Notes under the pieces: model-generated
Told to the model about the DNA's origin: nothing
The model's input: the letters and a program-made list of their open reading frames with translations, nothing else
Databases searched by the model: none
Made by a program: the position numbers and the translations under genes
Shown here: one piece after another, positions 1 through 64,000 of the stretch
Numbering within the stretch: the first letter of the stretch is position 1
Layout: the number at the start of each line of letters is the position of its first letter
Assembly (NCBI RefSeq): GCF_000378145.1
Contig: NZ_KB899293.1
Coordinates: 1-64,000 of the forward strand
DNA: 64,000 nucleotides
Source of the DNA: Saccharibacillus kuerlensis DSM 22868
GTDB lineage: Bacteria > Bacillota > Bacilli > Paenibacillales > Paenibacillaceae
Reading direction: 5' to 3'

Positions 1-141
1 CGGTCGCGTGTTGAAATCGAGAAAAGGGATTAAATTTTATTGGAATTTTCTCGATTTCAAAGGCGAACGCTGGCGCTCCTTCACTGAATTTCCTCTTCCG
101 CTCATTGGATTCTCACAAAAAAAGACTTTCTCGACACGTTG
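1..141 (+). repeat. Nested-palindrome element A, copy 1 (cut by window edge)
   Basis: This is the right part of a repeat found again at about 13.2 and 16.8 kb, in the same orientation. A perfect 15-bp inverted repeat pairs 11-25 with 46-60. It is followed by a conserved tract (about 61-103) and the conserved right end CTTTCTCGACACGTT. A terminator hairpin begins immediately after it. The left half lies outside the window. No protein could be encoded, so this is a non-autonomous element or a structured RNA. Confidence 0.85.
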
Positions 142-170
142 AGGAGGCCCTCCAATAGGGCCTCCTTCTT
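142..170. terminator. Terminator hairpin beside element A copy 1
   Basis: A 10-bp perfect stem (142-151 with 157-166) has a 5-nt loop, and a pyrimidine-rich tract follows on the + strand. It lies just beyond the stop of the calcium ATPase gene, which reads towards it. On the minus strand the usual U-tract is missing, because element A begins directly after the hairpin. Confidence 0.7.
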
Positions 171-189
171 CCTTGTGCTTAGACAGATT

Positions 190-2844
190 TCAGACCTGCT
201 CCTTGCCGCGCAGCATACGTACACGGATGACTTTGATGATTTCCATTAAGATTACGGAAGCCAGCGCCAGACCGGCTGCAATCAGCCACTGGTTTACGCC
301 GAACTCGTCAGGGATCGAGAAGATTCCTCGTACCCCCGGCAGCAGCGTCACCGCATACAGCACAAAGCAGAACAATACTGCGCCCAATACATATTTATTG
401 GAGAAGAATCCGGCACCGAATGCGGTCTGAACCTGCGACCGGGCTGCAAACGTCTGCAGCGTGCGGGCCAGGATGAGCGTTGTGAACGCCATGGCCACAC
501 TGATCTCCGGCGATTCTTGAAGTCCGATATACTGCGAGACGATAACTGCTGCGCCGATGAGTACCCCGCGCGTGATGACAGTCTGCAGTGTACCTCCGGC
601 GAAGATCCCTTCGTTGATATCCCGCGGCTTGCGGCGCATCACGTCCGGCTCAGCTTTTTCCATGCCGAGCGCGATTGCCGGCAGCGAATCGTTCAGCAGG
701 TTGATAAACAGCAGCTGAAGGGCCGTAAACGGATTGATCCAATCAAAAATTAGTGCAAACAGAATTGCAATGATTGCGCCCAGGTTGCCCGAGAACAGAT
801 AAGCGATCGACTTTTTAATATTGTCGAATACCGTACGACCAACTTCTACCGCACTGACGATCGAAACAAAGTTGTCGTCGGTCAGCACCATAGCGGCAGA
901 GTTTTTAGCCACGTCTGTTCCGCTGCCCATCGCTACGCCGATATCGGCCTGTTTGAGCGCAGGAGCATCATTGACACCATCGCCTGTCATGGCCGTAATC
1001 TGGCCTTTCTTCTGCCAAGCCCGCACAATCCTGATCTTGTTCTCCGGCGAGACACGGGCGTACACGGCGATACGCTCAAGCCGGTTGTCCAACTCCTCTT
1101 CCGACAGAGCATCCAGCTCCCGACCGGTCAGCGCCTCGTCGCCTTCCTCCATCAGTCCGATATCTCGGCCGATGGCCTGTGCCGTCGTCTTATGGTCACC
1201 GGTAATCATGACCGGACGAATACCGGCGCTTCTCGCTTCTTCGATCGCTCCGTACACTGCATCCCGCGGCGGATCGATCATCGCGGTCAGACCGACGAAG
1301 ACCAGATCATTCTCGTCGTCTTCGTTTACGGAGGCGCCGCTTCCAATCTCCTTATAACCGAATGCCAGAACACGCAGCGCCCGGTTGGAGAATTCTTCAT
1401 TTCGTTCGCGAATCTGCTCCAGCCACGTATCCGTAAACGGTTCTTCCCGCCTATCAATCAGGATGCCGCTGCAGCGGCTGAGCAGTACATCGGGACCACC
1501 TTTAACAAGCAGCAGGCGGCGGCCGTCGATCGTGTGCACTGTCGACATGAGCTTGCGGTCGGAGTCAAACGGAATCTCGTCCTCGCGCTCGTACGTCCCG
1601 CGTACATTTTCATGGCTGCGATTCTTTTTCGAACTATAGGCGAGCAGCGCCGTCTCCGTCGGATCGCCGATCTCCTGCCCGTCTTCGTTAATACGGGAAT
1701 CGTTGCACAGTACGGCGATTCGCATCAGCCACTGTTCAGATTCCGTCCATTCCGCAGGATCGTCCGGAACCTGCCCTTCGCGTCCTTCCGGCACGTAATC
1801 GTCGACAACCGTCATCTTGTTCTGGGTGAGCGTGCCGGTCTTGTCGGTACAGATTACGCTGGTCGATCCCAATGTCTCGACCGCTGGCAGACGGCGTATA
1901 ATGGCATGGCGCTTGGCCATCTTGTTCGTTCCGACCGCCAGCACGATCGTCACGATCGACGACAGCGCCTCCGGAATAGCTGCAACCGCAACCGCAACCG
2001 CAAACATAAATGCATTCAGAATAGCGCCTGTCATATCATCGGTATCGGCAGAGAACCATTCGCGCCCTGCCTCAACGCTGAAGATGATGACACATAGAAT
2101 TAGAATGAAAATACCCAACTTCTTGCTGAAGCTCTCCAGCTTGCGCTGCAGCGGCGTCTGTTTCGCTTCCGCACTTTCCAGCAGCCCGGCAATCTTGCCG
2201 ATCTCCGAATTCGCGCCTGTCCCCGTTACAATCATCGTTCCTCGGCCGTATACGATCAGCGCACCGCTGAAGACCATATTTTTGCGGTCGCCGATTCCCG
2301 ACTCTTCGTCGATGATCTCCACATGCTTTTCCGCCGGTTCTGATTCACCGGTCAGCATACCTTCATCCGCCTTCAGCGAGCCGCTCTCCAGCAGCCGACC
2401 GTCAGCCGGTACATAATCGCCGGCTTCCAGCAGTACGATATCGCCGGGCACAACCTCCCTCGCCTCGAGCGTCTGCACATGTCCGCCCCGCTTAACCTTG
2501 GCCGACGGCGCAGACATCTGTTTCAGTGCATCAAGCGAATTTTCGGCTTTGCGGGTCTGTACGACGCCGATGATCGAATTCATAATCAGCACCGCAAAGA
2601 TGATGACCGATTCGATGACTTCGCCCAGAGCCAGCTGAACGATTGCGGCAGCCAGCAGCACAATGACCATCGGATCTTTGAAAGACTCGAGAATCAGTTT
2701 CCCTATCGAGTCTTTTTTCTTCTCCTTGAGTTCATTGTAGCCATGCTCCTCCAGTCTCCTGCCTGCCTCTCCCGGGTCCAACCCTTCCGGGCGGGATTTC
2801 AATTCCTCCAGCGTTTTTTCCCGACTTATACGGTAAAAATCCAC
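190..2844 (-). CDS. Calcium-transporting P-type ATPase (PacL/YloB type)
   Basis: This is a P-IIA ATPase of 884 residues that should pump Ca2+ out of the cytoplasm using ATP. Visible motifs are the actuator TGES, the PEAL-type helix-4 motif (AIPEAL), the phosphorylation motif DKTGTLTQNKMT and the hinge TGDGVNDAPALK. Hydrophobic segments lie near residues 50-100, 240-310 and 680-870, as expected for about ten membrane helices. The length is normal. I chose the GTG at 2844 because AGGAGG lies 6 nt upstream; the ATG 18 bp further out has no ribosome binding site. The resulting N-terminus (DFYRISREKTLEEL) matches the cation-ATPase N-domain. It appears monocistronic, with a terminator hairpin beyond the stop. 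Ion specificity is inferred from the family. Confidence 0.93.
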   Translation of the reverse strand: MDFYRISREKTLEELKSRPEGLDPGEAGRRLEEHGYNELKEKKKDSIGKLILESFKDPMVIVLLAAAIVQLALGEVIESVIIFAVLIMNSIIGVVQTRKAENSLDALKQMSAPSAKVKRGGHVQTLEAREVVPGDIVLLEAGDYVPADGRLLESGSLKADEGMLTGESEPAEKHVEIIDEESGIGDRKNMVFSGALIVYGRGTMIVTGTGANSEIGKIAGLLESAEAKQTPLQRKLESFSKKLGIFILILCVIIFSVEAGREWFSADTDDMTGAILNAFMFAVAVAVAAIPEALSSIVTIVLAVGTNKMAKRHAIIRRLPAVETLGSTSVICTDKTGTLTQNKMTVVDDYVPEGREGQVPDDPAEWTESEQWLMRIAVLCNDSRINEDGQEIGDPTETALLAYSSKKNRSHENVRGTYEREDEIPFDSDRKLMSTVHTIDGRRLLLVKGGPDVLLSRCSGILIDRREEPFTDTWLEQIRERNEEFSNRALRVLAFGYKEIGSGASVNEDDENDLVFVGLTAMIDPPRDAVYGAIEEARSAGIRPVMITGDHKTTAQAIGRDIGLMEEGDEALTGRELDALSEEELDNRLERIAVYARVSPENKIRIVRAWQKKGQITAMTGDGVNDAPALKQADIGVAMGSGTDVAKNSAAMVLTDDNFVSIVSAVEVGRTVFDNIKKSIAYLFSGNLGAIIAILFALIFDWINPFTALQLLFINLLNDSLPAIALGMEKAEPDVMRRKPRDINEGIFAGGTLQTVITRGVLIGAAVIVSQYIGLQESPEISVAMAFTTLILARTLQTFAARSQVQTAFGAGFFSNKYVLGAVLFCFVLYAVTLLPGVRGIFSIPDEFGVNQWLIAAGLALASVILMEIIKVIRVRMLRGKEQV

Positions 2845-2965
2845 AAAATCCCTCCTCACCATTCGGAGCGGCCGACTTATGTAAAACGAAATGGATGAGC
2901 CGACCGCTCTCTCCCTTCATGTTTACCCAGAAGAGAGGAGCTGGATTCTTATTTTTGCACACCTT

Positions 2966-4468
2966 CTAATTCATTAGGTTCTTAAGCAGATCCCGAGCAT
3001 GCCGATCCGACAGATTCCACGACTGCCAGGTTAGCGTTTCGCCAATTTCAAGCCGTGCTTTTTCCTTCAACAGACGATTCAACTCCCCATCTCCGTACTG
3101 CCCGTATTCGACGAGCACAGGTACCGCATCAGACGACAAATTAAGCAAGTAATCAAGATCTGCGGAAACCTCGTTCTTCTCATGCCGTTCCAGGTTAAGC
3201 CGTGCAATGACTCGATCCATGCATGCATAGTTGAGTGCCAGATAGGCGCAGAGTCCAAGCACAACCATCCAGCGTCCCAGCGGCAGGCTCCTAAACCGAA
3301 CACATAGTGCAAACAGAATCAGCAGCAGAAAGAGAAAGATCATGAAGGCATGCACAAGAAAGCGCAGCCGCGTATAGCCGTAAATCTCCTCGTACAGCAG
3401 CAGTCGGGAAAAAGCGGAACCCAGCATTGCCACCGAGCAGAACACAAGCAGATAAAGCAGTCCGTCCAGCATCCTGCGAATGATTCCTTTACCGCGCGAA
3501 GTCGCATACAAACCGATCAGCAGCATAGCGAAATTGATAAATGTGACACCGATCAGCTCACCGAATCCGCTGCGGGCATATTCTGCATAGGAAGCCGATT
3601 CCGGGAGCACGCCCTGCCAGGCACCGAACAAATATGAAAATTGAAACCCGACGAACAGCACGTAAACCAGATTAAGCACGATCAGCAGCGTAAGTATAAC
3701 AAGTGCTCCAAGCTTCGCCGGCTCCCATTCCCATTCCGCCATTTGTGGCCCTTGTATCGGCGGTTGACGGCGCGGAAAGCGAAACCCTGCCAGATAAGCG
3801 AAAAAGAACAGCCCAGACACCAAAGCCCACAGCACTCTCCACATCCCGTTTCCGATCGTTAATTTATCAAACAGATTTGGGATTTCGCCTGCGATTGTCC
3901 GCAGTACCCCATCCGCCGAAAAGAGCAGGAAAAGCACAACTGCCAGCACCGGTACGGCGAGCAGCAGCCCGTACAGCACTTGTTTGAACGCTGTCTTGCC
4001 TTGTTCTTCCTTTTCGCCTTCTTGCGCTATGGCGCTGCGCCGCCAGACAGCAAAAGCATCCGGAATATGCAGGGTCGTCTGCTTCAGCACATGTCCAAAA
4101 GCATCGGTAATAAGCGCCGGTTCGTACCAACTTCGCCTGCGATCCCCCAGCATGTAAGTAAGATGCCAAGCAATCAGTATCGGCAGTGCAAACAAATTCA
4201 GTGTAAAAAAGACTGGATTATCGAACAACGCATACGTTAGCGATAAAGACAGGACGGCAGCAAACAGCAGTATTCCCGGCCGATCCGCCGAACGTGCCGC
4301 TTCCCGTCCAAACGTCCAAAAATAAGCGTAGAACAGCAGCAGAAACATCGGAACCGACACACCCGGCATAACGCCGAAGAATAGCAGTTGGTGCAGCCCG
4401 CCCAGCGCCAGCGCAGCTAAGATCGGCAGCAGCGGCTTCGTTTTCTTTTCCATCAATAATTCGTTCAT
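2966..4468 (-). CDS. DUF4173 multi-spanning membrane protein
   Basis: This is a protein of about 500 residues with roughly a dozen hydrophobic helices and a short polar C-terminal tail rich in charged residues. It resembles the DUF4173/DUF4153 families of uncharacterised bacterial membrane proteins. The preferred start is the ATG at 4468, with GGAGG 9 nt upstream; an ATG at 4525 would add 19 residues but lacks a good ribosome binding site. It is divergent from the SgrR-like regulator gene, and a perfect 12-bp inverted repeat lies between them. That context suggests the regulator could control it, but no substrate can be read from the sequence. Function is unknown. Confidence 0.8.
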   Translation of the reverse strand: MNELLMEKKTKPLLPILAALALGGLHQLLFFGVMPGVSVPMFLLLFYAYFWTFGREAARSADRPGILLFAAVLSLSLTYALFDNPVFFTLNLFALPILIAWHLTYMLGDRRRSWYEPALITDAFGHVLKQTTLHIPDAFAVWRRSAIAQEGEKEEQGKTAFKQVLYGLLLAVPVLAVVLFLLFSADGVLRTIAGEIPNLFDKLTIGNGMWRVLWALVSGLFFFAYLAGFRFPRRQPPIQGPQMAEWEWEPAKLGALVILTLLIVLNLVYVLFVGFQFSYLFGAWQGVLPESASYAEYARSGFGELIGVTFINFAMLLIGLYATSRGKGIIRRMLDGLLYLLVFCSVAMLGSAFSRLLLYEEIYGYTRLRFLVHAFMIFLFLLLILFALCVRFRSLPLGRWMVVLGLCAYLALNYACMDRVIARLNLERHEKNEVSADLDYLLNLSSDAVPVLVEYGQYGDGELNRLLKEKARLEIGETLTWQSWNLSDRHARDLLKNLMN

Positions 4469-4533
4469 TGCCATACTCCTCCATCGTTGGGCCGGTTTCG
4501 CCGGCGCACTGTATTCTTTTTCCATTCTAGATG

Positions 4534-4585
4534 ATAAAATAAGAAGATATATAGAAAGGTTTTGAGCTCTTTTTTCTTATTTTAT
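4534..4585. promoter_or_regulatory. 12-bp inverted repeat between divergent genes
   Basis: ATAAAATAAGAA (4534-4545) and its exact reverse complement (4574-4585) flank a 28-bp spacer, midway between the divergent starts at 4468 and 4613. It could be an operator for the SgrR-like regulator or two overlapping AT-rich promoter regions. Only the symmetry is directly seen. Confidence 0.45.
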
Positions 4586-4612
4586 AAAAGGGATCGAATA
4601 GGGAGGATGGCA

Positions 4613-6460
4613 ATGAAACGGCACAAACAATTTCTGCTGCTGCACGAGCGGTACGGAGAAGAAGGCTTTGGCGCTGAAGGCGCCCAGTTAACATTGGCGG
4701 AAATAGCGGAAACGCTGGACTGCACGCATCGAAGCGCTCTAACCGTCATCAGAGAAATCGCAGAAGCCGGCTGGATCGTCTGGTCTTCCCATCGGGGGCG
4801 AGGCAAGCGGTCGGGGCTCTCTTTTTGCGTAACGCCTCAAGAAATTGCAGCGGAATCCGTTGCCGATGCGATCGGGCGAGGCGACATTCGAGGTATTGCG
4901 GGTGAGCTTGGCGACGGCGATCCGCCGCCGGCGATGAGAGAAAGGCTTAGGGATTCGCTGCGCGCTTACTTCGGCCACCATTCCGAGACATCAACCGGCA
5001 GGCAGATCGACACCCTGCGGTTTCCGATTCGCCAGCAGCTGCACTCGCTTGATCCGCTGCGTATGAACCTGCTTGCCGAATCGTTCGTCGCCGGACACGT
5101 CTTCGACGGATTAGTTCGGCAGGAACACGGCTCGGATCATATTCTGCCGGCGCTTGCCCATCACTGGGAGTGCGGAGAAGACGGACGACTGTGGACTTTT
5201 TATCTCCGCAAAGGAGTGTCATTTCACGACGGAAAAATACTGACTTCCGAAGATGTGACGTATACGTTCGAGCGGATGCGCAGACTGCCGGAAAGAGTGC
5301 TGTACGGCTTCATGTTCCGGAATATTGAAGCGGTATCGGCAGCCGGACCACTCGTCGTAAAAATCCGCCTAAGAAAGGCACATACCCTGTTTCTGTCCTT
5401 TCTCTGTACAAGCCGGGCGGCAATCCTACCGAAAAACGCACTGCGGCAAGACGAGACCGCGTTCGGTCTTCGCCCGATCGGCACCGGACCGTTCCGGGTA
5501 TCCGAGTTCGGACGCGACTTGTGCGTATTGGAGGCTTTCACACCTTACTATTTGGGAAGGGCGCATCTTGATCGCGTAGAGATCGTCAATATACCGTGGA
5601 GGATACAAGGCGGAGAGTGGAGCGGGAGCGAAAGCGATTCGCCGTTCCATATCCTGCCCGGGGGCGGGCCGGAGATTCCTGAGGCGGCGAGAGCCTCTTT
5701 GCGAAGTGAAGAAAGCGGCGAGGAACGCAGCAGCGGGTCGACAGTCGGAAATCCTAAGCAGAACCGTACGGCAGCCGAATTTGCTCAGGCAGAGGGCGCT
5801 TCGGGGGACGGCAAGAGAGAAAACGCAGGTCACGGCGAAGGTTGGAGCCGAGCCCATGCGGAAGTATTCTCCCGTAAGTTCGTAACATGCAACACGAAGA
5901 GCGGCCCGCTGCGCGATCCGGCGCTGCGAGCCGCCGTTATGGCTGCACTGACGGAACAGGAAGCTGCCCCAGCTGCGGAGCATGCGGCATGTCCGCAGCT
6001 CCGGCTGCTCACAATTCCGCAGTATCGCCAAGATGCTGCTCTCATTCGAGAGCGGCTGGAGCGGTACGGCTATTCCTGCCGGGTTATCATCGTTACGGTA
6101 GACGACTTCAAAGGCCGGACTCGGCTGGCGACCGACCTGCTTCTATTCTCGCTGATTCGCGATCGTGACGAACAGCTGCGGCTGTTTGATCTGTATCTCA
6201 CCCTGTCCGAACATTCGGATTCGAAAACGCGGCTCTTTATTCGGAATGCTCTGCGCCGCGCATCTGCCAAATCGACACCTCGACAGCGGGCTGTGGAACT
6301 TGACGGCATTGAAGCCTACTTGATCGCCGGACACCAGCTGTGTGTGCTGTATGAGACACCGCTGCAGACCGGTTATCTGCCGAGTGTCCGCGGCGTCAGC
6401 TTTGGGGCGCAGGGCTGGATCAATCTGCGGACCGTGTGGTTTCCAGCAAGAAATGAATGA
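4613..6460 (+). CDS. SgrR-like HTH regulator fused to a peptide/solute-binding domain
   Basis: This 615-residue protein combines an N-terminal winged helix (about residues 1-95, with LTLAEIAETLDCTHRSAL and an RGRGKRSGLSF wing) with a domain like the periplasmic peptide-binding proteins of ABC transporters (SBP_bac_5, from about residue 140). There is no signal peptide, so the binding domain is cytoplasmic, as in SgrR, where it senses a metabolite. A low-complexity charged stretch near residues 340-410 interrupts the binding domain. The ATG at 4613 is preferred because GGGAGG lies 7 nt upstream; an upstream TTG at 4562 would extend the frame without a ribosome binding site. It is divergent from the DUF4173 gene. 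The ligand is unknown. Confidence 0.82.
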   Translation: MKRHKQFLLLHERYGEEGFGAEGAQLTLAEIAETLDCTHRSALTVIREIAEAGWIVWSSHRGRGKRSGLSFCVTPQEIAAESVADAIGRGDIRGIAGELGDGDPPPAMRERLRDSLRAYFGHHSETSTGRQIDTLRFPIRQQLHSLDPLRMNLLAESFVAGHVFDGLVRQEHGSDHILPALAHHWECGEDGRLWTFYLRKGVSFHDGKILTSEDVTYTFERMRRLPERVLYGFMFRNIEAVSAAGPLVVKIRLRKAHTLFLSFLCTSRAAILPKNALRQDETAFGLRPIGTGPFRVSEFGRDLCVLEAFTPYYLGRAHLDRVEIVNIPWRIQGGEWSGSESDSPFHILPGGGPEIPEAARASLRSEESGEERSSGSTVGNPKQNRTAAEFAQAEGASGDGKRENAGHGEGWSRAHAEVFSRKFVTCNTKSGPLRDPALRAAVMAALTEQEAAPAAEHAACPQLRLLTIPQYRQDAALIRERLERYGYSCRVIIVTVDDFKGRTRLATDLLLFSLIRDRDEQLRLFDLYLTLSEHSDSKTRLFIRNALRRASAKSTPRQRAVELDGIEAYLIAGHQLCVLYETPLQTGYLPSVRGVSFGAQGWINLRTVWFPARNE

Positions 6461-6686
6461 CAAAAGACAAAGATTAGACCGCTCAAATTCTGAGAACAGG
6501 ATGGTTCTGTTTCGACCTCCCACAGCTGCAGGATCAGTATGTGTTTAAAGATTGTCAGTCGATGCGGTGAACTTTATTGAATGGCTTTGGTTCTCACGAT
6601 GTTTCTATATTACGCGAATATGCGTATTTACAAGGAGGATTCCGTTCTTCACTTATCCGAATATAAGTTAAAGGGAGGAATGCAGC

Positions 6687-7727
6687 ATGACAAACACAGT
6701 ATCCATGAAAGCTGTAGCTTTAAAAGAATACCTGCCGATCGAGCACCAGGACAGCCTAATCGACGTGGAGCTAGACAGACCCTCGCCCCAGGGACGCGAC
6801 CTGCTCGTCCGCATCAAAGCTGTGTCGCTCAATCCTGTCGATGTAAAGATCCGCGCGCCGAAAGCCCGCAAGGAGGAACAGCCGCGTGTAATCGGTTGGG
6901 ATGCCGCGGGAATCGTAGAGGCGGTTGGCGAAGACGTGACGCTGTTTCGACCGGGTGACGAAGTCTATTATGCTGGCAGCATCAAACGCTCCGGCAGCAA
7001 TGCACAGTTCCAACTGGTCGACGAACGGATTGTCGGCCGCAAGCCGAAAAACCTCGACTGGGCCGAAGCCGCAGCGCTGCCGCTGACGACAATTACGGCC
7101 TGGGAAGCGATTTATGACCGCCTCGGTGTATCGAAGAATCCGGACCACAACGCCGGCAAAAGCATTTTGATCATCGGAGCGGCCGGTGGCGTGGGCTCTA
7201 TGGCTACCCAGCTCGCCAATCTGGCAGGCCTTACCGTCGTCGGTACGGCTTCACGGAAAGAATCTGCCGATTGGGCATTGAAGCATGGTGCGCATCATGT
7301 CATTACGCATTACGAGGACTTTGTTCCACAGATCAAAAAGCTTGGCCTGAACGCGCCAGAATATATCCTGTGCTTGAACAGCACCGACAAGCATTGGGAC
7401 AACATGGTGGAAGCACTGGCTCCTCAAGGGATAATCTGCTCCATCGTTGAAACCGAGCATCCCATCGAATTAACCATGCTTAAAGATAAGAGCGGCACGT
7501 TCGTTTGGGAATTCATGTTCACCCGTTCCATGTTCGAGACGAAAGACATGATCGCTCAGCATGAACTGCTGGACAATATAGCTGAACTCGTTGAAAAAGG
7601 TCAGGTATACACGACGCTCACCGACCGCCTGTCACCATTCAACGCGGCAAATATGCGGGAAGCTCATCGCCGGATCGAAAGCGGCAGTATGATCGGAAAA
7701 CTGGTTGTGGAAGGTTTCGACGAGTAA
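6687..7727 (+). CDS. MDR-family NADPH-dependent reductase (quinone oxidoreductase-like)
   Basis: This is a 346-residue medium-chain dehydrogenase/reductase. The N-terminal GroES-like half contains GWDAAGIVEAVG, and the nucleotide-binding motif is GAAGGVGSMATQLA at about residues 166-179, followed by a basic residue pattern (TASRKES) that favours NADPH. The family's structural-zinc cysteine cluster is absent, so it is probably a zinc-free quinone or enone reductase despite frequent annotation as a zinc-type alcohol dehydrogenase. The start follows GGGAGG by about 10 nt. It stands alone. A bidirectional terminator separates it from the convergent potassium channel gene. Confidence 0.85.
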   Translation: MTNTVSMKAVALKEYLPIEHQDSLIDVELDRPSPQGRDLLVRIKAVSLNPVDVKIRAPKARKEEQPRVIGWDAAGIVEAVGEDVTLFRPGDEVYYAGSIKRSGSNAQFQLVDERIVGRKPKNLDWAEAAALPLTTITAWEAIYDRLGVSKNPDHNAGKSILIIGAAGGVGSMATQLANLAGLTVVGTASRKESADWALKHGAHHVITHYEDFVPQIKKLGLNAPEYILCLNSTDKHWDNMVEALAPQGIICSIVETEHPIELTMLKDKSGTFVWEFMFTRSMFETKDMIAQHELLDNIAELVEKGQVYTTLTDRLSPFNAANMREAHRRIESGSMIGKLVVEGFDE

Positions 7728-7774
7728 AACCACTTATGACAAATCCAATAAAACCCCGCATCATTTCAGACAAA

Positions 7775-7808
7775 AAAAGCTCTGGCCAAAAAACAGGCCG
7801 GAGCTTTT
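7775..7808. terminator. Bidirectional terminator
   Basis: AAAAGCTCTGGCC pairs across a short A-rich loop with GGCCGGAGCTTTT. It has A/T tracts on both sides and lies between two convergent genes (MDR reductase and K+ channel). Confidence 0.9.
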
Positions 7809-7821
7809 GATTATGCATTCG

Positions 7822-8844
7822 TTAGGACCTTTTTCCCGCAATCTTCCGGTGCGTCTCCGCATCGGCCACCACATACAGCTTGGCTTCCGCCGGAAGCGGA
7901 GCGTCCAGCTTGCGGTTGATCGCGAGATCGTCACGGTCGGCAATCAGCGTCGCGCCCTGCATCAGCAGTGCATCGAAAGCATCGCGATACGTCTTCCACG
8001 AGCTGTCTACGGCCACTTCATACAGGTCGCTTCCATTGCCCCGGCTGAGCAGCTGGCTGATGACGTCGGAGCTGCCTTCCTGCAGCGCGGCTCGAACCGC
8101 CAGTCTCGATATGGCGTCATGCGACAGAATAAACTCGTTAACATGCGCATGCCGAAAGTTTGGAACATGCTGCTCCTGTGTGATCTCGACCGTCGTATGC
8201 ACATCGGGCGCAAGCCGCTCAATACTGGATACGACCAGCAGCGACTTCCCATCGACCAATGCCGATTCTTCGATCCGCTCGTCCGCGAATACGATTGCTG
8301 CCCGGCAGTTCGCAATGCTTGCCTTGTTCAGCACATCGTCCGCAGCGGGATCGCCGCTGACAAAATGCACCTGCTCCATATGCTCAAGCGGATGCCGTAC
8401 CGAATCGTCGATCAGCACGATATGCGCCCGAGGATCGTAACACAGAATTTCCTCGATGGCCGATTTGGCTTTTCTACTCCAATTCACAATGACAACATGA
8501 TTCTTGCCCTGAAAGTTCAACAATCCGGCTCCTCTCTTACGCTGTATTTCCGCAAAGGAATCGACAACTTTGCCGATGACCAGACTGAGCAGGCCAATTC
8601 CGAAAATATACAGAAAAATAGTGAATATTTTGCCTTCGGCCGACTCCATAAAATAATCGCCGTATCCGACCGTCGCCATGGTAGTCAGCACCCAATAGAA
8701 GGCATTGAACCAATTTCCGAAAGTTTCCGGTTCGATCGAATAGGCTGCAGAGGCGCTGAACAGCACAAAGCCGCTAATAATAATTCCGATTGTCGTCTTA
8801 CTCAAATGCATCAGCTTTGTTGAAAGCCGGATAAATAAATGCAC
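7822..8844 (-). CDS. Two-TM potassium channel with RCK/TrkA-N domain (YugO type)
   Basis: The 340 residues contain a first membrane helix (about 17-36), a pore loop with the K+ selectivity filter TVGYGD (58-63), a second helix (72-95) and a cytoplasmic TrkA-N regulatory domain from about residue 105 to the end. The layout is that of bacterial MthK-like channels such as B. subtilis YugO, which passes K+ and links metabolism to membrane potential. The start is GTG with AAGGGGGAG about 5 nt upstream. It is divergent from the DUF4178 gene and sits at the edge of a polyamine/envelope cluster, an arrangement consistent with a membrane-stress role (inference). Confidence 0.92.
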   Translation of the reverse strand: MHLFIRLSTKLMHLSKTTIGIIISGFVLFSASAAYSIEPETFGNWFNAFYWVLTTMATVGYGDYFMESAEGKIFTIFLYIFGIGLLSLVIGKVVDSFAEIQRKRGAGLLNFQGKNHVVIVNWSRKAKSAIEEILCYDPRAHIVLIDDSVRHPLEHMEQVHFVSGDPAADDVLNKASIANCRAAIVFADERIEESALVDGKSLLVVSSIERLAPDVHTTVEITQEQHVPNFRHAHVNEFILSHDAISRLAVRAALQEGSSDVISQLLSRGNGSDLYEVAVDSSWKTYRDAFDALLMQGATLIADRDDLAINRKLDAPLPAEAKLYVVADAETHRKIAGKRS

Positions 8845-8906
8845 GTCCGCTCCCCCTTGCTTGGAATTGCACCGCAGATCGTCTACGATAAAGCTTAAAA
8901 GCTTTT

Positions 8907-8932
8907 CGAAACGCGGTCCTTCAAATTACGTA
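8907..8932 (+). promoter_or_regulatory. SigW-like ECF promoter of the DUF4178 gene
   Basis: CGAAAC (8907-8912) is followed after exactly 16 bp by CGTA (8929-8932). This differs by one base from the ECF SigW consensus TGAAAC-N16-CGTA. It lies 91 bp upstream of the DUF4178 start codon. SigW controls envelope-stress genes in Bacillus; use of that sigma factor here is inferred from the motif alone. Confidence 0.55.
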
Positions 8933-9022
8933 CTGACAGATAAGCTTGCATATCCGAACGGCGTGGGCGCAGACGCTCTCAAAACGCACGCCCCGCTTAT
9001 CCTAAGGTTGGAGGTTACATTC

Positions 9023-9535
9023 ATGTCCATGTTCAAACGCATTCGCAACATTTTTGCCAAACCGGAAGCCCCAAGACGGGAACCCGGCATCCTCGATATC
9101 GGTCCCGGCGACATCTGCGAAGTATCGCTGGTCACCTATGAAGTTGTCGGACGCACCCGGAACAGCCGCCGCAACAGCGTTGTGCTGACTTTGCGTGATG
9201 GAGCCAACTTGTCTTATCTGGTCATTGAAGAGCGCGAAGAGAACAAGTATGCGCTGTACCATCCGATCGACGGGCGTCTCAATTCGATCGAAGAAGTTCC
9301 GACGACGATGGAGCTCGACGGTACCGTCTACCATCTCGAAGAACAATACAACGGGCATGTCACGACAACCGGACGCACCCCATTCATGCAGGGCGGCGAT
9401 CAATCCGTCTGGCAGTATCAGTCCGACAATATGAAGCTGCTGCGTATTGAATGGATGGACGGGCGTTTCATGCTGTACGAAGGCGAAGATATTCCGCCGG
9501 CCGACGCTCGCGTCATCCGCGGCGGAGGTGCCTGA
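9023..9535 (+). CDS. DUF4178 domain protein
   Basis: A soluble 170-residue protein with beta-rich repeats (LTLRDGANLSYLVIEE, TTMELDGTVYHLEEQ) is typical of DUF4178. Function is not established. The ATG at 9023 is chosen because GGAGG lies 8 nt before it; the frame stays open further upstream, but only through the promoter region. In many bacteria DUF4178 genes travel with PspA, DUF350, DUF4247 and polyamine-ligase genes, and here the neighbours are a K+ channel, DUF350, a lipoprotein and a glutathionylspermidine synthase-like gene, although no PspA gene is in the window. It has a SigW-like promoter and its own terminator. Confidence 0.82.
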   Translation: MSMFKRIRNIFAKPEAPRREPGILDIGPGDICEVSLVTYEVVGRTRNSRRNSVVLTLRDGANLSYLVIEEREENKYALYHPIDGRLNSIEEVPTTMELDGTVYHLEEQYNGHVTTTGRTPFMQGGDQSVWQYQSDNMKLLRIEWMDGRFMLYEGEDIPPADARVIRGGGA

Positions 9536-9569
9536 ATAGCTTCAAATTCACTCATTCGGTCAGCCCGAC

Positions 9570-9605
9570 AAGGCTGCTCCCGCCAAAGCGGAAGCAGCCT
9601 TTTTG
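9570..9605. terminator. Terminator of the DUF4178 gene
   Basis: AAGGCTGCT pairs with AGCAGCCTT around a Ccg/cgg inner stem, followed by TTTTTG on the + strand. It lies between convergent genes. Confidence 0.88.
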
Positions 9606-9613
9606 TCGAACTG

Positions 9614-10024
9614 TTAAATAATCAAACTGCTGATCGAGATCGCTGTCCCGATAAACACTGCGCACAGCATAAGGCCGACGGCCACATTGCCTTTTTGCAG
9701 CTGATCGGCAATTTTGAACTTTGGCGTAAGCAGCTCGAACACCCAATACACAATGACGAGGCAGACTTGTCCGACTACAAACCACAGCGCCATATGCCAG
9801 ATCGACGTGTTGGTGTAAGCGGAAATGCCGAGAATGATACCTGTCGAGATAAATTTACCGGCGAGCGCAAGCCCTACCGCTACATTGCCTTTTTTTAATT
9901 CGTCCATATCGTTGAACGGCGTTTTGATGAAGAAAATCAGCATACCTACTACCTGCAGTACAATAATCGCAATCAGACTGATCACCAAGTTGTACAAAAC
10001 AATCCAATCAAACTCGAAGTCCAT
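9614..10024 (-). CDS. DUF350 membrane protein (YjfL type)
   Basis: A 136-residue protein has four hydrophobic helices arranged as two similar halves, each with a repeated KKGNVAVGLALAGKF / QKGNVAVGLMLCAVF motif. This internal duplication is the hallmark of DUF350 (E. coli YjfL). The ATG at 10024 overlaps the stop of the upstream lipoprotein gene (TAATG), with GGGGGTGGG shortly before it, so translation is probably coupled. A GTG 12 bp upstream is possible but less well placed. It is the last gene of the polyamine/envelope operon. Molecular function is unknown. Confidence 0.87.
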   Translation of the reverse strand: MDFEFDWIVLYNLVISLIAIIVLQVVGMLIFFIKTPFNDMDELKKGNVAVGLALAGKFISTGIILGISAYTNTSIWHMALWFVVGQVCLVIVYWVFELLTPKFKIADQLQKGNVAVGLMLCAVFIGTAISISSLII

Positions 10025-10713
10025 TAGTTCGCCCACCCCCGAAATTTCGCATATGCCAAATCATATTCTTCAAAGTCGTGCACTTCTTCCAAAACGACGG
10101 AAGCCGTTTTAGCTTCTTTCAGTTTACCGTAACGCGTCTCGTTGATCGGCTGCTTCATCCGGTTTCCCGAAGGCAGTTCCAGCACGACAAAGTGACGAGC
10201 ATCTCCTTGATATTCAGTCTTGTATACGCCGACCACATCGACATCTGTCCTGACTGATACCTTCAGCCTCTCCAGGTCTTCCAGCGCCGCAGCTTCGTTC
10301 GGATACGACTTGAGCGTTGTCCAAGCGGATAAACGGACATCGTTGCGACCTTCTTCATCCGTAGTCAGCTGAGCGTTCATGTACTGCAGGGTCCAGACTT
10401 TTTGCCCCGTTGCGTAATTGTTGTCGTTCGGCAGCAGCTCGTTGTCCGGAAGAATGGTCATGTCGCTCCCGATCAGATCGCCGACCTCGCCTTCCTGAAT
10501 CCGGTAATCCCACGGTACGGTATTTGTTCCCGGTCCTTCGTCCGCATTCGTGCTCAGCACAGAATTGTTGTTTGAACAGGCACCCAATACCAGTACGAGC
10601 AGCAGCAGAACAGGCAGCAGCCGTTTGGCTCGTACGCTTCGCGGCGCATGTTCCCCGCGTTTCTCCGCTTGGCCGCCTCGAACTGCGGACATCTCATTGA
10701 TATCTCGCCGCAT
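10024..10713 (-). CDS. DUF4247-like lipoprotein
   Basis: The 229 residues include a basic N-terminus, a hydrophobic segment (LLPVLLLLVLVL) and a lipobox LGAC near residue 46, so the mature part should be lipid-anchored outside the membrane. The long 30-residue pre-region suggests that an internal start is possible. The remainder is soluble and resembles DUF4247 proteins, which occur next to DUF350 genes; I am less sure of this family name than of the lipoprotein call. The start codon directly abuts the stop of the ligase gene (TGAATG), and the stop overlaps the DUF350 start. Confidence 0.7.
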   Translation of the reverse strand: MRRDINEMSAVRGGQAEKRGEHAPRSVRAKRLLPVLLLLVLVLGACSNNNSVLSTNADEGPGTNTVPWDYRIQEGEVGDLIGSDMTILPDNELLPNDNNYATGQKVWTLQYMNAQLTTDEEGRNDVRLSAWTTLKSYPNEAAALEDLERLKVSVRTDVDVVGVYKTEYQGDARHFVVLELPSGNRMKQPINETRYGKLKEAKTASVVLEEVHDFEEYDLAYAKFRGWAN

Positions 10714-11907
10714 TCATCTCACTCCCAACGCAATAAAATGACTGGCATTGCCGGTAATCAATCCGCCGGCGCGGCCCAGCATGCCGCATGGAACGCCGTT
10801 GATAACAAACATGCCGGTGAGCAGATGGAGCTCTCCTTCGGCTGTCGTCACGCGCGGCAGATCCGCTCTTTTTTGATATACGACCGGAAAGAGAGCGCTC
10901 GTATCGTAACCTTCTTCGTCCTGAAGTTCCAGTTCGCCTCCGCCTCCGTACATGCGTACGGAACCGCCTTCACGGCCGAACATCGACTTGGAGACGTAAT
11001 CGCCGGAGAACAGCGGTTTGTTATATGTAGGCAGCATGTACCGACCAATCGCTTCGCGCTCTTCGTCGTTGTACAGCATACCTAGTTCGTGCAGGCCCCA
11101 GACCACAGCCATCATGCCTTTGGACTGCAGCAAAATGGCATGTGGATGATTGAAAAGCTTGAGCTGCCCGCTCTCGACCGCATAAGCCAATGCTTCTCCT
11201 CCGTCGTCTACCGACATCCATTCCTTCGGATACAGAGCGAACATTCGGGAGATCGGATTGCCTTCGGCATCCTTCACCAACCCGTCGTCGATTGACAGAT
11301 CCAGGCAGTCGACCAGCCGCATATCGCGGCCGCTGTGCTTCACCAGCGCTTCGATCGTACCGGAGTCTTCCAGGTGCTCGCCGTATGCGATACAAGCTGC
11401 AGTTTCCGGCTTCTCTGCTTCCCAGGCTAAGCGTACCTGTTCAGGCATTCCGCCGTTCATATTTTGAATGCCGGATTGCTCGCACATCCAAGGCGTGGCG
11501 ATCGAAGCTTCCACATAACCGGTGGGCGTGTCCGCATTCAGCTCCAGCAGCTTGATTCCGCTGTCCTTGGTCACGGCAAAGTCAAACCGCGCATAGCGGC
11601 TGACGACCGGTCCATCTGCCATTGGGGCTTGATCGAGCATATTCCACAGTACCGGCGGAATGCCGATCAGCTCGTAGAGATCTCGGCGGCGATGCACATA
11701 GCGGACCGCCTTGTCGAACACATCCCACAGCCGGCGTGATGCCTCTTCCAGCTCCGTATAGACGGTCTTGTCTATCGCGGCGGCCTGATCGATCCAGTAT
11801 CGCTCGTCTTCGTAATTCGCCCAGGTAAAACCCAGTTCGCGCAGCTTCTCAACGCGAGCGGCGCGATCCGGTGACGGCTCCCCAACAATTTCGAATAGAC
11901 TGCTCAT
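10714..11907 (-). CDS. Glutathionylspermidine synthase-like ATP-grasp ligase (YjfC type)
   Basis: This 397-residue protein resembles the C-terminal synthetase domain of glutathionylspermidine synthase. Recognisable parts are RYARFDFAVTKDSGIKLLE followed by LNADTPTG, and the late GREGGSVRMYGGGG metal/nucleotide loop. Such ligases join a carboxylate to an amine using ATP; stand-alone forms (E. coli YjfC, YgiC) lack the amidase half and have unknown substrates. The start overlaps the preceding gene by 4 nt (ATGA) and the stop abuts the lipoprotein start, so it is firmly in an operon with the surface protein, lipoprotein and DUF350 genes. YjfC, YjfL and YjfM genes also cluster in E. coli. Confidence 0.9.
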   Translation of the reverse strand: MSSLFEIVGEPSPDRAARVEKLRELGFTWANYEDERYWIDQAAAIDKTVYTELEEASRRLWDVFDKAVRYVHRRRDLYELIGIPPVLWNMLDQAPMADGPVVSRYARFDFAVTKDSGIKLLELNADTPTGYVEASIATPWMCEQSGIQNMNGGMPEQVRLAWEAEKPETAACIAYGEHLEDSGTIEALVKHSGRDMRLVDCLDLSIDDGLVKDAEGNPISRMFALYPKEWMSVDDGGEALAYAVESGQLKLFNHPHAILLQSKGMMAVVWGLHELGMLYNDEEREAIGRYMLPTYNKPLFSGDYVSKSMFGREGGSVRMYGGGGELELQDEEGYDTSALFPVVYQKRADLPRVTTAEGELHLLTGMFVINGVPCGMLGRAGGLITGNASHFIALGVR

Positions 11908-12623
11908 CCGCCGAAAAATCCTCCCGATTTCGAGCCCGACGAGTTCGAGCCCGAGGAGCTGAGGCCGCTCGATCTGCCGCCTACGCTGCCTGATCCGGCC
12001 GATGTGGAGCGCCGGGTAATCTTGCCTGTCGAGTTCGACGTTTTCGGCCGTACGGACGATCCGGCTACCGGACGATTCTGGAAGCTCCCGCTGTTATAAG
12101 AACGCGGCGTATACGGCCGATTGGTGCCTGCATAATAGCCGCCCCGGTTGTTGTACCACCCCCGCGAGGAATAAACACCGGCATTATTGAACAAGAAATG
12201 ATACAGCAGCAGATCGCTCCAGCCAAAGCCCGACCCGTAACCGCCATAATAATTGTTGACGACCGTTGTTCCATCGCCATTCTCGGAGGACGGAGGCGCC
12301 GTCTGTTCCTGTTCCTGCAAATCCTCCTGCGTAATCGGCAGACTCCAATCGATCGCGGGGTCGAAATACTGTTTGACTTCATCGGACGACCATTCAACCA
12401 ATTTCGGCTCTGTAGAGCCCGAAGACGTATTCGAAGCAAGCGCTCCTGCCGGCACAAGCGCCGTATTGGCGATCAGTGCCAGACCCAGCGACGTCGAAAG
12501 TACCTTGATCGGCCGACGGGTAACCGGTTCAGACGCTTGGCCGCGACTGTCGGTCTTTTTGCGGGAAGTCCGCTCCGGTTCGATCGACTTCCGATCTTCG
12601 TGTTCGTTGCTTTTGTGATCCAC
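11904..12623 (-). CDS. Ser/Gly-rich exported protein of the polyamine cluster (YgiB/YjfM-like position)
   Basis: This 239-residue protein has a charged N-terminus, one hydrophobic segment (about residues 39-63, VLSTSLGLALIANTALVPAGALA) and a long low-complexity remainder. The middle is rich in Tyr, Asn and Gly (NNYYGGYGSGFGW), and the C-terminus is a Ser/Gly tract ending SGGFFGG. The composition and the SGGFGG-like end recall YgiB/YjfM (DUF1190) proteins that neighbour YjfC/YgiC ligases, but I cannot prove homology. It may be the substrate or partner of the ligase. It overlaps the ligase start by 4 nt. Confidence 0.72.
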   Translation of the reverse strand: MDHKSNEHEDRKSIEPERTSRKKTDSRGQASEPVTRRPIKVLSTSLGLALIANTALVPAGALASNTSSGSTEPKLVEWSSDEVKQYFDPAIDWSLPITQEDLQEQEQTAPPSSENGDGTTVVNNYYGGYGSGFGWSDLLLYHFLFNNAGVYSSRGWYNNRGGYYAGTNRPYTPRSYNSGSFQNRPVAGSSVRPKTSNSTGKITRRSTSAGSGSVGGRSSGLSSSGSNSSGSKSGGFFGG

Positions 12624-12665
12624 CTTTCATTCCCTCCCTCTAAACCAAACGTCTCTGCTCTGTCT

Positions 12666-12878
12666 TCAGCCGTGCATCGGTACAAGCAGAAGTTCCAGCT
12701 TGCCCGTGTCGATGTTCAAACGTCCTTCGACGGCTTCATACTCTTTACCCTGTACGACGAGATAATTGGCATGTTCGAGCGCCGCTACCATGTTCATGCT
12801 CCAAGAGCGCTCTTCGATCTGCCGCAGCTCTCCTCCAACCATTTTTTCAAACAAAATGACACCGATATCCTGCTGCAT
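12666..12878 (-). CDS. Small protein at the head of the polyamine cluster
   Basis: This is a 70-residue soluble protein of unknown family. The ATG is preceded by AGGGGAG, and the next gene begins 42 bp downstream in the same direction. No signal peptide or membrane segment is visible. A candidate promoter lies just upstream. I infer that it is the first gene of the five-gene operon ending with DUF350. Confidence 0.68.
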   Translation of the reverse strand: MQQDIGVILFEKMVGGELRQIEERSWSMNMVAALEHANYLVVQGKEYEAVEGRLNIDTGKLELLLVPMHG

Positions 12879-12900
12879 TCAATACTCCCCTCTTCTCCAT

Positions 12901-12930
12901 TGGATAGTTTGTTGAAATGCGGTCTGTCAA
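12901..12930 (-). promoter_or_regulatory. Candidate promoter of the polyamine/envelope operon
   Basis: On the minus strand TTGACA (12930-12925) is followed after 18 bp by TATCCA (12906-12901), which would start transcription shortly before the ribosome binding site of the 70-residue protein. Two perfect 12-bp palindromes, GTCCATATGGAC and AGACGTACGTCT, lie just upstream (about 12941-12978) and could bind a regulator. Confidence 0.4.
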
Positions 12931-13169
12931 AATCAACCGCCATGTCCATATGGACACGGTCTGTATAGACGTACGTCTCTTCTATACGTGCTCCCCAAAG
13001 ATTCGTTGCGCAAAGTCTCAGAGACGTCCTTCTTTTCCCGATATTCCCATTCAGCATACGATTTCTTGGTGCTTGAGACAATACCTGAGGAAACCTTCGA
13101 AACCTTTTAGGTCACACACAGGTTCTACACCTACCCTGCATTTACCCATCATCATACGATTCAAAAGAC

Positions 13170-13205
13170 AAAAGACGCATACGCTCCGGGCGCGTGCGTC
13201 TTTCC
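13170..13205. terminator. Terminator hairpin, left copy flanking element A copy 2
   Basis: The hairpin starts AAAAGACGCATACGCTC and ends TGCGTCTTTC, with flanking A and T tracts. It matches the hairpin at 13407-13441 at 33 of 35 positions, and the two copies bracket repeat element A. It is about 290 bp upstream of the nearest gene start, so it serves no obvious gene end. Confidence 0.8.
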
Positions 13206-13406
13206 AGGTTGTTGAGAAAGTCCTATTCGCTTTGGAAGCTTAATGGCTGCGAGAGAAATTCGTTCCGGTCGCGTGTTGAAATCAAGAAAAAGGATTAAAT
13301 TTTAGTGGAATTTTCTCGATTTCAAAGGCGAACGCTGGCGCTCCTTCACTGAATTTCTCCCTTCGCACATCCGCTTCACTTTGAATCAAACTTTCTCGAC
13401 ACGTTG
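13206..13406 (+). repeat. Nested-palindrome element A, copy 2
   Basis: This element of about 200 bp has imperfect terminal inverted repeats (13210-13221 with 13390-13401, 11 of 12), a middle 9-bp stem (13253-13261 with 13351-13359) and an inner 15-bp stem with one mismatch (13276-13290 with 13311-13325). The core is nearly identical to copies 1 and 3. It contains no plausible gene. Identical locus-specific hairpins flank it on both sides, which suggests insertion into the putP terminator with duplication of the target. Confidence 0.88.
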
Positions 13407-13441
13407 AAAAGACGCATACGCTCAGGGCGCATGCGTCTTTC
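13407..13441. terminator. Terminator of putP, right copy flanking element A copy 2
   Basis: A strong GC-rich hairpin with A and T tracts lies 53 bp beyond the putP stop (minus strand). It is the partner of the hairpin at 13170-13205. Confidence 0.88.
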
Positions 13442-13494
13442 TTTGCTTTTAAATGCCGATATTTTTAATTTCCGCTGTCGCTGCACGCTTCTCT

Positions 13495-14949
13495 TCAGGC
13501 TTTGCGCTGCATGGAAGAAAAACTTGTACCCGCCCGGCCGCCTGTCAGCAGACTGACAACGACGATAGCAATCAGACTTATCGCAAATCCGGGAACAATC
13601 TCATACAGCATACTCTTGAGCGCCGGAACGTTGGACCAGATAATAACCGTAATTGCACCTGCGGTCATCCCCGCCAATGCCCCCCAGCGGTTCATCGACT
13701 TCCAGTACAAGCTCAGCAAAATGACCGGTCCGAACGAAGCGCCAAAACCGGCCCAAGCATAACCGACCAGCGTCAGAATCGTATCATTCTTCGTGTAAGA
13801 CAGCATCAGGGCCACTACCGCTACGGCCAACACAGCCAGACGGCTAAATGTGGTCAGCTCGCGATCAGACGCGCTGCGCCGAAGCAGCAGACGGTACAGA
13901 TCCTCGGTCAGTGAGCTGGATGTGACCAGCAGCTGCGAGGAAATGGTGCTCATTACGGCGGCGAGCAGCGCCGCCAGCAGGAATCCGGTAATAAACGGAT
14001 GGAACAGAATACGGGACAGCTCGATGAAGATGGTCTCGGGATCGCCCAGAGTTAGGCCTTGGCGTGAGAAGTAGGCTGCTCCGATCAAGCCGGTCAGCAT
14101 GGCGCCGCAGACCGAAAATATCATCCAGCTCATCCCGATCTGACGGGCACGCTTGATCTCTTTGACCGACGAAATCGCCATAAACCGGACAATGATATGA
14201 GGCTGTCCGAAGTAGCCGAGTCCCCATGCGAGCAGGGAGACAATACCCAGCGTGGTTGCATCTTTCAATGGGTCAAGCAGCGACGGATCCAAGGCGCGAA
14301 TCTCGTTCAGCGTACTTCCCGTTCCTCCGTTGCGAATCAATGCAGTAACCGGGACAAGAACCAACGCCAGAAACATAATGATTCCTTGAACAAAGTCTGT
14401 CCAACTTACAGCAAGGAAGCCGCCGAACAGCGTATAGGCGATCGTAACGCCGGCTACAATCCACAACCCCGTTCGATAATCGAGACCGAAGCTGGACTGG
14501 AACAGTACCCCGCCCGACACCATGCCTGACGAAATATAGAAGGTGAAAAAGATGATGATAACCAGCGCGGATACAAGCCGGATGATACGGGTTCCGTCGC
14601 CGAATCGATTCTCTAAGTAAGACGGAATCGTCATGGCGTCGCCCGCCTCTTCCGTATATGTCCGCAGACGCGGTGCCACATACAGCCAATTGGCATAAGC
14701 GCCGATCGTAAGACCAACCGCGATCCATCCTGCGCTTAAGCCCTGTGAGAACATGGCTCCCGGCAATCCCATGAGCAGCCAGCCGCTCATGTCCGAAGCT
14801 CCGGCACTCAGTGCGGTCACGGCCGGGCCGAGGCTTCTGCCTCCCAATACATAGTCGGACAAGCTCGACGTACGCTTGTACGCCATCCAGCCGATTAACA
14901 ACATCCCCGCCATATAAATGACAAGCGATATCCAGATTTGCGAATTCAC
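13495..14949 (-). CDS. putP: Sodium/proline symporter
   Basis: This is a 484-residue sodium:solute symporter with about 13 hydrophobic helices. Typical PutP sequence features are GGRSLGPAVTALSAGASDMSGWLLMG at the N-terminus (read in two overlapping blocks), RLRTYTEEAGDAMTIP, and the Na+-binding region SSQLLVTSSSLTEDL. It imports L-proline with Na+, for nutrition or osmoprotection. The start is GTG with GGAGG 9 nt upstream. The gene ends at the terminator that flanks element A copy 2. A pair of 14-bp direct repeats lies upstream, between it and the divergent peptide transporter gene. Confidence 0.93.
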   Translation of the reverse strand: MNSQIWISLVIYMAGMLLIGWMAYKRTSSLSDYVLGGRSLGPAVTALSAGASDMSGWLLMGLPGAMFSQGLSAGWIAVGLTIGAYANWLYVAPRLRTYTEEAGDAMTIPSYLENRFGDGTRIIRLVSALVIIIFFTFYISSGMVSGGVLFQSSFGLDYRTGLWIVAGVTIAYTLFGGFLAVSWTDFVQGIIMFLALVLVPVTALIRNGGTGSTLNEIRALDPSLLDPLKDATTLGIVSLLAWGLGYFGQPHIIVRFMAISSVKEIKRARQIGMSWMIFSVCGAMLTGLIGAAYFSRQGLTLGDPETIFIELSRILFHPFITGFLLAALLAAVMSTISSQLLVTSSSLTEDLYRLLLRRSASDRELTTFSRLAVLAVAVVALMLSYTKNDTILTLVGYAWAGFGASFGPVILLSLYWKSMNRWGALAGMTAGAITVIIWSNVPALKSMLYEIVPGFAISLIAIVVVSLLTGGRAGTSFSSMQRKA

Positions 14950-15003
14950 TATAACTTTCCTCCGGTTTCTTTGCTGACTCTCTTTCGTAAATCCATTTTT
15001 AGA

Positions 15004-15039
15004 TCGTAATAGATTTACTGCGGTATCGCAATAAATTTA
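15004..15039. promoter_or_regulatory. 14-bp direct repeats between putP and the POT transporter gene
   Basis: TCGTAATAGATTTA (15004-15017) and TCGCAATAAATTTA (15026-15039) match at 12 of 14 positions. They are offset by 22 bp, two helical turns, in the divergent promoter region. This is the geometry of a tandem regulator site. The regulator is unknown. Confidence 0.35.
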
Positions 15040-15229
15040 TGAAGAAAATGATGTGACATTGATCAAAAAAGTGTTCGGTATGATATGATCGATTTCGCTG
15101 CAAAAATAATTGATCGGATTGGCAGTACAATCAAACCGATTAATGTCGGACTTTGATGTGTATTCCTTGTCCTATTGGTTATGTAAAGATGGTAATATGA
15201 TCTTATACCTAAGTATTTGGAGGAATTCG

Positions 15230-16741
15230 ATGAAAGGAAACATGGAAAAAAACGCCGAAGCCACCCGGCAGGCAGTAGTGAACAGTGTACCGCAGCGGGG
15301 GTTTTTCGGGCATCCTAAAGGACTGCTGACGCTGTTCTTTACGGAGTTCTGGGAGCGTTTCTCGTATTACGGTATGCGGGCGCTTCTTCTGTATTACATT
15401 TACGATACGACCATGAACGGCGGATTGGGCTTTACCCAGTCGACCGCGGTCGCGATCATGTCGATCTATGGATCGCTTGTCTATATGTCCACGATTATCG
15501 GCGGCTGGCTGGCGGATCGAATGCTCGGCAAGTCCCGCTCTCTGTTCTACGGCGGCGTATTAATTATGCTGGGACATGTCGTGCTGGCTTTTCCCGGCGG
15601 AGCGAATACGCTGTTCGTTTCAATGGGGTTAATCATTATCGGTACGGGCATGCTCAAACCGAATGTATCGAGTGTCGTCGGCGAGATGTATGCGGATAAC
15701 GACAATCGTCGTGATGCCGGATTCAGTATTTTCTACATGGGCATCAACTTGGGTGGGTTTATCGCTCCTCTGATTGTCGGCACGGTTGGACAGAAGGTCG
15801 ATTACCATCTCGGCTTCTCCTTGGCCGCAGTCGGTATGTTGGCGGGACTGCTGGTCTATCTGTTTACGCGCAAAAAATATCTTGGATTGGCCGGTACGAC
15901 GGTTCCTAATCCACTGACCCGCGAAGAGCGGAAAAGCATCCTCACCCGAATCGGCCTCGGTACGCTGGTTATTGCAGCAGTAGTAGCGATTGCCGCTTGG
16001 CAGGGTTGGCTGACTATTCAATCGTTCACGATTACGATCAGCGTTCTCGGTGTGCTGATTCCGATCGCTTATTTCACCGTTATGTATCGAAGCGGCAAAA
16101 CGACAGATATCGAACGCTCCCGACTGCTCGCTTATATTCCGCTGTTTATCGCGGCGGTCATGTTCTGGTCAATCCAAGAACAAGGCTCGACGATCCTCGG
16201 CGTGTACGCCGATCAGCGGACGCAGCTCGACTTTGCTGGATTTCGGATTGAACCGTCCTGGTTCCAATCGGCAAACCCGCTGTTCATTATCGTATTGGCA
16301 CCGATCTTCGCCTGGATCTGGACAGCGCTAGGTGACCGACAGCCAAGCGTTCCAGTCAAATTCTCGTTTGGTCTGCTGTTCGCTGGCCTATCATTTCTCG
16401 TCATCCTGCTGCCGGCCCATTTCGGCGGTGGTGGACTCGTAAGCCCGCTGTGGCTCGTGCTCAGCTATTTCGTCGTCGTGCTCGGCGAGCTGTGCCTATC
16501 GCCGGTTGGTCTATCAACGACGACTAAGCTGGCGCCGGCCGCATTCTCCGCTCAGGCGATGAGCCTGTGGTTCCTCGCTCCGGCGGCGGCGCAGGCGATT
16601 AATGCCCTGATCAGCCAGCTGTATTCGGAAGAGAACGAGATGCTGTACTTCGGCATTATCGGCGGTGCGTCGGTTGCACTTAGTATTGTGCTCTTCCTCC
16701 TTGCCCCGATCATCCGAAAAGCGATGAAAGGAATTCATTAA
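15230..16741 (+). CDS. Proton-dependent oligopeptide (POT/PTR) transporter
   Basis: This 503-residue protein is a member of the major facilitator superfamily of the DtpT type. The family signature FFTEFWERFSYYGMRALLLYY includes the conserved ExxERFxYYG proton-coupling motif, and FYMGINLGGFIAP is the second PTR signature. It imports di- and tripeptides with H+. The ATG at 15230 is chosen because GGAGG lies 6 nt upstream; 40 extra in-frame codons upstream lack a ribosome binding site. It is divergent from putP. Its terminator was apparently split into two copies by repeat element A copy 3. Confidence 0.93.
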   Translation: MKGNMEKNAEATRQAVVNSVPQRGFFGHPKGLLTLFFTEFWERFSYYGMRALLLYYIYDTTMNGGLGFTQSTAVAIMSIYGSLVYMSTIIGGWLADRMLGKSRSLFYGGVLIMLGHVVLAFPGGANTLFVSMGLIIIGTGMLKPNVSSVVGEMYADNDNRRDAGFSIFYMGINLGGFIAPLIVGTVGQKVDYHLGFSLAAVGMLAGLLVYLFTRKKYLGLAGTTVPNPLTREERKSILTRIGLGTLVIAAVVAIAAWQGWLTIQSFTITISVLGVLIPIAYFTVMYRSGKTTDIERSRLLAYIPLFIAAVMFWSIQEQGSTILGVYADQRTQLDFAGFRIEPSWFQSANPLFIIVLAPIFAWIWTALGDRQPSVPVKFSFGLLFAGLSFLVILLPAHFGGGGLVSPLWLVLSYFVVVLGELCLSPVGLSTTTKLAPAAFSAQAMSLWFLAPAAAQAINALISQLYSEENEMLYFGIIGGASVALSIVLFLLAPIIRKAMKGIH

Positions 16742-16760
16742 TCATTAGGGTTAGCAGAAA

Positions 16761-16789
16761 AAGAGGCCTTTCCACAGGAAAGGCCTCTT
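16761..16789. terminator. Terminator hairpin, left copy flanking element A copy 3
   Basis: The hairpin AAGAGGCCTTTCC-loop-GGAAAGGCCTCTT lies 20 bp after the peptide-transporter stop. An A-rich flank precedes it, but no T tract follows, because the sequence runs directly into element A. A perfect 27-bp copy is at 17027-17053. Confidence 0.88.
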
Positions 16790-17026
16790 GCTATCGAGAA
16801 AGTCCTATTCGTTTTGCAAGCTCAATGGCTGCGGGAGAAATTCGTTAGCTGATGCTTACGATGTGCCTTTCTTCGAAAGGCTTTAGGTCGCGTGTTGAAA
16901 TCGAGAAAATGGATTAAACTTTACAATTGGGTTTTCTCGATTTCAAAGGCGAACGTTAGCACTCCTTCACCGAATTTCTCCCTTCGCCTCCTCGTTTCAC
17001 TCGAAATCTGACTTTCTCGACACGTT
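16790..17026 (+). repeat. Nested-palindrome element A, copy 3
   Basis: This 237-bp element has three perfect nested stems: outer 11 bp (16794-16804 with 17010-17020), middle 12 bp (16833-16844 with 16971-16982) and inner 15 bp (16895-16909 with 16932-16946). Relative to copy 2 it carries about 35 extra bases near 16845-16885. It lies between perfect duplicates of the local terminator. It carries no gene. Confidence 0.92.
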
Positions 17027-17055
17027 GAGGCCTTTCCACAGGAAAGGCCTCTTTG
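17027..17055. terminator. Terminator hairpin, right copy flanking element A copy 3
   Basis: This is an exact 27-bp duplicate of the hairpin at 16763-16789. It is followed by TTTG, so it retains the T-rich right flank, while the left copy retains the A-rich left flank. It would also terminate the convergent rhaM transcript. Confidence 0.88.
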
Positions 17056-17119
17056 TCCTGAGGTTTATGATCGGATAGCCGCCTATCTGCTGCGATACAT
17101 TTGCCGCCATTAACGCCCC

Positions 17120-17225
17120 AGCAGCTTGTCTCAATCAGATGAACGGTTTCGTTTGGTGGAATCGCACTTAAACCGTGTACGTTTCCACCAAACGAAATCC
17201 GACTATTCAAGTGAGACAAGCTGCT
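17120..17225. repeat. Nested-palindrome element B at the 3' end of rhaM
   Basis: This element has an outer perfect 14-bp stem (17120-17133 with 17212-17225, AGCAGCTTGTCTCA) and an inner perfect 15-bp stem (17147-17161 with 17183-17197, TTTCGTTTGGTGGAA), with a 21-nt loop. Its sequence is unrelated to element A. The rhaM stop codon (17207-17209) lies inside its right half. No second copy is visible in the window. Confidence 0.85.
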
Positions 17226-17533
17226 AGGTGAAAGACTTCCTTCAACTCTCGCGCTACCGGGCTGTTGTCCGGATTCGTCTCCATAATATCCTTCATATAA
17301 TCCCACCATTTCCGGCAGATTTCTGTATCTGCCGACTTGGCCCACAGCTCTTCGTCTTCGATTTCCAGATAAGCAAACAGACTGTCCGTCTCTGCATCCA
17401 GAAAAATCGAATAGCTCAGCATGCCGTGCTCCTTCAGCATGCTCTCCATCTCCGGCCATAGTTCATCATGACGACGGCGGTATTCTTCATGGTGCTCCCT
17501 GAACACTTTCATTACCGAAGCTTTACGAATCAT
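17207..17533 (-). CDS. rhaM: L-rhamnose mutarotase
   Basis: This 108-residue member of the RhaM (DUF718) family interconverts the alpha and beta anomers of L-rhamnose. The N-terminal MIRKASVMKV, the HHEEYRRRHDELWPEM segment and the C-terminal WWDYMKDIMETNPDNSPV match the family closely. Family members end at about EVFHL plus one residue; here the frame continues into palindromic element B and adds AACLT, so the true 3' end was overwritten by the element. GGGAGG precedes the start. A near-consensus CcpA cre site lies about 60 bp upstream. No other rhamnose catabolism gene is in the window. Confidence 0.93.
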   Translation of the reverse strand: MIRKASVMKVFREHHEEYRRRHDELWPEMESMLKEHGMLSYSIFLDAETDSLFAYLEIEDEELWAKSADTEICRKWWDYMKDIMETNPDNSPVARELKEVFHLAACLT

Positions 17534-17591
17534 CTTCCTCTTCCTCCCTATACAAGTGTAGTTTGCAGGTGTGTTCGCGACTCTAAAGGAA

Positions 17592-17605
17592 GTATAGCGC
17601 TTTCA
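17592..17605 (-). promoter_or_regulatory. cre-like (CcpA) site upstream of rhaM
   Basis: On the minus strand TGAAAGCGCTATAC matches 12 of 14 positions of the cre consensus TGWAARCGYTWNCW. It is about 60-70 bp upstream of the rhaM start, which is sensible for carbon catabolite control of a sugar gene. Binding is inferred. Confidence 0.45.
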
Positions 17606-17710
17606 AACCAAGAAAACGAATCGGCAAAAAGCACGCCCTTGATGGACGCGCTTCAAATCCTGCCGATCCCGCGATGCTCTTCCACTTCAATTGAAGAACA
17701 TCCGATGAAA

Positions 17711-18805
17711 TTATACTGCCGCGCTTGTTCCTTTGCGGGCTTTCTCGTCTTTGCGGATCTGCTTGCTGCGCAATTGACCGCATGCCGCATCAATGTCGGT
17801 GCCGTGTTCCATGCGTACCGTTGCGTTGATTCCGCGCTTCTTCAGTACATCGTAGAAGCCGTTGATTGCTTCCGGCGTACTGCGCTGATACTGGCTGTGT
17901 TCATCGACCGGATTATAAGGAATCAGGTTGATGCTTGCCAGATCCTTGAATTCGTCCAACAGGTCGGCCAGCTGTTCGGCCGTCTCGCGGCTGTCATTTA
18001 CTTCGCTGAGCAAAATGTACTCAAACATGATCCGGCGGCCCGTTGTATCGAGATAATAACGGACGGCGTCCATCAGCTTCTCAAGCGGGAACGCGCGGTT
18101 GATCATCATAATCCGCGTACGCAGGTCATTATTAGGTGCATGCAGCGAGATCGCCAGATGCGTCTGGGTGCCAAGATCTGCAAAGGCGCGAATCTTGTCC
18201 GGAATACCGCTCGTCGAAACGGTGATCCGCTTCGCTGCGATTGCCAGACCTTTGCGGTCCTTGACGACGTCGAGGAAGTGGATCAGATGCTCGAAGTTGT
18301 CGAATGGCTCGCCGATACCCATCACAACAATGTTGGTTACCTTCTCGTTCTTGCCTGCCGCATCCAAATAATGCTGTACGGTCATGATCTGCTCGACGAT
18401 CTCGCCCGCCGTCAGATCCCGGCTTTTCTTGATCAGACCGCTGGCGCAGAAGCTGCAGCCGATATTGCAGCCGACCTGTGTCGTTACACAGACGGACAGT
18501 CCGTATTTCTTGCGCATCAGAACCGTTTCGATCAAGCTGCCGTCGTGCAGCTGCAGCAGGAACTTAACCGTGCCGTCAGACGCTTCCTGCTTGACGAACT
18601 GAGTCATTGTATTAAGCGAAAATCTTTCCTGCAGCAGTTCCAGGCAGGCGGCATTAACAGCTGTCATCTGCGAGAAATCGCTCACTCTTTCCGTATACAG
18701 CGCCTTCCAAATGTGTGCGGCACGGGATTTCTTCTCCCCGTTCTGCGTTAGCCATTCGGACAGCGCCTCCAAAGTTAGTCCATAAATGGACGGTTTGCTG
18801 TTCAT
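17711..18805 (-). CDS. rlmN: Dual-specificity rRNA/tRNA adenine-C2 methyltransferase RlmN
   Basis: This 364-residue radical-SAM enzyme methylates C2 of A2503 in 23S rRNA (and A37 of some tRNAs). The iron-sulfur cysteines are C113, C117 and C120 (CNIGCSFC). The two methyl-relay cysteines are C106 (SVCVTTQ) and C342 ([10 protein letters not shown]). [10 protein letters not shown] and ISLHAPN are further RlmN/Cfr motifs. DIDAACGQL favours RlmN over the Cfr resistance enzyme. The ATG is preceded by AGAGGG. It is monocistronic. Confidence 0.92.
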
Positions 18806-18960
18806 GGTGGGTTACCCTCTTTTCAAAACCGTGATCCGTCGGATCCGGTACGTATAGATATGCTGTATGTCTTGCAGACCAGAGAATCGGAAAATTAAAA
18901 TTCTTTCTTATTGTCCCAAATTTCAAACGCAAGCACAAGCGGATTATTGAAGCATTGGGC

Positions 18961-19018
18961 GAAAAAACAACCTCCAAAACCTGCCGCTGTACACGGAAGG
19001 CTCTGAAGGTTGGCAGGA
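18961..19018 (-). terminator. Terminator of the exopolysaccharide operon
   Basis: On the minus strand a 14-bp stem with G-U pairs (AACCTTCAGAGCCT with AGGTTTTGGAGGTT) is followed by GTTTTTTCG. It lies just after the glycosyltransferase stop at 19026. Confidence 0.75.
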
Positions 19019-19025
19019 AACGTTC

Positions 19026-20321
19026 TTAACCGAAACGCTGTGTTTTGTACCACTTCGTTTTACGACCTGTCAGCTTATTGACCGTAAGGTTCCATACCGC
19101 TTTAAGAGACAGGACGATAAAGAGCTGTGAATACGTGAAGTAAGACAGACACGACAGGATGAAATTTCTCGTCGTACTCTGACCGATATCGGAAGCGAGC
19201 GCCAGGTTGATCTGCAGCACGTACAGGTAATACATGAGAGCGCCCGACATCATCAGGTAGACGTAGAGATCTTCCGCAAAACGAAACGGAGAGGTCAGCG
19301 ACGAATCGAACAAGCTCAATACAACGAAGATCAGATTTATGACGAGAATAAAATCCGATGCCAAGATAGCAAGCATAAACCAAAGATAACCCATCGCATA
19401 ATATAGAACCAACAGTTGGACTCTCCAAGGGGAACCATTGAACAGGTGTTTGATATTGGTCATAATGACGTAGAAATTCCCCTGCGCCCACCTGGTTCGC
19501 TGCTTAATATATACGTTCAGATCTTCAGGTTCCTGCTGATAGGCTTCAGCCCGTGAGGCAAGAGCAATCAGTTTGCCCCGCTGCATAATTTCGAAAGACA
19601 CCGCCGTGTCTTCCGTCAGCGCATTGACATCCCATCCGCCAATTTCACGAATCAGGTCCGACTTGATAATAAAGTTGGTTCCGGGAATCGTTCCAATTCG
19701 GAACAGCTGCCACATCCCCGTGTGATAAATCCGCTGTACCGTTACCAATTCAAGATTTATAAATTGGGAGAGAAGATTTTGCCCCCTGTTGCGCGCCTTG
19801 TTGCGTCCAAAGACTGCTCCGTAACGCTCGGGATCTTCCAGTGCTTTTGTAATCAGGAAGAACAGTGTATTGCGTTCGGGCGCCGCATCCGCATCAAAGA
19901 TACAGATCCATTCTCCGGTCGCCTGCTCCAATGCGTCGTTCAAAGCTCCGGATTTGCCTCCGGTCCCTTTTCTCTCGAAAACAGTAAAATTACGATCCTG
20001 ATAAGGGGCCATCTTCTTGAGTCGGTATAGACGATTAGCTGTCGTATCGGAGCAGTTGTCCGCAATTACAATCAATTGGAGTTTTTCGGGAGGGTAATTC
20101 AGATTAAGTACGTTTTCCGCGGTTGCGGCGATAACCAATTCTTCATTATGTGCGGGGATTAATACGGTTACGGTGGGGAAATGGCTCATGTCCTGCGAGG
20201 CGTCCCATTTTTCTTTGCGTTCTTTCATCAAAAAGCGGATCGCTCCTGCCATGAATACGATCGACTGGAGAACGGCCGCCCAGATGCTCAACATCACAAA
20301 CAGCATCAGTCCGTCACTCAT
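19026..20321 (-). CDS. Processive family-2 glycosyltransferase (YdaM/PssC type)
   Basis: This 431-residue membrane glycosyltransferase has an N-terminal helix, a GT-A catalytic domain and about four C-terminal helices (from about residue 300). Catalytic motifs are DNCSD (88-92), DAD (143-145), TED (236-238) and QRTRW (274-278), the D,D,D,QxxRW set of cellulose/PNAG-type polymerases. It should polymerise and export a polysaccharide at the membrane. It is the last gene of the operon and its start overlaps the 48-residue ORF. Its neighbours match the B. subtilis ydaJKLMN and Listeria pss loci, where c-di-GMP controls the polymer. The polymer itself is unknown. Confidence 0.9.
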   Translation of the reverse strand: MSDGLMLFVMLSIWAAVLQSIVFMAGAIRFLMKERKEKWDASQDMSHFPTVTVLIPAHNEELVIAATAENVLNLNYPPEKLQLIVIADNCSDTTANRLYRLKKMAPYQDRNFTVFERKGTGGKSGALNDALEQATGEWICIFDADAAPERNTLFFLITKALEDPERYGAVFGRNKARNRGQNLLSQFINLELVTVQRIYHTGMWQLFRIGTIPGTNFIIKSDLIREIGGWDVNALTEDTAVSFEIMQRGKLIALASRAEAYQQEPEDLNVYIKQRTRWAQGNFYVIMTNIKHLFNGSPWRVQLLVLYYAMGYLWFMLAILASDFILVINLIFVVLSLFDSSLTSPFRFAEDLYVYLMMSGALMYYLYVLQINLALASDIGQSTTRNFILSCLSYFTYSQLFIVLSLKAVWNLTVNKLTGRKTKWYKTQRFG

Positions 20322-20460
20322 GGGACTTCCCCCGGTCGTAGCTTCGATTGACAGCGGCTCTAAACCAAAGCGTCATACCTGTGAGAACCAGCACACATGT
20401 CATCAAAAACAAATTCACTCCGCTGCACAGCGGGAGGAACCATTCAATGTAACTTGTCAT
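20314..20460 (-). CDS. Small one-TM protein of the EPS operon (48 aa)
   Basis: This short ORF fills the gap between the degenerate GGDEF gene and the glycosyltransferase gene. Its ATG at 20460 is preceded by GAGGGAG about 6 nt upstream, and its stop lies inside the glycosyltransferase start (8-bp overlap), so the three genes are translationally linked. The product begins MTSYIEWFLPLCSG and has one hydrophobic helix (about residues 8-33), then a basic tail. Size and position suggest an accessory subunit of the polymerase, comparable in role to small PgaD-like proteins. No homology is claimed. Confidence 0.7.
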   Translation of the reverse strand: MTSYIEWFLPLCSGVNLFLMTCVLVLTGMTLWFRAAVNRSYDRGKSHE

Positions 20461-20478
20461 TTCATCTCCCTCTTCCGC

Positions 20479-21354
20479 TTAAATATATTCGCCGATCAGA
20501 TCGGTTTCCGAATTTCGGACAAGTGCAGCCACAACAGCATCGGCATCACCGTATTTGCTGAACTGTTCTTCATGAAAAACAAGTCCGCCCGCACGTACGA
20601 CAAAATTGACAGGAAGTCCGTTTTTGCCTTCGATCCGGTGATCCATCATAGCCTGCTTGATGCGCCCCTTCAGCATCTGAAGATCATCCGCCCGGGTCAT
20701 CGGACAAATCACCACAAATTGTCCGCCTTCGATCGAAAACTTATAATCCTCAAATCGGATCTCTTTTTGAATAACCCCAGACAGTTCAACCAGCAGCTGC
20801 GCATATCGCCGGGAACCGAGCAACTCCTGGACAGCGGGCAGAAAATCGATCTTGAACAGCATCATGCAGAATCCGTAATGCTCCGAGTAACGCCGTGCCA
20901 GATTGGACTGCTTGATCAGCGTATCCTGCAGCGCCAACCGGTTGCCGAGGCTCGTTTCGGGATCCACTTCGGGATTCAGCGTCTGCAGCGCATCCAGCCG
21001 TTCGAGCAGCCTTCGACTGCGAATCAATCCGCGGCCCAGCAGCCCTGCAGCGAGCAGGTCGGCCGGTACCAGAAGCAGCCAGGAAACGCCAAGGACATCG
21101 ACCGGACCGTATGTAGTCAGCCAGACGAAGTAAGCAACAATAAACACAAAGACCAGAACAGCCGATACGCCTACCGGAATGAAGAGACCGGTTCCCAGCG
21201 CTACCAAAGCCAAGCTCCCCAACACGATTTCTCGCGTATGAGGGCCGTCAATCTGGTAGATTTGCCAATTCAATAGAAGGGTCTGTACGATTGCCAATGC
21301 GATCAAAGCAACATATCCCAACGAAAATTGACGAACAAAAAGTGCATTTTTCAT
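20479..21354 (-). CDS. Membrane c-di-GMP receptor with degenerate GGDEF domain (YdaK/PssE type)
   Basis: The 291 residues begin with about four membrane helices (residues 10-108) followed by a GGDEF-fold domain. The active-site signature is replaced by EGGQF (209-213), so diguanylate cyclase activity is not expected. An RxxD inhibitory-site motif (R200-F-E-D203) stands exactly five residues before it, the spacing used for c-di-GMP binding. This is the pattern of B. subtilis YdaK and Listeria PssE, membrane receptors that activate the neighbouring polysaccharide synthase. Its start lies 3 bp after the stop of the glycoside hydrolase-like gene. Confidence 0.9.
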   Translation of the reverse strand: MKNALFVRQFSLGYVALIALAIVQTLLLNWQIYQIDGPHTREIVLGSLALVALGTGLFIPVGVSAVLVFVFIVAYFVWLTTYGPVDVLGVSWLLLVPADLLAAGLLGRGLIRSRRLLERLDALQTLNPEVDPETSLGNRLALQDTLIKQSNLARRYSEHYGFCMMLFKIDFLPAVQELLGSRRYAQLLVELSGVIQKEIRFEDYKFSIEGGQFVVICPMTRADDLQMLKGRIKQAMMDHRIEGKNGLPVNFVVRAGGLVFHEEQFSKYGDADAVVAALVRNSETDLIGEYI

Positions 21355-21357
21355 GAG

Positions 21358-22464
21358 TTATCGATTCCTTTTGTCAGTTTTCCACTGCTGCTCTGCAAGA
21401 AGCGGGAATAAATTATCGAATGCATGCGTATCGCCACCAAATACGTACCCACCGGGATAGCGAGAGTCTTGGTCTCGGAACTGCAGCATTCGTTCAATCA
21501 TCTTTCCTGCCCATTTGGAATCATTCGAGTCCATGAAGAGCATCGCTGCCAGTGCGTAGACCGACGGAGACTCATAAGGAACGGTTCCTTTTAGACTGGA
21601 TCGATCGTAACGCCCTACGATCTTGCCCTGCTGTTCATACTGCTGACGCAAAAAATCCAACAGCTTGGTAGGCATCTGGCCAGCTTCATGAACATGAATA
21701 GCCGCAATCAACTGTTCGGTCATATTGACCTCTTCTACAGATTCATACTGACCGGTTTTTACATTGTATCGTTGAGGATAAAAGACAGAATCTTGAGGCA
21801 GGGATTTAAGCAGGGAGGTGTAGCGCTGAAGTGTGGCATCGTCCATCAATTCATAGAAGTTCATTCTCTCGAAAGCTTCAATATCGATGTAGGCGAGATT
21901 AAGCGTGGCTGCCGAAGTTCCATCGGCGAAGTTGTGGTAATCGACCAAGTAGCCGTTTACTGCGGTTTCCTGCTGCAGAGTTTGCGAGATTAAGCGGGCT
22001 TCCTTCAAGTAAGCTTCATTTCCCCAAACGTCATAAGCATGCAAAAGCACATTAAGCAGACGAAGATCGTCGCCCAGTGCATTGGTTGTTACCTGGGAAG
22101 TTCCGTCGGGCTCCAGCTTCCAGTACCAGTAATGCTCGGGAGCGGTGAAAAAAGACTGCAGCGTGTTCAGATTCTTGTCAAACTCGGTCTGATTGTTCTG
22201 CTTCAAGTTGTAAGCCATCCACAAACCGACGGATTCCAGTAAAGCTTCCTTGCCGGCGACGATATCGGGATTTTGCGAAACAGAGGGTTTTAAATAAGTG
22301 GCGATCGTGTGATTGGGGTTCATCATGTGTGAAGCGATAAAATCTTGAGTCGGGGAAACATAACGTTGTCGAAGAAGTTCCCATCCACCGCAAATAGTGG
22401 CAACCACCACAAAAATGGATGCTATAAGCACACAGGTGGATTTAGTCCTTTTTTTTAGAAACAC
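21358..22464 (-). CDS. Membrane-anchored GH8-like glycosidase (YdaJ/PssZ type)
   Basis: This 368-residue protein has an N-terminal hydrophobic anchor (about residues 10-30, without a lipobox) and an extracellular domain resembling the family 8 glycoside hydrolases that sit in bacterial polysaccharide operons. The conserved-looking WYWKLEPDG, YIDIEAFE and GGYVFGGDTHAFDN segments fit an (alpha/alpha)6 barrel. It probably trims or releases the polymer outside the cell. The start is GTG with GGAGG 9 nt upstream. It is the first gene of a four-gene operon with its own promoter at 22508-22536. Confidence 0.8.
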   Translation of the reverse strand: MFLKKRTKSTCVLIASIFVVVATICGGWELLRQRYVSPTQDFIASHMMNPNHTIATYLKPSVSQNPDIVAGKEALLESVGLWMAYNLKQNNQTEFDKNLNTLQSFFTAPEHYWYWKLEPDGTSQVTTNALGDDLRLLNVLLHAYDVWGNEAYLKEARLISQTLQQETAVNGYLVDYHNFADGTSAATLNLAYIDIEAFERMNFYELMDDATLQRYTSLLKSLPQDSVFYPQRYNVKTGQYESVEEVNMTEQLIAAIHVHEAGQMPTKLLDFLRQQYEQQGKIVGRYDRSSLKGTVPYESPSVYALAAMLFMDSNDSKWAGKMIERMLQFRDQDSRYPGGYVFGGDTHAFDNLFPLLAEQQWKTDKRNR

Positions 22465-22507
22465 CCGGAACTACCTCCAATTTTTACTTGAAGTTCTTAT
22501 AGAGTAC

Positions 22508-22536
22508 TTTATACCTAATAATAAGGAATTAAGCAA
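22508..22536 (-). promoter_or_regulatory. Promoter of the exopolysaccharide operon
   Basis: On the minus strand TTGCTT (22536-22531) and TATAAA (22513-22508) are separated by 17 bp, with the transcript starting about 40 bp before the GTG start. This supports initiation independent of the upstream HD-GYP gene. Confidence 0.55.
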
Positions 22537-22562
22537 TACCTAACAAGGAACTTCTTTCATCA

Positions 22563-24095
22563 TTATAAGAGTTTTGTATGGGAATTAGAATACTTTTCGT
22601 CAACGTAAAATGCCCGAATCTCAAGAAATTCATCCAGATGCTCCAAAAACAGATCAGTAAGAACAGGGTCAAAATGCTCGCCTCGTTCCTTATGGAAAAA
22701 TTGAATAATTTCGGGAAGAGGCCATGCTTTCTTATATACACGGTCGCTTGCCAGCGCGTCGAATACGTCAGCGATTGCAGTAATCCGGGCATACAGATGG
22801 ATTTCTTCGCCCATAAGCCCCTGCGGATAACCGCCGCCTCCATATTTTTCGTGGTGCTGCAGTGCGATAATGGCGGCTGTCTTAAGAATGGGACGGCTTG
22901 AATGCTTCAGCATCTCATAGCCGGACCGTGCATGATCTTTCATAATGGCATATTCTTCATCCGTCAGCTTGCCCGGTTTATTGAGAATGGAATCGCTGAT
23001 GCCGACTTTGCCGATATCATGCATCGGGCTGGCCAATGCGAGCAGATTCGCTTCTTCTTCCGGAAGTCCGTATTTGAGCGCCAGCAGCTTCGTATATTCC
23101 GCTACCCGCTTCACATGGAACCCGGTCTCCTGCGAACGTGTCTCTGCGATGCCGCCAAGCGTGTAAATGATTTCTTTTTGCGTACTCTCGATCTCGTGGC
23201 GCAGCTCCAAATTCTCGAACACGGCATCTGTATTGGCGCAGTAAGACTCGGCCAAATAGTACTCCCAATCACTCGGTGTACGAAGACCGTCGATAAAAAC
23301 CAGCCGCTCGGTGCCTACACTGCTCGGCGAATAGAAACTGAAGCCTTCCATTGACGGTGAATTCGAGCCGAACGAACGCAGCAGCGGTAGCACATTGTCG
23401 ATTTCTCGAGGCAGTGTCTCCGCGTCGACGCCCGTATATTTGCCGGTTGCGGCCAACTTGTTCCATTTCTGATGAACTTTTTGCAGAATCAGTCCGCTGT
23501 AAGCGTTCTTTAGATTTAGAATCGAAGCGAGATGACGTAGAACATCCTGTGCCATTTCTTCAAGAGAATTAGCATTCAGTACGAGCGACGAGGACAGTGC
23601 CACATATTCCAGACTTTTCTTCTCGTCGTCTGTTTTTTTGAAGTCCCGATAAGCTCGCAGCGCTGCAACAAGGGAGGCCTTCAAACGCCCTTCCTGCTGA
23701 TCAAACTCTCCTTTGATGCGGAAAGTATTAATATCGTAGCCGAGCATGATCTCTTCTTCTTCTTCCGCCCAGATTCGATCCGCTACAATCACGATACGGA
23801 CAGCCGCATTTTGCAGAGTTTGACGAATATAGCTGACCAAAGACAGAGGACGCCGATCTCCCGATTCGTCCAGCTCCAGCATTACAGATGCAATATTCGG
23901 TTCCTTTTCAAGCAGCAGACGTGCCTCGTCGATCCCTGCAGCATGGATTAGACGAACACCCCGTCCTTCAAAACGAAAATCGCTAAGTATATGTGAAAGC
24001 CCCAGCAGTTCTTCGCTGCGGTGAGCAACTAATAAAATGTTCCATGCGATCTCGTTCGTAAGTTCGCCCTCTCCATTCTCCCGGTAGATGTCCAT
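22563..24095 (-). CDS. HD-GYP phosphodiesterase with pseudo-receiver and DUF3369-like sensor
   Basis: This 510-residue protein begins with a receiver-like domain (about 1-140), continues with a GAF-like DUF3369-type region (about 150-315) and ends with an HD-GYP domain. The metal and catalytic motifs HDIGK (about residue 358) and HHEKYGGGGYP (about 417-427) are intact, so it should hydrolyse c-di-GMP. It lies directly upstream of the c-di-GMP-responsive EPS operon in the same direction and is a natural antagonist of it. The start at 24095 follows GGAGGAG; an earlier in-frame codon lacks a ribosome binding site. Confidence 0.88.
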   Translation of the reverse strand: MDIYRENGEGELTNEIAWNILLVAHRSEELLGLSHILSDFRFEGRGVRLIHAAGIDEARLLLEKEPNIASVMLELDESGDRRPLSLVSYIRQTLQNAAVRIVIVADRIWAEEEEEIMLGYDINTFRIKGEFDQQEGRLKASLVAALRAYRDFKKTDDEKKSLEYVALSSSLVLNANSLEEMAQDVLRHLASILNLKNAYSGLILQKVHQKWNKLAATGKYTGVDAETLPREIDNVLPLLRSFGSNSPSMEGFSFYSPSSVGTERLVFIDGLRTPSDWEYYLAESYCANTDAVFENLELRHEIESTQKEIIYTLGGIAETRSQETGFHVKRVAEYTKLLALKYGLPEEEANLLALASPMHDIGKVGISDSILNKPGKLTDEEYAIMKDHARSGYEMLKHSSRPILKTAAIIALQHHEKYGGGGYPQGLMGEEIHLYARITAIADVFDALASDRVYKKAWPLPEIIQFFHKERGEHFDPVLTDLFLEHLDEFLEIRAFYVDEKYSNSHTKLL

Positions 24096-24298
24096 TGCAT
24101 TTCTCCTCCAGCTTATTGTCAATCCGCTTTCCAAATATTCCGTACATAGTTAGCTTTCGCCCTTATCGCTTTATCGTCAACTTAGCGGGTAATGTGAAGA
24201 GAACAAGGGTACTAATTTTATGAAAATGATGCAGAAAAGACCGGGCGGTGCAATTCAGGTCCATATTACGCTGTCCGGATGCTGCAAGGAGGAAATTC

Positions 24299-25213
24299 AT
24301 GACAAGTCCAAACGCCTTTTCAACATCGAATCCAAAAATTGTCCTTGCCGGAGCGACGGGCTTTATTGGAAGGGCACTTCAGAAGCGTTATGCGGAAAAA
24401 GGATACGATCTACGAATGATTTCCCGCCGCACCGGTGACATCTCCTGGAATGACCACGCCGAAATGACGAATGCTCTCAACGGAGCAGCTCTGCTTGTCA
24501 ATTTGGCGGGCCGCTCAGTCAACTGCCGATACAATGAACATAATAAACGCGAAATCATGAACTCCCGCACCGAAACGACACATGCCCTTGGAGAAGCCGT
24601 TATGTCCTGTTACAATCCACCGGAACTATGGATCAACTCCGGCACCGCCACCATTTACCGCGATGCCCGCGACCGTCCCATGACTGAGGAGGACGGCGAG
24701 CTCGGAAGCGGCTTCTCTGTCGAAGTCGCCAAAGCCTGGGAAGAAGCCTTCTTCTCCTCTTCCACACCGGCCACTCGAAAAGCAGTGCTGCGCATTTCCA
24801 TTGTGCTGGGACGCGGCGGAGGCGTTATGACTCCGTATATCAACCTCGTACGTTTCGGTCTTGGCGGCCATCAGGGACCGGGCGATCAGCGCTTCAGTTG
24901 GGTGCATCTTGAAGATCTATGCCGGATGATCGAATTTCTTGAAGAGCGAAAAGATCTGTCCGGCATCTTCAATGCCTCGGCGCCGGAACAGGTCACGAAT
25001 GCCGAGCAGATGAAGATTATGCGCGAAGCTTATGGGCGCCGACTCGGCCTGCCGGCGCCCGCTTGGATGCTGGAAGTGGGCGCCGTGGCCATCCGCACCG
25101 AGACGGAACTGATTCTGAAAAGCCGCTGGGTCGCACCGGAACGTATGCTTCGCGAAGGTTTCCAATTCCGTTATCCGACACTGCGTGAGGCGATGGCGGA
25201 GATCGCCAGATAA
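24299..25213 (+). CDS. TIGR01777-family SDR epimerase (YfcH type)
   Basis: This 304-residue extended short-chain dehydrogenase has the nucleotide-binding motif GATGFIGRALQKR near the N-terminus and the family-typical ALVNLAGRS-like (LLVNLAGRSVNCRYN) segment, RFSWVHLEDL and a C-terminal SRWVAPERMLREGFQF block. The family is widespread but its substrate is unknown. The ATG at 24299 follows AAGGAGG by 6 nt. A 150-bp gap separates it from the flavin oxidoreductase gene, which reads in the same direction. Confidence 0.88.
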   Translation: MTSPNAFSTSNPKIVLAGATGFIGRALQKRYAEKGYDLRMISRRTGDISWNDHAEMTNALNGAALLVNLAGRSVNCRYNEHNKREIMNSRTETTHALGEAVMSCYNPPELWINSGTATIYRDARDRPMTEEDGELGSGFSVEVAKAWEEAFFSSSTPATRKAVLRISIVLGRGGGVMTPYINLVRFGLGGHQGPGDQRFSWVHLEDLCRMIEFLEERKDLSGIFNASAPEQVTNAEQMKIMREAYGRRLGLPAPAWMLEVGAVAIRTETELILKSRWVAPERMLREGFQFRYPTLREAMAEIAR

Positions 25214-25364
25214 GCGTCCCCCGCTTGAACCTGCACGAGAAAGTCTGACTTTATCCAAGTGGTCCGCCTGCCTTTTCGCTTTCGGCATATTCAACCCGGG
25301 TAGATACGCCCAATCCGGGTAATGATAAGCAGGAAACTCCCTATACGAAAGCGAGGAAAATCCA

Positions 25365-26720
25365 TTGTCGCCAACTCCAAACGCTTCACCCGAAGATTTG
25401 ACCCTTGTAATTGGTGCCGGTCTTGCCGGTCTGACCTGTGCATTCGAGCTTGCCGAAAAAGGCAAACCCGTGCTTGTACTCGAGGCTGCTCCGTACGTGG
25501 GAGGCCGCACAGCCAACTGGGATGAAAACGGTATGGAAGTCGAATCGGGCTTCCACAAATTCATCGGTTACTACACGCTTCTGCCGGAACTGCTGGAACG
25601 AGCAGGCATCAAGCTGAACGACATGCTCTTCTGGGAAAAATCGATGGAAGCCCGGCATCCCGAAGCCGGCGAACCCGGTGTATTCGGCTTGGACGTCGTT
25701 CGTGCACCGCTTAAAACGCTGCTCGGAGCACTGGGCAACAACAGCTATCTGACACCGGCCGACAAGGCTTCCCTGATTCCATTTTTCACGGCCGGCTTCA
25801 AAGATTATCTGTCCAACCCCGAAGAGCTCGACGAAATCCCGGTAAAAGAATATGCCGAACGTTACAACGTGACCGAGCAGGCGCTGGAACGGATTCTGCA
25901 GCCGCTCTCTTCCGGAATCTTTTTCCTGCCGCCGGAGCAGTATTCGTCCTATGCTTTCTTCGGATTGTTTGCACCGGGTATCCCCCGTCTGCATAAGATG
26001 CGTATTGGCGCTTTCAGCGGCGGCATGACGGACGTCATGTGCAAACCATTGGCCGATGCAATCGAGAGGCTGGGAGGCAGGGTTCGCACTTCCACACCGG
26101 TCCGCAGCTTGATTGTCGAAAACGGTTCGGTTGTCGGCGTGGAGCTGGAAAACCTGGTGCGTATTTCCGCCGCTCGCGTCGTCGTCGCAACGAACATCCG
26201 CCGCTCCCAAAAGCTGCTGACGGAGCATTTCCAGGACGTTTCCTGGTTTGCACCGTTCTTCGAACTGGATGCCATGCCGCATGTGACGGCCCAATTCGAG
26301 ATGCCGCAGCCGCTGCTGCCGAAAGACCGGACCACATTCGGACCGGGAACTCAACTTGGATCGTTCGGCGAGCAGTCTCGTACGACTTTCCGGGACCAGG
26401 GTGGCCGAACGTCGATCATTCTCGTCAATCCCGATGAGCTGATCGATCTCCCGGAAGAAGAAGTATGGCAGCGTACCGTTGACAGCCTTAAGGAAATTGG
26501 ACTGGACGGCGTCGAAACGACTACCCAATACCGGATTATCCGCGGCAACGAGAACTTCTATCGTCTGGCTGCAGGGAATGAAAAGAAGCGTCCCAAGCAG
26601 GTCACGCCGATTCCGGGATTATTCCTGGCCGGCGATTATACGAAGCAGCCTTTCTTCGCTACGATGGAAGGCGCCGTTATTTCCGGTCAGCGTGCAGCAA
26701 GAGGCATTTTGAAAGAATAA
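25365..26720 (+). CDS. FAD-dependent amine oxidase/phytoene desaturase-like oxidoreductase
   Basis: This 451-residue flavoprotein has an N-terminal dinucleotide-binding motif VIGAGLAGLTCAFELAEKG, then GGRTANW, and a C-terminal FAD motif GLFLAGDYTKQPFFATMEGAVISGQRAA. This is the organisation of carotenoid desaturases, hydroxysqualene dehydroxylase and related amine oxidases. No carotenoid or squalene synthase gene is nearby, so the substrate is open. It starts at TTG, with GAGG 9 nt upstream. It may be cotranscribed with the preceding epimerase gene. Confidence 0.85.
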   Translation: MSPTPNASPEDLTLVIGAGLAGLTCAFELAEKGKPVLVLEAAPYVGGRTANWDENGMEVESGFHKFIGYYTLLPELLERAGIKLNDMLFWEKSMEARHPEAGEPGVFGLDVVRAPLKTLLGALGNNSYLTPADKASLIPFFTAGFKDYLSNPEELDEIPVKEYAERYNVTEQALERILQPLSSGIFFLPPEQYSSYAFFGLFAPGIPRLHKMRIGAFSGGMTDVMCKPLADAIERLGGRVRTSTPVRSLIVENGSVVGVELENLVRISAARVVVATNIRRSQKLLTEHFQDVSWFAPFFELDAMPHVTAQFEMPQPLLPKDRTTFGPGTQLGSFGEQSRTTFRDQGGRTSIILVNPDELIDLPEEEVWQRTVDSLKEIGLDGVETTTQYRIIRGNENFYRLAAGNEKKRPKQVTPIPGLFLAGDYTKQPFFATMEGAVISGQRAARGILKE

Positions 26721-26751
26721 ACTCACATTAAAAAATAATATTGAATTGACT

Positions 26752-26778
26752 TGAAACCACCCTCCCGAATGCCGCGTA
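26752..26778 (+). promoter_or_regulatory. SigW-like ECF promoter of spo0M
   Basis: TGAAAC (26752-26757) and CGTATA (from 26775) are separated by 17 bp, against 16 in the SigW consensus. It is 35 bp upstream of the Spo0M start. In B. subtilis spo0M is part of the SigW regulon, which makes the match credible. Confidence 0.55.
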
Positions 26779-26812
26779 TATCTGGCATCAATCAAATGGA
26801 GGGTGAGATTTC

Positions 26813-27589
26813 ATGTCTTTTTTTAAAAAGATGCTGGCCAGCGTAGGAATCGGTAATGCCAAAGTAGATACGGTGCTCGACACGTCAGAGGTACCGGTAG
26901 GAGGGGACATCTCAGGTATCGTCTACATAGAGGGCGGCCAGGTAGAACAGTCGGTCGAACGCATCTATCTGTTCATCAAGTCGGAATATATCCGTGAAAA
27001 AGACGACCGCAAAGTCCGCGAGACGGCAACAATTACCAAGTTTTTGCTGACGGAACGCTTCACCCTCCGTGCCGGAGAACGCAAAGAAATCCCGTTCCGC
27101 TTCACACTGCCGGAATACACGCCGGTTACGCTGCGCAGTTCAGGAGTCTGGGTTGAAACAGGGCTGGATATTCCGAGCGCCGTCGATGCAACCGATCGCG
27201 ATGCACTGAACGTAACTCCAAGCGACGAAATCCAGGTCGTTCTTGATGCAATCGAGACGCTCGGATTCCGGCTGCGCGAAGTGACGAACGATTATGCGCC
27301 GCGTCTCGGCGGGCCGCTGCCGTTTGTACAGGAATTCGAATATGTACCAACAACCAAATTCCGCGGCCGTCTCGATGAATTGGAAGTTCTGTTCCGCCAG
27401 CAGAATGGAGACCTGGAACTGCTGCTGGAAATTGACCGACGCGCACGCGGTCTCGGCGGATTTTTCTCGGAAGCGCTGGGCACGGACGAAAGCCGGGTAC
27501 GCCTGAATCTGTCCCGCAGCGACCTAACTCGCGGTCCGCATCATATCGCGAATATTTTGGAAGATACGATTTCGCGTTACGCCCACTGA
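26813..27589 (+). CDS. spo0M: Sporulation-control protein Spo0M
   Basis: This 258-residue arrestin-fold protein begins MSFFKKMLASVGIG and contains VDTVLDTSEVPVGG, ERFTLRAGERKEIPF and RSSGVWVETGLDI, all characteristic of Spo0M. In B. subtilis it is a cytoplasmic or membrane-associated protein affecting sporulation and cell division. The length is normal. A TGGAGGG ribosome binding site precedes the ATG, and a SigW-like promoter is positioned just upstream. A strong terminator follows immediately, so it is monocistronic. Confidence 0.94.
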   Translation: MSFFKKMLASVGIGNAKVDTVLDTSEVPVGGDISGIVYIEGGQVEQSVERIYLFIKSEYIREKDDRKVRETATITKFLLTERFTLRAGERKEIPFRFTLPEYTPVTLRSSGVWVETGLDIPSAVDATDRDALNVTPSDEIQVVLDAIETLGFRLREVTNDYAPRLGGPLPFVQEFEYVPTTKFRGRLDELEVLFRQQNGDLELLLEIDRRARGLGGFFSEALGTDESRVRLNLSRSDLTRGPHHIANILEDTISRYAH

Positions 27590-27599
27590 TTTTTAATTT

Positions 27600-27623
27600 G
27601 ACCGCCCTTCAGGGCGGTCTTTT
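27600..27623 (+). terminator. Terminator of spo0M
   Basis: GACCGCCCT-TC-AGGGCGGTC is a 9-bp stem followed by TTTT, 11 bp after the stop. Confidence 0.93.
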
Positions 27624-27751
27624 GCGTTTTCAAGTGGGGTATTATCAAAATGTTCGTTTGGATGGGTTGGAACACGGGTTAAGTCAATGTCCCGGCGGGT
27701 ATGGGTTAGAAAACGAAAACTCATTCCCCCATCCCAAAGGAGGGCAAGACG

Positions 27752-28690
27752 ATGAAAAACAAAATCCCGTACAGTCTGCTGACCGTCGTCATCACCGGAG
27801 CTTCAAGCGGCATCGGCCGCGGCATTGCCAGAAAACTGGCTGCCGAAGGTGCCCAGCTTGTGCTCGCCGCACGTCGCACTTCGCTGATTGAAGAACTAGC
27901 CTTGGAATGCGGCAACGCGATTGCGGTAACAACCGACGTTGCCAAGGAGGAGGATGTAGCCCGTCTATTCCATACAGCCATCGAAAAGTACGGAAAGATC
28001 GATGTCTGGATCAACAATGCCGGCGTCGGAGCAATCGGACCATTTACAGACATTCCGCTGAAAGATCATATTCGAGTCGTCGAAACAAACCTATTTGGTA
28101 TGATTTATGGCAGCCATTACGCACTGCGTCATTTCAAGGAGCGCGGAGCCGGTACACTCATCAATATGGCTTCCGTCACCGGTAAAATATCGTTCCCCTA
28201 CTACAACACCTACTCTGCGACCAAGTACGCCATCGCCGGCCTGAATGGCTCCTTGTATCAGGAGATGGAGCTTGAAGGACGGGAAGATATTCATGTCTGT
28301 GCCGTGCACCCTTGGGCGACCGACACGCCATGGTTTGAGCATGCCGGCAATTACAGTGGGCATGAAGCGCAGATGAAACCGATGGACGATGCCGGAAGCG
28401 TCGTCAATGCCGTCATCAAGCTGATCGACGAACCTCAAGAGTCAGTCGAAGTCGGCGTGAAGACCAAGGGATCGACCATTTCCAGCAATCTGATGCCGGG
28501 TCTGACAGAGAATCTGAACGCCAAGTATTTGCAAAAAGTGATTCAGGACGCTCCGCCTACCGAAGCCACTTCAGGCAGCATCCACAAACCGATGGCGACA
28601 GGCGTCGGCGTCTCCGGCGGCATCCGCGACCGGATGAAGCGGCAAAAAGATTTGGATGGAGCGACCCCGGACGATCAGGTATCGCCTTAA
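27752..28690 (+). CDS. SDR-family NAD(P)-dependent oxidoreductase
   Basis: This is a 312-residue classical short-chain dehydrogenase. The cofactor motif GASSGIG is at 16-22, NNAG near 88-91, and the catalytic triad is S141, Y154 and K158 (YSATK). A 60-residue C-terminal extension beyond the usual fold is polar and ends with a basic/acidic tail. The substrate is unknown. AAAGGAGGG precedes the start. It is followed by a bidirectional terminator shared with the convergent luciferase-like gene. Confidence 0.9.
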   Translation: MKNKIPYSLLTVVITGASSGIGRGIARKLAAEGAQLVLAARRTSLIEELALECGNAIAVTTDVAKEEDVARLFHTAIEKYGKIDVWINNAGVGAIGPFTDIPLKDHIRVVETNLFGMIYGSHYALRHFKERGAGTLINMASVTGKISFPYYNTYSATKYAIAGLNGSLYQEMELEGREDIHVCAVHPWATDTPWFEHAGNYSGHEAQMKPMDDAGSVVNAVIKLIDEPQESVEVGVKTKGSTISSNLMPGLTENLNAKYLQKVIQDAPPTEATSGSIHKPMATGVGVSGGIRDRMKRQKDLDGATPDDQVSP

Positions 28691-28743
28691 AGACGGGAGA
28701 AAGCGAATTCCCATCACCTCCTCTCCATCAAACCATCGCGCAC

Positions 28744-28777
28744 AAAAAGAGCCGGAAGCATTATTCCGGCTCTTTAT
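28744..28777. terminator. Bidirectional terminator
   Basis: AAAAAGAGCCGGAA pairs with TTCCGGCTCTTTAT. It lies between the SDR gene and the convergent luciferase-like gene, touching the latter's stop codon. Confidence 0.92.
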
Positions 28778-29772
28778 TATGTCTCTGAAAGTCTAAATGT
28801 CTCCGCCAGCATCTCGTACATCCGAAGTTTCATCCCAAAATCCGGCGATACCGTCGCCAACATGAACTCGTCGGCTCCATAAATATCAGACAGCGCGATC
28901 AGCTGTCTGCGAACGCCTGCCGGATCACCGACTACCATTCGGGTACGGCCTGCGCGGATCTTGCTCTGCTGCTGGTCCGTGTAAGAACGGGCCTCTATCT
29001 CTTCAATTGACGGTACACGGTCCAGATGACCGCCCTCCGCAATATCCAGCAGATAATCGTCGAACACACGAGCCAGAAGCTCTGCCTCCGCTTCGTCTCG
29101 GCCGCACACCGCAAACAGCGAGACAAGAACCTTAGGCTGCGTACTCCCTGCCGACGGTACGAACTTGTCGCGGTACGATTTTACGGCTTCGCGCCCCGCC
29201 CGACCGCGAATAAAATGTCCAAATGCCAGCCCCATGCCGTTTGAAGCGGCAATCTCCGCTCCATTCTCGCTGGAGCCGAGCAGCCACAGCTCCGGCGCAG
29301 AAGCTGCACGGGGCGTTACCGCAGCTCCGGCACTGTCACTGCCACGAATGTAAGCGGACAGACGCGCCGCCTGCTCCGGATACTTGCGGAATGATCCGCT
29401 GCGTCCGTCGAGGAGTGCGGCGGACGTCTCGGCACGTCCTCCTGTCGAGCGGCCGACACCGAGGTCAATTCGGCCGGGATACAGTGCGGCAAGAACGGAG
29501 AAGCTTTCCGCGACCTTGAACGGACTATGCATAGGCAGCATGACGCCGCCGGAACCGATTCGCATTTGCCCCTGTGTGGAGGCTGCCAATGCGGATACAA
29601 GAATTTCGGGAGCGGATCCGGCCAGCACGCGATTGCCATGATGCTCGGATACCCAGTAGCGCGAATAACCCCATCGTTCGGCAGCTTGCGCCAATGCGAT
29701 GCTTTCGGCCATCGCACGCTCGGAAGAGCCTCCTTTGCGTATTTCCGAATAATCCAGAATCGATAGCTTCAT
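28777..29772 (-). CDS. Luciferase-like (LLM) flavin-dependent oxidoreductase
   Basis: This 331-residue protein of the bacterial-luciferase-like family begins MKLSILDYSEI and contains the family block WGYSRYWVSEHHGNRVLAGSAPE (read across residues about 33-55) and IDLGVGRSTGG. Such enzymes use FMNH2 from a partner reductase to oxygenate small substrates. The ATG at 29772 follows AGGAGGAACGGTC; the longer frame has no ribosome binding site. It is monocistronic. The substrate is unknown. Confidence 0.9.
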   Translation of the reverse strand: MKLSILDYSEIRKGGSSERAMAESIALAQAAERWGYSRYWVSEHHGNRVLAGSAPEILVSALAASTQGQMRIGSGGVMLPMHSPFKVAESFSVLAALYPGRIDLGVGRSTGGRAETSAALLDGRSGSFRKYPEQAARLSAYIRGSDSAGAAVTPRAASAPELWLLGSSENGAEIAASNGMGLAFGHFIRGRAGREAVKSYRDKFVPSAGSTQPKVLVSLFAVCGRDEAEAELLARVFDDYLLDIAEGGHLDRVPSIEEIEARSYTDQQQSKIRAGRTRMVVGDPAGVRRQLIALSDIYGADEFMLATVSPDFGMKLRMYEMLAETFRLSET

Positions 29773-30142
29773 GACCGTTCCTCCTTTTATAATCTTATGT
29801 TCTGCAGCCCCTCCATTATAAACGATTCGGCGCAAGCAACAAAAAGCCCGGGTCCAGCTCGAAGGGTCAAGCCGTTTGACACGTGCTGCAGTTCGGCTGT
29901 CTACAATAGTAACCACTCAATTCTGCCCTCATATTTACGTCCACTGAGCAAATCCCATCAGCCTTTCATCGCTAACCCTATCGGTTCTTCAATTCAAATC
30001 TCTTAGTATTTTTTAAAAATTATCTAAAAAATTTCACCTCCTCCTTCATTACCAGTCAAAAAGCCCTAAAATTTCGACTGTTTTTGAACGATATTAAGTC
30101 TGTATGCCTAAATCACTGAAGCCAAGGAGGCGCAAGTACTAC
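29773..30142. other. 370-bp intergenic region upstream of the chemoreceptor gene
   Basis: Divergent promoters are expected here. Apart from the SigD-like promoter at 30067-30094 I recognise no gene, repeat or structured RNA. Confidence 0.5.
30067..30094 (+). promoter_or_regulatory. SigD-like promoter of the chemoreceptor gene
   Basis: TAAA (30067-30070) and AACGATAT (30087-30094) are separated by 16 bp. The SigD (motility) consensus is TAAA-N15-GCCGATAT. Transcription would start near 30102, which also supports the ATG at 30143 as translation start. Confidence 0.5.
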
Positions 30143-31834
30143 ATGAAATTGAATATTCGCCAGAAAATGATTGGAAGCTTTCTAATCGTGACTCTGATTT
30201 TTGGCCTGGCCTCATTTGCGTCGTTTCGCACAATGAAGAGCACAAACGAAAGTTACGATTATTTGATCGATACTGTCACCGAACTGCGATCAGATGCTCA
30301 GTCTGTCGAGACAGGAGTCGCTCTGCAGATCGGATACTACCGGGCTTTTATGCTGTATGAAGATAGCCAATTCCGTGATCGGTTCGACGAAGCCAATGCA
30401 CAAGTCAGCACTATAGTCGCAGCCGCGAAACAGACAGCCACGCTCGAGGAGACTCGCAGCCGGCTCGACAAAATTGCTCAAACGAACGAAAAATTTCAAC
30501 AGGTAGCCAATGAAGTCATGGATTCGGCTGCTGTTAACAAACAGAAGGCAATCGACGATGGTCTTGCTTCTATCGTACCGCTCAGCAGTGATCTGATTGA
30601 TCAGACCTATTCATTGAACACTTGGCTTCGCGACGATATCCTCGCCCCGAGATTGGAAGAAGCTCGTACCGCTTCACGTAACGGCCTCATCGAAATGCTG
30701 GGACTAAGCGTTCTGGCCGCTCTGATTGCCTTAGGAAGCGGGCTGCTGATCTCCGGTATGATTGCCAAGCCGATCGTCAGACTGGAACGTTCCGCACGTC
30801 TTGTTGCGGAAGGCAGATTGGATATCGAACCGCTGAAGATTCGCAGCAGAGATGAAATTTATAATCTCAACGAATCTTTTGTTCAAATGACAAATCATCT
30901 GCGAGAGACCATTCGCGGCATCTCCGACAATGCCGCCCAGCTCGCCGCTTCGGCGGCGCAGTTGAACATCGGTGCCGGACAGTCGAGTCAGGCCGCAGAA
31001 TCCGTCGCTTCCTCCATGTCGGAAATTGCGAGCGGCTCTGATTCGTCCACCGCTATGCTGAACGATAACTTCGCTGCGCTGCGTGAAGTTGCGCAGGGAG
31101 CATCCAACGTTTCGGCCGGTTCTGGCGATGTGCTGGAGCTGTCTCGCCGGACAACGCTTGAAGCCGAAGAGGGAGGCCGATACGTGGACGACAGCCTCAA
31201 ACAAATGCAATTCATCCGTGACTCCGTCCACCAATCCAACGCGGTCATCGAAGTGCTTCACAGCCGCTCGCAGCAAATTGACAGTATTCTCGGCGTAATT
31301 GGTACAATTGCTTCTCAGACCAACATGCTGGCATTAAACGCCTCAATCGAAGCGGCAAGAGCCGGCGACGCGGGCCGCGGATTTTCCGTCGTTGCCGGTG
31401 AGATCGGCAAGCTGGCAGAGCAGTCGCAGACATCGGCCCGTTCAATCGGTGAACTGGTCGCCGAAATACAAAAGGATACCGCAGAATCGGTCAATATCAT
31501 GATCGAAGTTATGAAAAATGCCGATGACGGAGTAGGCTTATCTGAACAGATGCAGCACAAGTTTGCTCAAATTCTGCAAAGCACGCGGAGCATGACCCCT
31601 TATCTTGAAGAAATGACCGCTACAATTAACGAGATTTCTGGAGGAATCGGAGCAGTTTCCGCCGCCTCCGAAACCATTGCCGATCTTGCACAAAAGAATA
31701 CCGTTTCTTCCGAAACAGCCGCTGCGGCGACAGAGCAGCAGCTGGCCTCCATGCAGGAGATTACGGCTTCTGCCCAGGCACTCTCCTCAATGGCCGATGA
31801 ATTGAACATATTGGCGGGCCGCTTCCAGCTTTAG
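30143..31834 (+). CDS. Methyl-accepting chemotaxis protein
   Basis: This 563-residue chemoreceptor has a first membrane helix (about 10-30), a periplasm-like external helical domain (four-helix-bundle type, about 35-185), a second helix (about 188-210), a HAMP domain with [17 protein letters not shown], and a cytoplasmic signalling domain with the hairpin tip [20 protein letters not shown]. It should signal to CheA/CheW, but no chemotaxis genes are nearby. The ATG at 30143 follows AAGGAGG with a rather long 12-nt gap. The ligand is unknown. Confidence 0.92.
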
Positions 31835-31878
31835 CTTTAATAGGCATGGCTTTAGACTGTACGATAAGCAAATAATGC

Positions 31879-31917
31879 AAAAAGGAACGATCCGCCTGGC
31901 GCAGACCGTTCCTTTTT
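31879..31917 (+). terminator. Terminator of the chemoreceptor gene
   Basis: AAAAAGGAACGATC pairs with GACCGTTCCTTTTT around an 11-nt loop. Confidence 0.88.
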
Positions 31918-32024
31918 CCCGTAATCCAACAAAATCAAGTGAAAAAACGGCCGTGCTGTGCTACAATACTGAAATTGCAATCAATTGCAATCGGCCATCA
32001 TTCTAGGGAGGTTTATCGATCGCC

Positions 32025-32666
32025 ATGCTTATTATTGGTATCGCCGGCGGCACCGGTTCCGGCAAAACAACGGTTGCAAAGTCCGTTATTGACCGGCTCG
32101 GCGCAGGCAAAGTCACTTTCATATCTCAGGACAACTATTATAAAGATCATCCTGATCTTACCCTCGAAGAGCGTGGAGCCATCAATTATGATCATCCCTT
32201 CGCGTTCGACAATGACCTTATGGTCGAGCATCTGAACGATTTGAAAGAAGGCCGTACGGCTTATGCTCCAGTTTACGACTTTACCGTACATGCCCGCTCT
32301 GCGGACAAAACGGTAGAACTGAAGCCGAACAATATCGTCATTATTGAAGGTCTGCATGTGCTGTCGGACGAACATCTGCGCGCGCTGCTCGACATCAAGG
32401 TATTCGTCGATACAGATCCGGATGTACGCATTTTGCGCCGCGTACTGCGTGATATCGAAGACCGCGGTCGCAATATTCGTTCCGTGCACGATCAGTACCT
32501 CACGACGGTCAAGCCGATGCATGAAGCGTTCATTGAACCGTCTAAGAAATATGCCGACCTGATTATCCCTGAAGGCGGCCATAACGAAGTCGGCATCCAG
32601 CTGCTGTCGATCTTGACGGAGAAATATTTGTCGGGCGACCACAAATGGAATCATCATTCGTCGTAA
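32025..32666 (+). CDS. udk: Uridine kinase
   Basis: This 213-residue P-loop kinase has GIAGGTGSGKTT at residues 4-15, then SQDNYYKD and NYDHPFAFDNDLM, the signatures of uridine/cytidine kinase. It phosphorylates uridine and cytidine to UMP and CMP in pyrimidine salvage. The length is normal. The ribosome binding site GGGAGG is 13 nt from the ATG, longer than usual, but no better start exists in frame. It is monocistronic, with a long bidirectional terminator. Confidence 0.94.
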   Translation: MLIIGIAGGTGSGKTTVAKSVIDRLGAGKVTFISQDNYYKDHPDLTLEERGAINYDHPFAFDNDLMVEHLNDLKEGRTAYAPVYDFTVHARSADKTVELKPNNIVIIEGLHVLSDEHLRALLDIKVFVDTDPDVRILRRVLRDIEDRGRNIRSVHDQYLTTVKPMHEAFIEPSKKYADLIIPEGGHNEVGIQLLSILTEKYLSGDHKWNHHSS

Positions 32667-32690
32667 AGATCGAGCTTCGATCTTCATTGC

Positions 32691-32750
32691 AAAAGAAGCT
32701 TATCCCGGGCAGAAGCGCATACTGCGCCCTGCAGGGGATAAGCTTCTTTT
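32691..32750. terminator. Long bidirectional terminator
   Basis: A 16-bp perfect outer stem (AAAAGAAGCTTATCCC with its complement) encloses a second small hairpin (GCGCA-TAC-TGCGC). It lies between udk and the convergent GIY-YIG gene. Confidence 0.92.
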
Positions 32751-32785
32751 TACATTTCGTCGGCATAGCGGGTCTTGACTCCCTC

Positions 32786-33142
32786 TTACTTGTAGAACAC
32801 CTTGTCGACATTGTATTTGGCACGGCCTTCGTTGATGATATACGTCTCATATATTTCGCGCTCCGTCGGGTCCGCAACCAAACATACGTCGATCCGGCGT
32901 ACCTCGTCCCGATGATTTTTCATCGGTGATACATTGTCTTCAAAATGCTTTTTGATACGGGGTCTGAGCTTGCGGGCTTTGCCTACGAAGAGCAGTTCGT
33001 CATTTTCGCCGTAGAACATGAAAATGCCGCCTTCCTCCCGCGTAATCAAATGAAAATCGGTGAATCCGTAAATATGACTGAGCTGCGGGTTTTCCTGTTT
33101 CTCGATGGAAACATCCGGCTTCGGTACGGTAATTTGAATCAT
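32786..33142 (-). CDS. GIY-YIG-like nuclease-domain protein
   Basis: This is a compact protein of 118 residues with a GIY-YIG-like fold as in the N-terminal domain of UvrC: GGIFMFYGENDELLFVGKARKLRPRIKKHF resembles the GVYxxxxxxxxxYVGKAxxLxxRxxxH pattern (read in parts from about residue 38). The first tyrosine of the motif is Phe in IFMFYG, so activity is uncertain. It lacks the other UvrC domains. The ATG at 33142 has GAGGA 10 nt upstream; a GTG 9 bp earlier overlaps the ribosome binding site. Function is inferred from the fold only. Confidence 0.75.
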   Translation of the reverse strand: MIQITVPKPDVSIEKQENPQLSHIYGFTDFHLITREEGGIFMFYGENDELLFVGKARKLRPRIKKHFEDNVSPMKNHRDEVRRIDVCLVADPTEREIYETYIINEGRAKYNVDKVFYK

Positions 33143-33346
33143 GTCGATCACGTCCTCTGTATAATATGGCCGATCGGCCCTCCCGCCTTTGCAGATACAG
33201 GGCGGGCGCAGCCCATCCTACCACAGAATATCGCACGACGCCATGAAAATCGTCGACCTTTCGTAACCTTCTTCCCCTTTGCATCGTATGTTTCTTTATG
33301 CAGCGAACGGCACACCGGCCGAGTTCGAATCCGAAGGAGTGAGTTT

Positions 33347-34747
33347 ATGTCCACTGTTAATGCCAGCATTACCGAAAGCGTCCTACGCACACGTAAAAAA
33401 CTGCGTCTGAATACGTTGATTTCAATTTTCGAAGAATTCGACGGTGAGCGTATGAGTTTGGATGAGTCCAAGCGCTTGGAGAAATACCGTAAGATGGCGC
33501 TCAATCCGTTTTCTTTTTATCGCGGCAGCGCTTATCTCTTCTACTTCGACTTGACCCGCCAGTACTTCCCTTATCATACGCCGCAGGACCGCCCTACTTG
33601 GATTCAAGGCGATCTGCATTTCGAAAATTTCGGCGCTTTCCAGAGCGAGAGCGGACGCATTGTGTATGACGTAAACGATTTTGATGAAGGCTATGTCGGC
33701 TCCTATCTGTACGACATTGTACGCATGGCTGTCAGTATCGTGCTCGTTGGACGCCAAATCGGCTATTCCTCGGAAGAACAGATCGAAGCTGCGGCACACT
33801 ATGTGAAGTCTTACTACAAGCAGATCGACAAGTTTGCGTCCGGCAAGGACGATCCGGGCGACTTCATTGTTGATTCGAGCTGCGCCAAAGGCCCGGTCCG
33901 CAAACTGCTTCGCAAATTGGAAGAGCGCCAGCAGGGACACTTTTTGGAAAAGGTAACTGCACGGATGCAGGGGGAACGCGCTTTCCTTGAAAATGACGAG
34001 CTGGTGGAGCCGACGACAGAAGAGCAGGAAGGATTGCAGCAGGCTTGGCCATTTTATACGAATACTCTGCTGTGTCGGCGCTCCGATGAAGAACATTACG
34101 AGATTAAAGATATCGCCGTCAAACACGGTTCCGGCACCGCTTCGATCGGTCTTGACCGATTCTATGTGTTGATTGAAGGCGGCACTGCCCAGACGACAGG
34201 CGACCGGGATTCCGACGATACGGTGCTGGAAGTCAAAGAAGTTCGGGTACCCGTGCCAGCCTACTTCATGCCGTATTCCGAATCGTTCTGGGACGTGTTT
34301 GAGCATCAGGGCAAGCGGGTGACTGCAACGCAGCAGGCTATGCATCATGAAGCGGATCCTTATCTGGGCTTTCTGACAATCGACGATCGTCACTTCTACG
34401 TACGAGAGCGTTCGCCTTACAAGAAACGGTTAAAAGCAGAAGCGCTAAAAGAACCGGAGGATATGCAGCGGGTGCTGACACTGATGGGACGCCTGACCGC
34501 CAAAATGCATGCCCGCGCTGATTTCGACGACAGCCTTGGCATTCTGCCTTATCACAGCGAAAAAGAAATCGCCAAAGCAATGGGCGAAGACTGCGGCGTA
34601 TTCGCCCAGCATATTTCGCAGTTTGCCCATGCTTACGCAGATATCGTAGAGCGGGATTATGCGCTCTTTACGGAATGGACGGCGCAGCGTTTTTCTGATA
34701 TGGAAAAGAAGGACGCGGAAGGAAGTGCCAAGTCCGGCGAAGAGTAA
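33347..34747 (+). CDS. DUF2252 domain protein
   Basis: A soluble 466-residue protein of the DUF2252 family, with a kinase-like or phosphotransferase-like layout: MALNPFSFYRGSAYLFYFD, then WIQGDLHFENFG and DVNDFDEGYVGSYLYDIVRMA, resembling the HGDxHxxN and metal-binding D-D motifs of aminoglycoside-phosphotransferase-fold proteins. Its physiological substrate is unknown. The ATG at 33347 follows GAAGGAG; the open frame upstream overlaps the divergent GIY-YIG gene. It is monocistronic. Confidence 0.88.
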   Translation: MSTVNASITESVLRTRKKLRLNTLISIFEEFDGERMSLDESKRLEKYRKMALNPFSFYRGSAYLFYFDLTRQYFPYHTPQDRPTWIQGDLHFENFGAFQSESGRIVYDVNDFDEGYVGSYLYDIVRMAVSIVLVGRQIGYSSEEQIEAAAHYVKSYYKQIDKFASGKDDPGDFIVDSSCAKGPVRKLLRKLEERQQGHFLEKVTARMQGERAFLENDELVEPTTEEQEGLQQAWPFYTNTLLCRRSDEEHYEIKDIAVKHGSGTASIGLDRFYVLIEGGTAQTTGDRDSDDTVLEVKEVRVPVPAYFMPYSESFWDVFEHQGKRVTATQQAMHHEADPYLGFLTIDDRHFYVRERSPYKKRLKAEALKEPEDMQRVLTLMGRLTAKMHARADFDDSLGILPYHSEKEIAKAMGEDCGVFAQHISQFAHAYADIVERDYALFTEWTAQRFSDMEKKDAEGSAKSGEE

Positions 34748-34789
34748 AAAAGAGTAAGAAAAACAGTACGTGAAATAGCATATACAACA

Positions 34790-34834
34790 AAAATCCCTAT
34801 GTTCAAGCGTCGTTCGCTTGAATATAGGGATTTT
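34790..34834. terminator. Long bidirectional terminator
   Basis: AAAATCCCTATGTTCAAGCG pairs over 20 bp (one G-U-type mismatch) with its complement around TCGTT. It lies between the convergent DUF2252 and metallopeptidase genes. Confidence 0.92.
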
Positions 34835-34956
34835 GTATGAACGGTTGAGTTCCGGTTCTACCCGCAACGTGGGGCCTGATTCGATCCGGTTCTCGGATTG
34901 GCACAGCATCAAGTAGTATCAAGCAGCATTGATCGGTAGGCCAGACTCCTCTATGA

Positions 34957-35814
34957 TCACAGGCTGCCGCCAAACGTATCTCCACCCTCGATCGTCCCGC
35001 TTTGAAAACCTTTATAGAACCAGCTCTTGCGCTGCTCGGACGTCCCGTGCGTAAAGCTGTCCGGCACTACATGGCCTCTGGACCGAAGCTGGATGCTGTC
35101 ATCGCCGACGGCACTGGCGGCCGTCAACGCTTCTTCAAGGTCACCCTCTTCGAGCAGGTTCCTGCCCTGCTCATAATGCGCCCAGACACCCGCATAATAG
35201 TCTGCCTGAAGCTCGAGCCTAACGGAATACTTGTTGTACTCCGTCTCGCTCAGCGTACGGCGCAGCCGGTCGACCTTATCACTTGTACCAAGCAGCTTCT
35301 GGACGTGGTGGCCGACTTCATGCGCGACCACATAAGCCATCGCAAAATCGCCGGGCGCCTGGAAGCGCTGCTTCAGTTCGTCGTAGAAGCTCAAGTCAAT
35401 GTACAGCTTCTCGTCACCTGGGCAGTAGAACGGTCCTACAGCCGAACTGGCTGTGCCGCAGGCAGATTGTACGCTGTCCGTAAACAGAACGAGCTTAGGG
35501 TTTCGGTAGGTCATTCCGTTCTCGCGGAAGACATCTTCCCAGACCTCCTCCGTATCGGCCAGCACAACGGATACGAAATCGGCCAGTTCTTCTTCCTCAG
35601 CCGTTCCCTGGTAGTTACCCGCCGTCTGCGTTTGTGTTGTTGTCGAAGTCACTCCGTTCAACAGACTGCCGGGATTGCCTCCCAGCAGCATGACGATAAT
35701 GACGATGACGATTCCGCCGACACCAAGGCCGCCGCCCAGCATCATGCCGCCTCCGCCGCTTTGGCCTCTTCGATCTTCAACATTGCGGCTTCCTTTTCTG
35801 CCCTTCCACTGCAT
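34957..35814 (-). CDS. Neutral zinc metallopeptidase (YpfJ family)
   Basis: This 285-residue protein has a Gly-rich N-terminal membrane anchor (VGGIVIVIIVMLLGG, about residues 30-45) and an extracellular peptidase domain with the zinc motif HEVGHH at about residue 165. SACGTASSAVGPFYCPGDEKLY and LELQADYYAGVWAH are typical of the YpfJ family. The role in the cell is unknown; a surface protease is likely. AAGGAGG precedes the ATG at 35814. It is monocistronic. Confidence 0.9.
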   Translation of the reverse strand: MQWKGRKGSRNVEDRRGQSGGGGMMLGGGLGVGGIVIVIIVMLLGGNPGSLLNGVTSTTTQTQTAGNYQGTAEEEELADFVSVVLADTEEVWEDVFRENGMTYRNPKLVLFTDSVQSACGTASSAVGPFYCPGDEKLYIDLSFYDELKQRFQAPGDFAMAYVVAHEVGHHVQKLLGTSDKVDRLRRTLSETEYNKYSVRLELQADYYAGVWAHYEQGRNLLEEGDLEEALTAASAVGDDSIQLRSRGHVVPDSFTHGTSEQRKSWFYKGFQSGTIEGGDTFGGSL

Positions 35815-35951
35815 GAATGTTCCTCCTTGATGTCGATTCCTGAATGGGTTCAAAGCAGCAAGAATCTTCCCTCTGCAGCAGAGAAGATTTTCTCCGCCTC
35901 GCTCTCTTCCAAAATATTAACCTATACAGCAGTGTACAACGCGAGACAGCA

Positions 35952-35989
35952 CAAACAGGCTGCCCGAAACTACCCGGCAGCCTGTTTGA
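35952..35989. terminator. Hairpin terminator after ecsC-like gene
   Basis: CAAACAGGCTGCC pairs with GGCAGCCTGTTTG around CGAAACTACCC. It lies 66 bp beyond the EcsC-family stop. The T tract on the minus strand is short. Confidence 0.7.
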
Positions 35990-36054
35990 AAGAGTCGAAA
36001 AATGCTGTAATGCTTCTATTTTTCACTATTCGAAGCGGAACTCCGTAAAGCTGC

Positions 36055-36939
36055 TCATACGGTTCGCTTCTGTTCCAGCGCATCAATTCTCTCCAGAATG
36101 CGGCGCTTGCGGTACAGCATATTGGCCGCTTCCGACACGTCTCCCAAAGCTTGGCGATTGGCGAATGCTCCAAACACAATCCCGGCAACCGGCACAGCCT
36201 GCAGCAGCTTTTTCCAGCCCCAACTATCCCGGTACGTCGTAATCACTTCACGCCAACCCTGAATTTTTGACATGGCGGTAATGGCCGGAGGCAGCTTGCC
36301 GTCTTCGCCTGCCTTTAGATTCAGTTCCTCTAATACTGCTTGTTTGCCCACAAGATCAGAGGAAGCGAACTGCAGAACTTTAATGGCGAATACGCGCTCG
36401 GCCTTGTCGCTTGCTTCGTAACCGTAACAAAGTCCGATCTCCTGAATAACTTTGAGCGACAAGCCCAGTACCGCCGGAATGTCGGCCGCCAGCGTAAAGA
36501 CGCCTCCTACTCCGGTTGTCGCACCCTGAGCTGTTGCCAGATTGCGACTTTCCCCGGACAGGCGTCCGGCCGCTTCGTCCATAACCACAAGCGGATAAGG
36601 TCCCGTTTCCGGTACTGCCCGTTTACGGGCGATATTCTCCAGCATACCCATAACTCGGCGGCGAGCGATCAGGTAACTGCCCCCGCTCTGTACGTAGTTG
36701 CCCAGTTCATCAAGCAGAGCACCGATTTTCTCATGAATGAATTTGGGTGTAACCTTATCAAGGATCTTGAACGGAATTCGAGAGATTCGGTCCCAAATCG
36801 ATATTTTCCGCTGATCCTTCATCCACTTCTCTACCTCGACCAGCGCTGCCTGAAGCTGAGCGCGGCTGTCGGGTACAGGGTTCGACGGTTTGTGCTCGGT
36901 TTCGTCAGTCTGACGGATTTCGTCCATTTCTTTCGTCAT
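36055..36939 (-). CDS. EcsC-family protein
   Basis: This 294-residue protein has a polar N-terminus and amphipathic/hydrophobic central segments (GVGGVFTLAADIPAVLGLSLKVIQEIGLCYGY, read across about residues 143-175) that define the EcsC family. B. subtilis EcsC lies in the ecsABC transporter operon, but no ABC genes are here. Biochemical function is unknown. GGGAGGG precedes the ATG. The next gene upstream is the sigma-DUF1835 gene in the same direction, 72 bp away. Confidence 0.86.
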   Translation of the reverse strand: MTKEMDEIRQTDETEHKPSNPVPDSRAQLQAALVEVEKWMKDQRKISIWDRISRIPFKILDKVTPKFIHEKIGALLDELGNYVQSGGSYLIARRRVMGMLENIARKRAVPETGPYPLVVMDEAAGRLSGESRNLATAQGATTGVGGVFTLAADIPAVLGLSLKVIQEIGLCYGYEASDKAERVFAIKVLQFASSDLVGKQAVLEELNLKAGEDGKLPPAITAMSKIQGWREVITTYRDSWGWKKLLQAVPVAGIVFGAFANRQALGDVSEAANMLYRKRRILERIDALEQKRTV

Positions 36940-37011
36940 ACAATTTCCCTCCCGGCATATTCTGTCGCAATCGATATAGATTACCCATTATACGCACGAA
37001 GGGATCTTCGG

Positions 37012-37971
37012 TTACGAATATCTCAGCTGTCCTCCGGTAAGGCGCAGACCTCCAACCCAGTCAGGGAAGCCTCCATCTTCCGCAGCAGCTTCCCCCTCGA
37101 GTACACGCCGTCCGAGCTCTGACAGGGAAAAGCGCGCCTGAGTGAAGTCCGACTGTGACTGACCGTACTTGGGGAATCCGTTCGATCCGCTGCAAATCAA
37201 CAGCGGATGCGATCCGGCAGTCATCAGTTCCAGATACCGCCAGAATTCGAGATCGCCTATTCCCAGCAGGGACAGTCTGCCGGAGACCTCCCGAAACAGT
37301 TCGCCCGGCGCGGCCGCGCCGGAGGCGGCAGCTTCAAGCGTCGTACGTTGAATGATGCCCAGACCGCTTTCGGGCGAAGGCAGTCTTGACAGATGCGCTT
37401 CAAACGCAGCATGAGCAAACGGCAGAGCCGAACTGTCCATCTTGAGAAAACGGGCATGTTCTTCCGGGTCGGGCGAGCTGTAAGCTTTCCAAAAACTTGA
37501 AGATAAAACATACTGCTCTTCACCGACCGGCTGCCACGTTCCAGATAGCGTCTTCAATTGATCGGCGCGAAGCTGTCCGAGTCCATGAAAACATTCAATG
37601 CCGGGGAATTCGCCGATGCACAGTAGACTGACCCGAGTTCTCCCTTTCTGTAACCGTCTGATTCGATCCAGCAGCAGAGTCAGCATCGTCTGGTCGAACA
37701 GATCGTGCTCGAACCAGAGCACGACTTCTTCATAATTTCCCAACCCCCGGAGCTTTCGCTCCTGTTCTGCACAGCCTTCCAAGTAGACCGAACGGGGGAT
37801 ACCCAGCTCTTTCTCCAAATAATCGGCCCGCGAGAACTTTGCCGAAGCCTCTTCCATATCGGCGAAAACCGGCCCGAACGGATACAGCTCACGCCAAACA
37901 AGAACTTCCCCCTGAATTTCCGCTTCGCGCAGCAGCGCGGCAGTACGATCTCCGTTCACAATATGCAGCAT
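37012..37971 (-). CDS. Probable internal, in-frame product: stand-alone DUF1835 protein (319 aa)
   Basis: Inside the sigma-DUF1835 gene an ATG at 37971 is preceded by AAGGAGG (37979-37985) with an ideal 7-nt spacing. This ATG is codon 191, exactly the first residue of the MLHIVNGD motif with which separate DUF1835 proteins begin. The sequence therefore appears able to make a DUF1835 protein alone as well as the fusion. That it is really translated is an inference. Confidence 0.6.
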   Translation of the reverse strand: MLHIVNGDRTAALLREAEIQGEVLVWRELYPFGPVFADMEEASAKFSRADYLEKELGIPRSVYLEGCAEQERKLRGLGNYEEVVLWFEHDLFDQTMLTLLLDRIRRLQKGRTRVSLLCIGEFPGIECFHGLGQLRADQLKTLSGTWQPVGEEQYVLSSSFWKAYSSPDPEEHARFLKMDSSALPFAHAAFEAHLSRLPSPESGLGIIQRTTLEAAASGAAAPGELFREVSGRLSLLGIGDLEFWRYLELMTAGSHPLLICSGSNGFPKYGQSQSDFTQARFSLSELGRRVLEGEAAAEDGGFPDWVGGLRLTGGQLRYS

Positions 37972-38541
37972 ACCTTTTCCTCCTTCATAAAGATCACGGA
38001 ACGCAGCGGAAAAGTTGGAAACATGAAGCGCGGATTTAAGACGAATTCGGGCGTCGAACAGCCTTTTTTTGAGTGCAGACTCCGACAGGTCCAGAAAACG
38101 GGCAATATCCCGGATCGAATAACCTTCAAAGTAGTACAGACGGACCGCAGTTCGTTGTCCTTCGGAAAGCTCATCTACCGAGTTGTACAGCTTCCTTTTC
38201 AGCTCGCGGAACTCTACAATCCTTTCTGTGTTCGAGCCTTCATCAGCTGCCCTCTCGGCTTCTTCTCCAATCGGCAGTGTCGAGAGTTGTTTGCGACGGA
38301 AAGGACGAACCGCTTTGCGTTTAACAATCGTTCGCAGCCATCCGGGAAAGGCTTCTGCATGCTCCAACCTTTTCAACCCATCAAAGACTTCGGCAAAAGC
38401 TTCCTGTACAGCGTCCTCTGCCAGTTGAACATCACCAATTCGCTCGTAAGCCACAGCGAAAGCCATCCCCCGATACTGCTCAAAGATATGTTCCCACGCA
38501 GCGGGGTCTCCCCTTTTCGCCTTTTCTATCCATTCATCCAC
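37012..38541 (-). CDS. ECF-type sigma factor fused to a DUF1835 domain
   Basis: This 509-residue single reading frame has an ECF sigma factor in residues 1-178: region 2 is about 5-75 (AYERIGDVQLAEDAVQEAF) and region 4 about 115-172 (LSEGQRTAVRLYYFEGYS and the helix-turn-helix IARFLDLSESALKKRL). From residue 191 a DUF1835 domain begins with MLHIVNGDRTAALL and GEVLVWRELYPFGPV, and a C-terminal part ends DWVGGLRL. DUF1835 proteins are usually separate. A perfect internal ribosome binding site precedes Met191, so a separate DUF1835 product is likely too. No anti-sigma gene is adjacent; the DUF1835 part may take that role (inference). GGAGAG precedes the first ATG. Confidence 0.9.
   Translation of the reverse strand: MDEWIEKAKRGDPAAWEHIFEQYRGMAFAVAYERIGDVQLAEDAVQEAFAEVFDGLKRLEHAEAFPGWLRTIVKRKAVRPFRRKQLSTLPIGEEAERAADEGSNTERIVEFRELKRKLYNSVDELSEGQRTAVRLYYFEGYSIRDIARFLDLSESALKKRLFDARIRLKSALHVSNFSAAFRDLYEGGKGMLHIVNGDRTAALLREAEIQGEVLVWRELYPFGPVFADMEEASAKFSRADYLEKELGIPRSVYLEGCAEQERKLRGLGNYEEVVLWFEHDLFDQTMLTLLLDRIRRLQKGRTRVSLLCIGEFPGIECFHGLGQLRADQLKTLSGTWQPVGEEQYVLSSSFWKAYSSPDPEEHARFLKMDSSALPFAHAAFEAHLSRLPSPESGLGIIQRTTLEAAASGAAAPGELFREVSGRLSLLGIGDLEFWRYLELMTAGSHPLLICSGSNGFPKYGQSQSDFTQARFSLSELGRRVLEGEAAAEDGGFPDWVGGLRLTGGQLRYS
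37979..37985 (-). promoter_or_regulatory. Internal ribosome binding site
   Basis: AAGGAGG on the minus strand, 7 nt before the internal ATG at 37971, inside the sigma-DUF1835 frame (codons for the Glu-Gly-Gly linker). Confidence 0.7.
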
Positions 38542-38583
38542 ATCGTTTCTCTCCTTTTCCTGCGCTCCTATATGTACAGTGCC

Positions 38584-38605
38584 GGTTAACCGTCTTTCGG
38601 TTACC
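38584..38605. promoter_or_regulatory. Inverted repeat upstream of the sigma factor gene
   Basis: GGTTAACCG and CGGTTACC form an inverted repeat with a 5-nt loop (one bulge), 43-64 bp upstream of the sigma start and opposite the GGDEF-EAL gene. The AACC element recalls the -35 AAC core of ECF promoters, so it may be an autoregulatory site. This is only suggestive. Confidence 0.3.
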
Positions 38606-38723
38606 TTATTTCCGTTCTCTAAGGCTTTTTCTAATATTTCTTGCTTTCATACCGATTAAGAGAGAGATAGACTATTTTAATTTTAAAGCTAAAGTACTAT
38701 ATATTGTAAAAGAGGGAACAATC

Positions 38724-41429
38724 ATGCCTATTCTTACTAAAAACATCGCTACCCTTCTTTTTATTCTGTTCTTTGTTTTTTCCTATTATGCATGGGTTAC
38801 GATATGGGATTATGATGAAAATATCGCGACTTGGGGAGGAAATATCCTGTCGCTGGCCGGCAGCTTAATTTCTGCTTTATGGTTAATGGGAGCTGCCAGA
38901 CGGACATTCGGCGAGAAGCGAAAGTTCTGGATGCTGCTGTCGATCGGGTGCTTCAACTATTTTATCGCCGAAATTATTTGGCTGTACGATGAGAAAGTGC
39001 TCGGAATCGAGCCTCCTTCTCCCGGTTGGACCGATTTCTTTTATATTATGCAATGCATCTTCTATTTGGCCGCGTTTATCTATCTGTTCAAACGGTTGAA
39101 GAAAAGTTACGGAACCGTTAAATTGATCTTCGATATTCTGATTGTAATGACGGTTGCCGCCACTTTCAGCTGGCACTATCTGATTGGTCCTATTCTGGCC
39201 GATGTAGAAGTTCCGGATCTTACTCTCTTGGTCAACCTGTCCTATCCGGTCATTGATCTCGCACTGCTGTTTGGAGCTATGAGTCTATACTGGGGCACAC
39301 GCGGCATGTTTCCCAAGCGGCTTATTCTATTTATTTTCCTCGGTTTAACTGCACAAGCTCTGGTCGATTCCGTCTATCTGTATCTGCTGTCTACCGAAAC
39401 CTATGATTCTGGCAGCTCGATCGACCCGTTCTTTATGCTCTGCCTGATGTTGGTCGGCTACGCCGGTTTCCTGCAGCAGCCGGAGAAACGCAGTGAGCGG
39501 GTACAGAAAACGAAAATAGAAGAAATTCATGTCGAATCTATCGATATCCCTCGGATTACCCTGCCTTACCTGAACGTTATGGTTCTGTTTATTTTTATGA
39601 TCTCCGGTTCGGCAGGCATTGACGCTTTTACAATCGGAACCGGCTTGTCCATTGTGCTTGTGATTGTGCGGCAGCTGCTGATCATATTGGAGAACCATCA
39701 GCTTGTACTCAGTTTGTACCGCAAAACCGAAGAATTGGAATTCAGCGAAGAACGCTACAAGTCGCTGTTCGAATATCATCCGGACGCCGTCTATTCGCTT
39801 GATATGAACGGCAATTTTGATAGCACCAACACGGCATCTTCGAAACTGCTGGACTGCGGACGTGAAGAGTTGATCGGTGTCTCTCATGCCGAATTTCTGG
39901 ACAGCGAGAACCGCAGCGCAGCCGAGCGTTCTTTGGCACTGGCCAAGTCTGGATATCCTCAACGTAATGAAACTCAAATTTACAGCCGCAGCGGACGAAT
40001 CAGTACCGTTAGCTTAACGCATATCCCCATTCGTGTCCGCGATCGGATTGTAGGAATCTTTGGCATCGGACGAGATATCACGGAAAATAAACGTAATGAA
40101 GAACGAATCCGTTACTTGGCCTACCACGACGTGCTGACCGGCCTATCCAACCGGGCGGCATTCGACGAACAGTTGAAGGCCGCGACCGAAATGGCTGGGC
40201 TGTCGAACGAGACGTTTGCCGTTGTCATGATCGATCTGGATCGTTTCAAAAATGTGAATGATACATTGGGCCACGATGTAGGTGATCGTCTGCTTGTTTC
40301 GGTCGCAGAGAGACTTAGACTCTGTGTCGGAGAATCGGATATGGTCGCCCGGCAGGGCGGAGATGAATTCACACTGATTCTGCGCAGTATCGACGGCCGC
40401 GAAGGAGCACGGGCTGCCGGCCAGCGAATTCTGGAAGCGCTGAGCCCGCCGCACTCCCTTGGCGAGCACGAGATCGTATCGCTGCCCAGTATCGGTCTAT
40501 CCGTTTATCCGATCGACGACGTCACACCGGTCGGCTTAATGAAGAAAGCGGATATTGCGCTGTATCAAGTCAAATACGGTGGACGGGGACATTATCGTCT
40601 GTACTGCGAAGCCGATCCCGGCCTCTCCCGAAAGTTTCTGCTTGAAAAAGATCTGGGGCAGGCCATCGAAGAAGGTCAGCTGTTTCTGCATTACCAACCG
40701 CAGATTGAATCCGCCTCTGCCAAGCTGACGGGAGTCGAAGCGCTTATCCGCTGGAACCACCCTCAGTTGGGAGTTATACCGCCTACCGAATTTATTCCGA
40801 TTGCGGAGGAAAGCGGACAGATCCTGACGATCGGCGATTGGGTACTGAAAGAAGCCTGCATGCAGGCCAAGCGATGGAGCGATGAAGGGCATCCGATCAA
40901 AATCGGCGTTAACTTGTCTCCGAAGCAGCTGTATCAGCCCGATATCGTAGAGCATGTACAAGCTGCATTGAGCGAGACAGGACTTTCCCCGGAACTGCTG
41001 GATCTGGAAATCACAGAATCGACGGCGCTGAGCAGACAGGACCTCGTACTGAGCAGGCTGCAGGGGTTGAAAGCACTAGGTCTGACGATCTCCATCGACG
41101 ACTTTGGCACCGGTTATTCCTCCCTTTCTTATCTGGAGAGCTTTCCGATCGACAAGCTGAAGATTGCCCGGCAGTTTACCAGCAAACTTGAAAACCGTCA
41201 GGTCAATCGAAAGATCGTCTCCCACATCATCGACTTGGCCCGTACATTGGAAATCAATGTGATCGCCGAAGGCGTTGAGAACGAAAGCCAAGCCGCTATC
41301 CTGCGCGCGATCGAATGTGTGGAGATGCAGGGATTCCTGTTTGGACGACCGTCATCGGCCGAAGAAATTGGACGGCTTTTGGTGCCTTCTCCCCAAGAAG
41401 AAGCACTGGCCGATCATCCGGGCGCATGA
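38724..41429 (+). CDS. Membrane PAS-GGDEF-EAL protein (c-di-GMP cyclase/phosphodiesterase)
   Basis: This 901-residue protein has an N-terminal membrane domain of about nine helices (1-255, DUF4084-like), two further helices near 290-330, a PAS domain (about 345-460), a GGDEF domain (about 465-630) and an EAL domain (about 645-890). The cyclase motif GGDEF is intact at about residue 545 and lacks an RxxD inhibitory site. The phosphodiesterase motifs EALIRW (about 670) and DDFGTGYSSL (about 792) are also intact, so both activities are possible. AGAGGG precedes the ATG. It is monocistronic, divergent from the sigma-DUF1835 gene. Confidence 0.92.
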   Translation: MPILTKNIATLLFILFFVFSYYAWVTIWDYDENIATWGGNILSLAGSLISALWLMGAARRTFGEKRKFWMLLSIGCFNYFIAEIIWLYDEKVLGIEPPSPGWTDFFYIMQCIFYLAAFIYLFKRLKKSYGTVKLIFDILIVMTVAATFSWHYLIGPILADVEVPDLTLLVNLSYPVIDLALLFGAMSLYWGTRGMFPKRLILFIFLGLTAQALVDSVYLYLLSTETYDSGSSIDPFFMLCLMLVGYAGFLQQPEKRSERVQKTKIEEIHVESIDIPRITLPYLNVMVLFIFMISGSAGIDAFTIGTGLSIVLVIVRQLLIILENHQLVLSLYRKTEELEFSEERYKSLFEYHPDAVYSLDMNGNFDSTNTASSKLLDCGREELIGVSHAEFLDSENRSAAERSLALAKSGYPQRNETQIYSRSGRISTVSLTHIPIRVRDRIVGIFGIGRDITENKRNEERIRYLAYHDVLTGLSNRAAFDEQLKAATEMAGLSNETFAVVMIDLDRFKNVNDTLGHDVGDRLLVSVAERLRLCVGESDMVARQGGDEFTLILRSIDGREGARAAGQRILEALSPPHSLGEHEIVSLPSIGLSVYPIDDVTPVGLMKKADIALYQVKYGGRGHYRLYCEADPGLSRKFLLEKDLGQAIEEGQLFLHYQPQIESASAKLTGVEALIRWNHPQLGVIPPTEFIPIAEESGQILTIGDWVLKEACMQAKRWSDEGHPIKIGVNLSPKQLYQPDIVEHVQAALSETGLSPELLDLEITESTALSRQDLVLSRLQGLKALGLTISIDDFGTGYSSLSYLESFPIDKLKIARQFTSKLENRQVNRKIVSHIIDLARTLEINVIAEGVENESQAAILRAIECVEMQGFLFGRPSSAEEIGRLLVPSPQEEALADHPGA

Positions 41430-41430
41430 A

Positions 41431-41463
41431 GAAGCCCTGCCGAATCCGGCAGGGCTTCTTTTC
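41431..41463 (+). terminator. Terminator of the GGDEF-EAL gene
   Basis: AGAAGCCCTGCCG pairs with CGGCAGGGCTTCT, followed by TTT, immediately after the stop. Confidence 0.93.
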
Positions 41464-41493
41464 GCATCTCTTTTGATCTTTTTGCACTTCTTG

Positions 41494-41569
41494 CATCGTC
41501 TCATGCTTTTTTCATCGTGTGGTACCTTTTTCATCGTCTCGTACCTTTTGCATCTTATGTACCTTTGCC
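41494..41569. repeat. Four 19-bp tandem repeats between convergent genes
   Basis: Units start at 41494, 41513, 41532 and 41551, an exact 19-bp period, with consensus CATCGTCTCGTACCTTTTT. The fourth is degenerate. They lie between the terminator of the GGDEF-EAL gene and the stop of the YobU-like gene. Confidence 0.75.
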
Positions 41570-41601
41570 TCTCTTTGCCGTTCTTCTCATGATCGTTCCG
41601 T

Positions 41602-42147
41602 TCAGCGAACAGCGATATAAATAAGGACCTCGGCATTTTCGGGATCGAACTCCCGGGTGTCGTATTGTTCGAAATCTCCCGTATAGGCTCGTTGTTCGGA
41701 AGATCCTTCAAAATGGGCCCATATATCTGTCCAAGCTTCCGCGACCACCTGCCATACCGGACCGCGCCGAGTCTTGAACACCCGGTAGCGGCTCTCCGGT
41801 ACCGATGCCCAGAAGCGTTCGTCCCCGAACGAATCTTCCTTATCGCTGGACGGCAGTGCGCTGGCTGCGGGAGCACATTGATGACCGAGCACAACCGTGT
41901 AGGCGCCGGATGCATCGCTCTCATAATCGGTATACAGAGCGTAGATCAGGTGCGGATCGCGAACTTCCGCTTCCTGGACAAATCCGCTTTGGTTATAAAC
42001 CTGCCATAGTCCGGAGAGTCGTCCGTCAGACTCTGCTTCGTCTGCGTTTCTTGTGCGGACTGCGTAACCGGTTAATGTAAAAGCTTCTCGAGTAACAAAA
42101 TCCGCATATTCGTTGTTCGTTATCGGGTTGAAGATATCGGCATTCAT
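41602..42147 (-). CDS. GyrI/AraC-type effector-binding domain protein (YobU-like)
   Basis: This 181-residue protein resembles single-domain effector-binding (GyrI-like) proteins: FTLTGYAVRTRN at the start and YRVFKTRRGPVWQVVAEAWTDIW followed by an FEQYD-type segment near the end. Such proteins bind hydrophobic small molecules. ATG 42147 follows AGAGGAAG by about 8 nt; a TTG one codon earlier is possible. It lies downstream of a WYL-type regulator gene in the same direction, the same pairing as yobV-yobU of B. subtilis. Confidence 0.8.
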   Translation of the reverse strand: MNADIFNPITNNEYADFVTREAFTLTGYAVRTRNADEAESDGRLSGLWQVYNQSGFVQEAEVRDPHLIYALYTDYESDASGAYTVVLGHQCAPAASALPSSDKEDSFGDERFWASVPESRYRVFKTRRGPVWQVVAEAWTDIWAHFEGSSEQRAYTGDFEQYDTREFDPENAEVLIYIAVR

Positions 42148-42256
42148 CAAAAATCTTCCTCTCTTCGATCAATTTCCTTTAATATATCGCCCTTTAGTGG
42201 ACAGCTTACTGTCCAGGTTATCTATTTTCAGAAATTTCTCCGAAAGGATCTTTCGT

Positions 42257-43192
42257 TCATATACAGTCTCCCGTGTAGGCTTCGACGATTCCAAGTGCAC
42301 GCCGTACTACTTCTTGTGCCACTTCGCGCGGCGACTCGACAATTACCCCGGTGCCATAGCTGAGCATCCTTCCGTAAAACCAGTCGTCCGCTGCAAACAA
42401 CCCTTTTACTCTTATACTGCCGTCCGCAAGCTCTTCAGTCAGTGCCGTATCGAATTCATCCGTTACCCGCAGCCGCACTTCCGGTTGGAAGCGCAGCGAC
42501 ATTTCAATCCTTGGAGCCGGATCCCAATCATCGCTCCATTCGTAAGTATCCAGCGGCGGAGCCGGCTTGGGCAGGAACGGCTCGCCCGTCTCACACAGCT
42601 CCAGCATCCTGGACAGTCGGAAAATACGAAACTCTTCCCGCAGCAGACAGTATGCCTGCAAATACCAGATACCGCCTTTCATCAGCAGCATGGACGGCTC
42701 CAGAATGCGCCGGCTCTCGCTGCCATTCATATTCAGATAGCGAACCTCAACCCGCAGCGATTCCCGAACAGCGCTCCGCAGACGTTCAACCCGGCCTCGG
42801 ACCGACTCGCTGCGTCCCCATGGATTAAAATCAAAAACTACCCCTGGTCCGCTCGCTTCGCCGCCGCTGCCGAGCAGGGCCTGCACTTTATCCGTCAGAT
42901 CCGTAAAAGTCCGATCGTCCAACACGGTAGCCGCTCCTTTTACTGCAGTGCGCAGGGCGGCAATCTCTCCGGAACTGAGCATCTGCCGTCCAATCGTATA
43001 CCGTTCCATCACTTCGAAACCGCCGCTCACCCCCTGATGCGATACGATCGGAATACCGGCACGGCACAGCGTCTCGATATCACGGTATACAGTCTTGGTG
43101 GATACTTCGAATTTCTCGGCTAACTCCGCCGCGCTGATTCGCTTGCGGTTCAGCAGCAGAATAGTCATTGCCAACAGACGGTCGATTTTCAT
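42257..43192 (-). CDS. YafY/YobV-type HTH-WYL transcription regulator
   Basis: This 311-residue regulator has an N-terminal winged helix (residues 1-60, ISAAELAEKFEVSTKTVYRDIETL) and a C-terminal WYL-type ligand-binding domain (about 140-310; the motif appears as WYLQAYCLLREEFRIFRLSRM near 190-210). Family members respond to nucleotides or small molecules. GGAAGGAG precedes the ATG. It is probably cotranscribed with the YobU-like gene 109 bp downstream. Confidence 0.9.
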   Translation of the reverse strand: MKIDRLLAMTILLLNRKRISAAELAEKFEVSTKTVYRDIETLCRAGIPIVSHQGVSGGFEVMERYTIGRQMLSSGEIAALRTAVKGAATVLDDRTFTDLTDKVQALLGSGGEASGPGVVFDFNPWGRSESVRGRVERLRSAVRESLRVEVRYLNMNGSESRRILEPSMLLMKGGIWYLQAYCLLREEFRIFRLSRMLELCETGEPFLPKPAPPLDTYEWSDDWDPAPRIEMSLRFQPEVRLRVTDEFDTALTEELADGSIRVKGLFAADDWFYGRMLSYGTGVIVESPREVAQEVVRRALGIVEAYTGDCI

Positions 43193-43529
43193 TGCAGTCT
43201 CCTTCCCTTGCCCTCTGTTCTTTCTTGTCTTCCTCTATTGTAAGGCAAGTACAGGTTCCTGACAGGATGAAATATCACCTTTTCGGGGTAAACTTGCAAC
43301 CGGCTTCCCCCATCCTTTACTATCAGGTGGAGGACATCACGGCGGGCGCCGGGCCCCCTGCCCTCAGGCCGTTTCTTTTCAACCGAATTGAAAGTCAATT
43401 TATCTTTCTGAAAATATACTATCATTTACATACTTATCACTTATACAAACGCCGCAATCGCTACCCAAATATTAGATAGGTACGTCCGGGAACCGGAATC
43501 CCGTCAAATTCAAAATTGAGGTGATCGTA
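43193..43529. other. 337-bp intergenic region upstream of the DedA gene
   Basis: This is a divergent promoter region for the YafY/YobV-like and DedA genes. A GC-rich stretch near 43340-43370 contrasts with AT-rich sequence after it. I recognise no riboswitch or gene. Confidence 0.4.
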
Positions 43530-44153
43530 ATGGAGAATTGGATTACCAACTTTATGAACGATTGGGGTTACTTCGGGATCTTCCTGCTGATTGCGCTGGA
43601 GAATATTTTCCCGCCCATTCCGTCGGAGGTCATTCTGACCTTTGGAGGATTTATGACTACACAGACAGATATGAACATTGCCGGTGTCGTCATTGCCTCA
43701 ACGCTTGGTTCGGTAGTGGGAGCCGGCGCTCTATATGCGGTTGGCGCCACTATGAAGCAGGAACGAATGGAGCGACTTATCGAGACACACGGCAGGTGGC
43801 TGCGGCTCAAAAAAGAAGATGTCGGCAGAGCATACGGATGGTTTAACCGCTTTGGAAAATGGGCTGTATTTCTCTGCCGCCTCGTACCGTTGGTACGCAG
43901 CCTAATCTCCGTTCCCGCAGGCGGTGTGCGCATGAATCTGGCCTCCTTCCTCATGCTGACCACGATCGGTTCCCTGCTTTGGAATACGGTGCTGACGTTT
44001 ATTGGAAGTGCCGTTGGCGAATCGTGGGAAAGCGTCGTCGGTCAAATGGACAGATTCTCGAATATCGTCTATATCGTGCTGGGTCTGCTGCTTGTGACGG
44101 GAATTATATTGTTTGTCCGAAGAAGAAACCGTGAGGTAAAGAACGAATCATAA
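43530..44153 (+). CDS. DedA-family membrane protein
   Basis: This 207-residue protein has the VTT/DedA layout: an N-terminal re-entrant region with ENIFPPIPSEVILTFGGF, the conserved RFGKWAVFLCRLVPLVRSLISVPAGG block and two C-terminal helices. DedA proteins act in membrane lipid (for example undecaprenyl phosphate or phospholipid) translocation and affect membrane potential. The ATG at 43530 is preceded by GAGGTG; a GTG 9 bp upstream overlaps that ribosome binding site. It is monocistronic. Confidence 0.92.
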   Translation: MENWITNFMNDWGYFGIFLLIALENIFPPIPSEVILTFGGFMTTQTDMNIAGVVIASTLGSVVGAGALYAVGATMKQERMERLIETHGRWLRLKKEDVGRAYGWFNRFGKWAVFLCRLVPLVRSLISVPAGGVRMNLASFLMLTTIGSLLWNTVLTFIGSAVGESWESVVGQMDRFSNIVYIVLGLLLVTGIILFVRRRNREVKNES

Positions 44154-44247
44154 CGCTTGGGAGTGTCAAAATTGCCGATGGGTGTTACTAAGAAATAAGC
44201 GCAGCGACCTTCGCGGCAGCGCAATTTTATAATCGGAGGTGCGCAGT

Positions 44248-44541
44248 ATGGAAGCCATTACCGTTACAGCCGTTCTCAAAGCAAAGCCCGGAATGGAGCA
44301 GCAGCTGCGGGGCGAATTGATCCGAATGATCGGGCCGACCCGTGCCGAGAGCGGATGCTTGGAATACGTGCTGAACGAATCGATTGAGGATCCCCGTACA
44401 TTCGTATTTTATGAACGTTGGGAAAGTCCGGCTGCCGTACAGAGTCATCTGGACAGCGAGCATTATCAGGAGTACCGACGGGCTATCGAAGAACTCGTCG
44501 AAAGCCGGGAAGTATATAAGCTTCAGCCGATAACTCCCTAA
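44248..44541 (+). CDS. Antibiotic-biosynthesis-monooxygenase-fold protein (quinol monooxygenase type)
   Basis: This 97-residue protein of the ABM superfamily contains AVLKAKPGMEQQLRGEL, RAESGCLEYVLNES and FVFYERWESPAAVQSHLDSEHY, typical of YgiN-like proteins. Such cofactor-free dimers oxidise quinols or related aromatics, or act in heme or redox metabolism. The ATG at 44248 follows GGAGG by 8 nt; an upstream GTG overlaps it. It may be cotranscribed with dedA 94 bp upstream. A terminator follows. Confidence 0.88.
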   Translation: MEAITVTAVLKAKPGMEQQLRGELIRMIGPTRAESGCLEYVLNESIEDPRTFVFYERWESPAAVQSHLDSEHYQEYRRAIEELVESREVYKLQPITP

Positions 44542-44600
44542 AGACAAGTATCGAACGGAACGTCTTGACTGTGCTGTCCACACATTTGCTTATAACGCCA

Positions 44601-44634
44601 AACTGCCCTTCGCCGAATTCGGCAAAGGGCAGTT
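44601..44634. terminator. Terminator
   Basis: AACTGCCCTT-CG-CCG pairs with CGG-CA-AAGGGCAGTT. It follows the monooxygenase-like gene. Confidence 0.9.
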
Positions 44635-44748
44635 TCTGTATGCTTCCTTTTCGGGTAAGAATGTTTCAGCTTGTAAATTCGTGAATGCATTTCGATGATC
44701 TTATAATTTGATGATTTTATAACAGGAAGCGAGAGGTGAACGATCACC

Positions 44749-45732
44749 ATGTCCAGCGAATCCGAAACTCATTCAGCATCCGGCGCTCCATCCGAGCGAT
44801 CGGATGGACGCGAGACTTTATACATCTCGCCGGCGGAAGAAGCTGTCGATGAAATGGAGCGTGTATCCGGTATTCATCCGGGTTATCGTCGTGCACATGC
44901 ACGCGGCTTCTGCTGCCGCGCTTCGTTTCTCCCAAGCGGCAAAGCGGCTCCTTTTACAACCGCTCCGCATCTGCAGGAACATGAAGTAAAAGCGATTGTC
45001 CGCTTCTCGGGCAGCTCGACCGACCCGGCTTTGGCGGATCTGCTGTCGCCGGCCAAAGGCATGGCGGTTCAGTTCCTGCTCCCGGAAGGCGGACGTTCCA
45101 CTCTCGTCGGCGTTACCGTACCGGTATTTTTCGCCCGTACGCCGGAGTCTTTCATGGAGATGCTGACGACGCTTAATCGGACCAAGACCGGACGGATGCC
45201 CAAATCCGAAGCACTGCGCCGCTTTGCTCGCCATTTTGGCGAGAGCCGTCAGAGCCTCTTGGCGCTTAAGCGATTGAAGCCGCCTGCCAGTTACGCGACC
45301 AATCTGTATTACTGCATCCATGTTTACTTCCTTGTCGACGAAGAAGGACGTCGCCGGCCAGTCAAGTTCGAATGGATTCCGGACTCGGGCGTACAGACCC
45401 TGTCGATTCACGATGCTGCCGCGATGCCAGACGATTATCTGGAACGCGAGATGGAGCTGCGGCTGCAGGCGCACCCACCTTCCTTCAAGCTCAGCATCGT
45501 ATTTGGTGAAGAAGGCGATCCTACAGATGATCCCACCAAGCGCTGGCCGAGCAATCGGCGCCGTATTGACGCCGGGCGGCTTGTGCTGCTGGAACCGATC
45601 CCTGAGCCGCACGGTCTGATCATGGATCCAACTTCCATTACGGAAGGGATTGCTTTGTCCGATGACCCGATTCTGAATTTCCGGCGCGACACCTATGCCG
45701 AATCGCTGAAGAGACGCAGTGGAGGGCACTAG
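44749..45732 (+). CDS. Catalase-family peroxidase (short catalase-like heme protein)
   Basis: This 327-residue protein of the small catalase-related group (SrpA-like) has the distal heme histidine in HARGF (H50), the VRFSGSS and KGMAVQF catalase-core motifs and a proximal R312-x-x-x-Y316 motif near the C-terminus. It lacks the extra domains of full-length catalases, and such proteins usually act as peroxidases on organic peroxides or H2O2. GAGAGGTG precedes the ATG. An AT-rich repeat (TTATAA-N10-TTATAA, 44701-44722) lies just upstream and could be a redox regulator site or a promoter. Confidence 0.86.
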   Translation: MSSESETHSASGAPSERSDGRETLYISPAEEAVDEMERVSGIHPGYRRAHARGFCCRASFLPSGKAAPFTTAPHLQEHEVKAIVRFSGSSTDPALADLLSPAKGMAVQFLLPEGGRSTLVGVTVPVFFARTPESFMEMLTTLNRTKTGRMPKSEALRRFARHFGESRQSLLALKRLKPPASYATNLYYCIHVYFLVDEEGRRRPVKFEWIPDSGVQTLSIHDAAAMPDDYLEREMELRLQAHPPSFKLSIVFGEEGDPTDDPTKRWPSNRRRIDAGRLVLLEPIPEPHGLIMDPTSITEGIALSDDPILNFRRDTYAESLKRRSGGH

Positions 45733-45762
45733 TTGTCCTACACCGAACTTTTCACCGCTGAT

Positions 45763-45796
45763 CAGACCCTTCCAAGTGTTATCGGAACCGGGTCTG
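45763..45796 (+). terminator. Terminator of the catalase-like gene
   Basis: CAGACCC pairs with GGGTCTG, with an inner TTCC/GGAA, followed by TTTG. Confidence 0.7.
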
Positions 45797-45867
45797 TTTG
45801 TCCTGCTTTTGCCGCATTAAGCTTCCAAATTCTGCGACCGGCGACCTGTTGACGATAAAATCAGCAG

Positions 45868-46794
45868 TTAAAAAGCCCGGCCCCAGATACGCTCGAACGG
45901 ACGAATCGTACGCCGTTCTTTCGACCGGTCCAGAACCGCAAATACAACACGCTCAAAGTGATCGGCCCAGCCTTCTCCGTCCAGCAGACGCCGCCACCAG
46001 TCGGCGACGGAAGCCGGATCATTGCCGAATACTCCGCATCCGTAAGCACCAAGTACAAGTGTACGATCGCCCCGCTCGGCGAAGATTGCAAGCACCAGAC
46101 GCATACGTTCGAGCATAATGGACTTAGCCAATTCGGGGTCTTCTCCCTTAAGAAGCACTTGGGCATAGTTGACCGCGGGCAGTGTCAATACCGAGGCGTA
46201 CACGGGAGGGGCCGTAAGCTCTAAGCGATCGTCGCGAAAGAAAACAACATCAGGCGCATAAATGGCGTGATGGGTATACATCATGGTGCCGCTGGTCCGA
46301 TTGGCATCGTAATAACGGGGATGCCGAAGCTGCGCGGCGTACAGTCCGCTTGCGATAGCAAGCTTCTCTTCCTGTGCGTTCGCTCCGTTTAAGAACCCTC
46401 CTCCCGGATTTTTTGCACTGGCAAAATTCAGCAGACCGATACGCTGTGAACCGCTTTCCGCCAAATCGCGCACTGTCTTGACCGCCGACTCGTTAACGAC
46501 TCGGTAATCGATACGCGGACGCGACATTGTCGCTCCAACCTCGGTTTCTCCGCCCCCGTTCTTCGACCGTTTCCCTTTATCGAGTGCCCGTGCGATGGCT
46601 TCCCCTCGTTCAGGTGTGATCAGCAGGCTGTCTTCCTCTGTACGCCGCTGCGCTTCCCCAATCTCGATCCGTTCTCCCCGATAGACGTACGATCCGCTGC
46701 GTGCGATTTCTACCGTCTCGGCGGCAATACGTTTCATTCGATCACGTGCTGCCTCACGGCTGCCTTTTATTTGTCCGTTCATCCGTTCGTTCAT
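45868..46794 (-). CDS. TIGR02452-family microbial poly(ADP-ribose) glycohydrolase-like protein
   Basis: This 308-residue protein has the PARG signature GGGFLNGANAQEE (residues 131-143), with the two catalytic glutamates at 142-143, preceded by LNFASAKNP and followed by YTHHAIYAPDVVFFRDD and LGAYGCGVFGNDP. It should release ADP-ribose from ADP-ribosylated targets. It is the second gene of a two-gene operon behind a Nudix gene of the NrtR type, 45 bp away, so the pair likely handles ADP-ribose or NAD turnover. An upstream ribosome binding site (AAGGAGG) is 13 nt from the first ATG; an ATG four codons later is also possible. Confidence 0.9.
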   Translation of the reverse strand: MNERMNGQIKGSREAARDRMKRIAAETVEIARSGSYVYRGERIEIGEAQRRTEEDSLLITPERGEAIARALDKGKRSKNGGGETEVGATMSRPRIDYRVVNESAVKTVRDLAESGSQRIGLLNFASAKNPGGGFLNGANAQEEKLAIASGLYAAQLRHPRYYDANRTSGTMMYTHHAIYAPDVVFFRDDRLELTAPPVYASVLTLPAVNYAQVLLKGEDPELAKSIMLERMRLVLAIFAERGDRTLVLGAYGCGVFGNDPASVADWWRRLLDGEGWADHFERVVFAVLDRSKERRTIRPFERIWGRAF

Positions 46795-46839
46795 CTTACC
46801 CTTTCTTCCTCCTTCAGCAGCTCTTCGAGCGTGTAAGTA

Positions 46840-47802
46840 TCAGTAGTCGCCCCATTCTTCTCGTCTCCGTCTATATAACCTGGAAGGACGATGCCCCGCG
46901 TTTTCGGTATACCGATCCGTCTTCTCCACCAGTGGTTCCGCTTTGCGGCGAAAGGCTGCTTTCAGCAGTTCCCGATCCAAGATCGCTTCGTACACCTGTT
47001 GAAATTCTGTCAGAGTAAAAAATTCCGGCATCAAGTGCAGCGCCAGATCCGTCTTCTCTACTTGACTGCGCAGACGCTCGATCGCCATCGCAATAATCTT
47101 GGCATGATCAAACGCAAGTCCGCCGCCCTCTACAATCCGGTATTCTTCGGACGACGCCCGATTTGTTCGAGTACACCGCTGCTCAATGATTGCATTCAAT
47201 TCGATTCCGTCAGCTGCCTCATTATTGTCCGCCCTTGCCGCCAGATTTAACTTCAGCTCATAGCGCCGAACATGCAGCATACCGCCCTCATCCAAGAGAT
47301 TCCGGCTTTCTCCGACCATACGATAAGTCAGTCCAAACCATTCTGCCCGATCCGCATCGTCGCCGCTCTGAACGCTCATCTCCTGGCTGTCCACAAGCGC
47401 CATATAAGCGCAGCTCATCACCCAGGTACGCGGATCTCGCCCGACATCGCTGAACGTATGCAGCTGTTCCAGATACACCCGATCCACCCCGGTCTCTTCG
47501 CGAAGTTCTCTCGCAGCAGCTTGATCGGCCGTTTCGTTTGGGCGCACAAAACCACCGGGCAAAGCCCAATGTCCAAGGTAAGGGTGAGCGCCGCGTTTGA
47601 TCAGCAGCACACGCAGCGAGCGTTCCGGCAGCCTGCGATAATTCTCTTCCTTTTCTCCCGCAACAGTAAAAATGACCATATCCGCCGCTACCGATGGACG
47701 TTCATAGTCGCCCGCATCGTACGAACCGAGAAACTCTTTCTCCGTCAGTCCGTCTTGATCGCGAAGTTCAGTATCTCTGTCGATTGGTTCTGCATCTTTC
47801 AT
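46840..47802 (-). CDS. NrtR-type Nudix hydrolase with C-terminal winged helix
   Basis: This 320-residue protein has a Nudix box that is complete from G84 (GGFVRPNE...RELREETGV, residues 83-106), including E90, R98, E99, E102 and E103, so hydrolysis of ADP-ribose-like substrates is possible. The C-terminal part (about 210-300, FFTLTEFQQVYEAILDRELLKAAFRRK) is the winged helix of NrtR regulators, which repress NAD-synthesis genes and sense ADP-ribose. It precedes the PARG-like gene and may regulate it. GGGAGG precedes the ATG. Confidence 0.88.
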   Translation of the reverse strand: MKDAEPIDRDTELRDQDGLTEKEFLGSYDAGDYERPSVAADMVIFTVAGEKEENYRRLPERSLRVLLIKRGAHPYLGHWALPGGFVRPNETADQAAARELREETGVDRVYLEQLHTFSDVGRDPRTWVMSCAYMALVDSQEMSVQSGDDADRAEWFGLTYRMVGESRNLLDEGGMLHVRRYELKLNLAARADNNEAADGIELNAIIEQRCTRTNRASSEEYRIVEGGGLAFDHAKIIAMAIERLRSQVEKTDLALHLMPEFFTLTEFQQVYEAILDRELLKAAFRRKAEPLVEKTDRYTENAGHRPSRLYRRRREEWGDY

Positions 47803-48022
47803 TTTGTTCCTCCCGTCCGTCGGCAGATGGCTTTATTTAAAGTCGGATTGTTATATACACTCTGTTAATATCTAAAAGTTACTATTGATAATAAAAAGAA
47901 AGAGGAACCCTGTCAAGCTGCCCGCCTATCGAACAATGCATATGCATATTGGAGAATTCGAATAATCGCAGCTTCAGGCGTATAATGGGAACAGAATCCA
48001 AATTTAAGGAAGTGAATCCCCC

Positions 48023-48868
48023 ATGCCCAAGACACCCGAAGCCGGGATACTTCCGCTGCCTCCGGGCGATAACGAGCCCTGCTTCTGCGGAAGCGGACGC
48101 AAATTGAGAACTTGTCACAAGACTGCTTCGCCGGACAGCCGGGCAGCACATATAACCCGGTTATACCGGGAAGTCGAGCGTACGATTGACGAGTTCCGGG
48201 CGGATCATCCGAAGCAGCCTCCATGCCGCGAAGGCTGCAGCTCCTGCTGCTCGGATTATTTCCCAATCTCTCAAGTAGAATTCGAACTGCTGCTCGTATA
48301 TATGGAAAGACACTGGAGCAAGGACGAGGTTGCCGAGGCATTTGAGCGGGCGGAGGAAAACCTGCTCTTGCTGAAGCAGGAAAATGCGCAGCTGTATGCT
48401 TCGCTGACGCATACGATCGACCGCAAGGGTGAGCTGGATGCTGTACGCCAGCATGCCGGACGCAACAGCTTTCCCTGCCCGCTGCTCGATCAAGCGACTG
48501 GCCGCTGCCGGGTTTATCCCGTCAGACCGTTCATCTGCCGGACACATGGCAGCTCGCACACCTTCTATGGCAGCTGGCGCGAGCGTCTGCAGCCCGAACG
48601 GGTCTGCGAGTACATCGATGGCGGGCGCTCACATCGTAAGATCACACCGAACGTCGCCGATTTCTGGCCGCATTACGAAGCATTGTCCGACGTTCGGGTC
48701 GGACCGCAGCGTCGACCGCTGCGCCAGTATCCCATCTTTTACTGGCTGGTTCTATACGGGCGTCATGGAAATGGCAGAACGACAGAACTCGGCAGCCGGG
48801 ATAACTTTGATATGCCGCTGGCCGAACATAATGCGCAAATGGCGTCGCACGGAACGACATCAAAATAA
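48023..48868 (+). CDS. SEC-C motif plus YkgJ-type cysteine cluster protein
   Basis: This 281-residue protein begins with a SEC-C zinc knuckle (C20-x-C22-x8-C31-H32, PCFCGSGRKLRTCHK) and continues with a YkgJ/Fe-S-type cluster domain: CREGCSSCC (C68, C72, C75, C76), then FPCPLLD and C-x-V-YPVRPFICRTHG. Members bind a metal or iron-sulfur cluster; their roles are poorly known. AAGGAAG lies 10 nt before the ATG. A TATAAT hexamer at about 47979 suggests the promoter. A bidirectional terminator follows. Confidence 0.86.
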   Translation: MPKTPEAGILPLPPGDNEPCFCGSGRKLRTCHKTASPDSRAAHITRLYREVERTIDEFRADHPKQPPCREGCSSCCSDYFPISQVEFELLLVYMERHWSKDEVAEAFERAEENLLLLKQENAQLYASLTHTIDRKGELDAVRQHAGRNSFPCPLLDQATGRCRVYPVRPFICRTHGSSHTFYGSWRERLQPERVCEYIDGGRSHRKITPNVADFWPHYEALSDVRVGPQRRPLRQYPIFYWLVLYGRHGNGRTTELGSRDNFDMPLAEHNAQMASHGTTSK

Positions 48869-48937
48869 GCGGATATTTGAAGTCGGTCCCCCGCAGATCA
48901 TGCCTTTCTTTACGGACATAACTTACGGATACAGCAA

Positions 48938-48986
48938 AAAGGACTGCTTCCCGCCATCTTTATGATGGCTGCGGAAACAGTCCTTT
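48938..48986. terminator. Bidirectional terminator
   Basis: AAAGGACTG and an inner GCCATC stem pair with GATGGC and CAGTCCTTT. It lies between the YkgJ-type gene and the convergent small DUF3934-like gene. Confidence 0.85.
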
Positions 48987-49060
48987 GCCTTGCAATCCAT
49001 ACCTTCTCCATCCGGCGTTCCACCGGATCTATGTCTATCGACCATGTCCGGATAAACGGC

Positions 49061-49222
49061 TTACTTTCCGTCCGAACCGCCGTTTTCGGATTTTGTTTCA
49101 TCTGTTTTACCCTTGCTTTTATACGGCTTGGGTGCGCTTTTTTTGCGATTTTCCGCCTTCTGCCAGCGGTTCCATCCCTTTTTGCCCGTGCCCCGGCCCG
49201 TGCCGCCTTTCTTACTAGCCAT
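49061..49222 (-). CDS. Small basic DUF3934-like protein (53 aa)
   Basis: This short gene encodes a 53-residue, strongly basic protein beginning MASKKGGTGRGTGKKGWNRW, followed by a Lys-rich tail. The GGTGRGTGKKGWNRW motif matches, as far as I recall, the DUF3934 family of small Firmicutes proteins of unknown function. GCGAGG precedes the ATG at about 9 nt. A longer frame on the same strand (48910-49410) overlaps it and is rejected. Confidence 0.75.
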   Translation of the reverse strand: MASKKGGTGRGTGKKGWNRWQKAENRKKSAPKPYKSKGKTDETKSENGGSDGK

Positions 49223-49328
49223 TTCTGTTCGCCTCGCTTTCGCGCTCCCGCCTCCCGAACAACCTCAGCGGCCGATCGATGCGCATGAACGTCTGTCATT
49301 CTATCGTACGTGAGGGAGCGTCCCGACA

Positions 49329-49395
49329 CAAGAGATAATGCAGTGCCTTTTTCGGATAAATGTTTAAAACGAAAGGCAGGACATGAATTCTCTTG
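49329..49395. terminator. Nested hairpin after the diguanylate cyclase gene
   Basis: The outer 7-bp arms CAAGAGA/TCTCTTG enclose inner arms GCCTTTTTCG/CGAAAGGC. It lies 12 bp beyond the cyclase stop and could act as its terminator, although the T tract is weak. Confidence 0.45.
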
Positions 49396-49406
49396 TTTGC
49401 GATACA

Positions 49407-50987
49407 TCACTGTGCCTCTAACGGTTCCAAAACGGCAGGATTCTGATATAAATTTACGCGATTGCGTCCAAGCTGCTTGGCCCGGTACAATCCTTTGTCC
49501 GCATAACGCATGAGGGCCTGCATGCAGTCCGTCTCATTGTGGATCAAAGCATCCGTATGTGACACACCAATGCTTGACGTGACACGCACTTCCCGCCCTT
49601 CTACCACAATCTTCATCCGTTCAACACCTACACGAATACGCTCTGCCAACATCCAGGCTTCTTTAGGGAGCGTATCCGGCAGGCAGAGCACAAACTCGTC
49701 TCCGCCGTATCGTCCGGCAATCGCTTTTTCATCCAGTTCGCGGCGAATTACGTCAGCTACTTCGCTCAGTACCCGGTCTCCCGCTTCATGCCCGAACGTA
49801 TCATTCACTCTCTTGAAATGATCCACATCAAACATAATCACCGATATGCCGCTGCCGCATTGTGTCTGCTCTTGGAGCGCCTGCTTGGAATGCTCAATCA
49901 GGGCATTTTTGTTAAACAATCCCGTCAGGCCGTCTGTACTGGCAAGCCTTTTCAACTCCTGCTCCAGCAGAATGCGATCCGTAATATCGACAAATGTGAC
50001 GATCCGACCAGAGCAACGGCTGCTGCGCCCATTTATCGGAGAGAAGCGAACATGCGCATATTCAAGATCTGCCCGATCAAGCTTCAGATCGCACTCATTT
50101 CCTGCGATAATGCACTTCGCAATCTCCGGATAGGGTACCATCGCCGCTTCTACTTTTCGCCCGATACTGCGCTTGGTCAGTTCCGGAATAAATCTGAGCA
50201 CAGCGCGGTTATAATCGACAAGAACATTTTGTTCATTCAATACCAGCACTCCGTCGCCCATACTCTCAAATACGCTTTCTCTGGCAATAGGTACAACATT
50301 GAACATCTGATAACGAAACAGAGCCATACTGTGAAAAACAAAAGATATGCTGATAAAAACGGGACCAAGATCGAGCCCGTAAGGACTGAGACCTGCCAAA
50401 TAATACAAATTGCCGACTACCGGGATCAACAGTCCCGCCGTCATCGCCAATATTTGCAGGCGGAAACGATTGCGTACCTGCCGCATCCGCATGAGCAGCA
50501 GCGCCATCGACAAGATGAGACAACCGTATAAGTAAATCGTATGCACAGTATACCAAGGTCCCCGCTCGAGATCGACAACTAGAAAACCCAGTCCCGGTTG
50601 AAGTTCGATCGACGTATAATACAAATGGTGCAACTCATTAGTATGCTGCAGTACGAAAGTTAATGCAGGGATTACGTACAGAGCCCGCCGCTTCCATGGT
50701 CCCAACGACATCCCTACATATTCCAAACACATCAACAGCGTAAAAACAGGCAGGAACGGAAGGGCGAAGTATTCAATTCCAATCCAAAATTTAATTTGTT
50801 CAAGGTCAGGACTTGTCAGCTCCAAAGCATAGCCAAAGGACAGGATAGAAACCATAAGCGCCGCCAGTATATAATATCCGCCTCCGGGTGCGCTTCGAAA
50901 ACGAATCAATGCGTAGAGTGCCAGAAAAAGGCTCAATGCGCCTCCAAGAAGAATAAGTATTACATACACGAGTAATTGATGCGCCAT
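49407..50987 (-). CDS. Membrane diguanylate cyclase (7TM sensor, PAS, GGDEF)
   Basis: This 526-residue protein has seven to eight N-terminal membrane helices (residues 5-235), resembling the 7TM sensor of some histidine kinases, a PAS-like domain (about 235-345) and a C-terminal GGDEF domain (about 355-515). The active site RYGGDEF is intact at about residues 424-430; no RxxD inhibitory site is at the expected position, so product inhibition is unlikely. It should make c-di-GMP at the membrane. GGAGTAGGTG precedes the ATG. It is monocistronic. Confidence 0.92.
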   Translation of the reverse strand: MAHQLLVYVILILLGGALSLFLALYALIRFRSAPGGGYYILAALMVSILSFGYALELTSPDLEQIKFWIGIEYFALPFLPVFTLLMCLEYVGMSLGPWKRRALYVIPALTFVLQHTNELHHLYYTSIELQPGLGFLVVDLERGPWYTVHTIYLYGCLILSMALLLMRMRQVRNRFRLQILAMTAGLLIPVVGNLYYLAGLSPYGLDLGPVFISISFVFHSMALFRYQMFNVVPIARESVFESMGDGVLVLNEQNVLVDYNRAVLRFIPELTKRSIGRKVEAAMVPYPEIAKCIIAGNECDLKLDRADLEYAHVRFSPINGRSSRCSGRIVTFVDITDRILLEQELKRLASTDGLTGLFNKNALIEHSKQALQEQTQCGSGISVIMFDVDHFKRVNDTFGHEAGDRVLSEVADVIRRELDEKAIAGRYGGDEFVLCLPDTLPKEAWMLAERIRVGVERMKIVVEGREVRVTSSIGVSHTDALIHNETDCMQALMRYADKGLYRAKQLGRNRVNLYQNPAVLEPLEAQ

Positions 50988-51190
50988 TTACACCTACTCC
51001 ATTCAGAATGGCCAAACGATTTCGTCCGTTTAGACCGTATTCTCACATGATTCGTTAATCCCAGTCATTATTTACTCAATAAATATTTATATGCCCTCTA
51101 TTATATAGCAGTTTATCATTCTACTCCCAAACAATAATTGGGTATCATCCCAGTTAGAATACAGGTGTTCTATCTAAATACATATCAAAA

Positions 51191-51217
51191 ACCGCTTCGC
51201 TAAAATCGCGAAGCGGT
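51191..51217 (-). terminator. Terminator of the epimerase-like gene
   Basis: ACCGCTTCGC pairs perfectly with GCGAAGCGGT, followed by TTTTT on the minus strand. Confidence 0.92.
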
Positions 51218-51231
51218 GCGGCTTTATCAGC

Positions 51232-52248
51232 TTATTTTTTGATTTCCTCGATCGCTCGCTCCAGTACAGCTGCAACCTTGTCACTCCAAGCATCGAATGC
51301 CGGATCTTCCTGCTGCGCCTCGGGAGTAGACAGCATATACTGCACCGCTTCCCGCAGTCCCTGGTCCGCCCGCGTCGTCGCAGCAAACTCCGGTACCAGC
51401 CGCTTCAGTTTCGAATTATCGAATACGACCGAATTAGCTTTGTCACCAAGCAGACTGCCGCGGTAATCTTCCTCGCTGCATGCATCCAGAAACGTCGAAG
51501 GCACATGCAGAAAATTCGGCTTAACTCCAAGTGCTGCTGCTATGATTTCATGAATTTGGTTCCAGGTTACGGATTCATCAGACGTAATATGCACCGAATC
51601 GCCGATCGCATGAATATTGCTCATCAATCCGACAAATCCTTTTGCAAAGTCCCGGCTGTGTGTGACTGTCCAGAGCGACGTTCCGTCTCCATGAATAATG
51701 ACTGGCTTGCCCTCCTGCATCCGCTTCAGCACCTGCCACGGTCCCCGGCTTCCATGAACACCGACCGGCACAGACCGTTCACTGTAAGTATGGCTTGGCC
51801 GTACAATCGTTACAGGGAAGCCATGCTCACGGTGCTGCTTCATTAAGTATGCTTCACAGGCAATCTTGTTGCGGGAATACTCCCAAAATGGATTTGCGAG
51901 CGGCGTACCTTCCGTTATTCGGTAATCCATCGGCGGCGATTGATAAGCGGATGCCGAACTGATAAATATATACTGCTTCGTTTTATCCTTGAACAATCGA
52001 TAATCTCGTTCAAGCTGCTCCGGTACGAAAGCAATAAAATCGGCGACAACATCGAATTCCAGGTCTGCGATCAGTTCCGCCACCTTGCTCTCGTCATTGA
52101 TGTCGGCCTGTAAAATTTTCGCTCCCTCCGGCAGCTCATTATTGCGATTGCCCCGGTTAAGCAGATATAACTCGTGCCCCTGCTGAAGCAGCAGCTTCGT
52201 AATTTCCGTACTGATTGTGCCCGTTCCCCCAATAAATAGCGCTTTCAT
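51232..52248 (-). CDS. NAD-dependent epimerase/dehydratase-like SDR protein
   Basis: This 338-residue extended SDR protein begins MKALFIGGTGTISTEITKLL, the GxxGxxS/G cofactor motif of atypical epimerases, and contains ISSASAYQSPPMDYRITEG and EYSRNKIACE, in which Y-x3-K is the catalytic pair. The substrate is unknown; similar proteins are annotated as sugar-nucleotide epimerases. GGAGG precedes the ATG. It is monocistronic, with a terminator directly after the stop. Confidence 0.88.
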   Translation of the reverse strand: MKALFIGGTGTISTEITKLLLQQGHELYLLNRGNRNNELPEGAKILQADINDESKVAELIADLEFDVVADFIAFVPEQLERDYRLFKDKTKQYIFISSASAYQSPPMDYRITEGTPLANPFWEYSRNKIACEAYLMKQHREHGFPVTIVRPSHTYSERSVPVGVHGSRGPWQVLKRMQEGKPVIIHGDGTSLWTVTHSRDFAKGFVGLMSNIHAIGDSVHITSDESVTWNQIHEIIAAALGVKPNFLHVPSTFLDACSEEDYRGSLLGDKANSVVFDNSKLKRLVPEFAATTRADQGLREAVQYMLSTPEAQQEDPAFDAWSDKVAAVLERAIEEIKK

Positions 52249-52526
52249 AACTTCGCCTCCGTTTATAGGTCAGATGCAGATATAAGTCAGATGCAGATCT
52301 CGGTTTTCGGGACTTTACGGCCTATACGATAGCACTTCCCGAAAAGGAATACAACTTTTTACCCGCTCCTACGCTGCTGTGACAGATTCATAAACAACGC
52401 TCTGAACAAAGAGAGTCAAATCATTTCCATAAATCCCAAAAAAAATCGTTTCTTATGGTTCAACTCTATGTTTTTTCTTTAAGGTTTTATCGGTACGTAC
52501 AATCCCAGGACAAAGGAGACCCAACT

Positions 52527-53705
52527 ATGAAAAAGCCGCTTCGCCCTCTCTTCTTGCTGATGCTTTGCCTTGTTCTTACCGCCCTGCCTGCAACCGCTTT
52601 CGGTGCTTCTTCTCCGACGACCAAGACGCCGGCCGCAGACCTGCGGACGACGATGGCGAAACTTCACGGGGAGCACGCCTACTACACGATCATCGCCATG
52701 CAAAAAAGATTCGACAATGCACCCGATGCGGCCGCAGCTATGCGCGTAGTAACTGCCAATTCGAATGCGCTGACGACTATGGTATCGGATGTGTACGGTC
52801 AGACCGCTGCCAAGAACTTCCGCAGCGGATGGGATGAGCACGTTGCCCTGCTGATGAACTATGTGGACGCGACGATTGCCAAGAACAGCAATAAGCGCCA
52901 AGAAGCCAAGTCCGCTTTGGAAGATAATGCAGAAACGATGGCCGCTCTGCTAAACAAGCTTAATCCAAAACTTGACCGCGAAACGCTGGAAAAACATCTG
53001 CTGATGCATGAGCAGCTGCTGCTGCAGTCGTTCAATGCCTATGTAACCGGCAAATATGATACAGCTTACACTACTGCACATAAGGCTTATGTGCATACCG
53101 CCACGATAGGCGCCATGATGGCGACCGGAATTGTGAAGCAGTTCCCGAATGAATTTAAGGGAACAACAACCCAGACAGATGCCGCTTATCTGCGACAGCA
53201 GATGGGACAGGGTCTTGGCGAACATACCATTCTGTCGATCCTCGTGCTGCAGAAAGCTCATGACAAAGCGCCTGACTATGCCAATGCCAAAGCAGCACTG
53301 GATAAAAACACAGCTGCATTGACCGCTACTCACCGCAACCTGTTCGGTGCCGGAGCTGCCAAGACGTTCAATGAGCAGTGGAACCGCCATATCGCCGATT
53401 ATCAGGCTTACCTGCAAGCGACATTGGCCGGGAACGAAGCGGGCCGTAAAGCCGCGAAAGCCGATCTCGGCGATTTTGTCGCTACCATCACCGCTTTCCA
53501 GGTCGGCCGTCTGCCGCTGGATAAGACGATGACGTATCAGGCTAACGCCATGCATGGAGCTCACGTAATTACGGCGATCGAGTCGTATCATAACACCAAC
53601 TACTCCAAGACTTACGAAGCGCTTCGGATTGGCTACAATCACATGTGGATGACAGGCAACGTGCTGTCGGAAGCGGTAGTGAAGAAGATGCCAGGGGAAT
53701 TCTAA
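52527..53705 (+). CDS. Secreted two-repeat helical protein of Paenibacillus type
   Basis: This 392-residue protein has a signal peptide (MKKPLRPLFLLMLCLVLTAL..., cleavage after about residue 28). The mature protein consists of two similar helical repeats (about 38-205 and 223-392), each beginning LR-x-x-M-x-x-x-x-GEH and ending K-x-x-P-x-EF. Similar repeats occur in Paenibacillus exported proteins, often next to a copper-amine-oxidase-N domain, but that domain is absent here. Function is unknown. AAAGGAG precedes the ATG at 52527. A strong terminator follows. Confidence 0.78.
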   Translation: MKKPLRPLFLLMLCLVLTALPATAFGASSPTTKTPAADLRTTMAKLHGEHAYYTIIAMQKRFDNAPDAAAAMRVVTANSNALTTMVSDVYGQTAAKNFRSGWDEHVALLMNYVDATIAKNSNKRQEAKSALEDNAETMAALLNKLNPKLDRETLEKHLLMHEQLLLQSFNAYVTGKYDTAYTTAHKAYVHTATIGAMMATGIVKQFPNEFKGTTTQTDAAYLRQQMGQGLGEHTILSILVLQKAHDKAPDYANAKAALDKNTAALTATHRNLFGAGAAKTFNEQWNRHIADYQAYLQATLAGNEAGRKAAKADLGDFVATITAFQVGRLPLDKTMTYQANAMHGAHVITAIESYHNTNYSKTYEALRIGYNHMWMTGNVLSEAVVKKMPGEF

Positions 53706-53768
53706 AAGATTGAGGAAAGTGCCAGGAGAGAGCGGCGGGCAGCTTTTGGTTCGCTCGCTTATAAATAT

Positions 53769-53810
53769 AAAAAGGAACAGCCTTATGACTTGTGAGGCTG
53801 TTCCTTTTTT
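53769..53810 (+). terminator. Terminator of the secreted repeat protein gene
   Basis: AAAAAGGAACAGCCT pairs with AGGCTGTTCCTTTTTT. Confidence 0.93.
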
Positions 53811-53984
53811 GTAGGCCAGGATTTCTATCCAAATACGGGATGTCAGGCGTTGGATACCGGGCGTGCTGGGTGCCAGGTAGGCTGGGTGGGGTGACAGACA
53901 TGCTGGTGCCAGAATATGCTGATACTAAAATAGGCTGCATCTTTATATCCTACAAAGCCGGACAGATACAGCGGACAGAGAACC

Positions 53985-54275
53985 CATATAAGTGCGTAAG
54001 AATAACTTCACTTCGTCCCTTTTGCATTTTGAATTAAATAAGTGCGTAGATACACCTATTCCGCCCTTTTCATGTTTTTGAGCGAAATAAGTGCGTAGAT
54101 ACACTTATTTTCGCCCTTTTTGTGCTTTCAAGCGAAATAAGTGCGCAGGTACACTTATTTCATCACTTTTCCTCGTTCCACCTTCTTTTTTCGCCAAATA
54201 GTTGTACTCACGCACTTATTTCGCAGTTTGCTACAAATATTCGAGCAATAATTGCATCTATGCACTTATTTAATT
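53985..54275. repeat. Tandem array of palindromic ~50-bp repeats
   Basis: Five or six degenerate units begin near 53988, 54036, 54085, 54135, 54196 and 54246, so the period is mostly 48-50 bp, with one of 61. Each unit holds an imperfect palindrome of the type AAATAAGTGCG-N5-CACTTATTT; the remainder is pyrimidine-rich (CGCCCTTTT). The array fills the gap between the secreted-protein terminator and the stop of the NAD(P)H oxidoreductase gene. Confidence 0.85.
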
Positions 54276-54371
54276 TTCCAAACGTTCTTGTCGATGCTCA
54301 GATCATTTTCTTCGGACGCACGACCCGCTTCTCTGATTTCACCCTCTGCTTACGAACCAAGTCTCTGCCGT

Positions 54372-54962
54372 TTAAACCGATACTGTTCGAAAATATCGAT
54401 ATACTTTCTCCAGCTTCTGCGCATGCCTGCCTTTCGGACTCTCCATGCTGCCGAACTCGAAAAACTTCACTTTCCGAATCCCCACATAATTGAATAATGC
54501 TTTCCTCATCAGCGCCCGGTGAGCATTGTTCAGCCACAGCTGCAAATAGCCAGCCGGCCCTTTCATCACGGAGACGCAGACGACGGATTTGCCTTTGAGC
54601 AGCCCCTCCGGCATCAGTCCCCCCTTGTCGCGATAAGCGAAATTCGAAGCGAACATCCGGTCGATGAAACCCATCAGCATGGCCGGCGGACGTCCCCACC
54701 AGATCGGATAGATCAGCACAATTTTATCAGCCCACAGCAGCAGCTCACGATGGCGCTTCAGCTCGGGATCAAGGTGCATATCGCGTCTTCTTTTTTCCTC
54801 GTTAAAGACCAGCACCGGATCGAAGCCTTCCTCATACAGATCAAGCACGCGCACTTCCTGTATTCCCTTGTTCTCTCCACTTCCTCGCAGCACCTGCTGC
54901 CTAAAAGCATAGCTCAAACTTTGGTGATTGGGATGGGCGTAAATCAGCAGCATGTTCATCAT
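54372..54962 (-). CDS. NAD(P)H dehydrogenase (quinone), flavodoxin fold
   Basis: This 196-residue protein resembles KefF/MdaB-type flavoproteins: LLIYAHPNHQSLSYAF at the N-terminus and ADKIVLIYPIWWGRPPAMLMGFIDRMF in the middle (the YP-x-WW motif binds flavin). It should reduce quinones or other electrophiles by two electrons. It is divergent from a MarR-family gene, and two copies of a MarR-type operator lie between them, so it is the probable target of that regulator. Confidence 0.9.
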   Translation of the reverse strand: MMNMLLIYAHPNHQSLSYAFRQQVLRGSGENKGIQEVRVLDLYEEGFDPVLVFNEEKRRRDMHLDPELKRHRELLLWADKIVLIYPIWWGRPPAMLMGFIDRMFASNFAYRDKGGLMPEGLLKGKSVVCVSVMKGPAGYLQLWLNNAHRALMRKALFNYVGIRKVKFFEFGSMESPKGRHAQKLEKVYRYFRTVSV

Positions 54963-54976
54963 AGCACCCTCTTTTC

Positions 54977-55033
54977 ATTATCATTTGATAATAAAAAGAT
55001 AGCATAGCGCCTATATAGTTGTCAAATGATAAT
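54977..55033. promoter_or_regulatory. Two MarR-type operators
   Basis: Site 1, ATTATCATTTGATAAT (54977-54992), has perfect 7-bp arms. Site 2, GTTGTCAAATGATAAT (55018-55033), has the same arms with two mismatches. Their centres are 41 bp apart. The sites lie between the divergent oxidoreductase and MarR genes, so autoregulation and target control are both likely. Confidence 0.7.
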
Positions 55034-55080
55034 TGTTTAAAGATAACTTTTTTGCTATGTTGAGAGGGAGAGGTGAGAAC

Positions 55081-55509
55081 ATGGATCATAATGCGTTATT
55101 TCAAAAAGTCGTCGCCTTCGCATCTTCCGTGCACGAGGTTACCCATGAGATGACCCGAGGCGTGAAGAACGAAGACGTCACTCCCGTTCAATATAAAATT
55201 CTGGAGTATATGATGTTTGCTCAACCGGTCACTCCGAGCGAGATTGCGGATTGCGTCGACTTGTCTCTGCCGAACACAAGCCGGGAACTGCGCAAGCTGC
55301 TGGAGAAGGGGCTGTGCAAAAAAGCAGTGGACGACGCCGACCGGCGGCGCCAGCTGTTCCGGCTGTCGCCCGACGGACAGTCGCTGATGGGGCGCGTATT
55401 CGCACAGGCGCAGCAGGGGTTCGAGCAGCAGATCGCGGGGCTGTCAAAGGAAGAATTAGAGAAGATCGAGGGAGCGCTGGAGCTGCTTCGGGCGAAAGTG
55501 TTTAAGTAA
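55081..55509 (+). CDS. MarR-family transcription regulator
   Basis: This 142-residue winged-helix protein has the recognition helix region VTPSEIADCVDLSLPNTSRELRKL (about 53-76) and the wing DDADRRRQLFRLSPDGQSL, which are the MarR hallmarks. It most likely represses the divergent NAD(P)H dehydrogenase gene and itself through the operators at 54977-55033. A single cysteine in the recognition region might sense oxidants or quinones (inference). The ATG at 55081 follows GAGAGGTGAG; the upstream in-frame extension would overlap the operator. Confidence 0.9.
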   Translation: MDHNALFQKVVAFASSVHEVTHEMTRGVKNEDVTPVQYKILEYMMFAQPVTPSEIADCVDLSLPNTSRELRKLLEKGLCKKAVDDADRRRQLFRLSPDGQSLMGRVFAQAQQGFEQQIAGLSKEELEKIEGALELLRAKVFK

Positions 55510-55530
55510 GAAGGCTGCGACAAACAATAA

Positions 55531-55580
55531 AAAAGCACGGCTGCCCGAAGCTTGTTCCGCTTCCTGCAGCTGTGCTTTTA
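55531..55580. terminator. Terminator
   Basis: AAAAGCAC-G-GCTGC pairs with GCAGC-T-GTGCTTTT across a long loop. It follows the MarR gene and faces the convergent pseudogene. Confidence 0.8.
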
Positions 55581-55611
55581 ATTTTTCTTGTTACTCATTA
55601 TTGGTCTTTCT

Positions 55612-56162
55612 TCAGTCAATAGCCGCTAGCAGTGTTTGGACCAGCTCTTTCATTGCAGTTTCGGTTTCGGTATCGTCTAGGGCTCCGTCCTCTCCAAACT
55701 TTTTCGTTACGAACGGAATTCGAAGCTCGGCTCCTTCCGGAACGACGGCGCTCATCATTTTAAGCGTTCCGACCAGCGAATCTAACGCTGCCGATCCGCC
55801 CTGCGGATGAGGAGAAGCCCCGATCGCCGCCGTAGGCCTGCCGACGAAATTGCCCGAGGAAACGGACCAGTCAAGTGCGTTCTTCAACGAGCCGGGAATA
55901 CCGCGGGCGTATTCGGGCGTGCAGATTACGGCAGCATCGGCCGAAGTGATCTGTTCTCGTCATTTTGCACCGCTGCATGAACCGGGGTATCGCTGCCGTC
56001 CAGGTCGGGATTGAAGTGCGGCAGATCCGCCAGCCCGTTATACACTTCGTATTGCGCATGCTGCGGCAGCATCTGTTCGAAAGCCTTCAACAGCCGCGAA
56101 TTGGTCGACTGCACGCGAAGGCTTCCCGAAATGCCCAGTATCTTGATTGCTCGCTGATCCAC
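55612..56162 (-). pseudogene. NADPH-dependent FMN reductase, frameshifted
   Basis: Two reading frames together form one FMN reductase of about 182 residues. The first (56162 to about 55958) begins with KILGISGSLR and ends in QNDE; the second (about 55954 to 55612) continues with ITSADAAVICTPEYARGIPGSLKNALDWSVSSGNFVG. They are out of register by 2 nt: the sequence has a duplicated GA (TCTC at 55955-55958 on the + strand) where the intact gene would read GACGAACAGATC. As it stands the first frame stops after 78 residues. A sequencing error is possible but a 2-nt duplication is more likely a real mutation. Confidence 0.85.
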
Positions 56163-56234
56163 TTACGTTTCACCATCCTTCGCTTAATAGATAATTATAA
56201 GGTCAAAGTAAAGCATCAAGCAGTAAGTTTCAAA

Positions 56235-56741
56235 TCACCCCAAATACTCCTCCAACCGATCCCATGTCTCCCGAATACCCTGCTCCATGCCCATTTCGAT
56301 TACCGTCTTGAGCGATTCTTCCGAATCGTACTTGGTCCGCGCTGTTATTTTGGTTCCGCCTTCAACCTCTTCAAATGTGGTCGTTACTTCTGCAGGCGGC
56401 ATATCTTCGTTCACCCCGCCTTCGGCATCTGAAAAATAATCGGTGTAAACGAACGAATCCGGCGCGTTAATCGAGCGGTAAACGCCTTTTCCCCATGATT
56501 CCATACCAAAAAATTCGCCTTGGCTTTCATCCTTGCACGTCATACAGTAATGCCAGACGCCTTCCGGACGGAAATCCAATGTGCACGCAGTCAGCTCCCA
56601 GCCTCTTGGACCCCACCAATGCTTCAAATGTTCACATTTTGTGAATGCCTCGAACACTTTCTCTTTCGGCGCGGAAAATACCCGTTCCAGCACGAATTCC
56701 AGCCCTTCGGTTTTTACGATCATATTGTCGGTCATGCTCAT
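56235..56741 (-). CDS. SRPBCC (AHSA1-type) domain protein
   Basis: This 168-residue protein begins the domain with FVLERVFSAPKEKVFEAFTKCEHLKHWWGPRGW, the usual AHSA1/START-like entry, and ends WDRLEEYLG. Such proteins bind hydrophobic ligands; many are paired with ArsR-type regulators. Here the gene overlaps the ArsR gene by 4 nt (ATGA), so the two form an operon. Ligand and role are unknown. Confidence 0.9.
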   Translation of the reverse strand: MSMTDNMIVKTEGLEFVLERVFSAPKEKVFEAFTKCEHLKHWWGPRGWELTACTLDFRPEGVWHYCMTCKDESQGEFFGMESWGKGVYRSINAPDSFVYTDYFSDAEGGVNEDMPPAEVTTTFEEVEGGTKITARTKYDSEESLKTVIEMGMEQGIRETWDRLEEYLG

Positions 56742-57112
56742 TCCTCCTCATTTCGTAAATAGTCGTCCAGTCTGTCGAAACGCTCGTTCCACAACCGCTG
56801 ATAACCTGCCAACCAATTCTCCATTTCCTGAAAAGGCTCGGACCGAAGTCGGTAATGTCTTCGGTTGGCTTCCGCCCTTACTTCCACCACGCCCGCCTGC
56901 TGAAGCACTTTCAAGTGCTTGGAAGCCTGAGGCTGACGCATCTCCAAGCGTTCTGCGATCTCGCCTACGCTCAATGGCCCGCTTCTCAGCAGTGAAACGA
57001 TCCGCATGCGGCTGGGCTCTGCCAGTGCAGCGAACAAAGTCGTATTTTCTTCATCCATATCGTCTCTGCGCAGTCGTACGATCCAAGATCCCTTGTTCTG
57101 CATCTTGTTCAA
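56738..57112 (-). CDS. ArsR-family winged-helix regulator
   Basis: This is a protein of up to 124 residues with the ArsR DNA-binding region SVGEIAERLEMRQPQASKHLKVLQQAGVVEV and wing ANRRHYRLR. No metal-binding cysteine motif (ELCVCDL) is present, so it is of the non-metal type linked with SRPBCC genes. The start is uncertain: TTG at 57112, ATG at 57103, or ATG at 57058 (DEENTTLF), which fits the family's usual N-terminus but has a weak ribosome binding site. A perfect palindrome upstream is the likely operator. Confidence 0.85.
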   Translation of the reverse strand: MNKMQNKGSWIVRLRRDDMDEENTTLFAALAEPSRMRIVSLLRSGPLSVGEIAERLEMRQPQASKHLKVLQQAGVVEVRAEANRRHYRLRSEPFQEMENWLAGYQRLWNERFDRLDDYLRNEEE

Positions 57113-57173
57113 GTCTGCGCAAGATCACCTCTTTCACGCTTCAATCTTGTGTTGATTCCAATATAACCCAATT

Positions 57174-57197
57174 GAATATTCCTGTAAAGGAATATTC
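57174..57197. promoter_or_regulatory. Candidate ArsR operator
   Basis: GAATATTCCT-GTAA-AGGAATATTC is a perfect 10-bp inverted repeat, 62-85 bp upstream of the ArsR frame. This is the position and symmetry expected for autoregulation. Confidence 0.6.
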
Positions 57198-57236
57198 TAA
57201 ATCTTGTATTATTTTCTTTGCACATTCCGGTAAACG

Positions 57237-57271
57237 AAAAAAAGACTCGCGCCGGATGGCACGAGTCTTTG
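57237..57271 (-). terminator. Terminator of the luciferase-like gene
   Basis: On the minus strand AAAGACTCG-GCC pairs with GGC-CGAGTCTTT, followed by a run of T. Confidence 0.88.
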
Positions 57272-57297
57272 TATAGCAATTTCAATCAGAGAACCTA

Positions 57298-57357
57298 TTT
57301 CTATAGTCTTAATCCCGCTTCTATAGACTTAATCCACTTCTATAGTCTTAATCCTGC
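57298..57357. repeat. Three ~20-bp tandem repeats over the stop of the luciferase-like gene
   Basis: TTCTATAGTCTTAATCCYG-like units begin at 57299, 57319 and 57338 (periods 20 and 19). On the coding strand the repeat includes the stop codon (GAT-TAA-GACTATAGAAG), so the last copy contains the true stop. Confidence 0.7.
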
Positions 57358-58412
57358 GGCTGACCTGCGGCTTCCCAAGCTGCGACCTCTTCGCGCACGA
57401 TCGGAGCGACCTTGGTACCGAGCAGTTCAACCGAACGCAGCACGTCGTCATGGTTCTTCATTGTACCGACCGGTGTATGCAGCATGAAGCGCGTAATTCC
57501 TACCCGCTTGCGCAGGTCAATAATTTTCTTCGCCACCGTCTCCGGGCTGCCAACGTACAGCGCGCCTTCCGGACCGCGCAGGGCATCATAACCTTGACGA
57601 GTGTATGGAGCCCAGCCCCGCTCTTTGCCAAGCACTGTCATCGCGTAGCGCATGGACGGGAAGAACTTGTCCGCAGCTTCGTTGTCGCTCTCGCCAACGA
57701 AGCCATGCGAGTGTGAAGCGACCGGAAGCAGCGATGCGTCATGGCCGCCATGCTCGGCGGCCCGCTTGTACAGGTCGACCAGCGGCGCGAACTGCGCTGG
57801 GCGTCCGCCGATAATCGCCAGCACGAGCGGCAGATTCAAGAGACCTGCGCGCACGACCGATTCCTGATTGCCGCCGCTGCCGATCCAGACCGGCAGCTTC
57901 TCCTGCACCGGCCGCGGATAGATGCCTCGGCCTTTGATCGCCGGACGGTGTCCACCTTTCCAATCGACAATTTCCGAAGCTTGAATCTGAAGCAGCAGCT
58001 CCAACTTCTCGTCGAAAAGCTCGTCATAGTCGTTCAGATCGTAGCCGAACAGCGGGAACGACTCAATGAACGAGCCCCGGCCCGCCATGATCTCCGCACG
58101 GCCGTTGGAGATGGCGTCTACGGTCGAGAAATCTTGGAACACTCTCACTGGGTCCGCCGACGACAGCACCGTTACGGCGCTCGTCAAACGGATCTTCTCC
58201 GTGCGTGCTGCCGCTGCAGCCAGAATAACTGCCGGTGCGGATGCCGCATAATCGACGCGATGATGCTCGCCTACGCCGAACACGTCGAGACCGACTTTAT
58301 CCGCGAGCACGATTTCCTCCACAACCTGCCGGATACGTTCCGCATGGCTGATTGTCGGTCCATTTCCGTCTGCCGGTGTCGTTTCTACAAAAGTACTGAT
58401 TCCGATTTCCAT
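57348..58412 (-). CDS. Luciferase-like (LLM) flavin-dependent oxidoreductase
   Basis: This 354-residue member of the LLM family contains the block KVGLDVFGVGEHHRVDYAASAPAVILAAAAARTEKIRLTSAVTVLS (read across residues about 38-85) and RAEIMAGRGSFIESFPLFGYDL, with the flavin-binding WIGSGGNQESV later. It should use reduced FMN, and the reductase may be encoded elsewhere; the local FMN reductase gene is broken. The ATG at 58412 follows AAGGGGA by 8 nt. It is monocistronic. Tandem repeats overlap its stop. Confidence 0.92.
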   Translation of the reverse strand: MEIGISTFVETTPADGNGPTISHAERIRQVVEEIVLADKVGLDVFGVGEHHRVDYAASAPAVILAAAAARTEKIRLTSAVTVLSSADPVRVFQDFSTVDAISNGRAEIMAGRGSFIESFPLFGYDLNDYDELFDEKLELLLQIQASEIVDWKGGHRPAIKGRGIYPRPVQEKLPVWIGSGGNQESVVRAGLLNLPLVLAIIGGRPAQFAPLVDLYKRAAEHGGHDASLLPVASHSHGFVGESDNEAADKFFPSMRYAMTVLGKERGWAPYTRQGYDALRGPEGALYVGSPETVAKKIIDLRKRVGITRFMLHTPVGTMKNHDDVLRSVELLGTKVAPIVREEVAAWEAAGQPQD

Positions 58413-58607
58413 GTTGATAATCCCCTTTTTAAAGAACCTTCGGTTTGGCGATATAAACCGCGCCTTTCCCAACCGAAGCTCAAGATTTACATTTATTAAA
58501 GTAAGTAACTATAATTATTTTATGTACTCATTATCTTCTTTTTTTATGGAAATAGCAAGTGCCGATTTATAAGTAAGGAGGCCATGGAAACATCCATAAT
58601 TCCCACA

Positions 58608-58651
58608 GCAAAAACGCTCCCCGGCATACCTGCCGTAGGAGCGTTTTTGCT
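58608..58651. terminator. Terminator of the WGxxGxxG protein gene
   Basis: AGCAAAAACGCTCC pairs with GGAGCGTTTTTGCT, with an inner CGGCA/TGCCG stem. It lies 61 bp beyond the small exported-protein gene. Confidence 0.92.
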
Positions 58652-58711
58652 GTAGGGAAGGAAGTCCTTCCGTGTTTAAGTCTTTCGCATGTCCGTTTAC
58701 AGAGTAAACAC

Positions 58712-58996
58712 TTAGACGCGGTTCACTCTGTCATCACGATGATCGTTGTGCTTACGGCGCAGACCGAGCAGACCGAGCAGACCAAGCAGACCTGTCAGGC
58801 CCCAAAGTCCGTTATCGCCCTCATCATCGGTAGCTTCGTTCGCTACATTTTCGGTCGTTTGTTCAACCTCAGAAGCAGCTGTGCTGTACGTTGTGCCGGC
58901 GGAAGCCGTCTGTGTACCTTCTGCAAAAGCGGAGGCCGTACCGAGAGCGGACACAAGCATCAAGGCGAGAAACATTGTTCTAACTTTTGTCAACAT
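58712..58996 (-). CDS. WGxxGxxG-type exported small protein
   Basis: This 94-residue protein has a signal peptide (residues 1-26, ending ASAFA-EG), a Thr/Glu-rich middle and the C-terminal WGLTGLLGLLGLLGLRRK motif (65-82): W-G-x-x-G-x-x-G glycine repeats every three residues, then two basic residues. This is the WGxxGxxG family, whose C-terminal signal resembles protein-sorting motifs of CTERM type. A charged tail of 12 residues follows. The gene uses a 9-bp internal repeat for the GLL units. AAAGGAGA precedes the ATG. Confidence 0.85.
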   Translation of the reverse strand: MLTKVRTMFLALMLVSALGTASAFAEGTQTASAGTTYSTAASEVEQTTENVANEATDDEGDNGLWGLTGLLGLLGLLGLRRKHNDHRDDRVNRV

Positions 58997-59210
58997 ATAG
59001 TTCAGTCTCCTTTCTAAAGCTTGAATGGTATTCCTCTCTCTATATAACCGCTCTCACATAAATGAATCTTTCACAGCCTTACATATTTTATATTTTTGAT
59101 GCTTTTGAAATTTATTTCGCGGAAGACTTTCAGAATGATCAATGTTTGGTTCTCCTCCTTTCTATGGGTGATATATAAAATAGACCTTCTTTTAGAAAGG
59201 AGCTGGACCC

Positions 59211-60140
59211 TTGTCCCATCCCGCCGCAGTCCTGTTAAAAAACGGGCTGCACCTTATGCGTCCCGCCGCAGTTGGCGCTTCAAGTGTTGTCATCATTTTC
59301 TCCGGTGTGTATCCGCTGTTTCTCGATCCTGCCGTACCCGTTAGTCGTTCACTGACTGTCTCACTAATTCTGTTAGTCGGCTGTCTGCTGATCCATGGCC
59401 TGCTGACACACTCGCTAAACGATTACACGGATTACCGCTCGGGCACGGATGATCGCAGCCCGGCCATGCTGTCCGGCGGCAGCCGGGTTATCCAGAACGG
59501 TAGAATGACGCCGGAAGCGCTTGGGCGTTTCGGCTTCGGCTTAACCGCCGTACTGCTGGCCTGCTCCGTACTATTGATTATATTCGGACAGATTCGGCTT
59601 GCCGTACTGCTGTTGATCGGCATCTGGGGAGCGGTCTCCTACTCCGTCTCTCCGCTGCGCTTCGCCTATATTCCATTTGCCGGCGAATGGCTGAGTACGT
59701 TTCCTTCCACCTTCGCACTGGGACTCGGCGGCGTCTGGCTGCTGCTTGGCAGTCTGCCGGAGTGGGCCGTGCAGAACGCTTGGATCAATGCCATGTACTG
59801 CATCGCTTGGGTGATGGTCCACCATATTCCGGATCTGGATGCCGACCGAAGCGCTTCTCCCGTCAAGCGAACCAGCGTCGTATGGGCCGCTGATCGTTTC
59901 GGTACCGCATTCGCCCGTCTGCCGGCTGTACTGTATTTTACGATTATCGGATTGTCTGCCATTTGGTTTGCCTGGTCTGAGCGTTGGATTGGAGCAGCCG
60001 GTATTATAGCAGCAGCCGCTCTGTCGATCTATTGGCTGGCGAAGGTGGACGTGCGTGATCCGGAAGCTGTGACCGCCTGCGAGAAAAAGATGCTCTTAAC
60101 CGCAATTGTGTTAGCCGTATGGCTCGGTATTTTTCATTGA
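59211..60140 (+). CDS. UbiA-family prenyltransferase
   Basis: This 309-residue membrane protein has about eight hydrophobic helices. The first aspartate-rich motif is NDYTDYRSGTD (70-80) and the second HIPDLDADR (about residue 200), which bind the prenyl diphosphate through Mg2+. UbiA enzymes attach prenyl chains to aromatic or other acceptors (quinones, heme O, or lipids). No partner gene identifies the acceptor. The start is TTG, with AAAGGAG 8 nt upstream. Confidence 0.88.
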   Translation: MSHPAAVLLKNGLHLMRPAAVGASSVVIIFSGVYPLFLDPAVPVSRSLTVSLILLVGCLLIHGLLTHSLNDYTDYRSGTDDRSPAMLSGGSRVIQNGRMTPEALGRFGFGLTAVLLACSVLLIIFGQIRLAVLLLIGIWGAVSYSVSPLRFAYIPFAGEWLSTFPSTFALGLGGVWLLLGSLPEWAVQNAWINAMYCIAWVMVHHIPDLDADRSASPVKRTSVVWAADRFGTAFARLPAVLYFTIIGLSAIWFAWSERWIGAAGIIAAAALSIYWLAKVDVRDPEAVTACEKKMLLTAIVLAVWLGIFH

Positions 60141-60312
60141 GGAATAAGCTTATCAAAATTTTTCGGCATCAACTGTTCGCCTTGAAACCGTTTTATATTT
60201 ATGCAACAATGAGTATGCCTTTAAGTAACGAACCGCTATACCGTAACAAACAACGATAAAGTAACGGAAGGTACTGGCGCTTTCCGCTGCATACTGAGGA
60301 GGAACGACAAGG

Positions 60313-61230
60313 ATGAGAACGATCAAGCTTGGAAGCAGCAATCTCGACGTACCGGTAGTGGCAGTCGGCTGTATGCGCATCGACTCGCTGGATAAGCAGC
60401 AGGCGGAAACTTTCGTGCAAACGGCACTGGAAGAAGGAGCGAATTTCTTCGATCACGCGGATATTTATGGCGGCGGCAAATGCGAAGAAATTTTCGCGGA
60501 AGCGGTACATATGAGCTCTAGCGTACGCGAGAAGCTCATTCTTCAATCCAAATGCGGTATTCGCCAAGGACAGTTCGATTTCTCCAAAGAACATATTCTA
60601 TCTTCCGTGGACGGCATTCTGAAGCGCCTGAACACGGAATATCTTGATATTCTGCTGCTGCATCGTCCGGACGCACTTGTCGAGCCGGAAGAAGTAGCCG
60701 AAGCTTTCGATCAACTGGAATCGTCGGGCAAAGTTCGCCACTTTGGCGTATCCAATCAAAAGCCGATGCAGATCGAGCTTCTGAAAAAATACGTGAAGCA
60801 GCCGCTTGTTGCCAACCAGCTCCAGCTCAGCATCACAAACGCTAACATGATTACCAATGGTGTCAACGTTAATATGCTGATCGACGAATCTGTTGACCGC
60901 GACGGCAGCATTCTGGATTACTGCCGTCTGAACGACATCACGATCCAACCGTGGTCGCCGTTCCAATATGGATTCTTCGAGGGCGTATTCCTCGACAACG
61001 AGAAGTTCCCGGAACTTAACGCGGAAATCAATAAGGTTGCGGAAGCGCACAGCGTAAGCAACACAACAATCGCGATCGCTTGGCTGCTCCGTCATCCGGC
61101 GAACATGCAGCCTGTAACGGGTACAATGAACGTTCAGCGTATTAAAGACTGCATTAAGGCGAGCGAAGTGAAGCTGTCCCGCGAAGAGTGGTACGCCATC
61201 TACCGTGCGGCAGGAAACAAGCTGCCTTAA
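60313..61230 (+). CDS. Aldo/keto reductase
   Basis: This 305-residue member of the aldo/keto reductase superfamily resembles YdhF-type enzymes. The catalytic tetrad is D47, Y52, K80 and H117 (DHADIYG, QSK, LLHRP). VRHFGVSNQ and the C-terminal VTGTMNVQRIKDCIKA NADPH-binding segment are intact. It should reduce aldehydes or ketones with NADPH. AGGAGG precedes the ATG. It is monocistronic, with a terminator. Confidence 0.92.
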   Translation: MRTIKLGSSNLDVPVVAVGCMRIDSLDKQQAETFVQTALEEGANFFDHADIYGGGKCEEIFAEAVHMSSSVREKLILQSKCGIRQGQFDFSKEHILSSVDGILKRLNTEYLDILLLHRPDALVEPEEVAEAFDQLESSGKVRHFGVSNQKPMQIELLKKYVKQPLVANQLQLSITNANMITNGVNVNMLIDESVDRDGSILDYCRLNDITIQPWSPFQYGFFEGVFLDNEKFPELNAEINKVAEAHSVSNTTIAIAWLLRHPANMQPVTGTMNVQRIKDCIKASEVKLSREEWYAIYRAAGNKLP

Positions 61231-61278
61231 GCTGTTATCATCGAATAAGCCCCCTTGAAGGTAATAGGCAAAAAACGC

Positions 61279-61321
61279 AAAACGACAGCTCCGGCGAAAT
61301 CCGCCTAAGCTGTCGTTTTTT
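61279..61321. terminator. Terminator
   Basis: AAAACGACAGCT-CC-GGCG pairs with CGCC-TA-AGCTGTCGTTTTT. It serves the aldo/keto reductase gene. Confidence 0.92.
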
Positions 61322-61450
61322 GATACCTATTTCAGTCTTCCTGTATTTCAATCTTCCCTTAGTGACTCCGATCAATTACTTCCGTTACGCTCTGTATCTG
61401 CCACCGTCACTTCTCTGCCGTATGCCGGAACTCTTTTCCGACCCTATCCC

Positions 61451-62497
61451 TTAGAGTCCTGGCCGTAAAATTTTCGCTCTCAGCACTTCGGGACGTCCGC
61501 TATGTAGAGCCCACTCATATAGCTCGACCAGACGCCGTCCGACAGAATCCAGATCAAGCCCGACTGCCAGACTGCGGCCATCGGTCGTCAAATCCGGAAG
61601 TTTGTGTCCCGTAATACCGCGAATTCCGCGTTCGAATGTCTCCAGGCTCCGCCCTTTATAGACGGTATCTCCGTCCTGCAGCCAATCCGCATAGATAGGC
61701 AGATCGCGTACCAGCACAGGAATTCCTGCAGCCAACGCTTCCAGCAGCACGATTCCTTCCGTTTCCTCATGTGTGGCAAACAAGAACAGATCGCTGCCGC
61801 AGTAAGCATCCCGCAGCTCTTCCCGATTCACGTAGCCTGGGAAGTGCAGGTTTGGAAGCTTGCTCTCGACAGCTTCACGGATCTTGCCCGGTACCATATA
61901 CAGCGGCGTATAACCGAACCAATAGAACTGATGATCCGGCATCCGCCGTGCCAGTTCTACAAAATCCAGAATGCCTTTGCGCTCAATATAATGCCCGACT
62001 GACAGAACTACCTTGGTATCGTCCGCCAAATCATATTTACGACGAAAACGTCTGCCGGCTTCTTGATCCGGTGTGAAAAAGGCGCTGTCCACCCCGTTCG
62101 ACAAGCTGACGATCGGATTGCTCAGCCCATAGCCAAGCAGCAGCCCTTTTGCATATTCCGTCGGCGTAATAAGCAGATCCGCACTGCGGTAGCAGCGGGT
62201 GATCCATTTCTTGAACACCGGCGCCGCCAAGTTGGACCCGATAAACGAATTGCGGAAATCTTCCATCGTTGAATGAGCATGATAAACAACCTTTTTACCC
62301 TGCCGTTTTGCTCTTCGTGCCATACGCAGCGAATCCGGGAAAATAGTATTCAGATGCACAATATCATAATCTTCCCGTTCATCCATCGTATAATCGATAT
62401 TCAGACGCTCCAGCGCTTCGCGTTGATGGCGAACCGCTTCCCCAACCCCGCTGCGGTTGACCGTTTTCAGCGATCCGGAGTATAAAAGTACCTTCAT
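61451..62497 (-). CDS. Family-4 glycosyltransferase
   Basis: This 348-residue GT-B enzyme has the N-terminal VLLYSGSLKTVNRSGVGEAVRHQREAL acceptor side and the C-terminal donor motif E-x7-E (EGIVLLEALAAGIPVLV). The layout resembles glycolipid glucosyltransferases that make the anchor of lipoteichoic acid (LafA/alMGS type) in Firmicutes, and it stands next to a VTT-family gene and a second GT4 gene. Acceptor and donor are inferred. The start follows GGGAAGG; the upstream VTT gene ends 17 bp before it, so they are cotranscribed. Confidence 0.85.
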   Translation of the reverse strand: MKVLLYSGSLKTVNRSGVGEAVRHQREALERLNIDYTMDEREDYDIVHLNTIFPDSLRMARRAKRQGKKVVYHAHSTMEDFRNSFIGSNLAAPVFKKWITRCYRSADLLITPTEYAKGLLLGYGLSNPIVSLSNGVDSAFFTPDQEAGRRFRRKYDLADDTKVVLSVGHYIERKGILDFVELARRMPDHQFYWFGYTPLYMVPGKIREAVESKLPNLHFPGYVNREELRDAYCGSDLFLFATHEETEGIVLLEALAAGIPVLVRDLPIYADWLQDGDTVYKGRSLETFERGIRGITGHKLPDLTTDGRSLAVGLDLDSVGRRLVELYEWALHSGRPEVLRAKILRPGL

Positions 62498-62514
62498 TTT
62501 TTATTTCCTTCCCT

Positions 62515-63114
62515 TCAGGCGATTCCCAGAAGCTTGGCAAAATAAGTGATAGCAGCGCTCAGGCCAAAACTGTAAGCCGCAATGCCAAGCGGCTTCCCGA
62601 GCAAAATAATTGTCGTAAAACGGCGCAGTGTCATTTTCGTCGTGCCCGCCAAGTAACAGAGAAAGTCATCCGGAGCAACAGGCATGAAGATGCCGATCGC
62701 AAACAGATTGTTGAACCGTCGGCCTTCCGTCCAATGCTTGTACTTGGCCTGCACTTTGGGACTGAACATACTTTCGAGGATCGGCTGACCATATTTTCTT
62801 GCCAGCAGGAATGCGGCAATGGAACCCAGACAAATGCCCACATAATTATAAATCAAACCGGCAACGGGGCCAAAGACCAGAATACCGGCAACGCAGCCGA
62901 TACCGCCCGGAAGAATCGGGATCACGACCTGTACCGCCTGGAACACAATGAAGATTAACGGTGCCCACAGGCCAAAGCCCGCAAGGAAACTTTCCAAAGC
63001 CGCCTGCGAACTGAAGATTCCGGTATAGAAACCATAGACAATGCAAGCTGCACATGCCGCAATGCCTGCTGCCGTCGTAGCATTCATCATATAACGAAGC
63101 GAGAACATCTTCAT
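62515..63114 (-). CDS. TVP38/TMEM64 (VTT)-family membrane protein
   Basis: This 199-residue membrane protein has the VTT domain: FQAVQVVIPILPGGIGCVAG and the FLARKYGQPILES-type stretch, then FMPVAPDDFLCYLAGTTKM. Members translocate lipids or related compounds across membranes. It lies between two GT4 genes, suggesting handling of glycolipid precursors (inference). GGAGG precedes the ATG, 112 bp after the upstream glycosyltransferase stop. Confidence 0.9.
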   Translation of the reverse strand: MKMFSLRYMMNATTAAGIAACAACIVYGFYTGIFSSQAALESFLAGFGLWAPLIFIVFQAVQVVIPILPGGIGCVAGILVFGPVAGLIYNYVGICLGSIAAFLLARKYGQPILESMFSPKVQAKYKHWTEGRRFNNLFAIGIFMPVAPDDFLCYLAGTTKMTLRRFTTIILLGKPLGIAAYSFGLSAAITYFAKLLGIA

Positions 63115-63226
63115 AGTCGGTTCCTCCGATTTCTAAAAATTTTGGTGGAAGCGGAACCTTCCGGTCATCCCGCTGCTTTCTTGCAAACGACCGGCCAGTT
63201 CCGTTCTCACGACAGAAGAAAGCTTC

Positions 63227-64000
63227 TTATTTGACTGCGGCTTTGGTAGCGGCAAGCAGGAAAGGACGATCTGTTACCGGACGATACGAAGCGCAAGCTC
63301 GGACATAGATTTGCTCCGCATTTTCGGCAAAAGCTACTGACGAATAGCGCTCCAGCGCCGTTCTTCGGGCATTTGCTCCAAGTTCTTTCAGCAGACCATC
63401 CTGATTCAAAGCGGCGGCAAGCGCCTTTTCAAACTGCTCAAAAGATTCATACTGCCATCCGTTGACGCCGGTGTCAACAACACCGTTCAGACACTCGTCC
63501 CGGCGGCACAATACTGGAAGCCCGGAAGCCATCGCTTCAATATACGTCAATCCCTGCGTCTCACTGTTCGAGGCGCTGACAAACAGGTCGCCCAGCTTAT
63601 AATAATCGGCAACTTTTTCCGGCTGGACCATTCCCGCAAACACAACCCGATCCGCCAGACCCCATTCACCGGCATAACGCTCCAGCTGCTGCCTATGCGG
63701 ACCGTCGCCGACAATTAGAAGCTTCAAGCGGGAATCCCGGTACTCTGCGACAAAACGTAAAATCTCTTCAAGATTTTTCTCTTTGGCAAGTCTTCCGACA
63801 GAAACCAGCACAGGGTCTTTTTCGGTCAATCCCAGACTTTCTCTTAGAACCGAGCGACGTTTTTCCGACAATTGGGTTTGGAACTGGCTCAGATCGACAC
63901 CTGTAGGCACTACCTGGATGTCGCCCGGTACGCCGTATCCTGCGAGCAGACCCCGCACTTTCTTCGTTGGCGCCACAACGCACTGTACATTTTTCAGCGT
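63227..64000 (-). CDS. Family-4 glycosyltransferase, 5' end outside the window
   Basis: At least 258 residues of a GT-B enzyme are visible. The frame is open to the right edge (reading LKNVQCVVAPTKKVRGLL), so the start lies beyond position 64000; a GTG at 63976 is internal. Motifs are PTGVDLSQF, VSVGRLAKEKNLEEIL, VGDGP and ETQGLTYIEAMASGLPVL with the E-x7-E donor site. It resembles the second glycolipid glycosyltransferase of lipoteichoic-acid anchor loci (LafB/CpoA/BgsA type). It is in the same direction as the VTT and GT4 genes downstream. Confidence 0.86.
   Translation of the reverse strand, partial: TLKNVQCVVAPTKKVRGLLAGYGVPGDIQVVPTGVDLSQFQTQLSEKRRSVLRESLGLTEKDPVLVSVGRLAKEKNLEEILRFVAEYRDSRLKLLIVGDGPHRQQLERYAGEWGLADRVVFAGMVQPEKVADYYKLGDLFVSASNSETQGLTYIEAMASGLPVLCRRDECLNGVVDTGVNGWQYESFEQFEKALAAALNQDGLLKELGANARRTALERYSSVAFAENAEQIYVRACASYRPVTDRPFLLAATKAAVK

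What the first reader, a model, noticed from the sequence alone, without database searches (positions are those of the whole stretch)
13170..13441. A nested-palindrome element sits between two copies of the putP terminator
Hairpins at 13170-13205 and 13407-13441 match at 33 of 35 bases and bracket a 200-bp element with three nested inverted repeats. The element also occurs at 16790-17026 and 1-141, but the flanking hairpin sequence is different at each locus. So the hairpin belongs to the target, not to the element. The simplest model is a small mobile element that inserts into transcription terminators and duplicates the whole hairpin, a very long target-site duplication. The result would be a gene end with two terminators.
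Basis: partly seen in the sequence, partly recalled or inferred. Interest (0 to 1): 0.88.

Follow-up and report, generated by a model that had tools for sequence, protein, structure and literature searches.

The report
Mobile element duplicating transcription terminator hairpins
A 200-base mobile DNA element in a soil-type bacterium, probably moved by a transposase of the IS1182 family, inserts at gene-end hairpins (terminators) and copies the whole hairpin, so the gene ends up with two stop signals instead of a broken one.

Summary
The window (a Saccharibacillus relative) has a 202-bp inverted-repeat element at 13205-13406 between two copies of one terminator hairpin (33 of 35 bases equal). 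Of 84 copies with both ends recognised (9 genomes), 76 are bracketed by a direct repeat that is one locus-specific hairpin, 16-35 bp, mostly with an A-tract to its left and a T-tract to its right. In a close relative 4 of 6 examined sites are empty, with one hairpin. A 1.57-kb IS1182-family insertion sequence in the genus shares the element's ends and also duplicates hairpins; in L140 both sit in one terminator. Best reading: a MITE moved by an IS1182-type DDE transposase that reads the hairpin, probably as a cruciform, and joins at its two 5' feet, so hairpin length sets duplication length. Hairpin targeting by this family is known (IS1272 deletes the hairpin), as are IS1182-type MITEs (4-bp repeats). 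Whole-terminator duplication is a new variant of a known kind. Transposition itself was not observed.

The parts
13170..13204 (.). left copy of the duplicated terminator hairpin (target-site duplication)
   Evidence: 33 of 35 bases equal to 13407-13441, folds to a hairpin; the orthologous site carries one hairpin in G001, G010 and G005, read by eye
13205..13406 (+). the 202-bp element (MITE), no transposase gene
   Evidence: ends shared by copies across the genus; 42 matches in own genome
13205..13222 (+). left terminal inverted repeat; a common form in the genus is CAGGCTGTCGAGAAAGTC, this copy differs at 2 of the first 15 bases
   Evidence: the common form has the same first 15 bases as the left end of the IS1182-type IS
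13389..13406 (-). right terminal inverted repeat (read inward CAACGTGTCGAGAAAGT)
13253..13359 (.). internal nested inverted repeats (arms 13253-13261/13351-13359 and 13276-13283/13318-13325)
   Evidence: fold
13407..13441 (.). right copy of the duplicated terminator hairpin, next to the putP-like gene
   Evidence: ORF; best relatives at 86% identity in Saccharibacillus
16764..16786 (.). left copy of the duplicated hairpin at the second site
   Evidence: 23 of 23 identical to 17028-17050
16787..17027 (+). second copy of the element, 241-bp variant with an internal extra hairpin
17028..17050 (.). right copy of the duplicated hairpin at the second site
1..141 (+). third copy, left part cut off by the contig start
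142..166 (.). hairpin abutting the right end of the third copy (its left partner is not in the contig)

Best explanation
[quoted passage not shown] Shown by sequence: copies at many loci in many species, ends shared with an IS1182-type IS, insertion at intrinsic-terminator hairpins, and a target duplication that is one complete hairpin (16-35 bp), with empty sites that carry one hairpin. Inferred: the DDE transposase recognises the terminator palindrome as an extruded hairpin pair (cruciform), where the two 5' feet, 16-35 bp apart along the duplex, lie side by side. It joins the transposon 3' ends to both 5' feet, at the boundary between A-tract and stem. Gap repair then copies the whole hairpin to both sides. 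The gene keeps a terminator, the insertion is close to harmless, and the number of targets grows by one.
For: 76 of 84 copies with both ends have an abutting direct repeat above 99% of the mismatched-pair null (n=1660), 71 of 84 above the null maximum. Repeat length varies from 16 to 35 (mean 23.7) and follows the hairpin: outermost pair at the repeat's very ends in 48 of 76, fold more than 2 sd below mononucleotide shuffles in 74 of 76, A-rich left flank in 67, T-rich right flank in 64, both in 56 of 76. Empty sites: at 4 of 6 sites in a close pair of genomes (G010 occupied, G005 empty) the two flank matches overlap in the empty genome by one hairpin's length, 23, 23, 16 and 22 bp. Partner: the IS in L138, L139, L140, L316 (1568 bp) and L146 (1554 bp) begins CAGGCTGTCGAGAAA and ends TTTCTC(G/T)ACA..CTG; its larger ORF scores 292.5 bits on the NCBIfam IS1182 model (cut-off 270) and hits PF13751. 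IS copies are bracketed by palindromic exact direct repeats in 18 of 30 loci and 4 of 4 plasmid loci; control 1 of 156 stretches. L140: hairpin-IS-hairpin-MITE-hairpin in one terminator, read by eye.
Against: The element and the IS share only their ends; no internal homology was found. No intact partner was found in the window's own draft genome: no PF13751 match, only decayed IS pieces. G001 has duplications at 14 of 14 copies with both ends, mean identity 0.980, but no transposase match (9 of 21 candidates scored); G011, which has the IS, has duplications at only 2 of 4, mean identity 0.818. Repeat quality therefore does not track the partner's presence. 51 loci had no clear ends and were left out of the 84. 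Of the 84, L111 and L287 have intact ends but unlike flanks. The IS copy in L138 has two different hairpins at its sides; 12 of 30 IS loci gave no palindromic repeat. In the transposase tree the hairpin label is not more clustered than in shuffles (102 of 500 as low). Cruciform recognition is not tested; no transposition was observed.
Confidence: 0.86

Rival explanations
1. The transposase does not read structure. It recognises the sequence 5'-AAAR|A on each strand, i.e. a pair of inverted A-tracts, and the stem between them is incidental; the long variable repeat is just the distance between two A-tracts.
For: The joint lies at an A-tract/stem boundary on both strands: A at -2 in 69 of 76 and at -3 in 65 of 76, first repeat base A in 57 of 76. 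Complementarity continues outside the repeat at -1/+1, -2/+2 and -3/+3 in 50, 63 and 58 of 76, so the cut is not at the outer end of the palindrome.
Against: A stagger of any length from 16 to 35 bp on plain duplex DNA would be unusual for a DDE transposase (established knowledge, not tested); a hairpin is present in nearly every repeat (74 of 76 fold more than 2 sd below mononucleotide shuffles). The related IS1272 is reported to hit hairpins without sequence consensus (PMC4923244, abstract and passages seen; PMC5678879, abstract, passages and part 1 of the Discussion read).
Confidence: 0.15
2. Transcription-coupled targeting: the transposase or an accessory factor is drawn to the terminating RNA polymerase or the RNA hairpin, and the terminator DNA is hit for that reason.
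For: Targets look like intrinsic terminators with T-tracts (64 of 76 T-rich on the right).
Against: It does not by itself explain why the two DNA strands are joined one hairpin length apart. Not tested here.
Confidence: 0.1
3. Not mobile: the doubled hairpins arose by local duplication or gene conversion and the element is a structural repeat between them.
For: Some copies have diverged or unlike flanks.
Against: Clean empty sites with one hairpin and nothing of the element at 4 of 6 sites; 41 or more matches in each of 7 genomes; ends shared with an IS.
Confidence: 0.02
4. The element is mobilised by another transposase family (for example IS200/IS605-type HUH, REP-associated, or a group IIC intron that also likes terminators).
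For: Those systems are known to use hairpins (recalled; REP transposases seen in the listing). Some genomes with many copies lack a detected partner (G001, G006, G012, G013, where not all candidates were scored).
Against: Terminal inverted repeats plus long target duplications do not fit HUH elements or group II introns (recalled properties); the IS1182-type IS in the same genus has the same kind of ends and the same footprint.
Confidence: 0.05

Closest known systems
IS1272 / TnSha1 (IS1182 family), stem-loop-replacing transposition
   Same: Transposase family; hairpins, several of them confirmed terminators, as targets; no sequence consensus (PMC4923244, abstract and passages seen; PMC5678879, abstract, passages and part 1 of the Discussion read).
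   Different: IS1272 is reported to delete the hairpin wholly or in part and to leave no target duplication. Here the hairpin is duplicated whole. Wan et al. drew that outcome as a hypothetical pathway b (attack at the 5' feet).
ISBspe1-like IS1182-family elements of Bacilli
   Same: The annotated ISBspe1-family copy in A. pseudofirmus (L351) is bracketed by a 20-bp palindromic direct repeat, as are IS1182-family copies on Brevibacillus, B. subtilis and B. pumilus plasmids.
   Different: These are autonomous; the window's element has no gene. I recall, without having been able to check it, that ISfinder-based tables list direct repeats of 0-60 bp for IS1182, which would mean that long repeats are already on record.
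MITEPye1 (Paracoccus yeei) and ISMac2-related MITEs of Methanosarcina acetivorans
   Same: Non-autonomous elements of about 160 bp with IS1182-family ends or partner (PMC11578231, section 3.6 and passages read; PMC3852290, one table passage seen).
   Different: Direct repeats are given as 4 bp for MITEPye1, and as 4 and 0 for the two ISMac2 rows as I read the table's columns. No terminator targeting is described in the parts read.
Group IIC introns and REP/IS200-IS605 elements
   Same: Association with hairpins or terminators (recalled).
   Different: No terminal inverted repeats with long target duplications (recalled); not tested further.

Membership tests
MITE (miniature inverted-repeat transposable element) | short, no transposase gene, many copies | tested here: met
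   202 bp; 42 matches in own genome; matches in 10 of 16 genus genomes
MITE (miniature inverted-repeat transposable element) | terminal inverted repeats shared with an autonomous element | tested here: met
   CAGGCTGTCGAGAAA is a common left end of the element and the left end of the IS; right ends share TTTCTCGACA
MITE (miniature inverted-repeat transposable element) | target-site duplication and empty sites | tested here: met
   76 of 84 copies with both ends; 4 of 6 sites empty in a close relative
MITE (miniature inverted-repeat transposable element) | mobilised in trans by the partner transposase | not testable with these tools
   needs a transposition assay
IS1182 family (for the autonomous partner) | transposase matches the family model | tested here: met
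   NF033551 at 292.5 bits for the larger ORF (cut-off 270); the smaller ORF alone scores 214.4, below the cut-off for a whole protein; relatives annotated IS1182 family
IS1182 family (for the autonomous partner) | DUF772 plus DDE_Tnp_1_6 domains (recalled as typical) | tested here: met
   PF05598 in the smaller ORF, PF13751 and PF01609 in the larger
IS1272-type stem-loop replacement | target hairpin deleted, no direct repeat | tested here: not met
   hairpin duplicated, not deleted
IS1272-type stem-loop replacement | target is a hairpin without sequence consensus | tested here: inconclusive
   stems are locus-specific, but an A-tract/stem boundary is preferred
Rfam RNA families | match to a curated family | tested here: not met
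   5 matches up to E 10 in window 12950-13600, each far below its gathering score

The most novel reading that the evidence does not exclude
A DDE transposase clade measures its target by DNA secondary structure: it joins both transposon ends at the four-way junction of an extruded terminator cruciform, so the hairpin itself sets the stagger. Each insertion makes a second target of the same kind, so elements can stack in one terminator while the gene never loses termination. Polarity of attack (5' feet here, 3' feet proposed for IS1272) would then decide between duplication and deletion within one family.
Probability: 0.5. Interest if true: 0.75.

Novelty: new variant of a known kind. Interest (0 to 1): 0.6.

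Why it matters
DDE transposons usually leave a short duplication of fixed length (established knowledge). Here the length follows the target hairpin, in 76 measured cases, which gives a direct readout of structure-dependent integration and makes an undecided mechanism (5' foot against 3' foot attack, cruciform against sequence) testable with simple target plasmids. It also shows a mobile element that hits a functional site and leaves the function doubled, which may explain how dozens of copies persist at gene ends.

Tried and rejected
An IS1182-type transposase in the own genome: none found with PF13751; decayed pieces only. The idea that repeat quality would be highest in genomes that hold an intact IS was checked and not borne out (mean identity: G001, no IS detected, 0.980; G003 0.973 and G010 0.972, with IS; G011, with IS, 0.818). 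Rfam gave nothing. A tree of 44 transposase rows (of 50 loci; 4 repeat loci and rows with short or no matches dropped) was built to see whether hairpin duplication marks one clade: all 22 labelled rows fall in one weakly supported group of 37 (91/84, drawn open), and none among the 7 most distant rows, but the label is not more clustered than in shuffles (102 of 500 as low); many copies are old or cut by contig ends.

The eight copies below the threshold: L006, L016 and L120 show the duplicate with small length differences; L314 has a weak repeat (16 of 25); L111 has two different hairpins; L287 abuts sequence found inside the 241-bp variant; L116 and L118 have poor end matches (3 and 3 mismatches) and no repeat. 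13 of 148 copies were dropped as duplicates or as too near a contig end, besides the 51 without clear ends.

Literature: ten searches; none of the titles and abstract starts listed, nor the passages read, reports whole-terminator duplication by an element. The library lacks most subscription papers and a main IS review was not held, so absence from print is not shown. Structure prediction of the transposase was not run.

Full report
What was checked. At 13170-13204 and 13407-13441 lie two copies of one hairpin, equal at 33 of 35 bases. Between them is a 202-bp element, 13205-13406, with inverted ends and two further nested inverted arms. A third copy is cut by the contig start at 1-141, with one hairpin visible at 142-166.

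How general it is. The element has 42 matches in its own genome, and 10 of 16 genomes of the genus have matches. I collected 149 loci from 10 genomes, chosen by similarity of the element itself and not by their flanks; 148 had a match (the other, L316, was fetched for its IS), 129 were unique, and 124 of those had both flanks. In 88 of 124 the left and right flanks resemble each other more than in 99.9% of mismatched pairs (n=3073). With controls taken only within the same genome (n=2408) it is 87 of 124, and 21 of 36 in the window's own genome; G012 has 0 of 3, G011 2 of 8 and G006 4 of 10.

What the repeat is. 84 unique copies, from 9 genomes, had both element ends recognisable and enough flank; 51 loci had no clear ends and were left out. 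In 76 of 84 a direct repeat abuts the element above 99% of the null (n=1660), and in 71 above the null maximum. The repeats are 16-35 bp long (mean 23.7), 33 of 76 perfect; 74 of 76 fold more than 2 sd better than mononucleotide shuffles, and in 48 of 76 the outermost bases of the repeat pair with each other. Left of the repeat lies an A-tract (67 of 76), right of it a T-tract (64 of 76; both in 56): the repeat looks like the stem-loop of an intrinsic terminator. The cut is at the boundary of A-tract and stem, not at the end of the whole palindrome, since pairing continues outside at -1/+1, -2/+2 and -3/+3 in 50, 63 and 58 of 76.

Empty sites. I took two 19.9-kb stretches of G010 (its contig C44 has the length of the S. 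qingshengii record) and searched them in G005, G003 and G000. Of 6 elements there, 4 have an orthologous site in G005 with one hairpin and no element, where the flank matches (80-96% identity) overlap by 23, 23, 16 and 22 bp. Of the other 2, one had no spanning flank match among the loci fetched and one has two different hairpins at its sides. Read by eye, the window's first site has a single hairpin in G001, G010 and G005; of the other three relatives with a match there, G012 has a longer hairpin, and G006 and G011 a different hairpin and another inverted repeat. The second site has one recognisably related hairpin in G001 and G012; G010 has its own insertion there, bracketed by its own, different hairpin, so that terminator was probably hit twice independently; G005 has lost part of that terminator; the other 8 relatives have other sequence there and were not compared further.

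The partner. PF13751 matches in G003, G010, G011 and G018 lie in an insertion sequence of 1568 bp (1554 in G018) whose left end begins with the same 15 bases as a common form of the element's left end. The window's copy differs from it at 2 of 15. Its two overlapping frames score 292.5 and 214.4 bits on the NCBIfam IS1182 model (cut-off 270 for a whole protein). Its copies in L139, L140, L146 and L316 are bracketed by duplicated hairpins; L138 is not. In L140 the order is hairpin, IS, hairpin, element, hairpin: both elements used one terminator (read by eye). In the family, 18 of 30 loci of this transposase (one per genome; one of them the L139 copy again) have palindromic exact direct repeats 1.41-1.61 kb apart, and 4 of 4 plasmid loci from other Bacilli do too, against 1 of 156 control stretches. 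Of the 20 PF13751 loci tested, only L139, L140 and L146 showed it; three of the other 17 (L138, L149, L150) are close relatives, the rest more distant or fragments. The own genome holds decayed IS pieces but no PF13751 match.

How it most likely works. DDE transposases join both transposon 3' ends to the two strands of the target, and gap repair copies what lies between. For a 16-35 bp repeat whose length follows a hairpin, the simplest target is the extruded hairpin pair, where both 5' feet meet at one junction. Wan et al. 2017 drew this as a hypothetical pathway b, beside the 3'-foot attack they propose for IS1272, which deletes the hairpin (abstract, passages and part 1 of the Discussion read). 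Shown here: targets, repeat, empty sites, shared ends. Inferred: cruciform, 5'-foot attack, mobilisation in trans. The result is a gene with two terminators, and a new target next to the element.

What is known. Hairpin targeting by the IS1182 family is published, with hairpin loss. MITEs with IS1182-family ends are published, with 4-bp repeats. I recall that ISfinder-based tables list repeats of 0-60 bp for the family, but could not check it. Nothing listed or read in the ten searches reports whole-terminator duplication. I therefore file this as a new variant of a known kind.

Limits. No transposition was observed. Genomes without a detected partner also hold copies with well-kept repeats (G001, 14 of 14 copies with both ends). 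First-look limits of the genome search scored only part of the candidates in copy-rich genomes, so copy numbers are lower bounds, and the loci analysed are the better-conserved copies.

Noticed in passing
L353:16946-17158 (G010); G000:C28:13054-13255: A second repeat family of about 185 bp: 24 matches in G003 and 3 in the window's genome in the truncated list. By eye it has inverted AACGAATCCT/AGGATTCGTT arms.
   Followed up: no
window 16787-17027 and L010, L029, L027, L170: Longer variants of the element carry one of two extra internal hairpin stretches of about 40 bp at fixed places, as if small hairpins are swapped or inserted inside it.
   Followed up: partly
L139 and L146, left end of the IS: The first 28 bases of the IS form a strong hairpin followed by TTTCTT, or close to it, i.e. 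a terminator-like end that could block incoming transcription.
   Followed up: partly
L139, L140, L146 transposase frames: The two frames overlap at AAAAAAG, a likely -1 frameshift site; the two frames cover the two halves of NCBIfam's IS1182 model. Frameshifting was not tested.
   Followed up: partly
window 1; G000 contigs C17, C23, C30, C37: Several contigs begin or end inside the element (C17 and C23 at the same element base), so the draft assembly breaks on it.
   Followed up: no
L224 and L225, downstream of putP in G006 and G011: Another inverted-repeat element with AATTCGT/ACTGAATT-type arms lies near the putP end; by eye it resembles the middle arms of the window's element.
   Followed up: no
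L287 (G010:C22:188900-189800): The right flank of this copy is sequence found inside the 241-bp variant, so one element seems to have inserted into another (by eye).
   Followed up: no
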